This document shows positions 1 through 64,000 of a stretch of DNA of 64,000 nucleotides, one piece after another; the first letter of the stretch is position 1, and the number at the start of each line of letters is the position of its first letter. Where the stretch lies: positions 1 to 64,000 of the forward strand of contig JADLAC010000004.1 of assembly GCA_020848435.1 (NCBI GenBank), read 5' to 3'. The translations under genes were made by a program, and so were the position numbers. The stretch is from Burkholderiales bacterium. Lineage in GTDB: Bacteria > Pseudomonadota > Gammaproteobacteria > Burkholderiales > WYBJ01. A model generated the notes under the pieces. It had not been told where the DNA came from. It did not search any database and was given only the letters and a program-made list of their open reading frames with translations.

Positions 1-244
1 CCGGCTCCCGGAGATTGCTGCCGACGCCGAGCGCAGCGCCGCTTAATCGCGAAGATGTAGTGCCGACTTCTTACTTAAGTCACTGATTTCGCGTCCCCCG
101 ACCCACGATTCTGCGCAAGTTGGGTTAGCTCGAGATTCGCGGGTCGGAGCATCGATGCGGCGAAGGCCGGCACCGCGGCCAGCATGCGCGTCAGGTCGAT
201 CGAGGGGGCTGTGGTAGCCGGCGGCTAAGACCGCTCGGCATCCT
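1..244. other. Left edge: no complete gene
   Basis: A short plus-strand reading frame enters from the left and ends at TAA at 44-46 (last codons read ...AADAERSAA). It could be the end of a gene outside the window, but it is too short to identify. The rest of the stretch, up to the kinase stop at 245, holds nothing I can support. Confidence 0.25.
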
Positions 245-2629
<2,385 letters not shown>

Positions 2630-2774
2630 GCTGTCTTCCTCGCGCCCGCGGCGCCGTTCACGCGCGCGCCGGGCGACGCCGCCGGCTGCGGCTGCTGGTA
2701 CATCGTGCGTTTCCTCGTAACGGTTTGCGCGTGCGACCGCCGCACGGCCGCGGGCACGGGCCGCGCGCTTGCCC

Positions 2775-3320
2775 TCATCGCACCACCCGGGCGAGAGCAA
2801 GCAGTTGCGAGCGCAGCCGCAGACCGTGGGTGCCGGCGGCTTCGCGATTGGCATCGAAGCGGATCCGCCCGTCGACCAGCACCAGTTGCAGCATTCCGCC
2901 GGCGTCGATGAAGCCGTCTACGTCGCTCACGGTGAGCACCGGACGGCCCGCGAGCGACTTGACCGCTTGAGCGGCCGCCGCCCGCTCGGAAGCCTCGGCG
3001 TAGAGCACGTGGCAGGTGTGCAATTCGCCCAGCCGGGGGCCGTGCCGAACGAGAACGTCTCTGCCCTGCACCGGCTTGCCCTGGATCGCCGTGAAACCGG
3101 CAGCCGTCTCGGCGCTCGCCAGCACGCACACTTGCAGGGCGCCCCCGGTCGTCGGGAACGCAGACGCCGGCCATTCGGTGAACTTGGCGAAGTTGAGCAC
3201 GTAGGCCGCCTTCACCTGCGCCTCGGTGGGCGTCTGAGCGTGGCCGAACGGCGCGCACAACGCGGCCGCGATGGCGGCGAGCCTGCGCAGGCGCCGGTGA
3301 AGTAACGAAGAGGACCCCAT
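2775..3320 (-). CDS. YfiR family periplasmic protein (DUF4154)
   Basis: 181 residues with a Sec signal peptide ending near AFGHAQ-type residues (about 28), then a compact domain starting [19 protein letters not shown], which is the typical opening of YfiR/DUF4154 proteins. Two cysteines in CVLASA and CHVLYA contexts resemble the disulfide-forming cysteines of the family. In Pseudomonas, YfiR is a periplasmic repressor of the membrane diguanylate cyclase YfiN. Here the downstream gene is a hybrid histidine kinase, so the likely role is a periplasmic partner of that kinase (inference). It lies between a TonB receptor and the kinase on the same strand, with about 30 and 145 bases on either side, consistent with one transcript. 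Confidence 0.82.
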
Positions 3321-3350
3321 GGCCGTCGATTGCAGGGCGCTCGCTGCGCT

Positions 3351-5363
3351 CTAGAACTTCCAGTCGAGCTTGACGTAGGCCCCGCGGGGCACGACATAGG
3401 TGGCCGAACCGAAGAAGTCCGACACGAACTCTTGATGCCGGTGCTCCAGCAGATTCTGGCCGGTCAACGAAAGCTCCAGGTTGCGCGCGAGCTTCCAGCC
3501 CACGCGCGCATCGAGCGAGGTGTAGGAATCGACGTTCAGCGCGCTCAGCGAGCCGACGTGCCGCAGCCACAGATCGAGCTCCAGGTTCGGCGCGAGGTTC
3601 ATGGCCGAGCGCAGCGAGTACGTCGAGCGCGGCGAGCTGCCGTTGGTTCGCGTGTCGGTTGCGCCCTGGTCATGGAAATCGAGCCGCTGGCGGGACGCGA
3701 AGCCGCTTAGCCGCCACCAATCGGCGAGCCGATACTCGGCCGAGACTTCGATGCCGCGCACGCGGCCGTCGCCGCGATTGGCCGCATCCAGAGGCATGAG
3801 CACGAAAGGCGGAAAGATGAAAAGCTGCGGCTGCGGGGCGCCGGCCACGAACGTGCGCAGGCCATCGTACGTATGACGGAAGATGCTCACGTCGAACGAG
3901 GCCCCGGGCGCAAGCTGGTTGCGATAGCCGATCTCGAACGCACGCAAGCGCTCGGCCTCGATGGTGCGGTTGCCGGCGAGCGAGACGCCGGCAGGCAAGG
4001 GACCCGGATTGGCGGGCGTGAAGGGCGCGATCACCTGCACGGGCATCCGGCCGTCGGCTTCGAACCGCGCCGGGGTCCGCACGGCCCGCGCGGCCGAGGC
4101 CCACACCGACTGGCTGGCAGAGGGCGTCCACAGCAGCCGGACATTGGGCTGGAGCTCGAACCCCGTGTAGCTGTTGTGCTCGGCGCGCGCCCCCAGCGTG
4201 AGCCGCAAGCGCTCGGGCACGAGGGTGATTTCATCCTGGGCAAAGGCCGAGAGCAGCCGCGTCGTGCGCTCGGCAGGCTGCAGGTAGAAGGTATCGATGA
4301 AGGTCGTCGTTTCGTCCTGGCTCACGCGGTAGCCCATGCCGAAGACGACATCGTGCGCGCTGCCGAACGCGACCCGCCGCTGCACCTCGAGGTCGGCGCT
4401 GTTTCGCACTTCGTGCAGACGCCCGAGCCGCAGCTCCTGCCGATCGAAAAAGCCCTGGACGACCAGGCCCTGCCCGCCCTCCCAGCGCGCAAGGATGTGC
4501 GCGCCGCGGTTGCGCTGCTCGATGTCGCCCGCGCTCTGGTAAGGCGGCATCAGGTCGGGCGAGGTGAGCTTGTCGCCGACCCGTCCGCTGAAGACACTGC
4601 CTTCGACCAGGAGCTGATCGCCGTTGCCGAACCCCTTGTCATAGCGGAAGCCCGCGAGCCCCGCATTCCAGTCGTCGGCGCCGGCGCCACCGGCAGGATC
4701 GGGCGAGCGATCGCGGGCGAAACCCTTGGCGAAGATCCGGTAGGCCCCATCTTCACCGGCTCCGGCGCCGTAGCGCGCCGAGCCGAACCCGCGTTCGACG
4801 TTGCCGGCGCCGGCACTGGCGAGCCCACCCTTGGTATCGCGCGCATGGCGGGTGATGATGTTGATCACGCCGTTGACGGCGTTGGCGCCCCAGAGCGCGG
4901 CCCCCGGGCCGCGGATGACCTCGATGCGCTCGACGTCTTCCATCAGCACGTCGTGCTGCTCCCACAGCACGCCGGCGAACAAGGGCGAGTACAGCGTGCG
5001 CCCGTCCATGAGCACGAGCAGCTTGTTGGCGAAGCGGCCGTTCGAGCCGCGAATGCTCACCGCCCACTTGTTCGACCCGAAGCGCGCCACTTCGACACCC
5101 GGCGCCATGCGCAAGGCCTCGGGGATCGAGGTCACACCCGAGCGGCGGATGTCCTCGCCCGTGATGACGAACACCGCCGAGGCCGAATCGGCGATGCGTT
5201 GCAGCTTCTTCGCGCCGGACACCACCTGGATGTTCATCAGCTCTTCCAGGCTCAAGTCGGCGACCGACTTCGCCGCCGCATCGGCCGCAAGCACTGCGCT
5301 CACGCCCAGGCTCATCGCTGCCGCGGTGATCGCACCCCGCCGCATGCAGTCATGCCAATTCAT
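3351..5363 (-). CDS. TonB-dependent outer-membrane receptor
   Basis: 670 residues. An N-terminal signal peptide (MNWHDCMRRG start, cleavage near VLAADA) is followed by a plug domain with the usual landmarks: VFVITGEDIRRSG, LMDGRTLYSPLFAGVLWEQ and IEVIRGPGAALWGANAVNG. The 22-strand-type barrel ends in a C-terminal aromatic residue (LDWKF). Plug features DLSLEELMNIQVVSGAKK and the DGRTLYSP pattern resemble the receptor group usually found beside YfiR and sensor-kinase or GGDEF genes. A good AGGAG ribosome site precedes the ATG. It transports an unknown ligand, or acts as a surface sensor feeding the downstream YfiR/kinase pair. No siderophore or cobalamin genes, and no recognisable cobalamin riboswitch upstream, help define the ligand. 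Confidence 0.9.
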   Translation of the reverse strand: MNWHDCMRRGAITAAAMSLGVSAVLAADAAAKSVADLSLEELMNIQVVSGAKKLQRIADSASAVFVITGEDIRRSGVTSIPEALRMAPGVEVARFGSNKWAVSIRGSNGRFANKLLVLMDGRTLYSPLFAGVLWEQHDVLMEDVERIEVIRGPGAALWGANAVNGVINIITRHARDTKGGLASAGAGNVERGFGSARYGAGAGEDGAYRIFAKGFARDRSPDPAGGAGADDWNAGLAGFRYDKGFGNGDQLLVEGSVFSGRVGDKLTSPDLMPPYQSAGDIEQRNRGAHILARWEGGQGLVVQGFFDRQELRLGRLHEVRNSADLEVQRRVAFGSAHDVVFGMGYRVSQDETTTFIDTFYLQPAERTTRLLSAFAQDEITLVPERLRLTLGARAEHNSYTGFELQPNVRLLWTPSASQSVWASAARAVRTPARFEADGRMPVQVIAPFTPANPGPLPAGVSLAGNRTIEAERLRAFEIGYRNQLAPGASFDVSIFRHTYDGLRTFVAGAPQPQLFIFPPFVLMPLDAANRGDGRVRGIEVSAEYRLADWWRLSGFASRQRLDFHDQGATDTRTNGSSPRSTYSLRSAMNLAPNLELDLWLRHVGSLSALNVDSYTSLDARVGWKLARNLELSLTGQNLLEHRHQEFVSDFFGSATYVVPRGAYVKLDWKF

Positions 5364-5653
5364 TCGGATCTCCTGACCTGCCGCGGTTCGTCGCGCCGCG
5401 GTTCCGTTGCCGGTTTCTGCTCATCGCCGGCGGGAGTCTGTCATTGCGAGGCGGCTCGCTTGATGGCGAGAAAGGGGGGATTTCAAGGGCATTTCAACAG
5501 CCCCGGGACGCTGCGGCGATTGAACCCAGCCGCGTTTTCTGCCAGCCTATGCGAACGACGCGGGACGCATGAACCCGGCCGGTGGCGGTGGCCCGCGTCC
5601 TGCTATGCGCAAATGGCGGTGCTTCGCGGCGCGCGCCGAGGGGGATGGGCGTC

Positions 5654-6439
5654 ATGACCTACCAGAACATCTTGTTCGAGGAGCTGGAAGCGGGCATCCA
5701 CTTGCTCACCGTAAATCGGCCGAAGGCGCTGAACGCGCTCAACGCCGAAACGCTCGACGAGATCGCGGCCGCGCTCGCCCGCGTGGGGCAGGATCCCGCG
5801 GCCCGCGTGCTGCTCGTCACGGGCGCGGGCGACAAGGCGTTCGTCGCCGGTGCCGACATCGCGCAGATGCAGGCGTTCGATTCGGCCCGCGCGCAGGCAT
5901 TTTCCGAGCGCGGCAATCGCACCTTCCGGGCGATCGAGCTGCTGCCGGTGCCGGCGATCGCCTTGGTGAACGGCTACGCCCTGGGCGGGGGCTGCGAGCT
6001 GGCGATGGCGTGCGACTGGGCGATCGCCTCCGAGCGCGCCCTGTTCGGGCAGCCCGAGGTCAATCTCGGCGTGGTCGCGGGCTTCGGCGGTACCCAGCGC
6101 CTGCCGCGCCTGGTCGGACGCTCGCTGGCGATGGAGCTGCTGACCACGGGACGCCTGGTCAAGGCCGACGAGGCATTGCGCATCGGCCTGGTGACCCAGG
6201 TGGTGGCACCCGAGCAGCTGCGCGACAAGGGGCTGGAGCTCGCGCGCACCATCGCTGCCAAGGGGCCGGCCGCGGTCCGGCTCACCAAGCAGATCGTGCA
6301 GCGCGGGCAGGACATGGATCTCGTGAACGCGTGCCAGCAGGAGGCATTCGCGTTCGGCCTGTGCTGCGCGACCGAGGATCAGAAGGAGGGCATGCAGGCG
6401 TTTCTCGACAAGCGCCCGGCGAAGTTCCACGGCCGTTGA
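5654..6439 (+). CDS. Enoyl-CoA hydratase/isomerase family protein
   Basis: 261 residues, the normal crotonase length. Oxyanion-hole elements are visible: KAFVAGADI near residue 63 and YALGGGCELAMACD near 105. The catalytic Glu region FGQPEVNLGVVAGFGGTQR follows, with both family glutamates apparently present. The C-terminus is conventional. The frame is open from 5582, but GAGGGG at 5638-5643 sits about 10 bases before the ATG at 5654 and too close to the ATG at 5645, so 5654 is chosen. It most likely hydrates a short-chain 2-enoyl-CoA (crotonyl-CoA-like). The next gene is a remnant of acyl-CoA ligases, so this gene may once have belonged to a larger acyl-CoA catabolic operon (inference). Confidence 0.88.
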   Translation: MTYQNILFEELEAGIHLLTVNRPKALNALNAETLDEIAAALARVGQDPAARVLLVTGAGDKAFVAGADIAQMQAFDSARAQAFSERGNRTFRAIELLPVPAIALVNGYALGGGCELAMACDWAIASERALFGQPEVNLGVVAGFGGTQRLPRLVGRSLAMELLTTGRLVKADEALRIGLVTQVVAPEQLRDKGLELARTIAAKGPAAVRLTKQIVQRGQDMDLVNACQQEAFAFGLCCATEDQKEGMQAFLDKRPAKFHGR

Positions 6440-6449
6440 CGCGGCGACG

Positions 6450-7100
6450 ATGAGCGCGGAGGAGCGCTTCGACACGTTTCCGCGGCTGCTCGGTCATCAT
6501 GCCCGGGTGCGCGGCGATCGCCCGGCGATCCGGGAGAAGGATCGCGGCATCTGGCAGACCTGGACCTGGGCCGAGGTGGCGCGCGAGGTGCGCCTGCTGG
6601 CGGCGGGGCTCGCCGTCGAGATCGTGCGACCCGGCAGCGGCACTCCCGTGGCCGAGGGCGAGGTCGGCGAAGTCGTGGTGACGACCTTTACCAAGGACTA
6701 TCCGCTGATCCGGTTCGCGACCGGAGACTTGTCGGCGGTGCTCCCCGGGACGAGTCCGTGCGGCCGAACCAATATGCGCATCAAGGGCTGGCTCGGGCGC
6801 GCCGATCAGGCGACCAAGGTGCGCGGCATGTTCGTCCATCCCTCGCAGGTGGCGGAGGTGGTGCGGCGCCATCGCGAGATCGCCAAGGCCCGGCTGGTGG
6901 TGGAGACCGATGCGAGCGGCGCGGATCGCATGACGCTCGAATGCGAGACGGCGGCCGTGGCCGACGCGGCGCTACCGGGCGCGATCGCGGCGAGCCTGCG
7001 CGAGGTCTGCCAGTTGCGCGGCGAGGTGCGCTGCCACGCGCCCGGATCGCTGCCCAACGACGGCAAGGTGATCGAGGACCGGCGCCGGCACGGGGAGTGA
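6450..7100 (+). pseudogene. Chimeric acyl-CoA ligase remnant (N-end of one ligase fused in frame to C-end of another)
   Basis: A 216-residue open frame. Residues 1-52 (for example AIREKDRGIWQTWTWAEV) look like the start of a long-chain acyl-CoA synthetase of about 600 residues. From about residue 54 (EIVRPGSGTPVAEGEVGEVV, then GWLGRADQATKVRGMFVHPS) it reads as the C-terminal third of a phenylacetate-CoA ligase-like protein of about 430 residues. The whole adenylate-forming core, including the ATP-binding loops, is missing, so ligase activity is very unlikely. In related betaproteobacteria, as I recall, these two ligase types bracket a branched-chain amino-acid-type ABC transporter operon. An in-frame deletion between them would give this product. 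The join is near base 6608. A shortened functional protein or an assembly error remain possible. Confidence 0.7.
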
Positions 7101-7279
7101 GGGATCAGGGTCGGAGCGGGGTCGAATCACCGCCGGTGCGTGCTGCTTCGCAGCATCCATAATCGTTCGCCGCTCCCGAGGGCGCAATGCGTGCGAGCGC
7201 AGTGAGCAGTGCGCGGAAAGCGCCGAAGTGAAGCCCGAACATGGGCGCGCGGAACGCACGGGCCGCGTACCCTGTCACC

Positions 7280-7285
7280 TATAAT
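7280..7285 (+). promoter_or_regulatory. Candidate -10 element upstream of aceE
   Basis: A perfect TATAAT lies 86 bases before the aceE ATG, in the 270-base gap after the ligase remnant. No convincing TTGACA-like -35 box is seen at the right distance, so this is only a candidate. No operator-like palindrome was recognised next to it. The rest of the gap, 7101-7370, holds no gene. Confidence 0.3.
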
Positions 7286-7370
7286 GAGTCGCGCAGCGTT
7301 GGGCCGCGAGCATGCAGCGTGGGGCTCGGGATCGGCTCGTGGCCAGGACCTCGGACAGCAAGGTGCCGTC

Positions 7371-10046
<2,676 letters not shown>

Positions 10047-10204
10047 CGGCGGCAGCGGCGTGACCCAAGAACGTAACCACCGAGCCCGAGGGGGAGCGCA
10101 TTGAAGCCCCATTGCCATGAGCGTTTCGCATTCGCCCGCTGGCGGTCGAGCCGCCGCCGAGTGCCCGCAAGCGCCGCTTCGACTCGCCGGCTTGGGGACA
10201 CCGC

Positions 10205-11653
10205 GTGAGCGCGCCGGTGGAAATCCGCGTCCCCGATATCGGCGATTTCAAGGACATTCCCGTGATCGATGTGCTGGTGCACCCCGGCGATTCGATCAAG
10301 GCCGAGGATCCTCTGGTCACGCTCGAGTCCGACAAGGCGACCATGGACGTGCCCGCGCCGGCGGGGGGCGTGGTGAAGGAAGTGAAGGTCAAGGTCGGCG
10401 ACAAGGTGTCGCAAGGCTCGCTGGTGTTGTTGCTCGACGCAGCGCTCGCGAGCGAAGCTTCCGCCGTGGCCCAGCAGCCGGCGCCGAGCGCGTCGGGCAA
10501 GGCCGCCGCCCCGGCCCCGAGTCCCGCCGCATCCGCTGCGCCCGCGCCGAGCGAGCGCGCGCCGGTCGCGAGCACGCGCTCGACGAGCCAGAGCGCGGCC
10601 GATGCGGCGCCCCGGCCTGCCCAGGCGCACGGCGATTCGAGCGCCGCGCCGCGGCGGCCTGCCGGCCAGCGCGATGAGCTGCCGCCGCCCGCCCCCGCGG
10701 CCGAGGCGCGGCCGCCGATGGCGCCGTCGAACGTCGATGAAGCCGCCATCGCCACCGCGCATGCGAGCCCGGCGGTGCGCCGGGCGGCGCGCGAGCTGGG
10801 GGTCGACCTCGCGCGCGTGCACGGCAGCGGCCCCAAGGGGCGCATCCTGAAGGAAGACGTGCAGGCGTACGTCAAGCAGGCGCTGGCGAAGCCTCCCGCG
10901 GCGCTCGCTGCGGGTCCGGGATTGCCGCCTTGGCCGCAAGTGGACTTCGCCAAGTTCGGCGCGATCGAGGCCCTAGCGCTCACCCGCATCCAGAAATTGT
11001 CGGGGCCGAATCTCGCGCGCAACTGGGCGATGATTCCGCACGTCACGCAGCACGACGAGGCGGACATCACCGAGCTGGAGGGCTTCCGCAAGGCGCAGGC
11101 CGAGGCGGCCGAGCGCGACGGCGTGCGGCTCACGCTGCTCGCCTTCGTCATGAAAGCGGTGGTGGCGGCGCTCAAGCAGTACCCGGGCTTCAATGCCTCG
11201 CTCGGCGCCGACGGCGAATCGCTGATCCTGAAAAAGTATTTCCACATCGGCGTCGCCGTCGATACCGCGGACGGCCTGGTGGTGCCGGTGATCCGCGATG
11301 TCGATGCGAAGGGCGTGCTACAGCTCGCGCGCGAGCTCGCCACCATGAGCGCCAAGGCGCGGGACAAGAAGCTCGCGCCGGCCGACCTGCAAGGCGGCAG
11401 CTTCTCGATCTCCAGCTTGGGCGGCATCGGCGGCAGCGCCTTCACGCCGATCATCAACGCGCCGGAAGTGGCGATACTGGGTGTATCGCGTGCGCTCATG
11501 CGCCCGGTATACGTCGAAGGGCGATTCGAGCCGCGGCTGATGCTGCCGCTGTCGCTGTCCTACGATCATCGCGTGATCGACGGCGCCCAGGGCGCGCGCT
11601 TCATCACCTCCGTCAGCGGCTGGCTTGCCGACATCCGCCGCCTGGTCCTGTAG
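10205..11653 (+). CDS. aceF: Pyruvate dehydrogenase E2, dihydrolipoamide acetyltransferase
   Basis: 482 residues from a GTG start. There is one N-terminal lipoyl domain with lipoylation site Lys44 in ESDKATMDV. An Ala/Pro-rich swinging linker runs from about 80 to 175. The peripheral-subunit-binding domain follows ([28 protein letters not shown]; about 183-222). The catalytic acetyltransferase core ends with His455 and Asp459 in the SYDHRVIDG motif. E. coli AceF has three lipoyl domains, while many betaproteobacterial ones have one or two; one is seen here. Together with aceE it forms the core of the pyruvate dehydrogenase complex. The E3 gene (lpdA), often next in line, is absent; nadD follows instead. 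Confidence 0.96.
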
Positions 11654-11656
11654 ATA

Positions 11657-11729
11657 AATGCGCACGGAGCACGATTTCGCGTTGTTCCGCAGGCCGTTCG
11701 GAAGGTGTAAAGCGTGGTCCGTGCGCGTT
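11657..11729. terminator. Long imperfect hairpin between aceF and nadD
   Basis: The arms at 11660-11677 and 11709-11726 are complementary at 16 of 18 positions. A second stem nests inside (TTCCG 11685-11689 with CGGAA 11699-11703, 9-base loop). The fold starts 4 bases after the aceF stop. There is no run of T after it, so it is not a textbook intrinsic terminator. It could be a Rho-linked 3' stabilising hairpin, a processing site, or a decayed REP-like element. Confidence 0.45.
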
Positions 11730-11765
11730 CATGCCGCAATTCTGAGACCGATGCCGAGATGAGCG

Positions 11766-12428
11766 ATGGCTGAAGCGGGCGCGCCGATCGGCATTCTCGG
11801 GGGCACCTTCGATCCGATCCATTACGGCCATCTGCGGCTCGCCGAAGAGGCCGCCGATCAATGCCGGCTAGAGCGCGTGTTGCTCGTTCCGGCCGCGCTG
11901 CCGAACCTGCGCGCCGCGCCTGGAACGCCGGCCCAGCATCGAGCGGCCATGGCGCGGCTGGCGGCGGCCGGCAACGCGCGGCTCGAGGTCGACGACCGCG
12001 AGTTGCGCCGCGAGGGCACGAGCTATACCGTCGACACGCTTGCGGAGCTGCGTTGCGAGCTCGGCGCCGCGCGTGCCTTGTGCCTGATCCTCGGCGCCGA
12101 TGCATTCATGCGCCTGCCCGCCTGGAGCCGCTGGCTCGAGCTTTTCGACTTGTGTCATGTCGTGGTGGCGGCGCGTCCGGGCTATGACCTGACGCTCGAA
12201 GCCGCCCGCGAGCCCGACATCGCGCGCCAATGGCAGCGACGCAAGCTGGGCGAGATACAGCAGCTCCAGCGCGCGCCGGCCGGGGCGATCGCGCGCATCG
12301 ACATCCCCTTACTGGAGATTTCGGCGACCGACTTGCGAGCCCGAATGTCGCGCGGAGCGAGCGTGGAATATTTGCTGCCGCATGCAGTCGTCGATTATAT
12401 TGCCGCTCATCGTCTTTACCGCCTGTAA
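11766..12428 (+). CDS. nadD: Nicotinate-nucleotide adenylyltransferase
   Basis: 220 residues. The nucleotidyltransferase signature GGTFDPIHYGHL (about residues 12-23) and the second signature ISATDLR (a variant of ISSTxIR) near residue 190 are both present. It adenylates nicotinate mononucleotide in NAD synthesis. It heads the conserved string nadD-rsfS-rlmH-maf-rng. Its TAA stop shares one base with the rsfS ATG (TAATG), which suggests translational coupling. Confidence 0.95.
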   Translation: MAEAGAPIGILGGTFDPIHYGHLRLAEEAADQCRLERVLLVPAALPNLRAAPGTPAQHRAAMARLAAAGNARLEVDDRELRREGTSYTVDTLAELRCELGAARALCLILGADAFMRLPAWSRWLELFDLCHVVVAARPGYDLTLEAAREPDIARQWQRRKLGEIQQLQRAPAGAIARIDIPLLEISATDLRARMSRGASVEYLLPHAVVDYIAAHRLYRL

Positions 12429-12796
12429 TGAGAGTCGATCGGATCGTCAAGGCAGCCGTCGCCGCGTTAGAAGACATCAAGGCCCGCGATGTGCTCGTGC
12501 TGAACGTCGTCAAGCTCACCTCGATGTTCGATCGCGTCATCATCGCCACGGGCGACTCCACCCGCCAGGTGAAGGCACTGGCCGACAACGTGCAGGTCAA
12601 GCTGAAGGAGAAGGGGGCGAAGATCCACGGGGTCGAGGGCGCGCAGAGCGCCGAGTGGATCCTGATCGACCTGGGGAGCGTGATCGTGCACGTCATGTTG
12701 CCGGCGGTGCGGGCGCATTACCAGCTCGAGGAATTGTGGGCTGCGCGGCCGGCGCGCAAGACACGCCGGAGCGCCGCCGCGACGGCCGAGCGCTAG
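12428..12796 (+). CDS. rsfS: Ribosomal silencing factor RsfS
   Basis: 122 residues. RsfS/YbeB binds ribosomal protein L14 and blocks subunit joining when growth slows. The family pattern is clear: KARDVLVLNV, TSMFDRVIIATGDSTRQVKALAD and WILIDLGSVIVHVMLPAVRAHYQLEELW, the last being the characteristic DxGDVVVHxF-like segment in variant form. The start overlaps the nadD stop by one base. The C-terminal basic tail (KTRRSAAATAER) is short. Position in nadD-rsfS-rlmH is conserved across proteobacteria. Confidence 0.93.
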   Translation: MRVDRIVKAAVAALEDIKARDVLVLNVVKLTSMFDRVIIATGDSTRQVKALADNVQVKLKEKGAKIHGVEGAQSAEWILIDLGSVIVHVMLPAVRAHYQLEELWAARPARKTRRSAAATAER

Positions 12797-12933
12797 CGCT
12801 GCGGTTCCAGTGATGCCCGAGCGATGCGGCGCGTACCCTGGCTGGCGTGCTCTGCGCGCTGCGCGGGCGGGGGAAGCGCCGGCGTGCATGCAGCGCGCCG
12901 CGGCGGCGGCCACGCTGCGCTGAGGCGACCGGC

Positions 12934-13404
12934 ATGCGTCTGGTGGTGGTGGCGGTGGGCGCGCGCATGCCGGCTTGGGTCGATGCAGCGTTCGAGCAAT
13001 ACCGCGCCCGCATGCCGCGGGAGGCGCGCGTGGAGCTGATCGAGGTGAAGCCTGAGAAGCGAGCGGTGGGCATTGCGGCCGAACGCGTGCTCGGCCTCGA
13101 GGCCGAGCGCATCCGCGCCGCATTGCCGCGCGGCTGCGTACAGGTGGCGCTCGACCAGCGCGGCCGCGCGTGGTCGAGCGCCGAGCTCGCCGCCGCGCTC
13201 GGCGCTTGGCGCCAAGACGGTCGCGATGTCGGCTTCATGATCGGCGGAGCCGACGGCTTGGCCAGCGCACTCAAGGCGCGAGCGGACATGCGCCTGTCGC
13301 TGTCGGCGCTGACCTTGCCGCATGCGCTGGCGCGCGTCGTCCTCGCCGAGCAGTTGTACCGGGCGCACACCATACTGAGCGGTCACCCTTATCATCGGGC
13401 ATGA
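12934..13404 (+). CDS. rlmH: 23S rRNA pseudouridine-1915 N3-methyltransferase
   Basis: 156 residues, typical for RlmH. It uses S-adenosylmethionine to methylate pseudouridine 1915 of 23S rRNA. Visible landmarks are MRLVVVAVGARMP at the start, the SAM/knot region FMIGGADGL and the C-terminal SALTLPHALARVVLAEQLYRA with the HPYHR end. The frame is open to 12847 upstream, but the conserved N-terminus begins at 12934. A GC-rich, gene-free 137-base spacer separates it from rsfS. The stop overlaps the maf start (ATGA). Confidence 0.95.
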   Translation: MRLVVVAVGARMPAWVDAAFEQYRARMPREARVELIEVKPEKRAVGIAAERVLGLEAERIRAALPRGCVQVALDQRGRAWSSAELAAALGAWRQDGRDVGFMIGGADGLASALKARADMRLSLSALTLPHALARVVLAEQLYRAHTILSGHPYHRA

Positions 13405-14021
13405 ACGGACACCCTCGCCGCGTCTACCTGGCTTCGCGCAGCCCGCGCCGGCGCGAGCTGCTCAAGCAGGTGGGGATCAACTTCGAGCTCCTGCTGTTCC
13501 GGGAGGATGCGCGCCGCGGGCTCGACGTGGACGAATCGCCGCACGCCGGTGAAGACGCGCGCGACTACGTGGTTCGCATGGCGCGCTCCAAGGCCGAGGC
13601 GGCGAGCCTGCGCCTGGTGCAGCGGCGCCTGCCCGCGCATCCGGTGCTGGCGGCCGACACGACGGTGGTCCTGGACGATCAGATCCTCGGCAAACCGCTC
13701 GATGCGGCGCAGGCGCACGCCATGCTCTCCCGGCTTTCCGGCCGCGCCCACGACGTGCTCACCGCCATCGCAGTATGCCGGCACGATCGGTTGGAAACCC
13801 GCTTGTCGGTGTCCACCGTGGAGCTCGCGCCCCTCAGCCCGGCGCAGATCCGGCAATACGTCGCGAGCGGCGAGCCGCTCGACAAGGCCGGCGCATACGC
13901 GATCCAGGGCCGCGCGGGCGCCTTCGTGCGCCATCTGTCGGGCAGCTACACCGGCGTCATGGGCTTGCCGCTGTACGAGACGGTGAGCCTGCTGGAGACT
14001 TTCGGCCTGGCGCCGCCATGA
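13401..14021 (+). CDS. maf: Maf family nucleoside triphosphate pyrophosphatase
   Basis: 206 residues. The Maf signature LASRSPRRRELL occurs at residues 10-21, followed by ADTTVVLDDQILGKP and the SGRAHDVLTAIAV segment. The C-terminal YAIQGRAGAFV and GSYTGVMGLPLYET are standard. These proteins hydrolyse dTTP, UTP or modified nucleotides to monophosphates. The AIQG/DTTVVLDD pattern fits the dTTP/UTP type (YhdE-like). The ATG overlaps the rlmH stop by 4 bases, so the two are probably translationally coupled. Confidence 0.93.
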   Translation: MNGHPRRVYLASRSPRRRELLKQVGINFELLLFREDARRGLDVDESPHAGEDARDYVVRMARSKAEAASLRLVQRRLPAHPVLAADTTVVLDDQILGKPLDAAQAHAMLSRLSGRAHDVLTAIAVCRHDRLETRLSVSTVELAPLSPAQIRQYVASGEPLDKAGAYAIQGRAGAFVRHLSGSYTGVMGLPLYETVSLLETFGLAPP

Positions 14022-14045
14022 TGGCGCAGCGATGAGCGAGGCGCG

Positions 14046-15497
<1,452 letters not shown>

Positions 15498-15503
15498 CGC
15501 CGG

Positions 15504-15533
15504 GACCGGGGTCAGACCAGGGTCGGACCGGGG
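15504..15533. repeat. Short GACCGGGGTCAGA-type repeat between convergent genes
   Basis: The 40-base gap between the rng stop and the stop of the convergent Bug gene contains GACCGGGGTCAGA (15504-15516) and then a variant copy. Near-identical sequence lies at 57128-57140, again between convergent genes, and a weaker form at 7114-7126. It looks like a dispersed short intergenic repeat; no function is assigned. Confidence 0.45.
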
Positions 15534-15537
15534 GCGC

Positions 15538-16503
15538 TCAGTTCGCCGCCGCGCCCGAATCGCGAATGATCTTGCCGAGGCGTTCGACTTCCAGGCGAAC
15601 GAACTTCTCGAAATCTTCCGGCGAGCTCCAGCGCGGCACCACGCCCTGCACCGCCAGCCGGGCGCGGATATCCGGCGCCGAGAGGATGCGCTTCATCTCG
15701 CTGGAGAGCTTCTGCACGATCGGTTTCGGCAGCTTCGCCGGCGCGAACAGCCCGTACCAGAGGTCGAAGTCGAAGCCGGGCAGGCTCGCGGCCTCCGCGA
15801 TGGTCGGCAGATCGGGCAGGATCGGCGAGCGCTCGAGCGTGCTCACCGCGAGCGGCACCAGCCGGCCTTCCTTGAGAAAGGGCTGGGCGGAGCCGAGCGG
15901 CGCGAAGAAATAATGGATGCGCCCGGCCGCGACTTCGACCAGCGCTTCCGGCGTTCCCTTGTGCGGCACATGGACCACGTTGATGGCCGCGGCGGTCTTG
16001 AACTGTTCGCCGTTGGTATGCGTGCCTCCGCCCACGCCCGCCGAGGCGAAGTTGATCTGTCCCGGCTTCTGCTTGGCGAGGGCGATCAAGTCCTTGACCG
16101 AGCGGATGCCGAGCGAGGGCGCGACCACGAGCACGTTCGGCACGCTCGCCACCCGCGAGATGGCCGAGAAATCGCGTATCGTGTCGTACGGCAGCTTGGG
16201 ATAGATCGCGGGGCTCACGGCGTGTGCTGCCGCCTGCATCATGATGGTGTGTCCATCGGGCGGTGCGATGGCGACCAGCGCCGCACCGAGCGTGCCGCCG
16301 GCGCCGGCGCGATTGTCCATCACCACCGGTTGACCGAGCGATTCGGCGAGCTTCGGTCCGACCATGCGCGCCAGCAGGTCGGTCTGGCTGCCCGCGCTCC
16401 AGGGCACGACCATGCGTATGGGACGCGTCGGATAGGCCGGCTCTTGCGCGTACGCGCTCGCAGCCAGGGCCCAGGCGCTCAAGCCTAATAAGACACGCTG
16501 CAT
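15538..16503 (-). CDS. Bug/TctC family tripartite tricarboxylate transporter substrate-binding protein
   Basis: 321 residues. A signal peptide (MQRVLLGLSAWALAASAYAQ) is followed by the mature start YPTRPIRMVVPWSAG. The family signatures DNRAGAGGTLGAALVA and PPDGHTIMM, and the C-terminal domain, are complete. It is a periplasmic binding protein for small carboxylates or related compounds. The permease genes tctA/tctB are not adjacent, as is common for the many orphan Bug proteins of Burkholderiales. A strong GGGAGGA ribosome site precedes the ATG. The ligand cannot be read from sequence. Confidence 0.92.
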   Translation of the reverse strand: MQRVLLGLSAWALAASAYAQEPAYPTRPIRMVVPWSAGSQTDLLARMVGPKLAESLGQPVVMDNRAGAGGTLGAALVAIAPPDGHTIMMQAAAHAVSPAIYPKLPYDTIRDFSAISRVASVPNVLVVAPSLGIRSVKDLIALAKQKPGQINFASAGVGGGTHTNGEQFKTAAAINVVHVPHKGTPEALVEVAAGRIHYFFAPLGSAQPFLKEGRLVPLAVSTLERSPILPDLPTIAEAASLPGFDFDLWYGLFAPAKLPKPIVQKLSSEMKRILSAPDIRARLAVQGVVPRWSSPEDFEKFVRLEVERLGKIIRDSGAAAN

Positions 16504-16621
16504 GAATCCTCCCCTACGATGGGCGCGGCTCGCGCGCCGCCGTCACACTATAGCGCTTGCCCGTGCCGGCGTACAACCGGGCGAATCCCATTTACGTGAG
16601 GCGATAGGCATACGCCGCGCC

Positions 16622-18229
16622 TCAATCGACGATGGTCTGCGATTGCTCGCGCATGTACTGCTGCAAGTAGTGCACCGAGCCCGCGCCCTTGCCGGTGGAG
16701 CCGGACGCTTTCCAGCCGCCGAAAGCTTGATAGCCGGGCCATGCGCCGGTGGTGGCGCCTTGTGGCCTATTGCAGTAGACGACGCCGGCCTCGACGTGAT
16801 CGAGGAACCAGTCGATCTCGTCCTTGGCGCCGTAGAAGCCGGCGGTGAGCGCGTAGTCGACGCCGTTGGCGACTTCCATCGCTTCCTCCAGGCTGCCGAC
16901 CGGACTCAGCAGCAGGATCGGGAGGAACATCTCTTCGCGCCACAACGCATGGCCGAGACGGAGCTGCGCGATCGTGGGCTCGCAGTAGTAGCCGCGCGCG
17001 AGTCCCTGCTCGTGCAGGGTGCGGCCGCCGCACAGCACCTGGCCCTCGCTGCCGAGCTCCGCGCTGAAGCGCGAGAAGCGCTCGTGGGCCGAACGATTGA
17101 TCACCGGCCCCAGCCAATTGGCGCGCTCGCTCGGATCGCCGATCCTCAGCTCGCGCACGTGCGCGAGCATGCGATCCACCAGTTGATCGGCGACGACGCG
17201 ATCGACCAGCAGGCGCGAGCAGGCCGAGCACTTCTGTCCCTGCATGCCGAATGCCGAGCGCACGATGCCGATCGCCGCGCGCTCGAGATCGGCGTTGCGA
17301 CTGACGATGGCCGCGTTCTTGCCGCCCATCTCTGCGATGCACGGCCGCGGATAGCGGTGGTTGGCGAACGCGCGCACGATCTTCATGCCGACCTCGTACG
17401 AGCCGGTGAAAGTCACGCCCGCGATATCCGCATGGCGCACCAGCGACTCGCCCACGCGCGCACCGCCGCCGGTGAGGTAGTTGAACACGCCGGGCGGCAC
17501 GCCGGCCTCGCGCAGGCACTGGGCGAGCAGCCAGCCGCTCCAGGGCGTGGCGCTCGCGGCCTTGAACACCACGCAGTTGCCGGCGATCAACGCCGCCGCG
17601 GCGGGGCCGCCGGAGAGCGCGAACGGAAAATTGAACGGCGCGATCACGGCCCACACGCCGTAGGGTTTGAGCAGCGTGCGGTTGCGGCTGCTATAGCCCG
17701 CGACCGGATCCTTCGGCAAGTCGCGCACGAGGCCGTTGTGATCCTGCATCTCGCGGCAATACCAGCGGATCAGGTCCACCGTCTCCTGCACTTCCCCGAG
17801 CGCTTCCATCCGGTTCTTGCCCACTTCGAGCACGGCGACGGCGGCAAGATGGAAGACGCTCGCTTCGATCAGCGCCGCGGCCCGCAGCAGGATATCGACA
17901 CGCCGCTGCCACGGCGTCGCGGCCCATGCGCGCCAAGCGCCGCGCGCGGCGCGCACCGCGGCATCGACGTCCTCCGCCGTGCCGTCCTGGAATCGACCCA
18001 GCAGCAGGTCGGTGTCGATGGGACTGCGAGCATCGAACTGGCCATCGGCACGCGTCTCTTGGCCTGCGATCAGCATGGCGTGCTCGACCCCGAGATTGGC
18101 GCGCACTTCGGAGAGCGCCAGGTCGAGCCGCTCGTGGATCTCCGCCGGCGGGTCGAACATGCTCGCGTAAGTGAGCCGAAAGCTCTCGTCCGCGTCCGGG
18201 CGGCGCTTGGGGCGGTGATGGCGTCGCAC
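16622..18229 (-). CDS. Aldehyde dehydrogenase, 1-pyrroline-5-carboxylate dehydrogenase (RocA/PruA)-like
   Basis: About 535 residues. The NAD(P)-dependent aldehyde dehydrogenase fold is clear: APFNFPFALSGGP (substrate/cofactor pocket), catalytic Glu in AEMGGKNAAIV and catalytic Cys in MQGQKCSACSR. The LTYASMFDPP N-terminus, the GQKCSACSR motif and the length resemble the glutamate-5-semialdehyde dehydrogenase branch rather than ALDH1/2-type enzymes. The start is uncertain: the frame is open to 18421 and a GTG at 18229 is chosen because the residues upstream look non-conserved; the ATG at 18160 would cut into the conserved N-terminus. It would oxidise glutamate semialdehyde to glutamate in proline breakdown. 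proC, the opposite direction of proline metabolism, lies upstream on the same strand. Confidence 0.85.
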   Translation of the reverse strand: MRRHHRPKRRPDADESFRLTYASMFDPPAEIHERLDLALSEVRANLGVEHAMLIAGQETRADGQFDARSPIDTDLLLGRFQDGTAEDVDAAVRAARGAWRAWAATPWQRRVDILLRAAALIEASVFHLAAVAVLEVGKNRMEALGEVQETVDLIRWYCREMQDHNGLVRDLPKDPVAGYSSRNRTLLKPYGVWAVIAPFNFPFALSGGPAAAALIAGNCVVFKAASATPWSGWLLAQCLREAGVPPGVFNYLTGGGARVGESLVRHADIAGVTFTGSYEVGMKIVRAFANHRYPRPCIAEMGGKNAAIVSRNADLERAAIGIVRSAFGMQGQKCSACSRLLVDRVVADQLVDRMLAHVRELRIGDPSERANWLGPVINRSAHERFSRFSAELGSEGQVLCGGRTLHEQGLARGYYCEPTIAQLRLGHALWREEMFLPILLLSPVGSLEEAMEVANGVDYALTAGFYGAKDEIDWFLDHVEAGVVYCNRPQGATTGAWPGYQAFGGWKASGSTGKGAGSVHYLQQYMREQSQTIVD

Positions 18230-18566
18230 GGCAGTCAACGCGAGCGACGCGCGGCGTGCGGCGGTCGAACGTGCGAACGCGAGCAAACGCACCGTGTCGG
18301 CGCAAGATCGCAATGATCCGGCATATCGTACTGGGGCTAGAGCGGCGCGTGTGTCATGAGCCGATGGTCGCGAGTGCCATCGGGGTGGCGCGATTCTAAC
18401 GGGAGCCATGCCCATCCGCAAACGAGCGCCGCCGCGGGATCTCCTGATTCGCGCTCAAGGCGACCCCAAGCTCTGGCGCGATCCGAAGCGGCACGATGCA
18501 ACAGCGCGGCTGCGCGGCGATGTGCGCGGCGTTCGCGTGCCGAGCTGCCTGGGGCAGCGCAACCGA
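18230..18566. other. Gene-free gap between the GTPase and aldehyde dehydrogenase genes
   Basis: About 340 bases on the transcribed side of the dynamin-like gene. It contains the N-terminal-extension reading frame of the aldehyde dehydrogenase (possible if translation starts at 18421) and otherwise no gene or clear hairpin. Presumably it carries the aldehyde dehydrogenase promoter. Confidence 0.4.
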
Positions 18567-20558
18567 TCACGCGGCGTGCGCGGATACGCCGATGTGCGGC
18601 TCGTTGGCCGGGGAAGCCTGCGCCGCTTCGGCCGCGGTCTTGTCCGCGGGCAAAGCGCCCAGGTTCTTCTTGATGCCGACCAGCACCTCGTGCTGCGCCT
18701 TCAGTGCGAGCGATTGCTGCTCCAGTTGCTTGAGGCGCGCGCCGACCGCGTGCAGATTGTGTTGCAGCTTGCCCAGGTTCTCGACCCGCTTGCTGAGCTG
18801 GATTTCGTGCTCCTTGATCGCCGCATCGAGCGGCGCGAGCGCGGCACGCAACCATTTGCGGGTGTCGTCGCGCGTCTCCTCGAACACGCGCCGTGCTTCG
18901 GCCACCAGGCTTTCGTAGAAATTGGGCACGAGAAAATGCTTCTCGGTGAGGATCTGCTTCGGGTGATGGCAGTACTCGATGGTGCTCTGGCGCAGATGGG
19001 TGATGGCGAGGGTGTGCTTTTCCAGGTTCAATTGCGGCGGCGAGAGCTTCTGGAATCCGGCCTTGTCGTGGAAGTGCGCATAGGCCTGCTCCACCAGGGC
19101 GAGGATCTCGCGGGAGAACTTCAGTATGCGGTTGGACTGGATGCTGAAATGCTCGAACAGACCCTGCATGTTCTTGATCAGGCCGGCGGTCGACCACGCA
19201 TCCTCGATGTACTTCCGGTCCTTGTTCATGAGGCTTTCGAGCGCCTCGTCGGACAGGCTCGCGAGCAAGGCCTTGCCGCGTTGACTGACCTCGTCCACCG
19301 AGCTTCGATGGCGCTGGACCGATTGCAGGTAGCCCGCGCGATCGTTCTCCAGGCGCTGCAGCATCGCTTGCGCGACACCGCGGTTCTTGCCCGCGAGCTC
19401 GGTCAGGCTCTTGTGCTCGGCGCGCAGCGCGTTGAACTGGATGACAATGGATTGGCGCGAGCTTTCGACCATGGTGCCGATCTCGCGCTCGATCGCCTCG
19501 CGCATGATTTCCTGCTTGGCAGGAACGATTTCGTCCGCGAGCAGGGCTTCCAGCGTCTCGATGCCGCTTCTGCGCAGCAGCTCAGCGTCGCCGCGTACGC
19601 GCGCCACCAGCGCCTTCTTCGCCGACAGCGGCAGCACGGCGTGGGAAGGCAGGGCCAGAAGCTGCGCGGTGGCGACGAGCTGCCGCTCGATGCTCTGCGC
19701 GATTTCCGCGTCGGTCTTGATGTCGTCCCAGAGCAGGTCGATCTTGTTCAGCACGGCCAGCCGGCGCGCGACCCGCGGCTGAACGTGTCTGCGCCACACG
19801 TCCAGGTCGGATCGGGTCACGCCGGCATCCATGGCAAGCAGGAACAGCACGGCGTGCGCGTTGGGAATCATGCTCATGGTCAGCTCGGGCTCGGTGCCGA
19901 GCGCGTTCAAGCCCGGCGTGTCGAGCACCACCAGGCCGCTGGTGAGCAGCGGATGCGGGTAGTTGATCAACGCATGCCGCCAAGCCGGGATCCGCACCTG
20001 GTCGGGATCGGTCAGCAGCACCGTGGTCGCCTCGGGGGCCGGGTGATCGTACAAGCCGAGCGCCATGGCCTGCTGCTTCGATACTGTCTTGGTTTCGATC
20101 AGTGCCTGCAGCGCCTGCGCCAGCGCTTCCTCCGAGCTCGTGTCGAGCCGCATCTTGATCCATTCCACCGGCTTGCGCTTGAGCGAGGCGACGGTTTCAC
20201 TGCGCTGGCGCGTTTCGATGGGAAGCAGGCGCAGGTAGGGCGGCTCGCTCGGATCGTGAAAGATCTCTGTCGGCGACATGGTGGTGCGGCCCACGTCCGA
20301 GGGCAGGATGCGGCGTTTGAACTGCCCGAACAGCAGCGCGTTGATGAGCTCGGTCTTGCCGCGCGAGAACTCCGCGATGAAAGCGAGCGTCAAGCGCTCG
20401 TGCTTGAGGCTCTCCACCAGGTCGTAGATGCGCAAGGATTGCTGGATGTCGGCGATGCCGTTGGCGTCGAGCCAGGACTTGTAGAACTCGATGCCGGCGA
20501 TCATGTCGGCGCGCCACTTGGCGAAGCCCGCGATGCGATCTTCGAAGTGCGTGCTCAT
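18567..20558 (-). CDS. Dynamin-like GTPase
   Basis: 663 residues. The G1 loop is AEFSRGKTELINAL with Gly67, Lys68 and Thr69; the first Gly of the usual GxxxxGKS/T is Ala62. G3 is DTPGLNALG near 220 and G4 is NKID near 270. A long helical region with coiled coils follows, and a C-terminal coiled coil near 600-640 (LQHNLHAVGARLKQLEQQ). This matches the bacterial dynamin family that remodels or protects membranes, but the substrate is unknown. The start at 20558 overlaps the yggU stop by 4 bases (ATGA), so the gene is translationally coupled to yggU, yggT and proC upstream. The Ala/Pro-rich tail ends at SAHAA. Confidence 0.82.
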   Translation of the reverse strand: MSTHFEDRIAGFAKWRADMIAGIEFYKSWLDANGIADIQQSLRIYDLVESLKHERLTLAFIAEFSRGKTELINALLFGQFKRRILPSDVGRTTMSPTEIFHDPSEPPYLRLLPIETRQRSETVASLKRKPVEWIKMRLDTSSEEALAQALQALIETKTVSKQQAMALGLYDHPAPEATTVLLTDPDQVRIPAWRHALINYPHPLLTSGLVVLDTPGLNALGTEPELTMSMIPNAHAVLFLLAMDAGVTRSDLDVWRRHVQPRVARRLAVLNKIDLLWDDIKTDAEIAQSIERQLVATAQLLALPSHAVLPLSAKKALVARVRGDAELLRRSGIETLEALLADEIVPAKQEIMREAIEREIGTMVESSRQSIVIQFNALRAEHKSLTELAGKNRGVAQAMLQRLENDRAGYLQSVQRHRSSVDEVSQRGKALLASLSDEALESLMNKDRKYIEDAWSTAGLIKNMQGLFEHFSIQSNRILKFSREILALVEQAYAHFHDKAGFQKLSPPQLNLEKHTLAITHLRQSTIEYCHHPKQILTEKHFLVPNFYESLVAEARRVFEETRDDTRKWLRAALAPLDAAIKEHEIQLSKRVENLGKLQHNLHAVGARLKQLEQQSLALKAQHEVLVGIKKNLGALPADKTAAEAAQASPANEPHIGVSAHAA

Positions 20559-20905
20559 GCGTCGCGCCCGGCGTCCCAAGCGCGCAGCCGCTGCACGATC
20601 GCCCTGCTGTTGGCATCGATCGCGATCACCTTGCGGCGGGAATGCACGCCATGCGCGATACGCACCGCGGCGCGCGGCAGCGCAAGGCCGCGATGCAGGA
20701 ACTCGACCAGCGCATCGTTCGCGCGGTTGTCCAGTGCCGGGGCGGCGATGCGCAGCTTCAAGGCATCGCCGTGGCGGCCGTCGGGACCGCTCGCCCGCGC
20801 GAGCGGCCGAACGTGCAAGGTCAGCACGAGGCCGCGGCCGTCCTCGCTCGATCTTGCCCAACACGGCAGCGCACCCGGCGCGAGAGGCAAACGGGTAGCG
20901 GCCAT
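20555..20905 (-). CDS. yggU: DUF167 (YggU) family protein
   Basis: 116 residues. It matches the small YggU/DUF167 fold: LTLHVRPLARAS near residue 30, LKLRIAAPALDNRANDALVEFLHRGL and the HGVHSRRKVIAID segment. The biochemical role is unknown. It overlaps yggT by 4 bases and the dynamin-like gene by 4 bases. yggT-yggU downstream of proC is a conserved arrangement in proteobacteria. Confidence 0.88.
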   Translation of the reverse strand: MAATRLPLAPGALPCWARSSEDGRGLVLTLHVRPLARASGPDGRHGDALKLRIAAPALDNRANDALVEFLHRGLALPRAAVRIAHGVHSRRKVIAIDANSRAIVQRLRAWDAGRDA

Positions 20906-21480
20906 CAGAAGAGCTTTGCCACGTTCATCTCCAGCCACGCGACCGGCACCATGAGGATCAACTGCAACGCGATGATGAGCACCAGCGGCGACAGGTCGAC
21001 GTTCGCCACCGTCGGCACGCGCCGCTGCAACGGCCGCAGCAGCGGCTGCGTCAGGCTGTTCAACAGCGGCGCCACGGGGCTGTAGGGATTCACCCAGGAC
21101 AGGATGGCCTGGACGATCACGGCCACCATGAGGATGTAGATGCTCATCTTCAGGATCTTCACCGCCGCCAGCACCAGGATCGCGAATACGGCCGTGCCAG
21201 TCGCGGCCTGGACTTCGGCGCCGCGCAAGGCGAGCAGCGCGAACAGCAGCACCACTTCGCACAGCCACGCCAGGACGAGGGTGGCGAGGTCCATCCCCCA
21301 CAATCCCGGGATGATGCGTCTTGCCGGCACGACCATGAAGTCGGTCAGCGCGCACAGAAACTGCGACACCGGGTTGCGATACGGCGCGCGCACGAGCTGG
21401 AGGTAGAAGCGCAGCAACAGGGCGAGCGCGAACAAGCCGAAGACGGTCTCGAGCAGGAAGCTGGCGGCCTGGTTCAGCAT
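20905..21480 (-). CDS. yggT: YggT family integral membrane protein
   Basis: 191 residues with about four strongly hydrophobic segments arranged as two YggT repeats: LFALALLLRFYLQLVRAPYR, a central LATLVLAWLCEVVLLFALLA, VAVIVQAILSWVNPYSP and LSPLVLIIALQLILMVPVA. The repeated pattern of NP plus FLCALTDFMVVPARRIIPG / LLNSLTQPLLRPLQRRVP is characteristic. The function is not established. The start at 21480 sits one base before the proC stop, giving a proC-yggT-yggU-GTPase operon. Confidence 0.92.
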   Translation of the reverse strand: MLNQAASFLLETVFGLFALALLLRFYLQLVRAPYRNPVSQFLCALTDFMVVPARRIIPGLWGMDLATLVLAWLCEVVLLFALLALRGAEVQAATGTAVFAILVLAAVKILKMSIYILMVAVIVQAILSWVNPYSPVAPLLNSLTQPLLRPLQRRVPTVANVDLSPLVLIIALQLILMVPVAWLEMNVAKLF

Positions 21481-21481
21481 G

Positions 21482-22303
21482 TCAGCGCGCCTTCCCCAGC
21501 TCGTCGCCCAGCTCGCCCGCGCGCTGCAGCGCGGCATGCACGGCACGGGTCAGCGCAGTGCCGACCCGGTCCGCTTCCATGGATGCCAGGGCACGCTCGG
21601 TGGTGCCGCCCTTCGATGTCACCCGCTCTCGTAGCACCGACACATCCTCGTCGCTTGCCTGCGCCAGGCGGACCGCGCCTTCGAAGGTTCCCATCACCAG
21701 GCGCTGGGCATCTTGCGGTGCGATCCCCATCTCCAAGGCCGCCTTGCGCACCGCCTCGATGAAATAGAAGACGTAGGCAGGGCCGCTGCCGGACACCGCG
21801 GTCACCGCGTCGATCAACTCCTCGCGCTCCACCCACAGCGCATCGCCGACCGCGCACAGGATGGTCTGCGCACGTGCCCGTTCGGCCGCGTTTACCTCGG
21901 GGCGCGCGTACATGCCGGAGACGCCGGCGCGCACCAGCGCTGGCGTATTGGGCATGACGCGCACGATCCGGCCGTAACCGCCCAGCCAGCGTGCGAGGTC
22001 CGAGGTCCGGATCCCGGCTGCGATGGTGACGATGAGCTGATCGCGTACCAGCGCTTTCAGCTCCTCGGCCACGGCGTGCATCTGCTGCGGCTTCACCGCC
22101 AGCACCAGGGTGTCCGCCTCGCCTACTACATCGGCAACTCGGGCCGATACCTTGATGCCGAAGTGCCGTGCCAGATGCTCGCGCCGGCTCGCCAGCAGCT
22201 CCACCGCGGCCAGCGAAGCTGCCGGAAAGCCGTTGCCGATCAAGCCGCCGATGAGGGCGCTCGCCATGTTGCCGCCGCCCACGAATGCGATCTTTGCGTC
22301 CAT
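21482..22303 (-). CDS. proC: Pyrroline-5-carboxylate reductase
   Basis: 273 residues, standard ProC. The N-terminal Rossmann motif is FVGGGNMASALIGGLI (residues 7-22). The AVKPQQ and VRVMPNTPALVRAG segments and the C-terminal dimerisation motif AVSGSGPAYVFYFIEA and VTSKGGTTERALASME are all present. It reduces pyrroline-5-carboxylate to proline with NAD(P)H. It is the first gene of the proC-yggT-yggU-GTPase string. Upstream on the transcribed strand there are AT-richer bases near 22400 that could hold its promoter; I did not find a good -35/-10 pair. Confidence 0.96.
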   Translation of the reverse strand: MDAKIAFVGGGNMASALIGGLIGNGFPAASLAAVELLASRREHLARHFGIKVSARVADVVGEADTLVLAVKPQQMHAVAEELKALVRDQLIVTIAAGIRTSDLARWLGGYGRIVRVMPNTPALVRAGVSGMYARPEVNAAERARAQTILCAVGDALWVEREELIDAVTAVSGSGPAYVFYFIEAVRKAALEMGIAPQDAQRLVMGTFEGAVRLAQASDEDVSVLRERVTSKGGTTERALASMEADRVGTALTRAVHAALQRAGELGDELGKAR

Positions 22304-22498
22304 TTCGCCCTCGAGCACCCGAGTGCGCCCGGCCCGTGAAGCCGCGCGCGTGTGCACATGCGCCGGCGCCTCGAAGCCGCCGGCCGCGGTGAATCGAAGG
22401 GGTATTATCGCTTGGCAGGCGTGAAATAAGCCGCAGCGCAGACAACTCTGGATGTAGGCGGCGAGGCGCGCGCCGGCGCGGCGCAGGCCGCGGGGCAG

Positions 22499-22532
22499 AC
22501 CAAGGAATGCGTCATGGCAAAGACCATCCTTG
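22499..22532. terminator. Hairpin downstream of leuD
   Basis: CCAAGGAATG pairs with CATCCTTGG with one bulged base, and the loop holds about 15 bases. It lies 40-75 bases after the leuD stop (leuD is on the minus strand) and beyond the stronger hairpin at 22552-22575. There is no T tract, so its role as a terminator is uncertain. Confidence 0.35.
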
Positions 22533-22551
22533 GCCTGGGCGCGCCCGGCGC

Positions 22552-22575
22552 AGCCCGCGGGTTAGACCGCGGGCT
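22552..22575 (-). terminator. GC-rich perfect hairpin overlapping the leuD stop codon
   Basis: AGCCCGCGG and CCGCGGGCT form a perfect 9-base-pair stem with a 6-base loop, and the stem includes part of the leuD stop codon. It is a strong fold at the end of leuC-leuD but is not followed by T residues, so it may be an mRNA-stabilising or Rho-assisted end rather than a simple intrinsic terminator. Confidence 0.5.
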
Positions 22576-23185
22576 AGACCGCGACCCAGGGCTGCTCGGC
22601 GAGGTAGCGCTCTTCGAAGCCCTCGATGCGCTCGATGTGCTGGAGCACCAGGCCGACGTCGTCCAGGCCCTTCAATAGCCGTTCCTTGGCCGCGGGGTCG
22701 ATGTCGAATCGATAGCGCGCGCCATCGGGCCCGGTCACCGTCTGCGCGGCCAGGTCGATGCTGATCGAGGCGCCCGGTGCGGCGTGCAACTGTTCGCGCA
22801 AGCGTCCGCATTGCTCCTCGCTCAGCACGATCGGCAAGAAGCCGTTCTGCAAGGCGTTGCCGTAGTGGATGTCGCCGAACGAGGGCGCGATGACGCTGCG
22901 GATGCCGTAGTCGTACATCACGTACACGGCCTGCTCGCGCGAGGAGCCGCAGCCGTAGTTGGGCGCGGCGACCAGGATCCTTGCGCCCCTGTAGGCGGGC
23001 TGGTTCAAGACGAATTCGGGGCGCTCGTTGCCGCTCGCATCGAAGCGCATGTCGTGAAAAAGCCAGCGGTCGTAGCCGCTCGCGCGCGGCTTGCGCAGGA
23101 AGCGCGCGGGTATGATGCGATCGGTATCGCAGTTGACGATGTCGATCGGCGCGGCCACCGCGCTCAAGGTCGTGAACGGTTCCAT
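22574..23185 (-). CDS. leuD: 3-isopropylmalate dehydratase small subunit
   Basis: 203 residues. The swivelling-domain signatures are present: NCDTDRIIPARFL near residue 18, NYGCGSSREQAVY near 75-90 and FGDIHYGNALQNGFLPI. Together with LeuC it isomerises isopropylmalate, or in paralogues a related hydroxy-diacid. leuA and leuB are absent here, so this pair could be either the leucine enzyme or one of the second leuCD-like copies found in Burkholderiales. leuC lies 151 bases upstream on the same strand, a larger spacing than usual. Confidence 0.88.
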   Translation of the reverse strand: MEPFTTLSAVAAPIDIVNCDTDRIIPARFLRKPRASGYDRWLFHDMRFDASGNERPEFVLNQPAYRGARILVAAPNYGCGSSREQAVYVMYDYGIRSVIAPSFGDIHYGNALQNGFLPIVLSEEQCGRLREQLHAAPGASISIDLAAQTVTGPDGARYRFDIDPAAKERLLKGLDDVGLVLQHIERIEGFEERYLAEQPWVAV

Positions 23186-23336
23186 CGGCAGCTTCCTTTC
23201 AAACCAACGGGCAACCAGAGGGGAGCACTATTTCCGCACTATTCCCGACGCCGACCCCCCGCGGTCGTTAGGCGGAGATGGTGGTCTGTCCGCACTTACG
23301 CATTTGCGTCGGGAAGGGTCGTCTGTCCCGATTTCT

Positions 23337-24734
23337 CTACAGCCGGCGCACATCGGTGATGCGGCCGGTGACGGCGGCCGCCGCGGCCATGGCCGGGCCC
23401 ATGAGGTGGGTGCGCGCGCCCTTGCCCTGGCGACCCTCGAAGTTGCGGTTCGAGGTGGAGGCGCAGCGCTCGCCGCTACCGACCTGGTCGCCGTTGATGC
23501 CCACGCACATCGAGCAGCCGGCATCGCGCCACTCGAATCCCGCGTCACGGAAGACGCGGTCGAGCCCTTCGGCTTCGGCGGCCAGCTTGACCCCGCGCGA
23601 GCCCGGCGACACCATCGCGGGCACGACGGCGGTGCGGCCCTTGGCAACGGCGGCCGCGGCGCGCAGATCGTCCAGGCGGCCGTTGGTGCACGAGCCGATG
23701 AACACCCGATCGACGGCGATGGCATCGATCGCCATCCCCGGCGTGAGCCCCATGTACGCGAGCGAGCTCTGCATGCGCTCGCGCCGCAGGGGATCGGCCA
23801 CGCTCGCCGGATCGGGAACGACGGCGGTCACTGCCGCACCTTCCTCGGGATTCGTGCCCCAGGTGACCATGGGCTCGAGCGCGGCGGCATCGAGGCCGAC
23901 CTCGCGGTCGAAGCGTGCGTCCGAATCGCTCGGCAGGCTGCGCCAGTAGCCCAGCGCGGCCTCCCAGGCAGCAGCGGAGGGCGCGAAATGGCGTCCGGCG
24001 AGGAACGCGTAGGTGGTGTCGTCGGGCGCGATCATGCCCGCGCGCGCGCCGGCTTCGATCGACATGTTGCAGATGGTCATGCGCGCTTCCATGCCGAGCG
24101 CGCGGATCGTCGAGCCCGCGTACTCGATCACGTGGCCCTGGGCGCCGCCGATGCCGATGCGCGCGATGATGGCGAGGATCACGTCCTTGGCGCTCACGCC
24201 CGCGCCCAGCGCGCCATCGATCGAAATGCGCATGGTGCGCGGTTTCTTCTGCCATATGCATTGGGTCGCGAGCACCTGCTTCACCTGCGAGGCGCCGATG
24301 CCGAAGGCGAGGGCGCCGACCGCGCCATGGGTCGAGGTATGCGAATCACCGCAGTTGATGACGAAACCCGGCAAGGTGAGCCCAAGCTCGGGAGCCGCCA
24401 CGTGGATGATGCCTTGGCGCGGATCGTCGATGTGGAAATGACGAATGCCGTGGCGCGCGGTATTGCGGGCGATGTTTTCGATCAGCCCGCGCGCCTCCTC
24501 GTCCGCCACTCCAGCGCTGCCGCGCTCGCGCCCCGCGGTGGGCACGTAGTGATCGTCGAAGGCGAAGCATTGCGCGGGCTTGCGCACGCCGCGGCCGGCG
24601 CCGGCGAGCGCATTGAAAGCGTGGAACGAACCTTCGTGCAGGTAATGCCGGTCGACGTACAGAAGCGCATCGCCGCCCGAGCCGTGCGTGACGACGTGCC
24701 GGTCCCAGATCTTTTCGAACAATGTGCGTGCCAT
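23337..24734 (-). CDS. leuC: 3-isopropylmalate dehydratase large subunit
   Basis: 465 residues, full length for the aconitase-family large subunit. The 4Fe-4S ligands are Cys349 (IGSCTNGR), Cys407 and Cys410 (GCSMCVGIN). Substrate/cluster motifs CGDSHTSTHGA and AFGIGASQVKQVLATQ are intact. The N-terminus (WDRHVVTHGSGGDALLYVDRH) is somewhat unlike the common WDAHVV...LLYIDRHLVHEVTSPQAF pattern and lacks the TSPQAF segment (GSFHAFNAL instead). This leans to a paralogue with a different hydroxy-acid substrate (inference). The start at 24734 gives the family N-terminus; the open frame continues to 24935 without conservation. Confidence 0.88.
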   Translation of the reverse strand: MARTLFEKIWDRHVVTHGSGGDALLYVDRHYLHEGSFHAFNALAGAGRGVRKPAQCFAFDDHYVPTAGRERGSAGVADEEARGLIENIARNTARHGIRHFHIDDPRQGIIHVAAPELGLTLPGFVINCGDSHTSTHGAVGALAFGIGASQVKQVLATQCIWQKKPRTMRISIDGALGAGVSAKDVILAIIARIGIGGAQGHVIEYAGSTIRALGMEARMTICNMSIEAGARAGMIAPDDTTYAFLAGRHFAPSAAAWEAALGYWRSLPSDSDARFDREVGLDAAALEPMVTWGTNPEEGAAVTAVVPDPASVADPLRRERMQSSLAYMGLTPGMAIDAIAVDRVFIGSCTNGRLDDLRAAAAVAKGRTAVVPAMVSPGSRGVKLAAEAEGLDRVFRDAGFEWRDAGCSMCVGINGDQVGSGERCASTSNRNFEGRQGKGARTHLMGPAMAAAAAVTGRITDVRRL

Positions 24735-24830
24735 GCGTGATCCCCCGCAGCGACGGTGCGACGGAAATATAGCATGCGCCTCGCAACGTCTCGGCGCGCT
24801 GGCGTTGGCCGAGTCGCAGCGGTTAGCGCC

Positions 24831-24836
24831 TATAAT
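24831..24836 (+). promoter_or_regulatory. Candidate -10 element in the leuC/RraA divergent gap
   Basis: A perfect TATAAT lies 168 bases before the RraA-like ATG, in the 269-base gap between divergent genes. The nearest -35-like TTGGCC is 20 bases upstream, a little too far, so this is only a candidate promoter. Confidence 0.3.
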
Positions 24837-25003
24837 GCGCAGGCGCCTTTTCGCGTCCGAGCACGGCGGCCCGAAGCGGCTCGACTCCGCAACGCAGCGG
24901 CCGTCGCGCCAACCGAGCCTACGACGCCCGTCCATGCAGGCATCGGCGTGGGCCGAGCCGCCGGGGCGAAAACCCGCTTCGCCGTTCGATCCAGGATCCG
25001 ACC

Positions 25004-25690
25004 ATGAGTATCGACGCCCATACCCTCGTGTCGCGGCTCGCGCGCTTATCGGTGGCCGACATCGCCGACCAGTTCGACCGGCGCGCCCTGGTGCCGCCGG
25101 TGCTCGCGCGCGAGCTGCACCCCGTCGGCCGCGCGCAGAAATTCGCGGGTGTGGCCTTTTGCGTCGAGGGCCGCAAGCTCAATGCCGCCGGATGGCTCGC
25201 CATGCCGACCGGGCGCGACTCGCTCTACGACGGTCTGGACGAGCGCGTTCCGGCCGGCGCGGTGATGCTCCTGGGCACCGGCGGCTATGACGACGCCGCG
25301 GTATTCGGCGGCGGCACCGCGCTCGCCATGCAGCGCCGCGGGGTCGCGGGCGTCATCGTCGACGGCGCCGTGCGCGATAGCGAAGAGATCGCGCAATGCG
25401 CCCTGCCGGTGTTGGCGCGCGGCGTGAGCGCGATTCGATTCGTCGGACGTTTCGCCGTGACTGCCGTGGACGCGCCGATCGAGCTGCGCGGGCTCGCCGA
25501 GAGCATCGCGGCCCGCTCCGGCGATCTGGTGCTGGCCGACCACGATGGGGCGATCGTTTTGCCGCTTGCGAGCGCGGCCGAGATCATCGCCGCGACCGAG
25601 CAGGCGGCGGAGATCAACGAGCGCGTGACCGAGGCCGTCCTGCGGGGCATGTCGCGCACCGAAGCGGGAAGGCTGCACGGCAAGGGCTAG
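25004..25690 (+). CDS. RraA family protein (HMG/CHA aldolase or RraA-like)
   Basis: 228 residues. The core pattern GGGTALAMQRRGVAGVIVDGAVRDSEEI near 105-130 carries the conserved Arg-Asp of the aldolase/RraA family, and DHDGAIVLPL is the usual C-terminal motif. Members include 4-hydroxy-4-methyl-2-oxoglutarate aldolase, oxaloacetate decarboxylase and the RNase E regulator RraA. The presence of catabolic genes favours an aldolase/decarboxylase role over RNase regulation (inference). It is transcribed away from leuC; a racemase-fold gene follows on the other strand. Confidence 0.82.
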   Translation: MSIDAHTLVSRLARLSVADIADQFDRRALVPPVLARELHPVGRAQKFAGVAFCVEGRKLNAAGWLAMPTGRDSLYDGLDERVPAGAVMLLGTGGYDDAAVFGGGTALAMQRRGVAGVIVDGAVRDSEEIAQCALPVLARGVSAIRFVGRFAVTAVDAPIELRGLAESIAARSGDLVLADHDGAIVLPLASAAEIIAATEQAAEINERVTEAVLRGMSRTEAGRLHGKG

Positions 25691-25842
25691 CTCGGAGTTT
25701 GGGGAATCGCCAAGGGCTTTCAAGCGCCGGCTGTCCTTGTGAGCGCGTAGCAGCCTGATTCGGCGCGGTGGAACGAAGATTCCACGAAAAGGCGCTCATG
25801 AGCAGCCGGCCGTGCGCGCGGCGCCTGGAGCCCGAAAGCCCG

Positions 25843-26706
25843 CTAAAAGGTCTTCTTGCGGCGCCACTTCTTCGGCCGGTCGCCGGGGAAGGTGAGGCCG
25901 CTCGCGCTCACGCCCAGGTCGACCAGCGACTTCGCCAGCGCGACGGCGCAGGTGTAGCCTTCCAGCACGGGAATCTCCCAGCCGATTTCGGCCAGCCGCT
26001 TCGCCACGAACGGCTGTAGCCAGAACGTGGCCGAGCAACCGAAGGTGATCACTTCCGCGCCGTCTTCCTCGATCGCGCATACCGCTTCGTTCACGGCGCG
26101 CTCGACCATTTCGGAACGCTCGCCGCGCTGCGCCTTCTGCCGCTCCTCCTGCGGGCTGTGCTCGGCGACGTGGCCGGGGCGCATGAACGGAATCTGCACG
26201 TTGCGGATCGAGGCGCAACGCCGCTCGAAGCGATGCTGGATCACCAGGTTGTAGTAGTACATGTTGTGCGACTCGGCCAGGTCGATCACGCTGAACTTGT
26301 TGCCGAGCATGCTGGCGACATGCATTTGCGAGAACGCGCACGAGGTCACGGGAATACCGAACGGGCGGGCGATCTCGCGCGATTCCTGGAATCCCGGCTC
26401 GCCGCCACCCAGAAGGACGATGGCGTTGTACTTGCCGCTGCGGCACGCCTCCTTGACGATCGGCAGCCGCGCGGCCGCGACCTGGGCGAATTCCTCGCGG
26501 TTCTCGACCGCCCAGTCGCCGTACGGCGCCATCGGGCCGGGGTGCAAGTCCCACTCGATGCCTTCGAGCATGGGCTTCACCAGGTCGTAGTTCGGCAAAC
26601 GCGATTCCTTGGGGCCCTCCACCGGACGATGCAGGAACTTCGAGCCCGGCGGCATGCTGAAAGCGTGTATGAGCAGGAGGCGGTACTTGCTGGACGGTTG
26701 GGTCAT
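25843..26706 (-). CDS. Asp/Glu/hydantoin racemase-fold protein
   Basis: 287 residues. The second catalytic-Cys region TFGCSATFW (Cys224) and the general fold pattern are recognisable. At the place where hydantoin racemases have the first catalytic Cys (CFGDPGL), this protein reads LGGGEPGFQESREI, with glycine. One-Cys members of this superfamily include arylmalonate decarboxylase, so racemase activity should not be assumed. Cys123 (TSCAFSQMH) is nearby in sequence but not at the usual position. The start at 26706 (MTQPSSKYRLLLIHAFSMPP) begins the conserved sheet. It faces the divergent oxidoreductase gene over a 170-base gap. Confidence 0.75.
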   Translation of the reverse strand: MTQPSSKYRLLLIHAFSMPPGSKFLHRPVEGPKESRLPNYDLVKPMLEGIEWDLHPGPMAPYGDWAVENREEFAQVAAARLPIVKEACRSGKYNAIVLLGGGEPGFQESREIARPFGIPVTSCAFSQMHVASMLGNKFSVIDLAESHNMYYYNLVIQHRFERRCASIRNVQIPFMRPGHVAEHSPQEERQKAQRGERSEMVERAVNEAVCAIEEDGAEVITFGCSATFWLQPFVAKRLAEIGWEIPVLEGYTCAVALAKSLVDLGVSASGLTFPGDRPKKWRRKKTF

Positions 26707-26876
26707 GATCGCTCGCGGATGGAAAGGCGCACGGCAGGACTGCGCGCGTAAGTGTAATCGCTCGGGCCGCGCGCGGCGACGCTCGCGCGTGGCTGGCATC
26801 GGGCTTGGACGGCGCCAGCGGCTCGGTGTAGATTCCAGCCCGGACACGAACGACGGCAAGCGAACGGGGGAGCAAC

Positions 26877-27854
26877 ATGATTCGAGCAGCGATCTACGGC
26901 TTGGGACGATGGGGCAACCGGCTGCTCGAGTCGGTGCGCGACAGCAGCAAGCTGCGGATCACCACCGGGATTTCGCGCGATCCTGCAAGGCATGCCGAGC
27001 TCAGGCAAAGCGCGGGTATCGAGATCGCGTCGTCGTATGCGCGGGTGTTGAAGAATCCCGCCGTCGATGCAGTCATCCTCACCACGCCGCACAGTCAGCA
27101 TGGCGCGCAAGTGGTACAGGCGGCCAGGGCCGGCAAGCACGTGTTCGTGGAGAAACCGTTCACGCTCACGCGCGCGAGCGCGGAGCGCGCCATCGACGCC
27201 TGCAAGGCCGCCGGCGTGACGCTCGGTGTGGGCTTCAATCGCCGCTACGCGCCATCGTTCGCCGACATGCTGCGCCGAATCCAGGCCGGCGAGATCGGCG
27301 AGGTGGTGCACGTGGAGGGCCAGAATTCGGGGCCGACCGGCTATGCGCTCAAGCCCGGCTACTGGCGCTCGACGCGCAAGGAAGCGCCCGGCGGCGCGAT
27401 GACGGCGCGCGGGGTGCACGCGCTCGATTGCATGATCCGCATCGCCGGGCCGGTGGCGACGCTGTACGCCGCCTCGCAAAAGCGCGCGCTGCCGGCGGAG
27501 ATCGACATGGACGACACCACCGCCATGCTGCTGAAATTCGCGCACGGCGCGAGCGGCTGCTTGAGCGCGGTATTCGTGACCGGCGATTACTGGCGCGTGC
27601 TCGCCGTGGGCACCAAGGGGTGGCTCGAGCTGCGCAACGACACCGAGCTCGTGCAAAGCGCTCTCACGGGCGCGCCCGAGCGCTTCCAGTTCGCGCCGCT
27701 CGACAAGGAGCGCGCCGAGCTGGAGGCCTTCGCCGAGGCGATCGAAGCCGGCGAGCGCTTCCTCGTGCCGCCGGCCGAAATCGTGAACGGCGTGGCGGTG
27801 CTGGAAGCGATCGAGAAGTCGTCCGCCCGCGGCAAGCCGATCGCGATCACCTAG
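26877..27854 (+). CDS. Gfo/Idh/MocA family NAD(P)-dependent oxidoreductase
   Basis: 325 residues. The N-terminal Rossmann segment is YGLGRWGNRLLESVRD (residues 8-23). The EKPFTLTRASAERAIDA segment near 97 carries the family Lys-Pro pair, and the GVHALDCMIRIAG segment supplies the family His/Asp region. The substrate is typically a sugar, inositol or related polyol, but the family is too broad to name one. A good GGGGGAG ribosome site precedes the ATG. The neighbours do not form an obvious sugar pathway. Confidence 0.88.
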   Translation: MIRAAIYGLGRWGNRLLESVRDSSKLRITTGISRDPARHAELRQSAGIEIASSYARVLKNPAVDAVILTTPHSQHGAQVVQAARAGKHVFVEKPFTLTRASAERAIDACKAAGVTLGVGFNRRYAPSFADMLRRIQAGEIGEVVHVEGQNSGPTGYALKPGYWRSTRKEAPGGAMTARGVHALDCMIRIAGPVATLYAASQKRALPAEIDMDDTTAMLLKFAHGASGCLSAVFVTGDYWRVLAVGTKGWLELRNDTELVQSALTGAPERFQFAPLDKERAELEAFAEAIEAGERFLVPPAEIVNGVAVLEAIEKSSARGKPIAIT

Positions 27855-28114
27855 GAGCCTGTCGGACTTGATTTCGCGCGATGCGTCGTGGGCGCAACCC
27901 GAAGGGACGGGGCGCTTTTCGCGCATGGCGGTGTCGAAAGAAACGCCGCTGCTGCTGCGCGGCCCGCCCATACCTACGCGAAGAGCTCCCGCCTCCTTCG
28001 TCCCTGATCTACATCAATGCATTCGGGAGGGCGACCCGATAGACGTAACGTTTGCGGGCGAGGACGCCGCGCTACCATAGCGACGACTCGGCAGCCCGAT
28101 CGGAGGAGGTTCCA

Positions 28115-29224
28115 ATGCAACTCACGTCGAACCGCATCGAGGTGTCGGACGCGATCGAATGCGTCGAGCACTTCTATCGCGAGAACATGACCGACGGTCT
28201 GCCGGTGGTTCCGCCGACCGAGCAGCGCGTGCGCCAGTTTCTCGAAGCCGTTGCGTTGGCACCGGACGCGAAGGTCGCGGTCGTCGCGGAGCGCGCGGCC
28301 GTGATCACGGCCGAAAAGCTCGCGATCAACGCAGTCATGGCAGGGTGCTTGCCCGAGTACATGCCCGTGCTCGTCGCGGCGGCGGAGGCGCTCGCGGATC
28401 CCGCGTTCAAGTTCAATCACCTCGCCAGTCTCGGCTCGCCCTGGCCGCTGACGATCGTGAGCGGTCCGATCGTGCGCTCGCTCGAGATGAACTGCGGCCG
28501 GTACGTGTTCGGCTCGGGTAATCGCGCGACCGCAACGATAGGGCGCGCAGTCAGCCTGCTGCTCTGGAACTGCTGCGAGGTGCGCCCCGACGCGATCCAG
28601 CGGGGCGACCTGGGCCATCTGGGCCGCCATTCTTTCTGTATTGCCGAGAACCCCGACACCAAGTGGCAGGGCTTGAACGAATGGGAAGGCTACGGGCGCG
28701 AAACCAGCACGGTCACCGTCGCCTCCGGTTACAGCCTGTGTCTCGCGCGCAGCCCGTGCAGCACGCCGACCGGCATCCTCGCCCCGCTCATCGATGGAAT
28801 CAGTCACCAGGAGTTTTCTCCTGGTTGCATCGTGGTCACAATCCCGCCGACGCTCGAAGAGCTCTTTCTTGCCCAGGGGTGGACGAAGAGGCACATACGC
28901 GATCACCTGTTCGAGCACTGCTGGCGATCGGTGAAGTCGCTGAAGGAAGCCGGCCGCTGGGGCCGGCTCGCGTCGCGCTTCGTGGGCGGGCTCAAGGATA
29001 TCGCTGCGATCGAACCGGGCGATGCCGAGCGCTGGGTCTACCTGTTCAAGCGCAACCCCGAGATCGATCCGTTTGTCTTCCACGAAGGCGCGGTGGGACG
29101 GCGCGCCGACATCCTGATCGTGGCCACCGGCGGGGATGCGGGCGCTACCATGGGATTCTGTCAGCCCTACAGCCAATCCACCTCGCCCGTAACCAAGCCG
29201 ATCAAGCCGCCGCAGCGCCATTGA
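28115..29224 (+). CDS. Uncharacterised partner of UGSC selenoprotein (TDGLPVVPPT-type protein)
   Basis: 369 residues, no signal peptide or clear membrane segment. Recognisable family marks: ENMTDGLPVVPPTEQRV near residue 25, AINAVMAGCLPEYMPV near 75, an SGPIVRSLEMNCG segment near 120, RATATIGRAVSL near 138, GHLGRHSFCIAEN near 170 and ETSTVTVASG near 195. I recall this domain as the C-terminal part of longer proteins whose N-terminal part is the UGSC domain, and as a stand-alone actinobacterial protein. Here it is separate but sits 20 bases before the UGSC gene. The start at 28115 follows a strong GGAGGAGG site. Its biochemical function is not known to me. Conserved-looking cysteines occur at NCCEV and SPGC. 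Confidence 0.75.
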   Translation: MQLTSNRIEVSDAIECVEHFYRENMTDGLPVVPPTEQRVRQFLEAVALAPDAKVAVVAERAAVITAEKLAINAVMAGCLPEYMPVLVAAAEALADPAFKFNHLASLGSPWPLTIVSGPIVRSLEMNCGRYVFGSGNRATATIGRAVSLLLWNCCEVRPDAIQRGDLGHLGRHSFCIAENPDTKWQGLNEWEGYGRETSTVTVASGYSLCLARSPCSTPTGILAPLIDGISHQEFSPGCIVVTIPPTLEELFLAQGWTKRHIRDHLFEHCWRSVKSLKEAGRWGRLASRFVGGLKDIAAIEPGDAERWVYLFKRNPEIDPFVFHEGAVGRRADILIVATGGDAGATMGFCQPYSQSTSPVTKPIKPPQRH

Positions 29225-29244
29225 CTAACACAGGAGATTACACC

Positions 29245-29796
29245 GTGAGCACGAAGTTGGTCGTCCTCGATCCCAGGCAGGCGCCGAGCGCAAGCATGGT
29301 CGTTCCGGCGCAGCGCCTGATGACGCTGCACGACAAGCGCCTCGGCCTATTGTGGAACAACCGCCTCGGTGGCGACCGCATCCTCAAGAACGTCGCGAAC
29401 CTTCTGAACGATAAACATCAGTTGAAGGAGATCTACTTCACCAAGAAGACGTTCATCGGCAACGCGGCGCCGCCGGAAGTCATCGACGATCTCGTCTCCA
29501 GAGTCGACGCGGTGGTGGTCGGCCTCGGCGACTGAGGGTCCTGCACGTCGGGCAGTGTGCTCGACACGATCAACCTCGAACGCAAGGGCGTTCCCGCCGC
29601 TGTCATCGGCCATGACAAGCTCTTTGCCACCACGGGAAAGGGCATGGCCAGGGCGCAGGGCTATCCGTCACTGAGCTTCGCGATGTTCCGCTACTCGCAC
29701 AGCGAGTGGGGGGGTGCTGCGACCGACGACGAGCTTCGCGCCAGAGCGGCGATACTGGCGCCTCAAGTCGAACGCATCCTGTTGGGCGACGCCTGA
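29245..29796 (+). CDS. UGSC-type selenoprotein, in-frame TGA (Sec97)
   Basis: 183 residues if the TGA at 29533-29535 is read as selenocysteine. The frame starts at a GTG at 29245 after a CAGGAG site. It runs to the TGA at codon 97 and stays open in the same frame to 29796. The residues around the TGA are VVVGLGD-U-GSCTSGSV, which is exactly the UGSC motif of a redox selenoprotein family first recognised in metagenomic data. A hairpin suited to a bacterial SECIS lies just after the TGA. The downstream part (KGVPAAVIGHDKLF, ARAQGYPSLSFAMF) is clearly coding-like. The likely activity is thiol/selenol redox at Sec97-Cys100, substrate unknown. The alternative is a split or nonsense-mutated gene. 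The selenocysteine machinery must lie elsewhere. Confidence 0.85.
29536..29565 (+). promoter_or_regulatory. Candidate bacterial SECIS element
   Basis: Directly after the UGA the RNA can fold as a 3-base-pair lower stem (GTC 29538-29540 with GAC 29563-29565), a 2x2 internal loop, and a 6-pair upper stem (GCACGT 29543-29548 with GTGTGC 29555-29560, two G-U pairs). The apical loop is CGGGCA, with G at its second position. The loop begins 13 bases after the UGA. Spacing and the early G in the loop fit what bacterial SelB needs, by comparison with the fdhF element. Drawn by eye. Confidence 0.6.
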
Positions 29797-29798
29797 TG

Positions 29799-29820
29799 AT
29801 GCGTGCAGGAGAGCACGCAT
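29799..29820 (+). terminator. Perfect hairpin after the UGSC gene
   Basis: ATGCGTGC and GCACGCAT form a perfect 8-base-pair stem with a 6-base loop AGGAGA, two bases after the stop codon. No T tract follows, so it may limit or stabilise the UGSC transcript rather than act as a classic intrinsic terminator. Its position suggests that the two-gene unit ends here and that the next Bug gene is transcribed separately. Confidence 0.45.
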
Positions 29821-29912
29821 GACCTCAGCCACTGCTTCGGCGCGGTGAGTCTGGAAGCCCTCGCCTACAGCCGAGGTAAGGCTTGCCCCGACAGCGCGCA
29901 GATGAGGAGAAC

Positions 29913-30896
29913 ATGTTCGGACCGATAAGACAGGCCGTCATCGTTGGCATCCTGCACCTGATCGTAACGCCGGGCGGAGCCGCGCATGGCGCGGAAAGCT
30001 ATCCCAGCAAACCGCTGCGCGTCGTAATCGGCTCGTCCCCCGGCGGCTCCATCGACCTTACGATGCGCCCGGTCGCGCACAAGCTCACCGAGCTGGTGGG
30101 CCAGCAAGTGCTGATCGACTACCGGCCCGGTGCGAACGGCAACATCGCCGCTGCTATCGTCGCGAAGGCACCGTCGGACGGCTACACGTTGCTGATGGCG
30201 AGCCTCAGCAACTTGACGATCAACCCCGCCATTTATGAGCGCATGCCGTTCGACACCCTCAAGGATTTCGCGCCGATCACGCAAATCGGCTCGAGTCCGC
30301 TCGCTCTCGTCGTGCATCCCAGCGTGCCCACCAATTCCATCCGCGAGCTGATCGGCCTCGCGAGAAGTCAGCCGAACAAGCTGAGCTTTTCGTCTGCGGG
30401 GATCGGCAGTGCGAATCATCTCGCCGCGGAGCTCTTCAAGCTGCTCACGAAGACGACCATGACTCACGTCGCGTACCGCGGCGGCGGACCCGCAACGGTG
30501 GCCGTGGTCGGCGGTGAGGTGGAGACCGTTTTCATCACCGTCCCGAGCATGCTTCCTTTCTTCAGGAACGGGCGGTTGAAGGCGCTGGCCACGCTTGCGT
30601 CGAAGCGCTCGCCTGCTTTACCGGAGATACCGACCGCGCAGGAAGCGGGGCTTGCGGGGCTGGAGGTGAGCGCGGGTACGGGTCTGCTGGCACCGGCAGG
30701 AACGACGCGCGAGGTCATCGCCCGCTTGCACGCGGAGACCGTGAAGGTTCTCGCGCTGCCGGACGTTCAGGAAAAGCTCAGCGGCGAGGGCCGCGACCTC
30801 ATCGCGGACACGCCCCAGCAGTATTCCGCGTTCCTGCGTGAGGAGATTACGAAGTGGGCGACGGTCGTGAAGAAGGCGGCCGTGAAGCTCGAGTGA
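29913..30896 (+). CDS. Bug/TctC family substrate-binding protein
   Basis: 327 residues. A signal peptide (ATG at 29913, hydrophobic core VIVGILHLIVTP, cleavage near AHGAES) leads into SYPSKPLRVVIGSSPGGSIDL. The family blocks DYRPGANGNIAAAIVAKAPSDGYTLLMAS, DTLKDFAPI and the ligand-closing C-terminal lobe are all present. The start follows a GAGGAG site; an ATG-like codon 10 residues upstream is less likely. No permease genes are adjacent. The 117-base gap from the UGSC gene contains a hairpin, so joint transcription is uncertain. Confidence 0.92.
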   Translation: MFGPIRQAVIVGILHLIVTPGGAAHGAESYPSKPLRVVIGSSPGGSIDLTMRPVAHKLTELVGQQVLIDYRPGANGNIAAAIVAKAPSDGYTLLMASLSNLTINPAIYERMPFDTLKDFAPITQIGSSPLALVVHPSVPTNSIRELIGLARSQPNKLSFSSAGIGSANHLAAELFKLLTKTTMTHVAYRGGGPATVAVVGGEVETVFITVPSMLPFFRNGRLKALATLASKRSPALPEIPTAQEAGLAGLEVSAGTGLLAPAGTTREVIARLHAETVKVLALPDVQEKLSGEGRDLIADTPQQYSAFLREEITKWATVVKKAAVKLE

Positions 30897-30906
30897 TGCC
30901 TTCCGA

Positions 30907-32103
30907 CTAGCCTGTCGCCTTCGCCATGCGGCGCACGACCTTCATGCGCTGCACCGCGTCGCCCGCGAGGTGGGTCCAGATGATGCCGTCGCGCACGAGC
31001 TTGTTCGCCAGCGCGTCCATGGTGAAGCCGGCGGCGCCGTGCAGATCCATGTTGATCTGCGTCACTTCCTGGATCACGTCGGTGGAGAAGTTCATGACGA
31101 AGCCGGCATTGGTGGAGGGAAGCTTCTGGTCGTGCTCCCAGGCCACCCGCAGCACGTAGCTGCGCAGCGCTTCGGTCAGCATGTTCATGCGCCCCAGCTT
31201 GAGCTGCACCGCCTGCTGCTCGAGCAGCGGCTTGCCGCCCTGGGTGCGCGAGCGGGTGAGCTTCAAGGCCGACTCGCAGGCGCACATGCACACGCCGAGC
31301 GCGTTGGCGGCGAGCTCCAGGTCGCCGAACAGGTCGCCGCCGGTGCGCTCGCTCTTGTCGAGGCGCGACTGGCCGCCGGTTTGTTCCACCACGTTGGCAT
31401 GCGGGACCCGCGCGTTGTCGAAAATCATCTCCGCGTTCTGATAGAAGCGCCAGCCGCTCTTGTTGAACACCTTGCCGGAGCGGAATCCCGGCGTATCGCG
31501 CGGGATGAGGAACATGGTGACGCCTTCTTTCAAGCTCGCGTTGGGATTCGAGCGCGCGTCCAGAAAGAACAGCTTGCCGATGTTGCCGTTGGCGATGAAG
31601 CACTTTTCGCCGTTCAGTATCCATTCGTCGCCGCGCCGTTCGGCCTTGAGCCGGACCCCGGCACGGACCTCGTCCTCGGGCGGCAGCCGGTTGTCGGAGC
31701 CCGCATTGGGCTCGGTGATGCCTTTACCCATGACGAAGGTATCGTCGGCGAGGAAGGCGCTCAGGAAGCGCTGCTTCTGCTCGGGCGAGCAGGCGCTGGC
31801 GATCAGGTGGCTCCATTTCCAGTTCTGACTGAAGGCCTTCGAGATCGCGCTGTCGCCGCGGGCAAGCTCGGCCATGACCAGCGCCTGGGTCACGAAATCG
31901 GCGCCCGGGCCACCGTATGCCTTGGGCACGGCGAGCGTGCGGAAACCGAGCTGGGAGCCTTTCTTGAACAGATCCCAATCCCAGGTCTCGCGCGGATCGA
32001 GAATGCGATCGCGCGCGAGCGAGACCGGGCGGATGTCTTCTTCGGCGAACTTGCGCGCCTTCTGCTGCCACTCGCGTTGCTCGTCGTTGAGCGAAAAATC
32101 CAT
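30907..32103 (-). CDS. Acyl-CoA dehydrogenase family protein
   Basis: 398 residues with the three acyl-CoA dehydrogenase domains. The N-terminal helical domain starts MDFSLNDEQREWQQKARKFA. The middle FAD-binding part holds GKGITEPNAGSDN and GEKCFIANG. The C-terminal domain has LKLTRSRTQGGKPLLEQQAVQ and DLHGAAGFTMDALANKLVRD. It oxidises an acyl-CoA at the alpha-beta bond, passing electrons to an electron-transfer flavoprotein. It is 25 bases downstream of the second dehydrogenase gene on the same strand and has a GAAGGAGA site, so the two probably form an operon and perhaps a heteromeric enzyme (inference). Confidence 0.92.
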   Translation of the reverse strand: MDFSLNDEQREWQQKARKFAEEDIRPVSLARDRILDPRETWDWDLFKKGSQLGFRTLAVPKAYGGPGADFVTQALVMAELARGDSAISKAFSQNWKWSHLIASACSPEQKQRFLSAFLADDTFVMGKGITEPNAGSDNRLPPEDEVRAGVRLKAERRGDEWILNGEKCFIANGNIGKLFFLDARSNPNASLKEGVTMFLIPRDTPGFRSGKVFNKSGWRFYQNAEMIFDNARVPHANVVEQTGGQSRLDKSERTGGDLFGDLELAANALGVCMCACESALKLTRSRTQGGKPLLEQQAVQLKLGRMNMLTEALRSYVLRVAWEHDQKLPSTNAGFVMNFSTDVIQEVTQINMDLHGAAGFTMDALANKLVRDGIIWTHLAGDAVQRMKVVRRMAKATG

Positions 32104-32128
32104 GTATGCGTCTCCTTCAATCCGACGC

Positions 32129-33361
32129 CTAGTCGCGGCGGAATTCGGCGATGGCCTCGGCGATGCGCAGCTTGCCGTCCCCCGGGCTCATCCCCGAGTG
32201 CAGGAAGATCAAGGCATCCTGTACGTACTTGTGCATCGGCATGTCGCGCATGACGCCCATCGCGCCGAACACTTCGGCGGCATCGAGCGCGGCCTGGTGC
32301 ATCGCCTCGGCGGTGTAGACGCGGGCGATGGTTTGCAGCGGCAGGTCCGTGACGCTGCGCTCGGCCACCGCCGCGGGATGGTCGGCGGCCCAGGCCGCCT
32401 TCCACACCATGGTGCGCGCCAGCTCGATGCGAATCGCGATCTCGGCCAGCAGCGTGCCGATCGCCTGGTGCTCGATGATGCGCCGTGCGCCTTGAACCCG
32501 TATGCGCGCATAGTCGACCGCGGCTTCGTAGGCAGCACGCCCGATGCCGATGTTCATGGCCTGCACCAGCGGCAGGCCGCGCCCGAGGGCCTCCAGCCCC
32601 GCCGCGAGCGGGCTGCTGCCCTCGTCGCCCAGCAACTGGTCCGCGGGTACGCGCGTGTCCTTGAACGTCACGTCGCCGCGCAGGCCGTGATACCAGCCGG
32701 CGTTCTGATCCAGCTCGCGTACCGTCATGCCGGCGGTGTCGCGCGCGACCAGCAGCGTGCTGATGCCCTGGCCGGCGGGGGCTTTCGGGTCGGTACGCAC
32801 TTGCACGGCGAACAGCGTGGCGAGCGGGGCGTTCGGCACGAAGCTCTTGGTGCCGTTGATGATCCAGTCGCCGGTGGGCGTGCGCGTGGCGGCGCAGTTG
32901 GTCGCCGGCGCAACGGGCACGGCCCGGTGATAGTTGACGCCCAGCTCGGTGTCGCTGTCGGGCTCGTGCGCGGCCAGCGCGAGCTGGGCCGCATCGTCCT
33001 TGATGAACGCCGGCAGGAAGCGCTCGCGTTGCGCCGGGCTCATGAGCTGATCGAACAGGACATGGCTCAACGCCGAGGTCTCGACCAGCACGGCGGCCAC
33101 GTCGGGATCGCCGGCCGCAAGCTCTTCGGCCACGATGCAGGCCGTAATGCCGTCGGCGCCCGCGCCCCCCAGGGGCTCGGAGAGCGCCAGCGTGCGCAGC
33201 CCCATCTGCGCGGCCTTGAGCAGGATGTCCGCGGGCGGGCGCCGATCGAGCGATTCCATGCGCGCCGGCTTGATCGCCACGGGCTTGATCTCGTTCGTGA
33301 CGAACTCGCGCACGGTATCGCGAATCTCGTGTTGTTCGGCGCTGAGATGCAGATCGTACAT
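32129..33361 (-). CDS. Acyl-CoA dehydrogenase family protein
   Basis: 410 residues. It begins MYDLHLSAEQHEIRDTVREF and has the usual layout: central FAD-domain segment LAAHEPDSDTELG then GTKSFVPNAPLA, and C-terminal RRIIEHQAIGTLLAEIAIR and VFGAMGVMRDMPMHKYVQD. The usual TEPxAGSD motif is altered to HEPDSDTE, so its activity or substrate may differ from ordinary dehydrogenases. It is the first of two dehydrogenase genes in a probable operon. The start at 33361 gives the family N-terminus; an ATG 6 codons upstream is possible. Confidence 0.9.
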   Translation of the reverse strand: MYDLHLSAEQHEIRDTVREFVTNEIKPVAIKPARMESLDRRPPADILLKAAQMGLRTLALSEPLGGAGADGITACIVAEELAAGDPDVAAVLVETSALSHVLFDQLMSPAQRERFLPAFIKDDAAQLALAAHEPDSDTELGVNYHRAVPVAPATNCAATRTPTGDWIINGTKSFVPNAPLATLFAVQVRTDPKAPAGQGISTLLVARDTAGMTVRELDQNAGWYHGLRGDVTFKDTRVPADQLLGDEGSSPLAAGLEALGRGLPLVQAMNIGIGRAAYEAAVDYARIRVQGARRIIEHQAIGTLLAEIAIRIELARTMVWKAAWAADHPAAVAERSVTDLPLQTIARVYTAEAMHQAALDAAEVFGAMGVMRDMPMHKYVQDALIFLHSGMSPGDGKLRIAEAIAEFRRD

Positions 33362-33699
33362 GGTGAGCTCTCGGGTCAAGTCTTGCGATCACGCACGGCA
33401 GGAAATGGCGGGCGAATCATGCGGCAGTATACGCCACGGGGCGCCGCCGAGGCCTGGAGCCGATGGAACCGGATCCAGGCTGCGCGCGTTTCGGGTCGCA
33501 ACGCACCCGATCCACAGTGACAGTCATCTTGCGCGCGAGTCGGGCGATGTGCGCTGCTGGCGCGATATACAATCGGCGGCGGGCGTGGGAGACACGGAAG
33601 GGGCCGCGTGGGGGGTCAAGCGTGGGGGTCAGGTCTTGCCCGTTACAGCAAGTGCAACGCGCAAGAGCTGACCCCAAAGACACCGAGGAGGGCAATGCA
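33362..33699. other. Divergent gap with a REP-like palindrome
   Basis: 338 bases between the minus-strand dehydrogenase and the plus-strand Bug gene. Apart from the palindrome at 33625-33675, no gene is seen. A TACAAT (33568-33573) could be a -10 for the Bug gene, but no -35 accompanies it. A direct repeat of GGGGTCA lies just before the palindrome. Confidence 0.45.
33625..33675. repeat. REP-like imperfect palindrome
   Basis: The left arm GGGGTCAGGTCTTGCCCGTT and right arm AACGCGCAAGAGCTGACCCC are complementary at all but two positions, with a short loop. The same core (GGGxCAGGTCTTGC) forms the larger palindrome at 45709-45760. This is the kind of repeat associated with REP-type tyrosine transposases; no such transposase gene is in the window. 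Confidence 0.6.
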
Positions 33700-34683
33700 A
33701 TGAGCGTGGAATCGAGCGTCGCCAAGCTGGCGCAGGCATGGGTCGCGTTCGCCCTGGCGGGCGCCGCGGCCGGAGCGCTGGCGCAGGCGTATCCCGCCAA
33801 GGTCATACGCGTGATCAACCCCGCCGCGCCCGGCGGCAACAGCGACATCCTGTTTCGCCTGTTGCAACCGAAGATGAGCGAAGCGCTGGGCCAGCCGCTC
33901 GTCATGGATTACCGCTCGGGCGCGGGCGGCATCATCGGGGTCGAGCTGACCTCGCGGGCGCCGGCCGACGGTTACACGACCGCGTTGGTCGCCGCAAGCT
34001 TCCTCATCAATCCTGCGGTGCGCGCCAAGCTGCCTTACGACACGCTGAAAGATTTCACACCGCTCGGCCTGATCGTCGACTTGCCGGCCGGTTTCATGGT
34101 GCACCCGTCGATGCCGGTGAAGACGGTGAAGGAGATGATCACGCTGGCCAAGACGCGCCCCGGACAGATCCTGTATTCCACCTCCGGCGCGGGCGCGATC
34201 GGCCACATGGCGGCGGAGCTGTTCAACGCCATGGCGGGCGTGAAGCTCGTGCACGTGCCGTACAAGGGCGCGGGTCCGAGCGTCATCGACTTGATCGCGG
34301 GCCACGTACAGACCACCTTCGTGAGCCTTCCCCTGGTGGTCGGGCATGTCCAGACCGGGCGGCTGCGCATCCTCGCCCAGTGCGGCGAAAGACGCTTCGA
34401 AACCTTGCCCGACGTGCCGACCATGCAGGAAGCGGGCGTTCCCGGCTTCGTCGTGAGCAGCGGCTTCAGCTTCATCGGGCCGGCCGGCATGGCGCGCCCG
34501 GTGGCGGAGAAGCTCAACAGCGCGCTGGCGCAAGCGGTGCGCGATCCCGCCAACCGCAAGCAGCTCATCGCCCAAGCCGCCGATCCGATCGGCAACTCGA
34601 TCGACGAGCATGCCGCCTTCATGAAGGCGGAAGTCGCGAAATGGACGCGGGTGGCGAAGCAGGCCAACATCCGCGTCGATTGA
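33700..34683 (+). CDS. Bug/TctC family substrate-binding protein
   Basis: 327 residues, with signal peptide AWVAFALAGAAAGALAQAYP and mature start YPAKVIRVINPAAPGGNSDI. The conserved blocks MDYRSGAGGIIGVELTSRA, PADGYTTALVAA, YDTLKDFTP and the C-terminal lobe are complete. It is 60 bases upstream of the end of a convergent enolase-family gene. The open frame reaches back to 33463, but the ATG at 33700 follows a GAGGAGGG site and gives a normal signal peptide. Ligand unknown. Confidence 0.92.
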   Translation: MSVESSVAKLAQAWVAFALAGAAAGALAQAYPAKVIRVINPAAPGGNSDILFRLLQPKMSEALGQPLVMDYRSGAGGIIGVELTSRAPADGYTTALVAASFLINPAVRAKLPYDTLKDFTPLGLIVDLPAGFMVHPSMPVKTVKEMITLAKTRPGQILYSTSGAGAIGHMAAELFNAMAGVKLVHVPYKGAGPSVIDLIAGHVQTTFVSLPLVVGHVQTGRLRILAQCGERRFETLPDVPTMQEAGVPGFVVSSGFSFIGPAGMARPVAEKLNSALAQAVRDPANRKQLIAQAADPIGNSIDEHAAFMKAEVAKWTRVAKQANIRVD

Positions 34684-34743
34684 ATCGCGAGGTGGCGCAC
34701 GGGTTCCGGTTGGTCGAGACCGCGGCCATTGGCGCGCCGAGCT

Positions 34744-35853
34744 TCAATCGCGGTACTTGGCGACCTTGTCCCAGTCGACTTCGACGCCGAGACCGGGCGC
34801 GTCGGTGAGCTTCACTTCGGCCGGATACGGCGGCAGCGGATCCTTGATGATGTCGTCGACCGCACGCGCGAGCGGCGAAGCGTGACAGCCGCGCGCGGGC
34901 CTGATCGCCGCCGCGAAGTGATGGGCCGCCGCGAGGCCGATGCCCGAAGCGGTGGAACAGCCCGGCAGCACGTCGAGGCCGGCGGCCTCGCACACGGCCG
35001 CGATCTGCATGCACTTGCTCAGGCCGCCGAGCATCGCGAGCTTCACGTGGATGCCGTCGGCCGCGCCCAGCTCGGCGACACGCAGGATGTCGGCGGGTGC
35101 GCCGACGCTTTCCTCGAGCGCGATCTTCAGCGGCACCAGCGCCCGCAGCCGGCTCATCGAGCGCAGCTCGTGGCGCGGCAGCGGCTGCTCGGCCCAGACG
35201 ACGTTTTGCGCCGCGTACAGCGGCAGATACTTCAGGGCGTCCTTGAAGGTATAGCCCTCGGTGCAATCGATCTTGAGCGAGACCTCCGGGCCGCACGCCC
35301 GATGCACCGCCGCGATGACGGCGTAGTCGTGCTCGGGTCCCGACGGATGGCCGCACTTGATCTCGATCTGCCGGCAGCCTTCGGAGATGCCCTTGAGCGC
35401 GAGCTCCACGGCGGCCTCGGGGCGCATGAAGCCGATGCCGTAGCCCGGGCCTTCCACGAGCACCGGCGTTTCATTGCTGCCGCCGAGAAAACGCCACAGC
35501 GGAATTCCGAGCGCCTTGCCGATGACATCGTGCAGCGCGATGTCGATGGCGCCCTTGGCGGGAAGCTGGCCGTTCACCACGCCATCCATACGCGCCCATA
35601 CCTCGCGGATGCGAAACGGATCCGTGCCGATGATCGCGGGCGCGAGATACTTTTGCAGCAGGACCGCGTGCGCCTCCATCACGCTGGAGTTCCACTTCGC
35701 CTCGGTGACGCATTCGCCGATACCCTCGACGCCTGCGTCGGTGCGGATGCGCACGATGACGTTGTCGATCGCCGAGAGCGTGAGCGTGGCGATTCGGTGA
35801 ACCTCGCGATTTGGAATACGATACGCAATGACGTCGACCGCGGAAATTTTCAT
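34744..35853 (-). CDS. Mandelate racemase/muconate lactonizing enzyme family protein
   Basis: 369 residues of the enolase superfamily. Metal ligands are readable: Asp196 (LKIDCTEG), Glu222 (WAEQPLP) and Glu248 (ALEESVG), and Lys271 lies in VKLAMLGG, the second-barrel base. The catalytic KxK pair on the second strand reads Glu164-Ile-Lys166 (IEIKCG), so the first Lys is replaced by Glu. The enzyme would abstract a proton alpha to a carboxylate; the substrate could be a sugar acid, a muconate or similar. It lies convergent to one Bug gene (33700) and divergent from another (35925), which may supply its substrate. Confidence 0.85.
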   Translation of the reverse strand: MKISAVDVIAYRIPNREVHRIATLTLSAIDNVIVRIRTDAGVEGIGECVTEAKWNSSVMEAHAVLLQKYLAPAIIGTDPFRIREVWARMDGVVNGQLPAKGAIDIALHDVIGKALGIPLWRFLGGSNETPVLVEGPGYGIGFMRPEAAVELALKGISEGCRQIEIKCGHPSGPEHDYAVIAAVHRACGPEVSLKIDCTEGYTFKDALKYLPLYAAQNVVWAEQPLPRHELRSMSRLRALVPLKIALEESVGAPADILRVAELGAADGIHVKLAMLGGLSKCMQIAAVCEAAGLDVLPGCSTASGIGLAAAHHFAAAIRPARGCHASPLARAVDDIIKDPLPPYPAEVKLTDAPGLGVEVDWDKVAKYRD

Positions 35854-35924
35854 GGTTGTCGGCGAAGCTTCGAGTGGGATTCGCAGTTTAAACGATGCTC
35901 GTCCAGAAGAGAGGAACGCACGCC

Positions 35925-36902
35925 ATGATCGCATCGAGATTTCACGCCCTGCTCTGGGCCGCCTGCATTGCGATGGCCGGCGGCGCGTACGCGCAGGATG
36001 CCGGCAAGCCCCTGCGCATCATCCAGGGCTTCGCGCCGGGCGGCGGCCACGACACGGTCGCGCGCCTGCTCGCGCCGCGCACCGGCTCGCAGCTCGGGGT
36101 CAATGCGATCGTCGAAGCACGTCCGGGCGCCAACGGGATGATCGGCGCGGAAGTCGTCGCCAAATCCGCGCCCGACGGCAACACGATATTCCTCTCCGGC
36201 GTGAGCACCTTCGTGCTCAATCCCCTGGTGTACTCGAAAGTCGCGTACGACACGCTCAAGGACTTCGCTCCGATCACGCTGGTCGCAGCGCTGCCGCAGA
36301 TCATCGTCGCGCATCCGCGCTTGCCGGCGAAGTCGCTGAACGAAGTCGCACAGCTCGCGCGGCGCAACCCCAACCAGCTCTCGGCGGGCTCGCCGGGTGT
36401 AGGTGGGCTATCGCATCTCACGCTCGAGCTGTTCAAGCGCATCGCCAAGCTCGACATCGAGCACGTCCCCTACAAGGGCACGGGCGCCGCGCTGGTCGAC
36501 GTGCTGGGCGGTTACGTCCCCGTGATCATTGGCGATCTGCCCGGGCCGCTGCCGCATGTGAAGGCCGGCAAGCTGCGCGCGCTCGCGGTCACGAGCGGGC
36601 AACGCTCCTCGCTGCTGCCGGACGTGCCGACGGCGAGCGAACAAGGTTATCGCGAGCTGGAATCGACCAACTGGTACGGCGTCATGGCGCCTTCCGGCGT
36701 ACCGCCCCAAACCGTGACGCGCATCCACGCCGCGCTCGTCGCGGCCGCGCAGGCGCCCGAGACGCGGGAACGCTACGCGGCGCTGGGCATGGACCCGGCC
36801 GTGTCGGCTTCGCCAGGCGCGTTCACGACCTTCGTACGCGATGAATTCACGCGCTGGAACAAGGTCGTGCGCAGTACGGGCATCAAGCTCGAGCAGCAGT
36901 AG
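35925..36902 (+). CDS. Bug/TctC family substrate-binding protein
   Basis: 325 residues. Signal peptide FHALLWAACIAMAGGAYAQ is followed by the mature start KPLRIIQGFAPGGGHDTVARL. The blocks EARPGANGMIGAEVV, APDGNTIFLSG, DTLKDFAPI and the C-terminal lobe are complete. The ATG at 35925 is preferred over 35895 because GAGAGGAA precedes it and the signal peptide then has a normal n-region. An MmgE/PrpD gene follows after 8 bases on the same strand, so transporter binding protein and dehydratase-type enzyme are probably co-transcribed. Ligand unknown. Confidence 0.92.
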   Translation: MIASRFHALLWAACIAMAGGAYAQDAGKPLRIIQGFAPGGGHDTVARLLAPRTGSQLGVNAIVEARPGANGMIGAEVVAKSAPDGNTIFLSGVSTFVLNPLVYSKVAYDTLKDFAPITLVAALPQIIVAHPRLPAKSLNEVAQLARRNPNQLSAGSPGVGGLSHLTLELFKRIAKLDIEHVPYKGTGAALVDVLGGYVPVIIGDLPGPLPHVKAGKLRALAVTSGQRSSLLPDVPTASEQGYRELESTNWYGVMAPSGVPPQTVTRIHAALVAAAQAPETRERYAALGMDPAVSASPGAFTTFVRDEFTRWNKVVRSTGIKLEQQ

Positions 36903-36910
36903 CCGCGCAA

Positions 36911-38296
36911 GTGTCCAAAGTCGAGCTCGGCGACGACTACAGCCTGCGTCTTTGCCAGCGGATCGCCCTGTGGCGCTACGACGATCTGCCCTCGGAGGTG
37001 GTGCGCGCGGCCAAGCTGCTCGTGCTCGATACGCTCGGGGTCATGGGCGGCGCGCCGCGGGCGCCGGGCATCGCTGCGCTCAACCAGCGCCTTGGCCAAT
37101 GGGAGGCGGGTGGCCCGGCGACCGGGCTGATCGGCAAGCGGCGCTATTCGCCCCCGAGCGCGGCGCTCGCCAACGGCGCCGCCGCGCACGCCCTCGACTT
37201 CGACGACCAGCACGACCCCGCCCGCTCGCACGCGAGCTGTGTCGTGTTGCCTGCGATTCTCGCGACGGCGGAAGCCGCGGGCGATGTCGGCGGGCGGGAC
37301 TTCATTCTCGGCTTCGCGATCGGCGCGGAGCTCATCGCGCGCCTGGGCGTCGCGTGCGGGCAAAGTCTCGCCCACGGCTGGCACCCGACCATGATCTTCG
37401 GAACGCTCGCAGCGAGCATCGCCGCGGCCAAGCTGCTCGGGCTCGATGCGGCGGGACTGCGTAATGCGCTCGGCATGGGTTTTCACCAGGCAGGCGGCAG
37501 CGCCCAGAGCATGCGCGACGGCGTGCTCTCGAAGCGGCTCGGGCCTGGGTTCGCTGCCCGCAATGCGGTCTTGAGCGCATTTCTCGCCGCCGACGGGCTG
37601 ACGGGCACCGCGCGCCCGCTCGAGGGCAACGCGGGCCTCTTCTCGCTGTACGAACGCGACGAGGTCGAGCCGCAAGCGCTTACCGCGAGCCTCGGCAAGA
37701 CGTGGCGGATTCCCGAGTACAGCTTCAAACCCTGGCCAGGCTGCCGCTGCCATCACGCCGCGGTCGGGCTCGGCATTCGATTGCACGCGCAAGGCGTGCA
37801 AGCAGCGCAGGTGCAGCGGATCGAAATCGGCCTCGGCCGGCTCAATTGGATCACCGTCGGCGCGCGCTACGATCCCGCGAGCGGCTCGGTCACGCACGCG
37901 CAGTTCAATGCCGCCTACAGCTTCGCGCGCGCGCTCTCGGACGGACGCCTCGATCTGCGCAGTTACGAACCGGAGGCCTTGTCCGAGCCGGCGATCGCCG
38001 CGCTCACCGCGAGGACGCAGGTGATCGACGATCCGTCGATCCACGCCGCGTCACAGGGCGTGCGCGTGCTGCTCGCGCTGAGCAACGGCGAGACCCTGGT
38101 GCTGCACGCCGAGGATCCGAAAGGCAGCCCACGAAACCCTATGAGCGAAGCCGAGCTGATCGCGAAGTTCCACGGCTGCTTCGCGTTTGGCCTGGGAGCC
38201 GAGCGTGTGCGGGTCGAGCGGCTCGCCGATCTGGTGCTGCATCTCGAAGAGGTCCCGGCTGCGGCCGGCGCGATCGTGGCGGCTTTTCCGACTTGA
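36911..38296 (+). CDS. MmgE/PrpD family protein
   Basis: 461 residues from a GTG start. The family core is clear: AKLLVLDTLGVMGGAPRAPG, LANGAAAHALDFDDQHDPA with the DFDDxHD signature, GAELIARLG and KPWPGCRCHHAAVG. It resembles 2-methylcitrate dehydratase (PrpD), immune-responsive gene 1 (cis-aconitate decarboxylase) and MmgE. It removes water or CO2 from tricarboxylic-type acids, but the exact reaction is not set by sequence. It follows a Bug gene by 8 bases and precedes recQ by about 180 bases. Confidence 0.85.
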   Translation: MSKVELGDDYSLRLCQRIALWRYDDLPSEVVRAAKLLVLDTLGVMGGAPRAPGIAALNQRLGQWEAGGPATGLIGKRRYSPPSAALANGAAAHALDFDDQHDPARSHASCVVLPAILATAEAAGDVGGRDFILGFAIGAELIARLGVACGQSLAHGWHPTMIFGTLAASIAAAKLLGLDAAGLRNALGMGFHQAGGSAQSMRDGVLSKRLGPGFAARNAVLSAFLAADGLTGTARPLEGNAGLFSLYERDEVEPQALTASLGKTWRIPEYSFKPWPGCRCHHAAVGLGIRLHAQGVQAAQVQRIEIGLGRLNWITVGARYDPASGSVTHAQFNAAYSFARALSDGRLDLRSYEPEALSEPAIAALTARTQVIDDPSIHAASQGVRVLLALSNGETLVLHAEDPKGSPRNPMSEAELIAKFHGCFAFGLGAERVRVERLADLVLHLEEVPAAAGAIVAAFPT

Positions 38297-38477
38297 TCCG
38301 CATGCCTTTCCTGGATCGTCGACCTGAAGCAAGGCTCGGCACGTGACCACGGGCTGGCTCGGCGCGCCCAAGCGAGATGAAGATGGCCCTGCAAGGACCG
38401 CACGCGATTGCGTGCCATTCATTGAATCGTGCAAGCTGCAGGACGTGATCTCCACAGGAATACGATGCGCCGGATGA

Positions 38478-40292
<1,815 letters not shown>

Positions 40293-40321
40293 CGCTGGAT
40301 TCGCGGGCGGTCGGTGCGCCT

Positions 40322-40360
40322 CGGTTCAGGTTGTCCGATTGCAACGTTCAAGACCTGCCC
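40322..40360. repeat. Degenerate REP-like half element
   Basis: After the recQ stop, GCAACGTTCAAGACCTGCCC matches the right arm of the palindrome at 45739-45760 at 18 of 20 positions. The left arm is present only in a strongly changed form, and the two arms abut with no real loop. It is probably a decayed copy of the same element. Confidence 0.4.
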
Positions 40361-40376
40361 TGCGCTGTCCGCGCTG

Positions 40377-41390
40377 TCAGCGCAGATAGTCGAACAGCTT
40401 CGGATCGAGCGAGCCGCGATGCTTGGCGAGCACCGGCTGCACGGCTGCGACGAAGGCGGCGCGCTCGGCGCTCGTCAGCTCGATGATCTCGTTCTGCGCC
40501 GGGTCGAGCAGCTTGCGCACCGCGTCGTCTTCGGCGGCGGCAAGCCTATGCTGATAGGCGGTGGCGGCGCGCGCGGCTTCGTCGACCGCCGCTTGCACTT
40601 CGGGCGGCCAGGCGCGAAAGCGCGCCTGGTCGCAGATCATCGCCGCCGCGCCGAACAAGTGCCCGGAGAGCGTGATGTAGCGGTGGTGGTGGTGGACGCC
40701 GAAGTTGTAGATGTTGGTGAGCGGGTTCTCCTGCGCATCGAAGCGATCGCCGCCGATGTTCTCGGTGAATTCCTTGATGTCGACCGGGACCGGCACGAAG
40801 CCGAGCGCGGCCATGGTCTCGGCGATCAGTTCGCTCATCTGGATGCGAATGCGCAGGCCCTTGCAGTCGGCCGGCGTGCGGATCGGGCGCAGCTTGTTGC
40901 TGAAGTAGCGAAAGCCGTTGTCCCACACACCCAGGAGCCTGAAGGGCGAAGACGCCATCGCGGTCTTGAAGCGTTCGCCGAGCGCGCCCATCAGCGCGCG
41001 TTGGATGGACGCCCGGTCCTCGACCACGAACGGCAGATCGAACAGCTTGAATTCCGGCACCCAGCGGGTGAAGCGGATCGTCGCCATGTAGGCGAAATCG
41101 AGCTCGCCGCCCGCGACCATGAGCGGCAGGTCGCCGGAGGCGCGGCCGAGCTTGAGCACGCTGCCGATAAGCTCGAAGCGGATGCGATCGCCGAGCCGCT
41201 GGCGCAGCCGCTCGCCGAAGTAGGCCGCCGCGCGATTGTGAATCGACGCGGGCTCCTGGTAGCCGCCGAAACGAAACTCGATCGGATCCATGCGCGCTTT
41301 GCGGTTCGATGGTGAATGCGCGGCCGCTCGCTGCGGCGACGCGTCGGCGCATGCTAGCCCATTCCCCCACGCGCCAACAACAATTAACAT
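40377..41390 (-). CDS. TRAP transporter DctP-type substrate-binding protein, orphan
   Basis: 337 residues. DctP-family landmarks are present: IGSVLKLGRASGDLPLMVAGGELDFAYM near 80, the KGLRIRIQMSELI region and the NPLTNIYNFGVHHHHRY segment near 220. The start is uncertain. The ATG at 41390 follows a GTGAGG site but gives an N-terminus (MLIVVGAWGNGLACADASP) that is a poor signal peptide, with no basic n-region. The ATG at 41291 removes it altogether. No dctQ/dctM permease genes are in the window, so it is an orphan binding protein or has lost its export signal. Confidence 0.75.
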   Translation of the reverse strand: MLIVVGAWGNGLACADASPQRAAAHSPSNRKARMDPIEFRFGGYQEPASIHNRAAAYFGERLRQRLGDRIRFELIGSVLKLGRASGDLPLMVAGGELDFAYMATIRFTRWVPEFKLFDLPFVVEDRASIQRALMGALGERFKTAMASSPFRLLGVWDNGFRYFSNKLRPIRTPADCKGLRIRIQMSELIAETMAALGFVPVPVDIKEFTENIGGDRFDAQENPLTNIYNFGVHHHHRYITLSGHLFGAAAMICDQARFRAWPPEVQAAVDEAARAATAYQHRLAAAEDDAVRKLLDPAQNEIIELTSAERAAFVAAVQPVLAKHRGSLDPKLFDYLR

Positions 41391-41417
41391 CGAGCCTCAC
41401 CGAGAGGACGATGGCAC

Positions 41418-43445
41418 ATGCTGCTCGCGCAGCCAGGGAAGATCGGCGCCCTCACGCTGAAGAATCGCGTGATCATGGCGCCGATGGGCACCAACTACAG
41501 CACCACCGACGGCTTGTCGACCGAGCGCGACAAGCTCTACTACGCCGAGCGCGCCCGCGGCGGGGTCGCGGCCATCATGACCGAAGCGATGGTCGTCACC
41601 GAGCACGCGCGCCCGCACCACAATTCGCTTTGCGTCTATCACGATCGCTTCATCCCCGGCCTCGCCAGCATGGTCGAGGCCATTCACCGCCACGACTGCT
41701 TGGTGTTCGGCCAGCTCAATCACCGCGGCGGCCTGCTGCGCCGCTCGGTGCTCAACATGGAGCCCGTCGGCCCCTCGCCTTGGCATAATCCGAACACCGG
41801 GGACGCCGTGCGCCCGCTCGCCAGCGACGAAATCGCGACGATCCAGCAGCAATTCGTGCAAGCCGCGCGCCGGCTGGTGCAGGCAGGCTACGACGGGGTC
41901 GAGATCCACGCCGGCAACGGTTACCTCTTCCAGCAGTTCTTCACCCCGCGCATCAACAAGCGCACCGACCGCTACGGCGGCAGCGTGGCGAACCGCATGC
42001 GGCTGCTGCTCGAGACGGTCGAGCGCGTGCGCGCCGCGCTGCCGGCCACGGTGCTGATCGTGCGCTTGTCGTGTACCGAGTACGTACCCGAGGGCTACAG
42101 CGAAGCCGACATCATCGCCTTGGCGCAGGCGCTCGCCCGCGCCGGGGTCGATGCGCTCGATCTTTCCGGGGGCAGCAACGAAAGCCCGCAGCTCTCGAAA
42201 TACTGCATCCAGCCGCCGTCGTTTCCCCGCGCCATGCTGGCGCCATATGCGAAGCCCATCAAGCAGGCGGTGTCGATTCCGTGCTTCGTCGCCGGACGCA
42301 TCGTCGATCCGCAAGACGGCGAAGCCGTGCTCGCCTGCGGCGCCGCCGATTTCATTTCGCTCGGCCGCGCGCTCTACGCCGATCCGCATTGGTGCTTGAA
42401 AGCCTTCGGCGCTGTCGCGGCGCCGATCCGCGAGTGCATCGCCTGCAATGTCTGCTACGAACGCCTCACGCTGGAGAAGGATGTCGCCTGCGTCCACAAC
42501 CCGGTGATCGGCACCGAGTTCGAAGCCCTGGAGCACGCGGAGCCGCAGCTTTTTCCGCAACAGCGGGTTGCGCGCGCACGGCGTAAGCGCGTGCTGGTGC
42601 TCGGCGCCGGCGTCGCCGGCATCGAAGCGGCGCGCGTTCTCGGCGCCCGCGGCCACGAGGTCGAAGTATGGGAGAAGAGCGCGCAGGCCGGGGGGCAGAT
42701 GGCGCTTGCGATGGCTGCCCCCGACAAGCGCGAAGTCGAGCCCATCTGGTCATATCGCTGGCGCGCGGTGCAAGCGCTCGGTATCGCGGTAAGAACCGCC
42801 ACCACGCCGAGCGTCGAGGCGCTGCGCCGCTATGCGCCCGATTTCGCCATCGTCGCCACCGGCGCCCAGCCGCGGCCCGCGCCCTTCGACCTTTCGCGCC
42901 TGAGCAAGCGCATTCGCGTGCTGCACGCCTGGGACTATCTGCGCGATCCCGATTGCATCGCGCGCGCGACGCGGGTGACCATCGTCGGCGGCGGCATGGT
43001 CGGGATGGAGGCCGCGGATCTGCTGGCGAGCCGCGCTGGTCGCGTCGTCGTGGTGGAAGCCTTGAGCACGCTCGCCACGGGGATGGCGCGCAACAACCGG
43101 CTCGAGCTCATCGAGCGGGTGCAGGCGCAAGGCGCCGAGCTGTTGACCGATGCCGAGATCACCTCGATCGAGAACGAACGCTTGATCCTGCGCCTCGGCG
43201 CCGACAAGCGCGAGCATCGCGTCGATATCGGCGATGTGCTGCTGATCGCGATCGGTCCGCGCCCGGTGCACGATGCGTTGCCGATCCTGGAAGCGGCCGG
43301 GGTAGCTTACGAGCTGGCAGGCGACTGCTATCGGCCCGGCGATTTCCTGGCGGCGCTGCGCGATGCCTGGATGGTGGCGCTAGCGGTCGATACGCTGCCG
43401 CTAGCGGCGAGCTCGAGTCAAGCTATGAGGAGAGTGCAATCGTGA
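41418..43445 (+). CDS. OYE-type oxidoreductase with Fe-S and FAD/NAD domains (2,4-dienoyl-CoA reductase-like)
   Basis: 675 residues. The N-terminal (beta-alpha)8 FMN barrel carries NRVIMAPMGTNYST, FGQLNHRGG, EIHAGNGYLFQQFF and RIVDPQDGEAVL. A 4Fe-4S centre follows with Cys340, Cys343, Cys346 and Cys358 (IACNVCYE, CVHNP). The C-terminal dinucleotide domains have VLVLGAGVAGIEAARVLG and TIVGGGMVGMEAADLL. This is the architecture of 2,4-dienoyl-CoA reductase (FadH), trimethylamine dehydrogenase and enoate reductases. An MBL-fold gene overlaps its end by GTGA. The substrate is an enoate, enone or dienoyl-CoA; sequence alone does not tell. Confidence 0.9.
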   Translation: MLLAQPGKIGALTLKNRVIMAPMGTNYSTTDGLSTERDKLYYAERARGGVAAIMTEAMVVTEHARPHHNSLCVYHDRFIPGLASMVEAIHRHDCLVFGQLNHRGGLLRRSVLNMEPVGPSPWHNPNTGDAVRPLASDEIATIQQQFVQAARRLVQAGYDGVEIHAGNGYLFQQFFTPRINKRTDRYGGSVANRMRLLLETVERVRAALPATVLIVRLSCTEYVPEGYSEADIIALAQALARAGVDALDLSGGSNESPQLSKYCIQPPSFPRAMLAPYAKPIKQAVSIPCFVAGRIVDPQDGEAVLACGAADFISLGRALYADPHWCLKAFGAVAAPIRECIACNVCYERLTLEKDVACVHNPVIGTEFEALEHAEPQLFPQQRVARARRKRVLVLGAGVAGIEAARVLGARGHEVEVWEKSAQAGGQMALAMAAPDKREVEPIWSYRWRAVQALGIAVRTATTPSVEALRRYAPDFAIVATGAQPRPAPFDLSRLSKRIRVLHAWDYLRDPDCIARATRVTIVGGGMVGMEAADLLASRAGRVVVVEALSTLATGMARNNRLELIERVQAQGAELLTDAEITSIENERLILRLGADKREHRVDIGDVLLIAIGPRPVHDALPILEAAGVAYELAGDCYRPGDFLAALRDAWMVALAVDTLPLAASSSQAMRRVQS

Positions 43446-44236
43446 CCACGCCTTACGAAATCTACGCCATCCGTTACGCAACCCGCGAGGCGAATCGTCC
43501 GGCCCATTTCGTCGGCGGCGATGCGCACGATACACCCATGCCGATGGACTACTTCATCTGGCTGGTGCGCAACGCCGAGCGCAGCATCGTCGTCGACACG
43601 GGTTTCAACGCCGCGATGGCGAAGAAGCGCGCGCGCACGCTGCTGCGCACGCCCGCCGAGGGCCTTTCCATGCTCGGCTTGGCGGCGAAGGACGTGACCG
43701 AGATCGTGATCTCGCACATGCATTACGACCACGTCGGCACCTTCGACGAGTTCCCGAACGCGCGCTTTCACCTGCAAGATACCGAGATGGCGTACGCGAC
43801 CGGGCGCAACATGGGCTATCGCCAATTCGCCCACAGCTATGAGCCCGACGAAGTCTGCGGCATGGTGCGGCTGGTGTTCAACGGACGAGTGAATTTCATC
43901 GACGGGGAAGCCTCGATCGCTCCGGGCATAAGCTTGCACCGTATCGGCGGTCACAGCCACGGCATGCAGTGCATGCGGGTGTGGACGCAGCGCGGCTGGG
44001 TGGTGCTCGCCTCGGATAGCAGCCACTATTACGAGCACTTCGAGAAGTACCGCGTGTTCCCGACCACGTTCAACCTGGGCGAGGTAATGAAGGGCTACGA
44101 GACCTTGCGGCGGCTGGCCGATTCGCTGCAACACATCGTGCCGGGCCACGACCCGCTGGTCATGCAGCGCTATGCGGCACCGGGGCGCGAGCTGGACGGC
44201 ATCGCCGTGCGCCTGGACCTGCCCCCGCGGCAATGA
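43442..44236 (+). CDS. MBL-fold metallohydrolase, AHL-lactonase-like
   Basis: 264 residues from a GTG start that overlaps the previous stop (GTGA), preceded by a GAGGAGAG site. The metal signature HMHYDH gives His92, His94, Asp96 and His97. Further ligands are expected in GGHSHGMQ near 170 and in VPGHDP near 236; DTGFN near 52 and ASDSSHYYEHF near 190 are also typical. The closest known relatives are N-acyl homoserine lactonase-like hydrolases, which open lactone rings. In this operon with an OYE-type flavoprotein, a lactone intermediate of a catabolic route is as likely a substrate as a quorum-sensing signal (inference). Confidence 0.82.
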   Translation: MTTPYEIYAIRYATREANRPAHFVGGDAHDTPMPMDYFIWLVRNAERSIVVDTGFNAAMAKKRARTLLRTPAEGLSMLGLAAKDVTEIVISHMHYDHVGTFDEFPNARFHLQDTEMAYATGRNMGYRQFAHSYEPDEVCGMVRLVFNGRVNFIDGEASIAPGISLHRIGGHSHGMQCMRVWTQRGWVVLASDSSHYYEHFEKYRVFPTTFNLGEVMKGYETLRRLADSLQHIVPGHDPLVMQRYAAPGRELDGIAVRLDLPPRQ

Positions 44237-44287
44237 GCTCGAGCCGAGCGCGGCGCGCGCTCGAGTCGTTTCGATAGGAGTGTTTCG

Positions 44288-45688
44288 ATGAGCGCATCGC
44301 TTCCACCGCTGTTGCCGAACGCCACGCGCGAGCTGGCGCGCTTCAGCGCGCAATTGCAGTTCGACCAGTTTCCGCCCGAGGTGATCGAGCACATGAAGCT
44401 GTCCGTGCTCGACAGCATCGGCGTGTGCCTGCACGGCGTCACCTTGCCGTGGACCCGTCACGTGCAGGCGATGGTCGAGGCCGAGGGCGCGCGCGCGCAA
44501 GCCTCCATCTACGGCAGCGGACGCAAGACCTCGGTGGCCAACGCCGTGCTGGTCAATGCCACGGCCGGGCACGCATTCGAGCTCGACGACATACACAAGG
44601 AATCGATCATTCATCCCGGCTCGCTGGCGCTGCCGGTGGCGCTCGCTTTCGCCGAGGCGCAAGGCGCGGCGAGCGGGCGCGATCTGCTGACGGCAATGAT
44701 CGCCGGTTACGAAGTCGGGGCGCGCGTCGGCAACGCGGCCACCGTGCGCTTGCTGCTCAAGGGGTTTCATCCACAGGGCACCTCGGGTGTCTTTGCCGCC
44801 ACCGCGGCGGCGGCGCGCATGCTGGGCCTGGATGCGGCGCATACCGTGCATGCTTTCGGCATCGCCGGCTCGCAAGCCGGCGGCTTGATGGCCGCGCAGG
44901 AAGGCGCGATGGTGAAGCGCTTGCATTGTGGGCGCGCCGCCCAGAGCGGCGTCTATTCCGTGCTGCTGGCGCAGCGTGGCTTCACCGGCATCGAGGACGT
45001 GCTCGAAGCCGCCTATGGCGGCTACCTCGTGACCCACTCCGATCAGCCTGCGGCGCAGAAATTGACCGCGGGTCTGGGCAGCGTGTGGGAGACCCGCAAC
45101 GTCGGCTACAAGCCCTATGCAGCGGTCACCAGCATTCATACCGCGCTCGATGCGCTGGCGCAGATCATGCGCGAGCACAAGCTCGACGCTGGCGACATCG
45201 CGGCGGTGGAGGCGGGCTTGAGCCAGGCGACCTATGTCCATTGCGCCTGGGAGTACAAGGCGCAAGGCGTGACCGCGGCGCAGATGAACCTGTACTTTGG
45301 CCTGGCGATGATTGCGCTCGATGGCACGGCGTTCGTCGATCAATACCGGCAAGAACGCTTGAACGACCCGCGGGTGCTGGACTTCATCGCGCGCATCCGG
45401 GCGAGCGTGGATCCCGAGATCGAGGCGATGGGCGCGGCCTTTCGCCATGGCGCGCGCGTGAGCGTGCGCACCCGCGACGGCCGCACGTTCAAGCGCGAGC
45501 TGCTCAATCGCCGCGGCAGCGCCGAGAATCCGCTCAAGCCCGAGGAGATCGATTACAAGTTCCGGCAAGTCGTGCGCGCCTGCTTGTCGCCGGCCGACAT
45601 CGAGCGGGTCGTGGGCCTCGTTCGCGACCTGGACAAGCTCAGCGACCTCGGTGAGCTGATCGCGATCATGGCTCGGCCGGCGGCCTGA
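44288..45688 (+). CDS. MmgE/PrpD family protein
   Basis: 466 residues. The core signature HAFELDDIHKESIIHPGS near 98, GYEVGARVG, FHPQGTSGVFAATAAAARMLGLD and YKPYAAVTSIH are clear. The order and spacing are those of PrpD/MmgE proteins, with the FELDDIHK variant rather than DFDD. It has an AGGAG site, lies 51 bases after the MBL-fold gene, and is followed by a second PrpD paralogue beyond a REP-like palindrome. The reaction is likely dehydration, epimerisation or decarboxylation of a polycarboxylate. Confidence 0.85.
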   Translation: MSASLPPLLPNATRELARFSAQLQFDQFPPEVIEHMKLSVLDSIGVCLHGVTLPWTRHVQAMVEAEGARAQASIYGSGRKTSVANAVLVNATAGHAFELDDIHKESIIHPGSLALPVALAFAEAQGAASGRDLLTAMIAGYEVGARVGNAATVRLLLKGFHPQGTSGVFAATAAAARMLGLDAAHTVHAFGIAGSQAGGLMAAQEGAMVKRLHCGRAAQSGVYSVLLAQRGFTGIEDVLEAAYGGYLVTHSDQPAAQKLTAGLGSVWETRNVGYKPYAAVTSIHTALDALAQIMREHKLDAGDIAAVEAGLSQATYVHCAWEYKAQGVTAAQMNLYFGLAMIALDGTAFVDQYRQERLNDPRVLDFIARIRASVDPEIEAMGAAFRHGARVSVRTRDGRTFKRELLNRRGSAENPLKPEEIDYKFRQVVRACLSPADIERVVGLVRDLDKLSDLGELIAIMARPAA

Positions 45689-45708
45689 ACGTCTTGGTGT
45701 CAAGGTTT

Positions 45709-45760
45709 GGGGCAGGTCTTGCACGTTGCATGATGTCCTGCAACGCGCAAGACCTGCCCC
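45709..45760. repeat. REP-like near-perfect palindrome
   Basis: Two 22-base arms (45709-45730 and 45739-45760) are complementary at 21 of 22 positions around the 8-base loop TGATGTCC. An outer pair, GGTGTC (45696-45701) and GACACC (45762-45767), extends the cruciform. The core shares GGGxCAGGTCTTGC with the palindrome at 33625. It sits between the two PrpD-like genes, where it could also act on mRNA stability. Confidence 0.7.
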
Positions 45761-45815
45761 CGACACCTGCCCCCGAAAACTGACTGACCCCCGCTGTTCA
45801 AATTTGGGAGAGGAA

Positions 45816-47171
45816 ATGAAGCAAACCATTGCAGAGCGCCTAGCGGAGCACTTCACGCGGATGCGGGCGGGCAGCTTGCCGGCGGCGACGCGCCATGGCG
45901 TCAAGCGGCTACTGCTCGATTATCTCGGCGTTGCGATCGCCGGCAGCCGCAGCGAAAGCGGTCGCGTCGCGACCCGATATGCGCGGTCCTTCGGCGGCAA
46001 GGCGCAAGCGACGCTCATCGGCAACGGCGCGCGCGTGCCCATGGAGGTGGCGGGTTTCGCCAATGCGATTTGCTCGCACAGCATCGAGCTCGACGACATC
46101 GACGTGCTGGCGCTGTTTCATTTCAGTCCGCCGGTGTATTCGGCGGCCTTGGCGGCCGGCGAGGCCGCGGGCGCCTCGGGTAAAGACCTGGTGGCGGCGC
46201 TGGCGGCCGGCTGCGAGATGATGGAGCGCGCCAGCAAGGCGACCAACAACGCGTTGCGCAATCGCGGCTTTCACACCACCCCGACCTGCGGGGTGTTCGG
46301 CGCCACGGTTGCAGCCGCCCGCTTGCTCGGGCTCGACGCCGAGCAAATGACATCGGCCTTGGGGCTCGCCGGTGCGCAAGCCTCCGGGCTCATGGAGATG
46401 TACGGCCCGTCGATGCAAAAGCGCTTCAATCCGGGGCCCACCGCGAGAAACGGCGTGACCGCGGCCTCGATCGCGCGCCAAGGCTTCACCGGTGCGGCGA
46501 CCATCTTCGAAGGCGAGCGTGGGTTCTGCAACGCATTCAGCGGCGAAGCCGATCCGTCGCAGTTGGTGGACGGCTTGCAGCGGCCCTACAAGCTCGAGAT
46601 CGAGTTCAAGCCCTATTCGTGCGCGCGCCCGATCCACAACGCGATCGATTGCGCGCTCGACATCCGCCAACGCTACAACCCTGATCTCAACGCGATCGCG
46701 CGCATCGTCATGACGCGTCATCCGGATTGGGCGCATTACCACCAGAACGCCACGCCGCGCACGTATCACGAAGCGCAGGTGAGCCTGCCTTTCTCGGTCG
46801 CGGTCGCGCTCAAGGAGGGTGCGGCCCTGCTCAAGCAGTACACCGACGCCAATATCGCCAACGCCCTCATCAAGCGCTTGTCCGGGCGCGTCGAGTTCGT
46901 GGTCGACAAGCGCCTGCCCCGCGGCGTGTCGTGCAAGATGAGCATGGAGCTGGCCGACGGCCGCAAGCTCGTCTCGCAGGTCGACTATCCCAAGGGCTCG
47001 ATTCAGAATCCGATGAGCGACGCCGAGCTGCGCGCGAAGTTCGACAGCCTCGCCGCGCCGGTGTTGGGCGAGAAGCGGAGCGCGCAGTTGGCCGAGATGG
47101 TGCAGGCGATCGAACGCTGCGACAACGTACGCCGGTTGATGCAGCTCACGGCGCCCGCGCCACGCCGCTGA
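45816..47171 (+). CDS. MmgE/PrpD family protein
   Basis: 451 residues. The signature HSIELDDIDVLALFHFSPP near 88, NRGFHTTPTCGVFGATVAAA near 145, KPYSCARPIHNAIDCAL and the C-terminal NPMSDAELRAKFDSLAAP are family features. The start at 45816 follows GGGAGAGGAA; the frame extends back over the palindrome without conservation. It is a paralogue of the gene at 44288 and of 36911; the three differ enough that they probably act on different acids. The lyase gene 47204 follows after 32 bases, so dehydratase and lyase may act in series. Confidence 0.85.
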   Translation: MKQTIAERLAEHFTRMRAGSLPAATRHGVKRLLLDYLGVAIAGSRSESGRVATRYARSFGGKAQATLIGNGARVPMEVAGFANAICSHSIELDDIDVLALFHFSPPVYSAALAAGEAAGASGKDLVAALAAGCEMMERASKATNNALRNRGFHTTPTCGVFGATVAAARLLGLDAEQMTSALGLAGAQASGLMEMYGPSMQKRFNPGPTARNGVTAASIARQGFTGAATIFEGERGFCNAFSGEADPSQLVDGLQRPYKLEIEFKPYSCARPIHNAIDCALDIRQRYNPDLNAIARIVMTRHPDWAHYHQNATPRTYHEAQVSLPFSVAVALKEGAALLKQYTDANIANALIKRLSGRVEFVVDKRLPRGVSCKMSMELADGRKLVSQVDYPKGSIQNPMSDAELRAKFDSLAAPVLGEKRSAQLAEMVQAIERCDNVRRLMQLTAPAPRR

Positions 47172-47203
47172 CCGGCGGCGACACGACCCTGGAGACCATC
47201 GTC

Positions 47204-48073
47204 ATGAATGCGCGCAAGAAGCTGCGTGAGCTGGTAGAGCGCCCGGGTTACACCGTCGTGCCCGGCGCCTACGATCCGTTGATCGCCCGGCTGGTGCAGG
47301 TCGCCGGATTCGAGGCGGTCTACATCACCGGCGGGGGCGTGTCGCGCTCCCAGGGTTATCCCGACCTGGGATTGCTCACCCTGACCGAGAACGTGCAGGT
47401 ACTGTGCCGCATCGTCGATGCCGTCGACATTCCGGTGATCGCCGATATCGATACCGGCTACGGGAACGCCATAAACGTGGTGCGCGCGGTGCGCGAATAC
47501 GAGCGCGCCGGGGTCGCCGGCTTCCACATCGAAGACCAGGTCGCGCCGAAGAAGTGCGGGCACTACGAGGGCAAGGCCGTGGTCGGCGTGCAGGAGATGG
47601 TCGGCAAGATCAAGGCGGCCGTCGACACCCGGCGCGATGCCGACATGGTGATCATCGCACGCAGCGATGCGCGCGCGATCGAGGGTCTGGATGCGACCAT
47701 CGAGCGGGTGAACGCCTATCTCGAAGCGGGTGCGGACGTGGGCTTCGTGGAGGCGCCGCAGAATATCGACGAGCTCGCCGCCGTGCCCCCGCGCCTGCGC
47801 GGACCCGCGCTGGTCAACATATTCGAAGGCGGCAAGACGCCGGCCCTGCCCGCCAAGCAATTGGAAGCCATGGGCTTCAGGCTCGGCATCTATCCCTCGC
47901 AGACGCACCGCGCGGCGATCCGCGCCGCCCAAGACGTGCTGGCGGTTCTCAAGCGCGACGGCGATACGGCAGCGATCGAAGGACGCCTCGCGACCTTCAA
48001 CGACCGTGAAGTCGCGGTCAATACCGCGCTTTGGCGCGAGCGGGAAGCGAAGTACTTGGGGACGGGGGGATAG
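47204..48073 (+). CDS. Isocitrate lyase/PEP mutase family lyase
   Basis: 289 residues. Metal ligands lie in ADIDTGYGN (Asp81 and Asp83), and the lyase loop IEDQVAPKKCGHYEG supplies the catalytic Cys118 of the KKCGH motif that distinguishes C-C bond lyases (isocitrate, 2-methylisocitrate and dimethylmalate lyases) from PEP mutases. At under 300 residues it is like 2-methylisocitrate lyase (PrpB) and related enzymes such as oxaloacetate decarboxylase. It follows a PrpD paralogue, as prpB does beside prpD in propionate operons, but prpC and prpF are absent. The ATG is preceded by GGAG. Confidence 0.87.
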   Translation: MNARKKLRELVERPGYTVVPGAYDPLIARLVQVAGFEAVYITGGGVSRSQGYPDLGLLTLTENVQVLCRIVDAVDIPVIADIDTGYGNAINVVRAVREYERAGVAGFHIEDQVAPKKCGHYEGKAVVGVQEMVGKIKAAVDTRRDADMVIIARSDARAIEGLDATIERVNAYLEAGADVGFVEAPQNIDELAAVPPRLRGPALVNIFEGGKTPALPAKQLEAMGFRLGIYPSQTHRAAIRAAQDVLAVLKRDGDTAAIEGRLATFNDREVAVNTALWREREAKYLGTGG

Positions 48074-48825
48074 CGATCGCGGTGCGGCAGCGGCGCGCAA
48101 ACCAGCGCTGGCAGGCGAGGCGGATGCCGGTGTGAAGGCTGCCGCGCCTAACGCGGTGCCGGGGCTACGGGTGCACTGGTGGTGGCCGGATCAACAGTCG
48201 TCGCGGTCGACAAGCCCATGCGCCTGTCCTGCGTCTCGTGGCGCTGCACGGGATCGGCATCCTGGCCGGGATAGAAGGCAAAAGCCATCAGCGACGTTAG
48301 GATGGCGACCAGGATGATGACGTCACGGACGAATTGGACCATGGTGGGCTCGACGTACCTTGTGCGGCATTATGTGAAGCAATGCACATGCCAGAGGAAA
48401 GCGAACGTGCTTTCAATGCCTTGGGCATGCGGCCGAGCCGGCTTGTAAATCGTCCCGACAGCAAGGGTGTTACGCGAAGCTCGGCAGCATGGTGGCGAGC
48501 AGCAACACGGCGATGGCGACCAGGTATAGGGCATCGGGGAAGGACTTGTTCATCGACGGGCTCCGGCATCTGCTGGGGTGCTGACTCCAGCAACCCTTGT
48601 GCCTATGACCGCCGATCCTGAATTCAAAGGCTTGCGAACGCGGCGCGAGATGCCGTGTAAATCCGTCCGACAGCCGTGATCAGCGCCTCGCGCGCGTCGG
48701 ATCCGCTCCAGCGCAGGCGTCGCAGCCCGTGGTAACAGGAAGCCGCTGCGAGCGAGTCGCGTTCCGGCGCGCGACGACCTGGACGACGAAGTCGATCGAC
48801 GGGCGCGGCCGATTCGGCCGCAGGT
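48074..48825. other. Largely gene-free 750-base gap
   Basis: Between the two lyase genes. It holds at most one small open frame (48148-48342, minus). A second hydrophobic stretch is readable on the minus strand near 48470-48550 but has no start codon in its frame. Two related 19-base stretches, TGTAAATCGTCCCGACAGC and TGTAAATCCGTCCGACAGC, lie about 210 bases apart at 48444-48462 and 48656-48674. Confidence 0.5.
48148..48342 (-). CDS. Possible small membrane protein
   Basis: A 64-residue frame starting MVQFVRDVIILVAILTSLMA, with one strong hydrophobic segment (about residues 8-24) and a hydrophilic Pro/Thr-rich tail. No family is recognised. The ribosome site is weak and the region is otherwise gene-free, so it may be an accident. 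It is reported because single-span small proteins are often missed. Confidence 0.35.
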   Translation of the reverse strand: MVQFVRDVIILVAILTSLMAFAFYPGQDADPVQRHETQDRRMGLSTATTVDPATTSAPVAPAPR

Positions 48826-49722
48826 TCAAAGACCCGCGCGCTGGTCTTCGGGCAGGCCGTAGCGATCTTCCAGCGCCTGCACCTCGGGCAAACCGGCGAT
48901 CTCGGTGAATTCCTTGAATGTCGCCACTTCGCCGCGGATGTCGGCGACGCCGCCCTTTTGCTTCAGCTCCTTGAGCATGCGGCGCATGGCCGGTATGGCG
49001 GCCAGCAGCAGCCAGTTGGGAAAGATCGCAATGCGAAATCCGAGCCGCGCCATGGCGGCGTTGTCGAGGTCGGGCGTCTTGCCGCTTGCCGCCATGTTGT
49101 AGAGCAGGGGAATGCCCGCGAAACGCCGGCCGATCTGTTCCAGTTGCGCGGTCGAGGTCGGTGCCTCGACAAACAGCACATCCGCGCCCGCGGCACGATA
49201 GCGTTCGGCGCGCTCGAGGGCCGCATCGAAGCCTTCGACGGCGATCGCGTCGGTGCGCGCGATGACGAGAAAATCCGGATCGCGCCGCGAATCGACCGCG
49301 GCCTTGAGCTTCGCTTCCATTTCCATGACGGGGATCACGCGCTTGCCGGCAAGATGGCCGCAGCGCTTGGGCCAGGCCTGGTCCTCCAAGTGCACCGCCG
49401 CGACGCCGGCCCGCTCGTACTCGTGGATGGTGCGGCGGACGTTCATCGGATTGCCGTAACCCGTGTCGGCATCGGCGACCAGGGGCAACGCGCACGCATC
49501 CACGATGCGAGCGGCATTGTCGACCATTTCGCTCATCGTGAGCAGGCCGATGTCCGGCATGCCGAGCCGCGTGAGGCTCGTACCGAAGCCCGTCATGTAG
49601 CAGGCTTCGAACCCTTCCATGGCGACCATGCGCGCCGCGAATGCGTCCGCGACCCCGGGCGCGACGATGCAACGACTGCCGGACAGCAGCGACTTCAAGC
49701 GGGTGGTGGGACGTTCGCTCAT
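48826..49722 (-). CDS. Isocitrate lyase/PEP mutase family lyase
   Basis: 298 residues. VADADTGYGNP (metal ligands near Asp84 and Asp86) and HLEDQAWPKRCGHLAGK with Cys121 in KRCGH mark a carbon-carbon lyase of the methylisocitrate/dimethylmalate/oxaloacetate type. It is only distantly similar to the lyase at 47204, which lies on the opposite strand. GGAG precedes the start by 5 bases. An acyl-CoA synthetase gene lies upstream on the same strand. Confidence 0.87.
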   Translation of the reverse strand: MSERPTTRLKSLLSGSRCIVAPGVADAFAARMVAMEGFEACYMTGFGTSLTRLGMPDIGLLTMSEMVDNAARIVDACALPLVADADTGYGNPMNVRRTIHEYERAGVAAVHLEDQAWPKRCGHLAGKRVIPVMEMEAKLKAAVDSRRDPDFLVIARTDAIAVEGFDAALERAERYRAAGADVLFVEAPTSTAQLEQIGRRFAGIPLLYNMAASGKTPDLDNAAMARLGFRIAIFPNWLLLAAIPAMRRMLKELKQKGGVADIRGEVATFKEFTEIAGLPEVQALEDRYGLPEDQRAGL

Positions 49723-49811
49723 GGGTGCTCCGAACGGCGATGAGGAAGGGGCGACCGAAGCGATGGTGCGAGGGATCGACCAGGTCCAGCCGAAATTCTA
49801 ACAGCGTGCGC

Positions 49812-51887
49812 TCACGCCAGGACGACGAGCCCATCGACCGCGGCAACGCCTTGGCCCTCGGCGCCGACGATGAGCGGATTGATCTCGGCTTCGGCGATGC
49901 GGCGGCCCTTGATGTGGGCGAGCTGCGAAAAAGCCGCCACCGCGCGCTTGAGCGCGTCGAGGTCACCCTTGGGTTGGCCGCGAAAACCGCGGACCCCGGC
50001 GAGCCCCTTCACCTGCTCGACCATCTCGCCGGCCTCGGCGACCGACACGGGCGCGATGCGCACGCAGAAGTCGCGATAGACTTCCGCGAACGTGCCGCCC
50101 ACGCCCAGCACTACCACCGGTCCGACCTGCGGGTCGTGCTGGTAGCCGAGGATGACTTCGGCGCGGCCGGTTTTCATCTCCTGCACCAGAATGCCGTCGA
50201 GCTTCGCTTGCGGCCGGGATGCTTGCACCCGGCGCAGAATGTCCGCGGCAGCGCGTTCGAGCGCTTCGGGCGTGGCGAGACCGATCGCCACGCCGCCGGC
50301 TTCGGTCTTGTGCAGGATATCGGGCGAGAGGATCTTGGCGACCACAGGGAAGCGCAGGGCGACCGGATCGGCCGGGGCCGCGATGACCTGGGTGCGCGCC
50401 ACCGCGACGCCGAGCGCGTCGAACACTTCGCAGGCGGCGTACTCGTTGAGCTGCGGGCCTGGCGCCGCATCGAGCAGGCGCTCGGCCGCCTCCAGCGCTT
50501 GCGGCGCTGTTGGCGGTTGCGGGGCGCGCCAGGCGAAGTACGCGGCGAGCGCGTCCGCGCACGATTCCGGGGTGCGAAACGCGGCCACGCCGGCCTCACG
50601 CAAAAGCTCCAGCGAGCGCGCCGCGTCCGGAACCAGAAAAGCCGCGAGCGGCTTGGGCGCCGGCATGGCCTCGACGATGGGTTCGACGGCGAGCTGAGGA
50701 TGGAATTGGCTGGAGGAGCCCACCACGGCCAGCACCGCGTCGCAGTGCTCGGAGCGAAGCAGTTCGCCCAAGACCGCGCTGTAGGTTTCCTTGCGCGTGC
50801 CTGCCATGGTGAGATCGGTGAGCGCGCCCTTGCCGATGCGAATGTTGCGTGCCGCCAGGGTCTCGATGATGCGATCGGTCGGCGGCACCACCTCCACGCC
50901 GAGCCGGCCGAGGTTGTCGACCACCATGGCAGCGCCGCCGCCCGTCGTCGTCAACACCGCGATGCGCCGCCCCTTGGGCGCTTTGGCGCGCAGCAGCAAC
51001 TGCGGTGCTTCGATCATGGCTTCAAGGGTATCGACGCGGACGATGCCGTGACGCCGAAAGAACGCGTTGGCGCTATCGTCGGAGCCCGTCATCGCGCCGG
51101 TGTGCGATGCGGCGAGCTCGCGCGCCACCTCGGAGCGCCCCAGCTTGTAGACCACGATCGCTTTGCCGGCTTCGTAGGCACGGCGCGCCGCGTGGGCCAG
51201 GTGCTCGGGCTGGCGTATGGTTTCCAGGAAGAGCAGGATGATGTCGGTATCGGCATCGCCGACCAGCACCTCGACGATCTCGCCCACGGACAGGTCGCAC
51301 TCGTTGCCGACCGAGACCAGCTTGGAGAAGCCGACGCCGCGTGCCTGACCGCGCGAGAGCAAAGCACCCATGACGCTGCCGCTCTGCGAGACGAGACCCA
51401 CGCGGCCCGCGATGAGCCGATCGATGTCGAGCACGGCATTGATCGACAGCGCGCATGGCATGTGGGTATTGATGATGCCCATGCAATTGGGCCCGGTGAG
51501 CCGGACGCCGCCTGCGCGAGCGGTTGCGACCAGCGCATCCTGCAGCTTGCGGCCCGCTTCGCCCGTTTCGGCGAAGCCGTCGCTGTAGATCGATGCCATG
51601 GGGATCTTCTTTCGCGCGCATTGCTCGACCACCCCGAGCACCTGCGCGCCCGGCACCATGATGAGGGCGTGCTCTATGCCTTCCGGCGCTGCGTCGAGCG
51701 AGGGATACGCTTTCTCGCCCAGGCAGTGCTCGGCGTTCCTGTTGATCGGAACGATCTCGCCGCCATAGCCGTGGGCGCGCAGGTAGCGCTGCGGGCGGGC
51801 GGTGTTCTTGCTCGGGTCGGCGGAGGCGCCGACGAGCGCGATGCGCCGGGGCGCGAGCAGCGCTCGCGCGAAGCTGGGATCGGACAT
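49812..51887 (-). CDS. NDP-forming acyl-CoA synthetase family protein (ADP-forming acetate-CoA ligase-like)
   Basis: 691 residues with both halves fused. The CoA-binding domain carries IALVGASADPSKNTARPQRY, the succinyl-CoA-ligase-like part carries GLVSQSGSVMGALLS and the phosphohistidine region near ASHTGAMTGSDD, and the C-terminal ATP-grasp domain has KILSPDILHKTEAGGVAIGL, VVVLGVGGTFAEVYRD and AEAEINPLIVG. It should make or cleave an acyl-CoA with ADP/ATP. The next gene on the same strand is an acyl-CoA dehydrogenase (73 bases upstream) and a lyase follows, consistent with degradation of an organic acid through a CoA ester. The ATG at 51887 is used rather than 51929. Confidence 0.9.
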   Translation of the reverse strand: MSDPSFARALLAPRRIALVGASADPSKNTARPQRYLRAHGYGGEIVPINRNAEHCLGEKAYPSLDAAPEGIEHALIMVPGAQVLGVVEQCARKKIPMASIYSDGFAETGEAGRKLQDALVATARAGGVRLTGPNCMGIINTHMPCALSINAVLDIDRLIAGRVGLVSQSGSVMGALLSRGQARGVGFSKLVSVGNECDLSVGEIVEVLVGDADTDIILLFLETIRQPEHLAHAARRAYEAGKAIVVYKLGRSEVARELAASHTGAMTGSDDSANAFFRRHGIVRVDTLEAMIEAPQLLLRAKAPKGRRIAVLTTTGGGAAMVVDNLGRLGVEVVPPTDRIIETLAARNIRIGKGALTDLTMAGTRKETYSAVLGELLRSEHCDAVLAVVGSSSQFHPQLAVEPIVEAMPAPKPLAAFLVPDAARSLELLREAGVAAFRTPESCADALAAYFAWRAPQPPTAPQALEAAERLLDAAPGPQLNEYAACEVFDALGVAVARTQVIAAPADPVALRFPVVAKILSPDILHKTEAGGVAIGLATPEALERAAADILRRVQASRPQAKLDGILVQEMKTGRAEVILGYQHDPQVGPVVVLGVGGTFAEVYRDFCVRIAPVSVAEAGEMVEQVKGLAGVRGFRGQPKGDLDALKRAVAAFSQLAHIKGRRIAEAEINPLIVGAEGQGVAAVDGLVVLA

Positions 51888-51960
51888 GGGGGGCTGAGGC
51901 GGCGAGGCGGACGGGGCAAATGGTAGCACGCGCCCCCCTCGGGGCAGAGGCGCGCGCCGT

Positions 51961-53115
51961 TCAGGCTTTCGGCGGGCGTTGCGAGAACGTGCGCTCGAAC
52001 ACGCTTTCGGCGATGCGATTCTTGAGGATCTCCAGCGAGCCGCCGGCGATCATCCAGCCGCGGCACTTGCGGAAGCAGTATTCGACCAGGGTCTGGGTGG
52101 TGTACCCCATGCCGCCCATGATCTGCATCGCTTCATTGCAGCAGTCGAACCCCGCCTGGTTGCAGAAGGCCTTGGCGATCGAGGTCTCTTCTGCCGACGG
52201 AATGCCGTTGTCCGCGTTGACCGCGGCTCGATACAGCAAGAGCTGGCCGGCATCGAGCTTCATCTTCATTTCGGCGAATTTCCACTGGATGCCCTGGAAC
52301 TCGCACAGCAGGCGGCCGAACTGCTTGCGCTGCAGCGCCCAGTCGCGGGCCGCGTTGTAGGCATAGCGCCCCAAGGCGAGCGAGCGGGCGGTGTTGCCGA
52401 TGCGCTCGACGTTGAAGCCCGCGATCTGCTTCTTGAAGCCGCCTTGCTTCAGCAGCACGTTTTCGGGGCCGACGTAGACGTTGTCGAGATAGGTCTGTAC
52501 CCATTCCTCGCCGTTGAAGAATTTCGACGGCGTGCCTTGCTTGAAGCCGGGCGCATCGCGCGCGATGAGCACCGAGCCGATGCCGCCGACGCCGGGGCCG
52601 AAACGCACGTAGGTCAGCATGACTTCGGCGAAGGCGGCGTGGGTCTGAAAGACTTTCACGCCGTTGATGCGGTAGCCCTCGCCCTCGGGCGTGGCCGAGG
52701 TCGTGAGATCGGTGACCGCGGATCCGGCCTCGGGCTCGGTCATGCCGACGGTGATCACCGACTCGCCGCGCAGAATCTTTCTCAGGTAGCGCGCTTTCTG
52801 GTCGCTGCTGCCGTGCTCGGCGAGGACGCGAATGGCGCCGAAATTCCCCGCCTGGACCACGTCCGCGCTGCGCGGGCAAACGCAGGCGACGGTTTCGATC
52901 GCGATCACCGCGTCCATGAGCGATCCGCCTTGGCCGCCGTCTTCGTCCTTGATGGTGATGCCCATGAGGCCCTGCTCGGCCATGAGCCTGGACACATCCC
53001 AGGGGTGGGCATCGTCATGGGCACGCGCCAAGGCGCCTGCCCGCAGATGCTTTTCCGCGAACGAGCGCACGGAATCGCGAAACATCGTTTGTTCGTCGTT
53101 CAGTCTGAAATCCAT
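51961..53115 (-). CDS. Acyl-CoA dehydrogenase family protein
   Basis: 384 residues, complete. The N-terminal helices start MDFRLNDEQTMFRDSVRSFA. The FAD-domain motif is GMTEPEAGSAVTDL followed by GYRINGVKVFQTHAAFA. The C-terminal part has RKQFGRLLCEFQGIQWKFAEM and IMGGMGYTTQTLVEYCFRKCRG. It is closer to textbook short-chain acyl-CoA dehydrogenases than the two at 30907-33361. It heads the minus-strand set dehydrogenase-synthetase-lyase. An AGGACG site precedes the ATG. Confidence 0.93.
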   Translation of the reverse strand: MDFRLNDEQTMFRDSVRSFAEKHLRAGALARAHDDAHPWDVSRLMAEQGLMGITIKDEDGGQGGSLMDAVIAIETVACVCPRSADVVQAGNFGAIRVLAEHGSSDQKARYLRKILRGESVITVGMTEPEAGSAVTDLTTSATPEGEGYRINGVKVFQTHAAFAEVMLTYVRFGPGVGGIGSVLIARDAPGFKQGTPSKFFNGEEWVQTYLDNVYVGPENVLLKQGGFKKQIAGFNVERIGNTARSLALGRYAYNAARDWALQRKQFGRLLCEFQGIQWKFAEMKMKLDAGQLLLYRAAVNADNGIPSAEETSIAKAFCNQAGFDCCNEAMQIMGGMGYTTQTLVEYCFRKCRGWMIAGGSLEILKNRIAESVFERTFSQRPPKA

Positions 53116-53578
53116 GGCTTTCGTCCTGCGTGCGCGGGTTCTGTGATGGGGTATGGGTCGTGGGATCTAACAGGCAAGTCGGAGGCTCACACATCAGTCT
53201 GTGCGCAGTGCGAGCGGCGCATACGCGCATTATTCCAACCGGCGGCACTGCGTGCTCGGCGGGACGCGCACAGATGCCGCTCTCGTTCCAGCGGCGTACG
53301 GACGCCCAGGATGAGCACCATCCGGGCTACCCCGCCGATTCGATTTCCCCTCGCGACCATCGGCGAATGATGCACTGCTGGCCTGCCATTGTCATCGCGC
53401 AAATGGACGATCGATCAGGCGCTGGAGGCCGGTGCGTGCAGTGATGGCGCTTGACTGCAAGACGGCTGCCTGCCCCAGGAGCGGCGCGCGATCCCGCCTG
53501 CGCCCAGCGCAGCTCGATCGCTGCCGCGAGAGGAGCAAAGCTCGCTAGAATCGAGCTTTGTCCGCTGCGGGGATCCGG
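53116..53578. other. Gene-free divergent gap between acyl-CoA dehydrogenase and purE
   Basis: About 460 bases. I see no convincing gene on either strand. It should hold promoters for both flanking genes; the only clear structure is the inverted repeat before purE. Confidence 0.5.
53536..53560. promoter_or_regulatory. Inverted repeat around a -10-like box upstream of purE
   Basis: CAAAGCTCG and CGAGCTTTG form a perfect 9-base inverted repeat with a 7-base centre that contains TAGAAT, one change from the TATAAT consensus. It ends 19 bases before the purE ATG. It could be an operator placed over a -10 element or a hairpin in the leader. It does not match the E. coli PurR box. Confidence 0.4.
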
Positions 53579-54073
53579 ATGGCGCGCACGGCGGTAGGCA
53601 TCGTGATGGGCAGCACGAGCGACTGGGAAGTCATGCAGTACGCCGCCCGCCAGTTGGACGATTTCAACGTCGAGTTCGAGACCCGCGTCGTATCCGCGCA
53701 CCGCACGCCCGACCTGCTGTTCAAGTACGCCGAAAGTGCAGCCCAGCGCGGGCTTGCCTGCATCATCGCCGGCGCCGGCGGCGCCGCCCACCTGCCGGGA
53801 ATGCTCGCTGCGAAGACCATCGTGCCGGTGCTCGGCGTGCCGGTACCGAGCCGTCACCTCATGGGTATGGATTCGCTGCTCTCTATCGTGCAGATGCCGC
53901 GCGGCATCCCGGTGGCCACCTTCGCGATCGGCGAAGCGGGCGCGGCCAATGCGGGCCTGCACGCGGTGGCGATGCTCGCGCGCACCGATCGCAAGCTCGC
54001 GCTCAAGCTCGATGCCTTCCGCCGCAAGCAAACGCGCGCCGTAATGAACGCGGAGTTGCCGGCGCTCAAATGA
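53579..54073 (+). CDS. purE: N5-carboxyaminoimidazole ribonucleotide mutase
   Basis: 164 residues, class I Pur[14 protein letters not shown] near residue 7, [16 protein letters not shown] near 40 and [13 protein letters not shown] near 72 are the conserved active-site segments. With PurK it converts aminoimidazole ribonucleotide to its 4-carboxylate in purine synthesis. The ATG at 53579 is used; a TTG 7 codons earlier lies inside the inverted repeat and is unlikely. Its stop overlaps the purK start (ATGA), and the order purE-purK-purC is typical of proteobacteria. Confidence 0.96.
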
Positions 54074-55197
54074 TCGCCCCCGGTGCATGGCTGGGGTTGC
54101 TCGGCGGCGGGCAGCTCGGACGCATGTTCAGCATGGCCGCGCAGAGCATGGGCTATCGCGTCATGGTGGTCGATCCGGGTGCGCACAGTCCAGCCGGCGA
54201 TGTGGCCGATGCGTGTCTGCGCGCGGATTACCTGGACGATGCCGCGCTGGCGCGGTTGGCGCGCGACTGCGCTGCGGTCACCACCGAGTTCGAGAACGTC
54301 CCGGCCGAGGCGCTGCGCCGCTTGGCCCAGTCGTGCTTCGTCAGCCCGGCCGCGGACAGCGTCGCGATCGCGCAGGATCGGATCCGAGAGAAAGAGTTTC
54401 TCGCCGGCGTGGTCGGGGTCGGTCCGTACGCCATCATCCGCGCGCAGCACGATCTCGAGGGCAACCTCGATGCGTCGCTGCTACCCGGCATTCTCAAACG
54501 CAGCCGCTTCGGCTACGACGGCAAGGGCCAGGTGCGCGTGGCGAGCGCCGCGCAAGCGCAGGCCGCGTTTCGCGCCATGGGCGGCGAGCCTTGCGTGCTC
54601 GAACGCATGCTCGCGTTCGAGCACGAGATTTCGGTGATCGTGGCGCGTTCCGATGCGGGGGAGTGCATCGCTTACCCCGTCGCCGAAAACATCCACGCCG
54701 GCGGGATACTCGATCTGTCGATCATCCCGGGACGACTGAGCGCGCGCCTTGCCAGCCAGGCGCAGGAAGCGACCCGCGCGATCGCCGAGCGCCTGGGCTA
54801 TGTCGGCGTACTGTGCGTGGAGTTCTTCGTGCTCGAAGGCCGCCTGCTCGCGAACGAAATCGCGCCGCGGCCCCACAACAGCGGCCACTACAGCATCGAT
54901 GCATGCGTCACGTCCCAGTTCGAGCAGCAGGCGCGCATTCTCGCCCGGCTGCCCTTGGGGGCGCCGTCGTTGCACTGCGCGGCCGTCATGGTGAACTTGC
55001 TGGGTGAGACCTGGGCCCCAGGCGAGCCGCGCTGGGAGAAGTTGCTCGCGCATCCGCGGGCGAAGCTGCACCTGTACGGCAAGCGCGAGGCGCGGCCCGG
55101 GCGCAAGATGGGCCATTTCACCGTGCTCGGCGAGAGCGTCGAGGGCGCGCTCGAACAAGCCTTGCGGCTGCGCGGCGCGCTGCCGCATCAACCCTGA
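54070..55197 (+). CDS. purK: 5-(carboxyamino)imidazole ribonucleotide synthase
   Basis: 375 residues of the ATP-grasp family. The N-terminal segment [18 protein letters not shown] near residue 6, [15 protein letters not shown] near 188 and [18 protein letters not shown] near 262 are diagnostic. It makes N5-CAIR from AIR, bicarbonate and ATP, feeding PurE. Start overlaps the purE stop by 4 bases, so the two are translationally coupled. The C-terminus is full length. Confidence 0.96.
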
Positions 55198-55225
55198 ACC
55201 CACCGGCGTTCGAAGGAGAGTTGCG

Positions 55226-56122
55226 ATGGTCGTGCCGCCTTCCCCTGCGTTGTTCGAGAGCAGCATCGCCAGCCTGCCGCTGCTCCATCGCGGCAAGGTG
55301 CGCGATCTGTATGCGCTCGGCGAGGACCGGTTGCTGGTCGTGCAGACCGATCGCCTGTCGGCCTTCGACGTCATTCTGCCCACGCCCATCCCGGGCAAGG
55401 GACAAGTGCTGACCAGCCTGTCGCTGTTCTGGTTCGAGCGCCTGCGCCACGTGCTGCCGAATCATCTGACCGCGGCCGATCCCGCAACGCTGGTCGCGCC
55501 CGAGGAGCGCTCGCAGGTCGCGAACCGGGCGATGGTCGTGAAACGCTACCGCCCGCTCATGATCGAGGCGGTGGTGCGCGGTTACCTGGCAGGCTCGGGC
55601 TGGAAGGACTACCAGGCCAACGGCTCAGTGTGCGGAGTCGCGCTGCCCGCGGGATTGAAGGAAGCGCAGCAGCTCCCCGAGCCGATCTTCACGCCGGCCA
55701 CCAAGGCGCCCGCGGGAAGTCACGACGAGAACGTCGATTTCGCCGCCGCCGAACGCATCATCGGCGCGCGCTACGCGGCCGCGGTACGCCGTTACGCCAT
55801 TCAACTGTATACCGAAGCGGCTGCGTATGCGGCCACCCGCGGCATCATCATCGCCGATACCAAGTTCGAGTTCGGGGTCGATGCCGCCGGTGCGCTCTAC
55901 CTCATCGACGAGGCGCTGACGCCCGATTCCTCGCGCTTCTGGCCGGCCGCGCAGTATCGCATCGGCATGAGCCCGCCGTCTTTCGACAAGCAGTTCGTGC
56001 GCGACTGGCTGGAGACGCAGCCCTGGAACAAGAAGGCGCCCGCGCCGGCGCTGCCGCCAGACATACTCGCGCGCACGGCCGAGAAGTATGCCGAAGCGCT
56101 GCGCCTGCTGACGGCCGCATGA
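55226..56122 (+). CDS. purC: Phosphoribosylaminoimidazole-succinocarboxamide synthase
   Basis: 298 residues, the longer PurC form common in betaproteobacteria. [21 protein letters not shown] near 20, the [15 protein letters not shown] segment near 45 and [13 protein letters not shown] near 112 are signatures; [10 protein letters not shown] near 208 carries the family acidic residues. It joins aspartate to CAIR in purine synthesis. The start at 55226 has a GGAGAG site, 28 bases after purK. A Sua5/TsaC gene follows 22 bases later. Confidence 0.96.
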
Positions 56123-56144
56123 ACGCGGGCTCGCACCCCCGGCC

Positions 56145-57125
56145 ATGGTCGCCCCCGCCCACATCGAGCACGCTGTCGCCGTACTGAGAGCCGGCGGTGT
56201 CATCGCCTTCCCGACGGAAACGGTCTATGGGCTGGGCGCCGATGCCTCCAATGCCGCGGCGGTGGCCAAGATCTACGCCCTCAAGGCTCGCCCGAGCACC
56301 CATCCGGTGATCGTGCATCTCGCCGCGGCCGAGCAGCTCGCGCAATGGGCGCGCGAGGTGCCGGCGAGCGCGACCCTGCTCGCGGCGCGCTATTGGCCCG
56401 GGCCGCTCACGCTGATCTTGCGCCGTGCCGCGCACGTGCTCGATGCCGTGACCGGGGGGCAGGATAGCGTCGCCTTGCGCGTGCCGAGCCACCCCGTGGC
56501 GCAAGCGTTGCTGCACGCCTTTGACGGCGGAGTCGCGGCGCCCTCGGCGAATCGCTTCGGGCGGGTCAGCGCGACATCGGCCGCCCACGTGCGCGAGGAA
56601 TTCGGCGCGGCGCTGGATGTCGTGCTCGATGGCGGCGACTGCGAAGTGGGGATCGAGTCCACCATCGTGGATGTCTCGGGGACGCAACCCGCGCTGCTGC
56701 GTCCCGGTGGGATTTCGCTCGCCGAACTGGAGCAGGCGCTCGGCGCAGCGCTCGGCGCGATCGGTACCGACGCACCCCGTGCGCCGGGAACGCTCAAGGC
56801 GCATTACGCGCCGGCGACGCCGCTCATGCTGGTCGATCCGGACATGGTGCCCGAGCTGGTGCGATCGTTCGCGCGCCAGGAGAAGACGGTCGCCGTGTTG
56901 TCGTTCAGCACCATGCGTGCGCTCGTTCCCGGCCTCGCCTGGGTTTCCGCGCCGGCGGATGCCCCCGGCTATGCGCATGCGCTGTACGCGAACCTGCGCC
57001 TGCTCGATGCCTCGGGCAGCGACCTCATCGTCGTGGAGCGACCGCCGCCGCAGCCGCAATGGCTGGCCGTGCTCGATCGACTCACCCGCGCCGCAGCCGG
57101 CTCCGGCCCCCCCGACACCCCATAG
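56145..57125 (+). CDS. L-threonylcarbamoyladenylate synthase, Sua5 type
   Basis: 326 residues, with the YrdC/TsaC domain and the extra C-terminal Sua5 domain. GGVIAFPTETVYGLGADA near residue 18, KIYALKARPSTHPVIVHL near 43 and YWPGPLTLILRR near 84 are conserved substrate-binding segments. The C-terminal part begins APGTLKAHYAPATPLML. It forms threonylcarbamoyl-AMP for t6A tRNA modification. It is close behind purC and may share its transcript, though its function is not linked to purine synthesis. Confidence 0.92.
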   Translation: MVAPAHIEHAVAVLRAGGVIAFPTETVYGLGADASNAAAVAKIYALKARPSTHPVIVHLAAAEQLAQWAREVPASATLLAARYWPGPLTLILRRAAHVLDAVTGGQDSVALRVPSHPVAQALLHAFDGGVAAPSANRFGRVSATSAAHVREEFGAALDVVLDGGDCEVGIESTIVDVSGTQPALLRPGGISLAELEQALGAALGAIGTDAPRAPGTLKAHYAPATPLMLVDPDMVPELVRSFARQEKTVAVLSFSTMRALVPGLAWVSAPADAPGYAHALYANLRLLDASGSDLIVVERPPPQPQWLAVLDRLTRAAAGSGPPDTP

Positions 57126-57127
57126 TG

Positions 57128-57140
57128 GACCGGGGTCGGA
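57128..57140. repeat. Short GACCGGGGTCGGA-type repeat between convergent genes
   Basis: The 15-base gap between the Sua5 stop and the stop of the convergent kinase is almost entirely this element, which differs by one base from the copy at 15504-15516. Both sit between convergent genes. Confidence 0.45.
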
Positions 57141-58772
57141 TCAGGCTTTGCCGAGCGTGAAGTAGAAAGTTGCGCCGCGGTCGACTTCCGCCTCGGCCCA
57201 GATGCGCCCGCCATGGCGTTGCACGATGCGATGCACGCTGGCGAGACCGATGCCGCTGCCCTCGTACTCGGCCTCGGGATGCAGGCGCTGAAAGACGCCG
57301 AAGAGCTTGTCGGCGAAGCGCATGTCGAAGCCGGCGCCATTGTCCTGGACGAAGTACACCTGCTCGCCCTCGCGCTGCAGGGTCCCCACGGTGACGCACG
57401 CCGGGTTGCGGCCGCGGGTGAACTTGATCGCATTCGAGAGCAGGTTGGCGAAGGCGAGCCGGATGAGCGCGGGATCGACCTCGGCCGCGCCGAGCTCGTC
57501 GACCGCGATCTGGATATCGCGTCCCGGCTGCTCGCCGCGCAGCCAGTTGAGCGCGTCCTCCACGGCTTCATTGAGCCGGCTCGCGGTGCGCGCGAGCGGC
57601 TGGCGCGACAAGCGCTGCAGCGAAAGCAAGGCGTCGATCAGGGCACCGAGGCGCACGGCGTTGTTGCCCATGCGCTTGAGGTAGCGCTGCGCCTGATCGG
57701 GCAGGATGGGGGCAAGCTCATCTTCGAGGATGCGCGCGTAGCCGCTGATGGCGCGCAGCGGCGCGCGCAGATCGTGCGCAATCGAATATGACAACGCCTC
57801 GGCCTCGCGGTAGGCCGCCTCCAGTTGCGCCGTGCGCTCGGCGACGCGCTGCTCGAGCGCGTTGTTCGCCTGCTGGAGCGCTTTGCGCGCCTTGCGCAGC
57901 TCGGTCACGTCGCGCGCGACCACGACCTCGCCGATCTGCTTGCCGGCGTCGTCGTACATCGGGCCGGCGGTGCCGAAGACGTAGACAGCCTGGCCGTCCT
58001 TGGTCGTACAGCGCGTCTCGAAGCGCACCGGCTGCCCGCCGCGGATACGCGCGAGCACGCGCCGGTACTCCTGCTCGGACATGTCGCGCAATTGCAGCTC
58101 GCGCGCTTTCCGCCCGATCGCCTCGAGCGCGCTGTAGCCGTACAGACGCTCGGCGCCGGGGTTCCAGCTCACGATGACGTCATCGAGATCGCGGGTGAGG
58201 ATGGCATCTTCGGATTGGCCGACGATGCTCGCAAGCAAGTGGCTGCGCACTTCGCTCGCACGTAGCTGCGCTTCGGCGTGGGCGCGCCCGAGCGACAACC
58301 CGAGGACGCCGGCGGTGGCGGCAAGCATCTGGACGTCGTCGGCGGCGAAGCGGCGCCGGCGGGTGCGGAATACGGCTAGCACGCCGTAGGGCCGGGCTCG
58401 GCCGCGGATGGCCACGCTCATGCCGCAAATCGCACCGTGGTCGAGCAGCATCCGGCAGGGGCTGAAGCGCGTCTCGCGCGCCAGATCGGTGACGATGACG
58501 GGCGCATTATGGCGCAGCGCATAGCCCGCTTGAGAGCGGCCGTCCGCAAGCTCGGTTGCGCCATCCATATCGGTGCAATCCAATCCGGCGGCGATGCGCG
58601 GGCGCAGCGTGCTACCGTCGGCGGAAAGCTCCAGCACCAGCGCGATCTGCGCGCGGCAGGCGTCGCGCAGCACGCGCACGATCTCTTCCATCAGCACTTC
58701 GGACGAGCTGGCGCGAAGCGCATCCTCGCCCAAGGCGGCAAGCGCGCCCAGGCGGGCGGTACGGTGAGCCAA
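57141..58772 (-). CDS. GAF-PAS sensor histidine kinase
   Basis: 543 residues, apparently soluble. A GAF domain spans about 20-165, a PAS domain about 178-295 (ILTRDLDDVIVSWNPGAERL), then a coiled linker, HisKA with His333 in AHDLRAPLRA and an ATPase domain with NLLSNAIKFT, DNGAGFDMRF and EGSGIGLASV. The HisKA type (AHDLRAPLR) is like those of bacteriophytochromes, but no chromophore-binding Cys is evident. The start is a TTG at 58772 with no good ribosome site, so the true N-terminus is uncertain. No response-regulator gene is adjacent. Confidence 0.88.
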   Translation of the reverse strand: MAHRTARLGALAALGEDALRASSSEVLMEEIVRVLRDACRAQIALVLELSADGSTLRPRIAAGLDCTDMDGATELADGRSQAGYALRHNAPVIVTDLARETRFSPCRMLLDHGAICGMSVAIRGRARPYGVLAVFRTRRRRFAADDVQMLAATAGVLGLSLGRAHAEAQLRASEVRSHLLASIVGQSEDAILTRDLDDVIVSWNPGAERLYGYSALEAIGRKARELQLRDMSEQEYRRVLARIRGGQPVRFETRCTTKDGQAVYVFGTAGPMYDDAGKQIGEVVVARDVTELRKARKALQQANNALEQRVAERTAQLEAAYREAEALSYSIAHDLRAPLRAISGYARILEDELAPILPDQAQRYLKRMGNNAVRLGALIDALLSLQRLSRQPLARTASRLNEAVEDALNWLRGEQPGRDIQIAVDELGAAEVDPALIRLAFANLLSNAIKFTRGRNPACVTVGTLQREGEQVYFVQDNGAGFDMRFADKLFGVFQRLHPEAEYEGSGIGLASVHRIVQRHGGRIWAEAEVDRGATFYFTLGKA

Positions 58773-58892
58773 GCCTGCAGGCCGCGGGCGTCGCGCGGCC
58801 CGCAGGCGCGTCCCGGAAAGCGCTTTGGGAGGTATGGCGAAAAGTCCTCTATGCGGGCCGAGCCCGCAGGCGCCGATTTCAGCACATCGGCA

Positions 58893-59711
58893 TCAGAGCG
58901 GCAAGGTCCGATCGAGAAACCGTTTGATCCACGCGAGCAGCGCGTCTTCGTGATCGCGGAAGAAGTGGTCAGCCCCGCTTACGACCACCTGCGAGGACTT
59001 CGGCAAGCGTTGCAGTATGGCGGCACGGCGCTCCGCCCCGGCCAGCACGGCAGGCAGATCGCGCTCGCCATACAGATCGAGCGTCGCAATTCCCGCTGCT
59101 TCCAGACCGACGAATTCGCCTTCGCTCACGCCGATGCTGACCCAGCTCGCCAGCGCCCGATCGCGCGCGCTCGTCAAGAAGTAGTTGGCCATGCGTGCGC
59201 CCATGCTATGCGCGACGATGGCGATACGCGCATGGCCTCTTTGGCGCAGGAATGCGAGCGCTTGCCGCAGCCGCTCGGCAGCCTGCGGAAAGGTTTCGGC
59301 GTACGCCTCGCGCGGTGCCTCGGCGGCGAGCACCGGCATTTGCACCGACAAGGTGGCATAGCCGAGATCGGGCAGGCGGCTGCGCAACGTGCCGATCAAG
59401 CCCCAGTCCGGATGCACGCCGGCGCCATGCACGAGGATGGCGGCGCCACGCGGCTGCGCCGGGCTCGTGTAGAGGGCGAGAAACTTCTGCCCGCTGGCGA
59501 GCGCGAGATAGACCGGATCGCCCACCAGGATCGCCGGCTCGATTTCCTGGGCCCAGCGGCGTTCGCGCGCATAGTCGATCGCGCAGGCGGCCGGGGCGAT
59601 GAAGGCAAGCGCCAGCGCAAGCGTGCGGACCCGGCGAGCCGATCGCGTCCGGGTCGGCTGCGCGCTCGATGCGCGCGCGCAGCCTGGCGTGCGGCGGGCG
59701 TTTGCTGTCAT
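58893..59711 (-). CDS. DUF3530-like alpha/beta hydrolase, exported
   Basis: 272 residues. A signal-like segment (RTLALALAFIAPAACA) is preceded by a long basic N-terminus. It is followed by the hydrolase core: AAILVHGAGVHPDWGLIGTL near 90, nucleophile elbow AHSMGARMAN near 165 and a C-terminal His in GADHFFRDHEDALLA. The family name DUF3530 is an inference from overall pattern. The long n-region suggests the true start may be a few codons downstream. It lies between the kinase and aminotransferase genes on the same strand, without tight overlap. Confidence 0.75.
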   Translation of the reverse strand: MTANARRTPGCARASSAQPTRTRSARRVRTLALALAFIAPAACAIDYARERRWAQEIEPAILVGDPVYLALASGQKFLALYTSPAQPRGAAILVHGAGVHPDWGLIGTLRSRLPDLGYATLSVQMPVLAAEAPREAYAETFPQAAERLRQALAFLRQRGHARIAIVAHSMGARMANYFLTSARDRALASWVSIGVSEGEFVGLEAAGIATLDLYGERDLPAVLAGAERRAAILQRLPKSSQVVVSGADHFFRDHEDALLAWIKRFLDRTLPL

Positions 59712-59750
59712 TCAGGGCTCAGGATGGGCGGCGCGCCGCGCACGCGCCAA

Positions 59751-60956
59751 TCAAGCCGCGCTGCGCACCTCTGCGCTCGCGACCGTGGCCACGGCAGTGA
59801 GCGCGCTCATCGCCGCCGCGACCCCGCCCTTGCTATGCGGCACCCCCGCCAGCTCGAGCCCCATTTCGACCCCGGCCAGCGTACCGAGCAGGCTCAAGTC
59901 GTTGAAATCACCCAGGTGTCCGATGCGAAATACCTTGTCCGCGATCTTGCCGAGCCCGCTGCCGAGCGACATGTCGAAACGCTCGAGCACGATCTGGCGA
60001 AAACGCACTTCGCTGTGCCCGGACGGCATCCGCACGGCGGTGAGCGAGCTGGAGAATTCGGCAGGCTCCAGGCATTGAAGCTCGAGTCCCCAGGCACGTA
60101 CGGCCTTGCGCGTGGCATCGGCGTGGCGGTCATGACGGCGAAACACCTGCTCCAGGCCCTGCTCCTCGAGCAGCATCGTGAGCGCTTCGCGCAAGCCGTA
60201 CAACAGGTTGGTTGCCGGCGTGTACGGGAAATAGCCGCTCTTGTTCGAGGCGAGCATCTCCTCCCATGCCCAATAAGACTTCGGCATCTTCGAGCGTCGT
60301 GCCGCGGCGAGCGCCTTGTCGCTCAGCGCGTTGAACGACAGCCCCGGCGGCAGCATCAGTCCTTTTTGCGAGCCGCCGACGGTCACATCGACCTCCCACT
60401 CGTCGTGGCGATAGTCGATCGAGCCAAGCGAGGAGATGGTGTCGGCCATGAACAATGCCGGATGCCGCGCCCGATCGATGGCGGCGCGGACGGCGCCGAT
60501 GCGGCTGGTGACGCCGGTGGATGTCTCGTTATGCACCACGCACACTGCGCGGATCGCATGCGCCGTGTCCGCGATGAGCGCCGCCTCGATGGCGCCAGGA
60601 TCGGCGCCGCGGCGCCAATCGCCCGCGATGAATTCCGGCTGCAGGCCCAGGCGGGCGGCCATGTTCTTCCACAGCGTCGCGAACTGGCCGGTTTCCGCCA
60701 TCAGCACGCGATCGCCCGGATCGAGCGTATTCACCAGCGCGGCTTCCCATGCGCCCGTGCCGGAGGCGGGATAGATGACCACGGGCGAGCGCGTCTTGAA
60801 GAGCGCTTGCATCCCCGCCAGCACCTCGCGCCCCAGCGCGCCGAACTGCGGCCCGCGGTGGTCGATGGTCGCCCGATCGATCGCGCGCAGAATGCGTTCG
60901 GGGACGTTGGTCGGTCCGGGGATCTGCAAGAAATGACGGCCGGCGGGAGAAGTCAT
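59751..60956 (-). CDS. Alanine/serine-glyoxylate aminotransferase family protein
   Basis: 401 residues of the class V PLP aminotransferase family. HFLQIPGPTNVPERIL at the start, YPASGTGAWEAALVN near 62, ADTISSLGSIDY near 171 and the PLP-binding Lys198 in GGSQKGLMLPPG are visible. It transfers an amino group to glyoxylate (giving glycine) from alanine or serine. The start at 60956 gives the family N-terminus. It is divergent from a glycolate-oxidase-like gene, which could supply the glyoxylate. Confidence 0.92.
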   Translation of the reverse strand: MTSPAGRHFLQIPGPTNVPERILRAIDRATIDHRGPQFGALGREVLAGMQALFKTRSPVVIYPASGTGAWEAALVNTLDPGDRVLMAETGQFATLWKNMAARLGLQPEFIAGDWRRGADPGAIEAALIADTAHAIRAVCVVHNETSTGVTSRIGAVRAAIDRARHPALFMADTISSLGSIDYRHDEWEVDVTVGGSQKGLMLPPGLSFNALSDKALAAARRSKMPKSYWAWEEMLASNKSGYFPYTPATNLLYGLREALTMLLEEQGLEQVFRRHDRHADATRKAVRAWGLELQCLEPAEFSSSLTAVRMPSGHSEVRFRQIVLERFDMSLGSGLGKIADKVFRIGHLGDFNDLSLLGTLAGVEMGLELAGVPHSKGGVAAAMSALTAVATVASAEVRSAA

Positions 60957-61073
60957 GAGCACGCTCGCGAGATCGGTGACGGATGGCGGAGCGAAGGGCG
61001 CGCCCCGGTGCGCCAGCATTGCCGTTCAGCCGGGCGAAAGTAGAATGGATGGCAGTGCCTGTCAAGGATACCC

Positions 61074-64000
61074 ATGGCTACGCGCAGACCGCGAGCGGAC
61101 ACGGGTCGCGACGCGCGCACCGCGCGCCACGACGCCGTGCCGATTCCTTCCCGCTACGCCGAGCTCGCGCAGCGCCTGGCGCGCGCCGTCGATGGCGACA
61201 TCGCGTTCGATGCCGCGGCGCGCGGGCGCTATGCGACCGATGCATCGATCTACCAGATAGAGCCGATCGGCGTGGTCGTGCCGCGCACGGAGGAAGCCGC
61301 GCGCAGCGCCGTGGAGATCGCCTACCAGTGCGGCGTTCCCGTCCTGCCGCGCGGCGCGGGCACCTCGCAGTGCGGGCAAACGGTCGGCGCGGCGCTCGTC
61401 ATCGATGACAGCAAGTACCTCAACGAGGTGCTGCGCTTCGATGCCGAGCAGCGCGTCGCGGTCGTGCAGCCCGGCATGGTGCTCGATCAATTGAACGCGT
61501 TCCTGCGCCCGCACGGCTTGTGGTTTCCGGTGGATGTCTCGACCAGCGCGCAAGCGACCATCGGCGGCATGGCGGGTAACAATTCCTGCGGCTCGCGCTC
61601 GATCGCTTACGGCAACATGGTGCACAACGTGCTAGCCATCGACGCCATGCTCGGCACGGGCGAGCGCTATTGCTTCGGCCCGATCGCCGAGGACCCGACG
61701 GCGTCGGCCTGGCCGAGCGGATATCGGGATCTCGCCCGTTTCCTGCGCGCGCTCTACGAGCGCGAGAAAGACGAGATCGCGGCGCGTTTCCCAAGCGTGC
61801 TGCGGCGCGTGGCGGGCTACAACCTGGATCATCTCGGGCCGCCGCATGCCAATGCCGCGCACCTGCTGGTGGGCAGCGAGGGCACGCTCGCCTACTTCGA
61901 GCGCTTGCACCTGAAGCTCTCGCCGCTGCCGCGAAACAGGGTGCTCGGCGTTTGCCATTTCCCGCGCTTCTATACCGCGATGGACTGGACGCAGCACATC
62001 GTCGAGCTGGGCCCAGTGGCGGTGGAGCTGGTCGATCGCACCATGATCGGGCTCGCGCGCGAAAACGCGGCCTTTCGCGCGGTGGTCGAGCGCTCGATCC
62101 GCGGCGACCCGGACGCCATCTTGCTGGTGGAATTCGCCGGCGAGGACCAGGCCGAGCAAGTGCGCCGCTTGCAGCGCTTGGGCGAGCTGATGGCCGATCT
62201 CGGCTTGCCCGGCAGCGTCGTGCCGATCACCGAGGAACGCGCGCAGAAGGAGCTGTGGGAGGTGCGCAAGGCCGGCCTCAACATCATGATGTCGATGAAG
62301 GGCGACGGCAAGCCCGTGTCCTTCATCGAGGACTGCGCGGTGCCGCTCGAGCACCTGGCCGAGTATACCGAGCGCCTGACGCAGGTGTTCGCCAAGCACG
62401 GCACGCGCGGCACCTGGTATGCGCATGCCTCGGTCGGCACCCTGCACGTGCGCCCGATCCTCGACATGCGCCGCGACGGCGCGGCGAAGATGCGCTCGAT
62501 CGCCGAGGAAGCCTGTGCGCTGGTCAAGCAGTACAAGGGCGCGTATTCAGGCGAGCACGGCGACGGCCTGGTGCGCTCGGAGTGGATCGCGCCCTTCTTC
62601 GGCCCGCGGCTCACGAGCGTGCTGGGGGAGATCAAGCAGCGCTTCGATCCGCGCGCGCTGATGAATCCGGGCAAGATCGTCGATCCCCCCAGGCAGGACG
62701 ACCGCAGTCTCTTTCGCTTCAAGCCCGGCTATCGCACCGTCGCGCTGAAGGCCGCGCTCGACTGGTCGCCGTGGGGCGGCTACGACAAGGCGGTCGAGAT
62801 GTGCAACAACAACGGCCATTGCCGCAAGTTCGATGCCGGCACCATGTGCCCCTCGTATCGCGTGACGCGCGACGAGCAACATCTCACGCGCGGGCGTGCC
62901 AACACGCTGCGCTTGGCGCTTTCCGGGCAGCTCGGTGCGGCCGGCATCGCCTCGCAGGAGGTGCGCGAGGCGCTCGATCTGTGCGTGTCGTGCAAGGGCT
63001 GCAAGCGCGAGTGTCCGACCGGCGTCGACATGGCGCGCATGAAGCTCGAAGCGACGTACCAGTGGCGCTTGCAGCACGCGCCGAGCATGCGCGAGCGGCT
63101 GATCGGCGCATTGCCGCGGTACGCGCCGTGGGCCGCCCGGGTCGCGCCGCTGCTCAACCTGCGCGACCGCATCCCTGGCCTCGCCGCGGCAAGCGAGCGT
63201 CTGCTTGGATTTTCCGCCCGCCGCAAGCTGCCGCAGTGGCGCCGCGATCGCTACCGCGACCAGGAGCTGACCAGGCAACCCGTGCTCGCCGAGATCCTTG
63301 GCGCCGGGCGCGAACAACCCGGCGCAGGGGCCGCGCACCGGGAAGTAGTGCTGCTGGTGGACACCTTCAATCGCTATTTCGAGCCCGAGAACGTGCGCTG
63401 CGCCATCGGCGTGCTGCAGCACGCGGGTTACAGGGTGCATCTCGCGCGAGCGCTTGATGCGGCCGGTCCACTGTGCTGCGGCCGCACCTATCTCGCGCAA
63501 GGCATGCTGGAGGCGGCACGCGCGCAGCTGCGCCGGCTGCTCGCGGCGCTGGCGCCCTACGTCGAGCGCGGCATTCCCGTGATCGGACTGGAGCCCTCGT
63601 GCTTGCTCAGCCTGCGCGACGAGCTGCTCGCGCTCGTACCGGCGCGCGAGAGCGGCGTGTTCTCGCTCGACGCCTATCTGTTCGAGGAATTCCTCGATGC
63701 CCAAGCACAAAGCGGGCGGATCGAGCTCGCGCTCAAGCCACTGCCGCAGCGCCACGCCCTGCTGCACGGCCATTGTCATCAGAAGGCGTTCGACGTCATG
63801 GCGAGCGTCGAGCGGGTGTTGCGGCTGGTGCCCGAGCTCGAGATCGAGCCGGTGACATCGAGCTGTTGCGGCATGGCGGGCGCGTTCGGCTACGAGGCCG
63901 AGCACTACGACATCTCGATGCGCATGGCCGAGGCGAGCTTGTTGCCGCGGGTGCGAGCGGCCGGTCCCGACACGCTTCTGGTCGCCGACGGCACGAGCTG
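61074..64000 (+). CDS. Fused FAD-binding and Fe-S oxidase (glycolate/D-lactate dehydrogenase-like), incomplete at window end
   Basis: At least 975 codons, open to the window end, so the C-terminus is missing. The N-terminal FAD_binding_4 domain has LPRGAGTSQCGQTVG near 100 and MAGNNSCGSRSIAYG near 168. The FAD-oxidase C-terminal domain runs to about 545 and includes SGEHGDGLVRSEWI. Two 4Fe-4S clusters follow: the first near 576-590 (CNNNGHC, MCPSYRVT) and the second near 640 (CVSCKGCKRECPTGVD). Two CCG-type domains are at the end (LCCGRT near 800, SSCCGMAGAFGYE near 930). This is a GlcD-GlcF fusion typical of about 1000-residue bacterial enzymes that oxidise 2-hydroxy acids and pass electrons to quinone. 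The adjacent glyoxylate aminotransferase favours glycolate (inference). Confidence 0.9.
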   Translation, partial: MATRRPRADTGRDARTARHDAVPIPSRYAELAQRLARAVDGDIAFDAAARGRYATDASIYQIEPIGVVVPRTEEAARSAVEIAYQCGVPVLPRGAGTSQCGQTVGAALVIDDSKYLNEVLRFDAEQRVAVVQPGMVLDQLNAFLRPHGLWFPVDVSTSAQATIGGMAGNNSCGSRSIAYGNMVHNVLAIDAMLGTGERYCFGPIAEDPTASAWPSGYRDLARFLRALYEREKDEIAARFPSVLRRVAGYNLDHLGPPHANAAHLLVGSEGTLAYFERLHLKLSPLPRNRVLGVCHFPRFYTAMDWTQHIVELGPVAVELVDRTMIGLARENAAFRAVVERSIRGDPDAILLVEFAGEDQAEQVRRLQRLGELMADLGLPGSVVPITEERAQKELWEVRKAGLNIMMSMKGDGKPVSFIEDCAVPLEHLAEYTERLTQVFAKHGTRGTWYAHASVGTLHVRPILDMRRDGAAKMRSIAEEACALVKQYKGAYSGEHGDGLVRSEWIAPFFGPRLTSVLGEIKQRFDPRALMNPGKIVDPPRQDDRSLFRFKPGYRTVALKAALDWSPWGGYDKAVEMCNNNGHCRKFDAGTMCPSYRVTRDEQHLTRGRANTLRLALSGQLGAAGIASQEVREALDLCVSCKGCKRECPTGVDMARMKLEATYQWRLQHAPSMRERLIGALPRYAPWAARVAPLLNLRDRIPGLAAASERLLGFSARRKLPQWRRDRYRDQELTRQPVLAEILGAGREQPGAGAAHREVVLLVDTFNRYFEPENVRCAIGVLQHAGYRVHLARALDAAGPLCCGRTYLAQGMLEAARAQLRRLLAALAPYVERGIPVIGLEPSCLLSLRDELLALVPARESGVFSLDAYLFEEFLDAQAQSGRIELALKPLPQRHALLHGHCHQKAFDVMASVERVLRLVPELEIEPVTSSCCGMAGAFGYEAEHYDISMRMAEASLLPRVRAAGPDTLLVADGTS

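What the first reader, a model, noticed from the sequence alone, without database searches (positions are those of the whole stretch)
29245..29796. UGSC selenoprotein with in-frame TGA
The frame from 29245 meets a TGA at codon 97 and continues 86 codons in the same phase to a normal stop at 29796. The residues around the TGA are GLGD-U-GSCT, the defining motif of the UGSC family. Gene callers will usually truncate it at residue 96 or call a separate later ORF. The family is known mainly from sequence data and its chemistry is, to my knowledge, unproven, so a fully readable locus with context is worth study.
Basis: partly seen in the sequence, partly recalled or inferred. Interest (0 to 1): 0.85.

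Follow-up and report, generated by a model that had tools for sequence, protein, structure and literature searches.

The report
Many-copy selenoenzyme pair, UGSC plus partner
This stretch holds a gene whose internal stop codon is predicted to be read as the rare amino acid selenocysteine; it is one of 24 such genes found in this genome, 23 of them beside or fused to the same uncharacterised partner gene, and the two proteins likely form a little-known kind of selenium enzyme that would act on small organic acids.

Summary
The frame 29245-29796 is a UGSC-family protein (PF24696) interrupted only by a TGA at codon 97. The host genome has selA, selB, tRNA-Sec and a selD that itself carries a TGA. 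Relatives continue past the TGA, the downstream frame is under purifying selection, and a stem-loop after the TGA is kept beyond what coding requires. Nine are fused to, and 14 lie within about 100 bp of, a ~350-residue partner without Pfam or NCBIfam model (window 28115-29221); the last sits at a contig end. Of 80 loci fetched from other genomes through the partner, 79 hold UGSC. A genome of the same order has 58 matches. In UGSC-rich relatives a thioredoxin-reductase-like gene sits beside selB; it was absent in all 30 selB loci examined from UGSC-negative relatives. Best reading: UGSC is the selenium half of a two-part reductase, working like glycine/proline reductase (GrdB/PrdB). Recoding and pairing are strongly supported; chemistry and substrates are inferred. 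The family is known; the regular pairing, scale and sel-operon reductase appear new.

The parts
28115..29224 (+). Partner protein gene, 369 aa, start codon inferred; no Pfam or NCBIfam hit; D27, P30, A76-G77-C78, R144, E178 and W184 invariant among the 25 copies aligned from this genome
   Evidence: same domain beside or fused to 23 of 24 UGSC genes of the genome
29232..29236 (+). AGGAG, ribosome-binding-site-like, 8 nt before the GTG start
   Evidence: Read directly
29245..29796 (+). UGSC selenoprotein gene, 183 residues with Sec97, stop TGA at 29794-29796
29533..29535 (+). In-frame TGA, predicted selenocysteine codon (residue 97)
   Evidence: U97, G98 and C100 are invariant in the 24 paralogues
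29542..29544 (+). Codon of Cys100 (U-G-S-C), invariant in the 24 paralogues; likely resolving thiol
   Evidence: invariance seen, role inferred
29547..29565 (+). Predicted bacterial SECIS stem-loop: 8 bp (one G-U), loop GTG, starting 11 nt after the TGA
29913..30896 (+). TctC-family (Bug) solute-binding protein directly downstream; start inferred; possible substrate-uptake link
   Evidence: PF03401, 231 bits, on the longer frame 29883-30893; linkage not shown to be specific

Best explanation
The TGA at 29533-29535 is predicted to be read as selenocysteine, and the protein it completes likely works as the selenium-bearing half of a two-part reductase whose other half would be the gene just upstream (28115-29221). 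Shown by sequence: the in-frame TGA, the conserved UGSC motif, 24 such genes in the genome, the partner beside or fused to 23 of them, the Sec machinery, and a thioredoxin-reductase-like gene inside the sel operon. Predicted: an alpha/beta (flavodoxin-like rather than thioredoxin-like) UGSC domain with Sec at the start of a helix, packed against the partner domain. Inferred: the partner binds the substrate, probably a small organic acid; Sec97 attacks or reduces it, probably at a carbon-heteroatom bond as in glycine and proline reductase; Sec97 and Cys100 then form a selenenylsulfide; the TrxB-like enzyme (directly or through thioredoxin) resets it with NAD(P)H. The many diverged paralogues would serve different substrates. 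Confidence by step: selenoprotein gene 0.97; two-part enzyme with the partner 0.85; TrxB-like electron donor 0.6; GrdB/PrdB-like chemistry 0.4.
For: Recoding; downstream frame under purifying selection; stem kept beyond coding, 706 pairs in 105 sequences against at most 505 in 200 synonymous recodings, window 8 of 8 pairs, P 0.013; covariation 0.300 against 0.119 shuffled. UGSC goes with Sec machinery: 30 of 33 UGSC genomes of the order have selB against 52 of 267 others. Partner: 14 separate within about 100 bp and 9 fused of 24; 79 of 80 partner loci hold UGSC, 75 of 86 UGSC hits within 300 bp of a partner; AF2 model of a fused homologue pLDDT 93.1, pTM 0.93. Electron donor: TrxB-like gene within 500 bp of selB in 15 of 32 selB loci of UGSC genomes, 0 of 20 loci of UGSC-negative genomes, and 0 of 30 with shorter flanks; a UGSC gene lies within about 6 kb of selB in 8 of 32 against 0 of 20. 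GrdB/PrdB likeness: profile comparison Prob 78, P 1.8e-5, Sec on Sec and C100 on C; on trimmed alignments the real score 32.2 exceeds 150 column shuffles (max 22.9) and 150 motif-kept shuffles (max 27.0). Catabolic surroundings.
Against: With the smaller 24-sequence profile the GrdB/PrdB match is weak (Prob 18), on trimmed alignments Prob is 27, and no UGSC member hits PF07355 in Pfam at E up to 1 (one of 24 hits the related PF09338 at 0.0066). The partner shows no likeness to the PrdB-like profile, and no GrdE/PrdA-type pyruvoyl subunit was identified. The partner's otherwise invariant Cys78 is Ala or Gly in three fused proteins (L067, L110, L049). The TrxB-like gene is missing from 17 of 32 selB loci of UGSC genomes (three of those cut off by contig ends), and the genomes that have it cluster in few families, so shared ancestry may explain part of the association. 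The single-sequence fold of the window stem is unremarkable (z -0.63), RNAalifold found no consensus pairs, and only 12 of the 24 paralogues reach P below 0.1 singly in the recoding test.
Confidence: 0.5

Rival explanations
1. UGSC is a general thiol-disulphide or peroxide-detoxifying redox protein with a thioredoxin-like fold, and the partner is an accessory.
For: The U-x-x-C motif resembles thioredoxin CxxC; [quoted passage not shown] a TrxB-like reductase sits in the sel operon.
Against: The predicted UGSC domain is a doubly wound beta-alpha fold whose listed structural neighbours are flavodoxin-, receiver- and LarB/PurE-like (Trx-fold rows were not among those listed, which does not exclude them). 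A housekeeping antioxidant would not obviously need 24 or more diverged copies, 23 with a partner, set among catabolic genes.
Confidence: 0.2
2. The Sec and the conserved cysteines bind a metal or metalloid and the pair serves metal handling or detoxification.
For: Other Sec families are proposed metal ligands (SaoB, SaoC, UXX-star; PMC13188914, passages). Partner Cys78 and Cys175 are widely conserved.
Against: No metal-resistance family among the 24 proteins scanned (15 from the window, including the UGSC protein and partner, and 9 from other loci; a chosen subset). Cys78 is lost in some fused proteins and Cys175 is replaced in several fused paralogues.
Confidence: 0.1
3. The TGA is a true stop or sequencing error and the locus is a decaying or truncated gene.
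For: Two listed database homologues end exactly at the TGA (P0002, P0003).
Against: 24 of 24 paralogues share the TGA at one alignment column; 83 of 86 UGSC hits in other loci have it, the other three have Cys; purifying selection continues after it; Sec machinery present.
Confidence: 0.02
4. The pair catalyses a non-reductive step (hydration, hydrolysis or racemisation) in which Sec is only a nucleophile or acid-base group.
For: The weak best Foldseek matches of the partner are fumarate hydratase (E 4e-3, prob 0.38) and cyclic amide hydrolases (E 0.03 and above). Cys homologues exist.
Confidence: 0.18

Closest known systems
UGSC-containing selenoprotein family (PF24696; narrower NCBI model NF041046)
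   Same: Sequence family, UGSC motif, Sec at the same column, rare Cys forms; a fusion to an 'Unknown_1' domain was reported (PMC2398784, passages) and may be the partner seen here (its alignment was not seen)
   Different: A survey of over 5200 organisms lists 33 UGSC selenoproteins in 26 organisms (PMC5029168, table passages); no regular partner is named in the passages I saw; here 24 copies with the partner at 23, and a predicted fold that is not thioredoxin-like
GrdB/PrdB (PF07355), selenoproteins of glycine reductase and D-proline reductase
   Same: U-x-x-C-T motif followed by ...ER-GVP... (the latter seen in the PrdB-like L133), weak profile similarity with Sec on Sec; GrdB and PrdB also act with other subunits (PMC13188914, passages); electrons from the thioredoxin system is recalled
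   Different: No PF07355 hit in 24 of 24; no recognisable pyruvoyl subunit; this host encodes haem-copper oxidase-family proteins and need not be a strict anaerobe
PrdB-like selenoprotein of the same genome (L133:1396-2604)
   Same: Sec in the matching place, VDAVLLSPV-U-PNCTCAVGALGHYIERAGVPSAQI
   Different: Separate family (PF07355), longer, one match found in the genome

Membership tests
UGSC family (PF24696) | PF24696 profile above curated cut-off across the Sec site | tested here: met
   141.4 bits against 25; 24 of 24 paralogues hit
NCBIfam NF041046 equivalog (narrower than PF24696) | Score above the curated cut-off of 125 | tested here: not met
   98 bits for the window protein; so it is filed under PF24696, not under this equivalog
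UGSC family (PF24696) | In-frame TGA in a U-G-S-C motif with Cys homologues at that site | tested here: met
UGSC family (PF24696) | Sec machinery in the genome (selA, selB, selC, selD) | tested here: met
UGSC family (PF24696) | bSECIS element just after the TGA | tested here: met
   against: single-fold z -0.63 (125) and RNAalifold without pairs
UGSC family (PF24696) | Selenium actually present in the protein | not testable with these tools
   Needs 75Se labelling or mass spectrometry
GrdB/PrdB (PF07355) | PF07355 profile match | tested here: not met
   No PF07355 hit at E up to 1 in 24 UGSC proteins
GrdB/PrdB (PF07355) | Remote homology with Sec aligned on Sec | tested here: inconclusive
   Prob 78 with 51 sequences, 18 with 24 (85), 27 on trimmed alignments but above all 300 shuffled controls
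GrdB/PrdB (PF07355) | Co-encoded pyruvoyl subunit (GrdE/PrdA) | tested here: inconclusive
   No member of 25 partners hits a glycine-reductase model in Pfam at E up to 1; processing of the partner could not be tested
Thioredoxin-like fold proteins | Thioredoxin fold of the UGSC domain | tested here: inconclusive
   Model is doubly wound beta-alpha with flavodoxin/receiver/LarB/PurE-like neighbours; unlisted folds are not excluded

The most novel reading that the evidence does not exclude
UGSC plus partner is an unrecognised superfamily of two-part selenoreductases, an oxygen-compatible counterpart of glycine and proline reductase, multiplied to dozens of paralogues per genome (24 here, up to 58 matches in a relative) so that each module reductively cleaves a different small organic acid, with a dedicated thioredoxin-reductase-like enzyme built into the selenocysteine operon to recharge them all.
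Probability: 0.3. Interest if true: 0.9.

Novelty: new variant of a known kind. Interest (0 to 1): 0.72.

Why it matters
A 2026 review states that aerobic bacteria rarely retain selenoproteins and that the organisms richest in them are predominantly anaerobic (PMC13188914, passages). This genome, which has six haem-copper-oxidase-family matches (relatives not checked), carries 24 full-length genes of a single selenoprotein family, and a relative (G292) has 58 matches, 50 of them listed and all 50 with a TGA. The largest whole selenoproteomes named in the passages I saw are 39 and 46 genes in isolates, 57 in the Olavius symbiont and 63 in a Methylomirabilota MAG. The partner belongs to a family of at least 7986 database clusters; none of the 120 listed carries a functional name. 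Naming the pair turns a family of unknown function, known since the 2000s, into a testable two-component enzyme, and points to a named strain: Sheuella amnicola NBD-18 holds partner, UGSC, TrxB-like gene and selB within about 6 kb (L062).

Tried and rejected
Trx-like fold: no Trx rows among those listed by Foldseek and VIA, noted only as absence. Partner as an Fe-S protein or GrdE/PrdA-like subunit: only two widely conserved Cys, each missing in some fused paralogues, no convincing Pfam hit, no likeness to the PrdB-like profile; pyruvoyl formation at Cys78 is left open. Partner fold: weak fumarase, cyclic-amide-hydrolase and chorismate-mutase matches only, not relied on. TctC linkage: one TctC cluster has 44 members in 17 of 22 loci, but the genome has at least 150 TctC (150 of 447 candidates were scored), so enrichment is not claimed. 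Gene neighbours across the 80 loci: no cluster besides UGSC and partner recurs in more than 18 loci; most common are short-chain dehydrogenases, TctC (14, by sequence, not scanned), ABC ATPases, an unidentified cluster (11), CoA-transferase III and luciferase-like monooxygenases (9) (names). RNAalifold on 105 sequences: no pairs. PDB sequence search: no relative of the partner or of the PrdB-like profile; UGSC only FtsZ and others at E 0.15 or worse. Promoter/terminator scan: no promoter-like site and one terminator-like site, below the number expected by chance.

Rows dropped and caps: of 86 UGSC hits in the 80 loci, 81 entered the stem alignment; three are Cys forms and two lie too close to a contig end. 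Counts are capped at 11 scored candidates per genome; one search recounted seven genomes, and its counts are matches at E up to 1e-3, not all full length. Three of the 36 UGSC matches are below cut-off (G053, G176, G234) and counted as negative; G234 is among the TrxB controls. The 30 control selB loci are the highest-scoring of the order search, not a random draw, and 20 of them were refetched with 6-kb flanks. Of the UGSC genomes' selB loci, one second locus (G180:C223) was not fetched, and L192, L193 and L210 are cut just after selB and count as negatives. The tree used loci nearest to the window's partner, so its 14 changes for 25 copies are only indicative.

Papers: PMC13188914, PMC2398784, PMC9312934, PMC5029168, PMC1794560, PMC12013277, PMC1088965 and PMC5330540 were seen as search listings and found passages, none in full. 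The Olavius paper (PMC1976440) and two Haft papers (PMC12013261, PMC9879109) are not held, so they may already treat UGSC neighbourhoods. That something appears new rests on searches only.

Full report
Observation. The frame from GTG 29245 runs to a TGA at codon 97 (29533-29535) and on for 86 codons to a TGA stop at 29794-29796. Read through, it is a PF24696 UGSC protein over nearly its whole length, below the stricter NF041046 cut-off (98 against 125 bits). An AGGAG lies 8 nt before the start, and 20 nt separate the gene from the end of the preceding one.

It is one of many. A search of the whole genome (5.73 Mb, 89 contigs, 93.6% complete, 2.1% contamination) with PF24696 gave 26 matches; 24 are full length and all 24 contain exactly one stop, a TGA. 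They align with the TGA in one column; P10, U97, G98, C100, G115 and F127 are invariant besides Met1. Twenty of the 24 also use TGA as their normal stop. The copies are 22-36% identical to the window's, so they are diverged paralogues. In the same order, 33 of 300 genomes have the family over cut-off. Recounts gave 24, 19 and 17 matches in three genomes of the same genus and 58, 18, 19 and 14 in four of another family.

Sec machinery. tRNA-Sec 75 bits (cut-off 47; anticodon TCA), selA and selB over cut-off in one operon with it, selD over cut-off and itself with a TGA. Of the 33 UGSC genomes of the order, 30 have selB; of the 267 others, 52 (Fisher P 4e-16). The three exceptions (G052, G059, G143) are fragmented genomes, two of them 84% complete.

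Recoding signals. Selection on the protein continues after the TGA. Eleven nt after the TGA begins an 8-bp stem with loop GTG in the window. Over 105 sequences (24 paralogues, 81 relatives; 104 distinct) 84.1% of cells pair against 71.6% shuffled, and covariation is 0.300 against 0.119. Because the region is coding, I recoded every sequence synonymously, with the codon usage of the fetched loci of this genome for the 24 and of the own partner gene for the rest: observed 706 pairs, null mean 471, maximum 505 in 200 draws; 102 of 105 above their own null mean; window 8 of 8 pairs, P 0.013. Against: the 24 paralogues average 6.25 of 8 pairs and 12 of 24 reach P below 0.1 singly, z is -0.63 for the single window fold, RNAalifold finds no consensus, and the archaeal Cys form keeps part of the stem.

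The partner. The gene just upstream (28115-29221) has no Pfam or NCBIfam hit. tblastn with it hits every UGSC locus but L018. In all, 14 UGSC genes have it as a neighbour within about 100 bp, upstream or downstream, 9 are fused to it in one chain, and one (L018) lies at a contig end. The genome holds 27 full partner domains, so a few have no UGSC of their own that was found. The best 80 of 576 partner relatives in other genomes span Beta-, Gamma- and Alphaproteobacteria, Chloroflexota, Rokubacteria, actinobacteria, a Bacillus and the archaeon Natrialba; 79 of 80 contain UGSC (the exception, L051, is a 4.2-kb contig). Of 86 UGSC hits, 84 are on the same strand as the nearest partner and 75 within 300 bp. 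Sec is TGA in 83 of the 86; three are Cys, CGSC in Natrialba asiatica and CAGC in two actinobacteria. In a database search 7986 of 8000 scored candidates were partner homologues; none of the 120 listed has a functional name. Cys78 was invariant in 145 aligned partners, but is Ala or Gly in three fused ones.

GrdB/PrdB. The same genome has a PF07355 gene (L133) whose match stops just before a TGA; read through, it gives VDAVLLSPV-U-PNCTC...ERAGVPSAQI, patterned like the window's VDAVVVGLGD-U-GSCTS...ERKGVPAAVI. Profile comparison aligns Sec on Sec with Prob 78 and P 1.8e-5, weaker with fewer sequences (Prob 18) and on trimmed alignments (Prob 27), though there the score is above all 300 column-shuffled controls, 150 of which kept the motif. 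I take this as possible distant kinship, not membership.

Electron donor. In the window's genome the sel operon reads selA-selB-TrxB-like-tRNA-Sec on one strand. In 13 selB loci of 12 UGSC relatives the TrxB-like gene follows selB in 10; ARAGORN shows tRNA-Sec after it in eight of these. Over 32 selB loci of the 30 UGSC genomes with selB, own included, it lies within 500 bp of selB in 15, against 0 of 20 in UGSC-negative genomes and 0 of 30 with shorter flanks. It is present in all 12 uncut loci of the 11 genomes with nine or more UGSC matches and in three loci of genomes with fewer, two of them with the gene on the other side of selB. UGSC genes lie within about 6 kb of selB in 8 of 32 loci against 0 of 20, and near sel genes in L062, L065 and L078. 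The high-copy genomes fall in two families, so ancestry is a caveat.

Context. Around the window pair lie RraA-like, Asp/Glu racemase-like, Gfo/Idh/MocA, TctC, two acyl-CoA dehydrogenase, mandelate-racemase-like and MmgE/PrpD genes, which suggests organic-acid catabolism. The genome has six PF00115 (haem-copper oxidase) matches, so it can probably respire oxygen; PF00115 also covers nitric oxide reductases (recalled).

Conclusion. The recoding is as good as sequence can make it. The new points are the regular partner, the scale, and the reductase-like gene beside selB. From these I commit to a two-part Sec-dependent reductase acting on small organic acids, with the chemistry by analogy to glycine and proline reductase; that last step is inference.

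Noticed in passing
L133:1396-2604 (G000:C78, around 121690): A PrdB-like (PF07355) selenoprotein gene with its own in-frame TGA; the profile match ends just before it.
   Followed up: partly
L127 (G000:C22:27091-28020): selD itself carries one in-frame TGA.
   Followed up: no
L002 (G000:C2:138838-138925): A second tRNA-Sec-like match at 47.5 bits, just over the cut-off of 47; chance or a real second gene is unresolved.
   Followed up: no
L017:8486-13082: Sec operon selA-selB-TrxB-like-tRNA-Sec; the TrxB-like gene recurs beside selB in UGSC-rich relatives.
   Followed up: yes
window 15538-16503, 29913-30896, 33700-34683, 35925-36902: Four genes of one sequence cluster in 64 kb, the second scanned as a TctC (Bug) solute-binding protein; the genome has at least 150 TctC.
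   Followed up: partly
window 30907-33361: Two acyl-CoA dehydrogenase genes in tandem beside the UGSC pair.
   Followed up: no
L026:10742-11794, L029:5358-6404, G000:C12:12215-13228, G000:C26:218-1237: Extra partner copies not paired one to one with a UGSC gene that was found (the last lies at a contig end), perhaps for mixed complexes.
   Followed up: no
L067:2367-3956, L110:6377-7945, L049:3066-4790: Fused UGSC-partner proteins in which the otherwise invariant partner Cys (AGC) is Ala or Gly; each locus also holds a second partner copy.
   Followed up: no
L099: Haloarchaeon Natrialba asiatica has a CGSC form of UGSC next to the partner, so the pair also exists without Sec.
   Followed up: partly
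G292:C307:2580-3122 and G292:C45:3329-3712: Two of the 50 listed UGSC matches of G292 carry a further TAG or TAA, possibly decaying genes.
   Followed up: no
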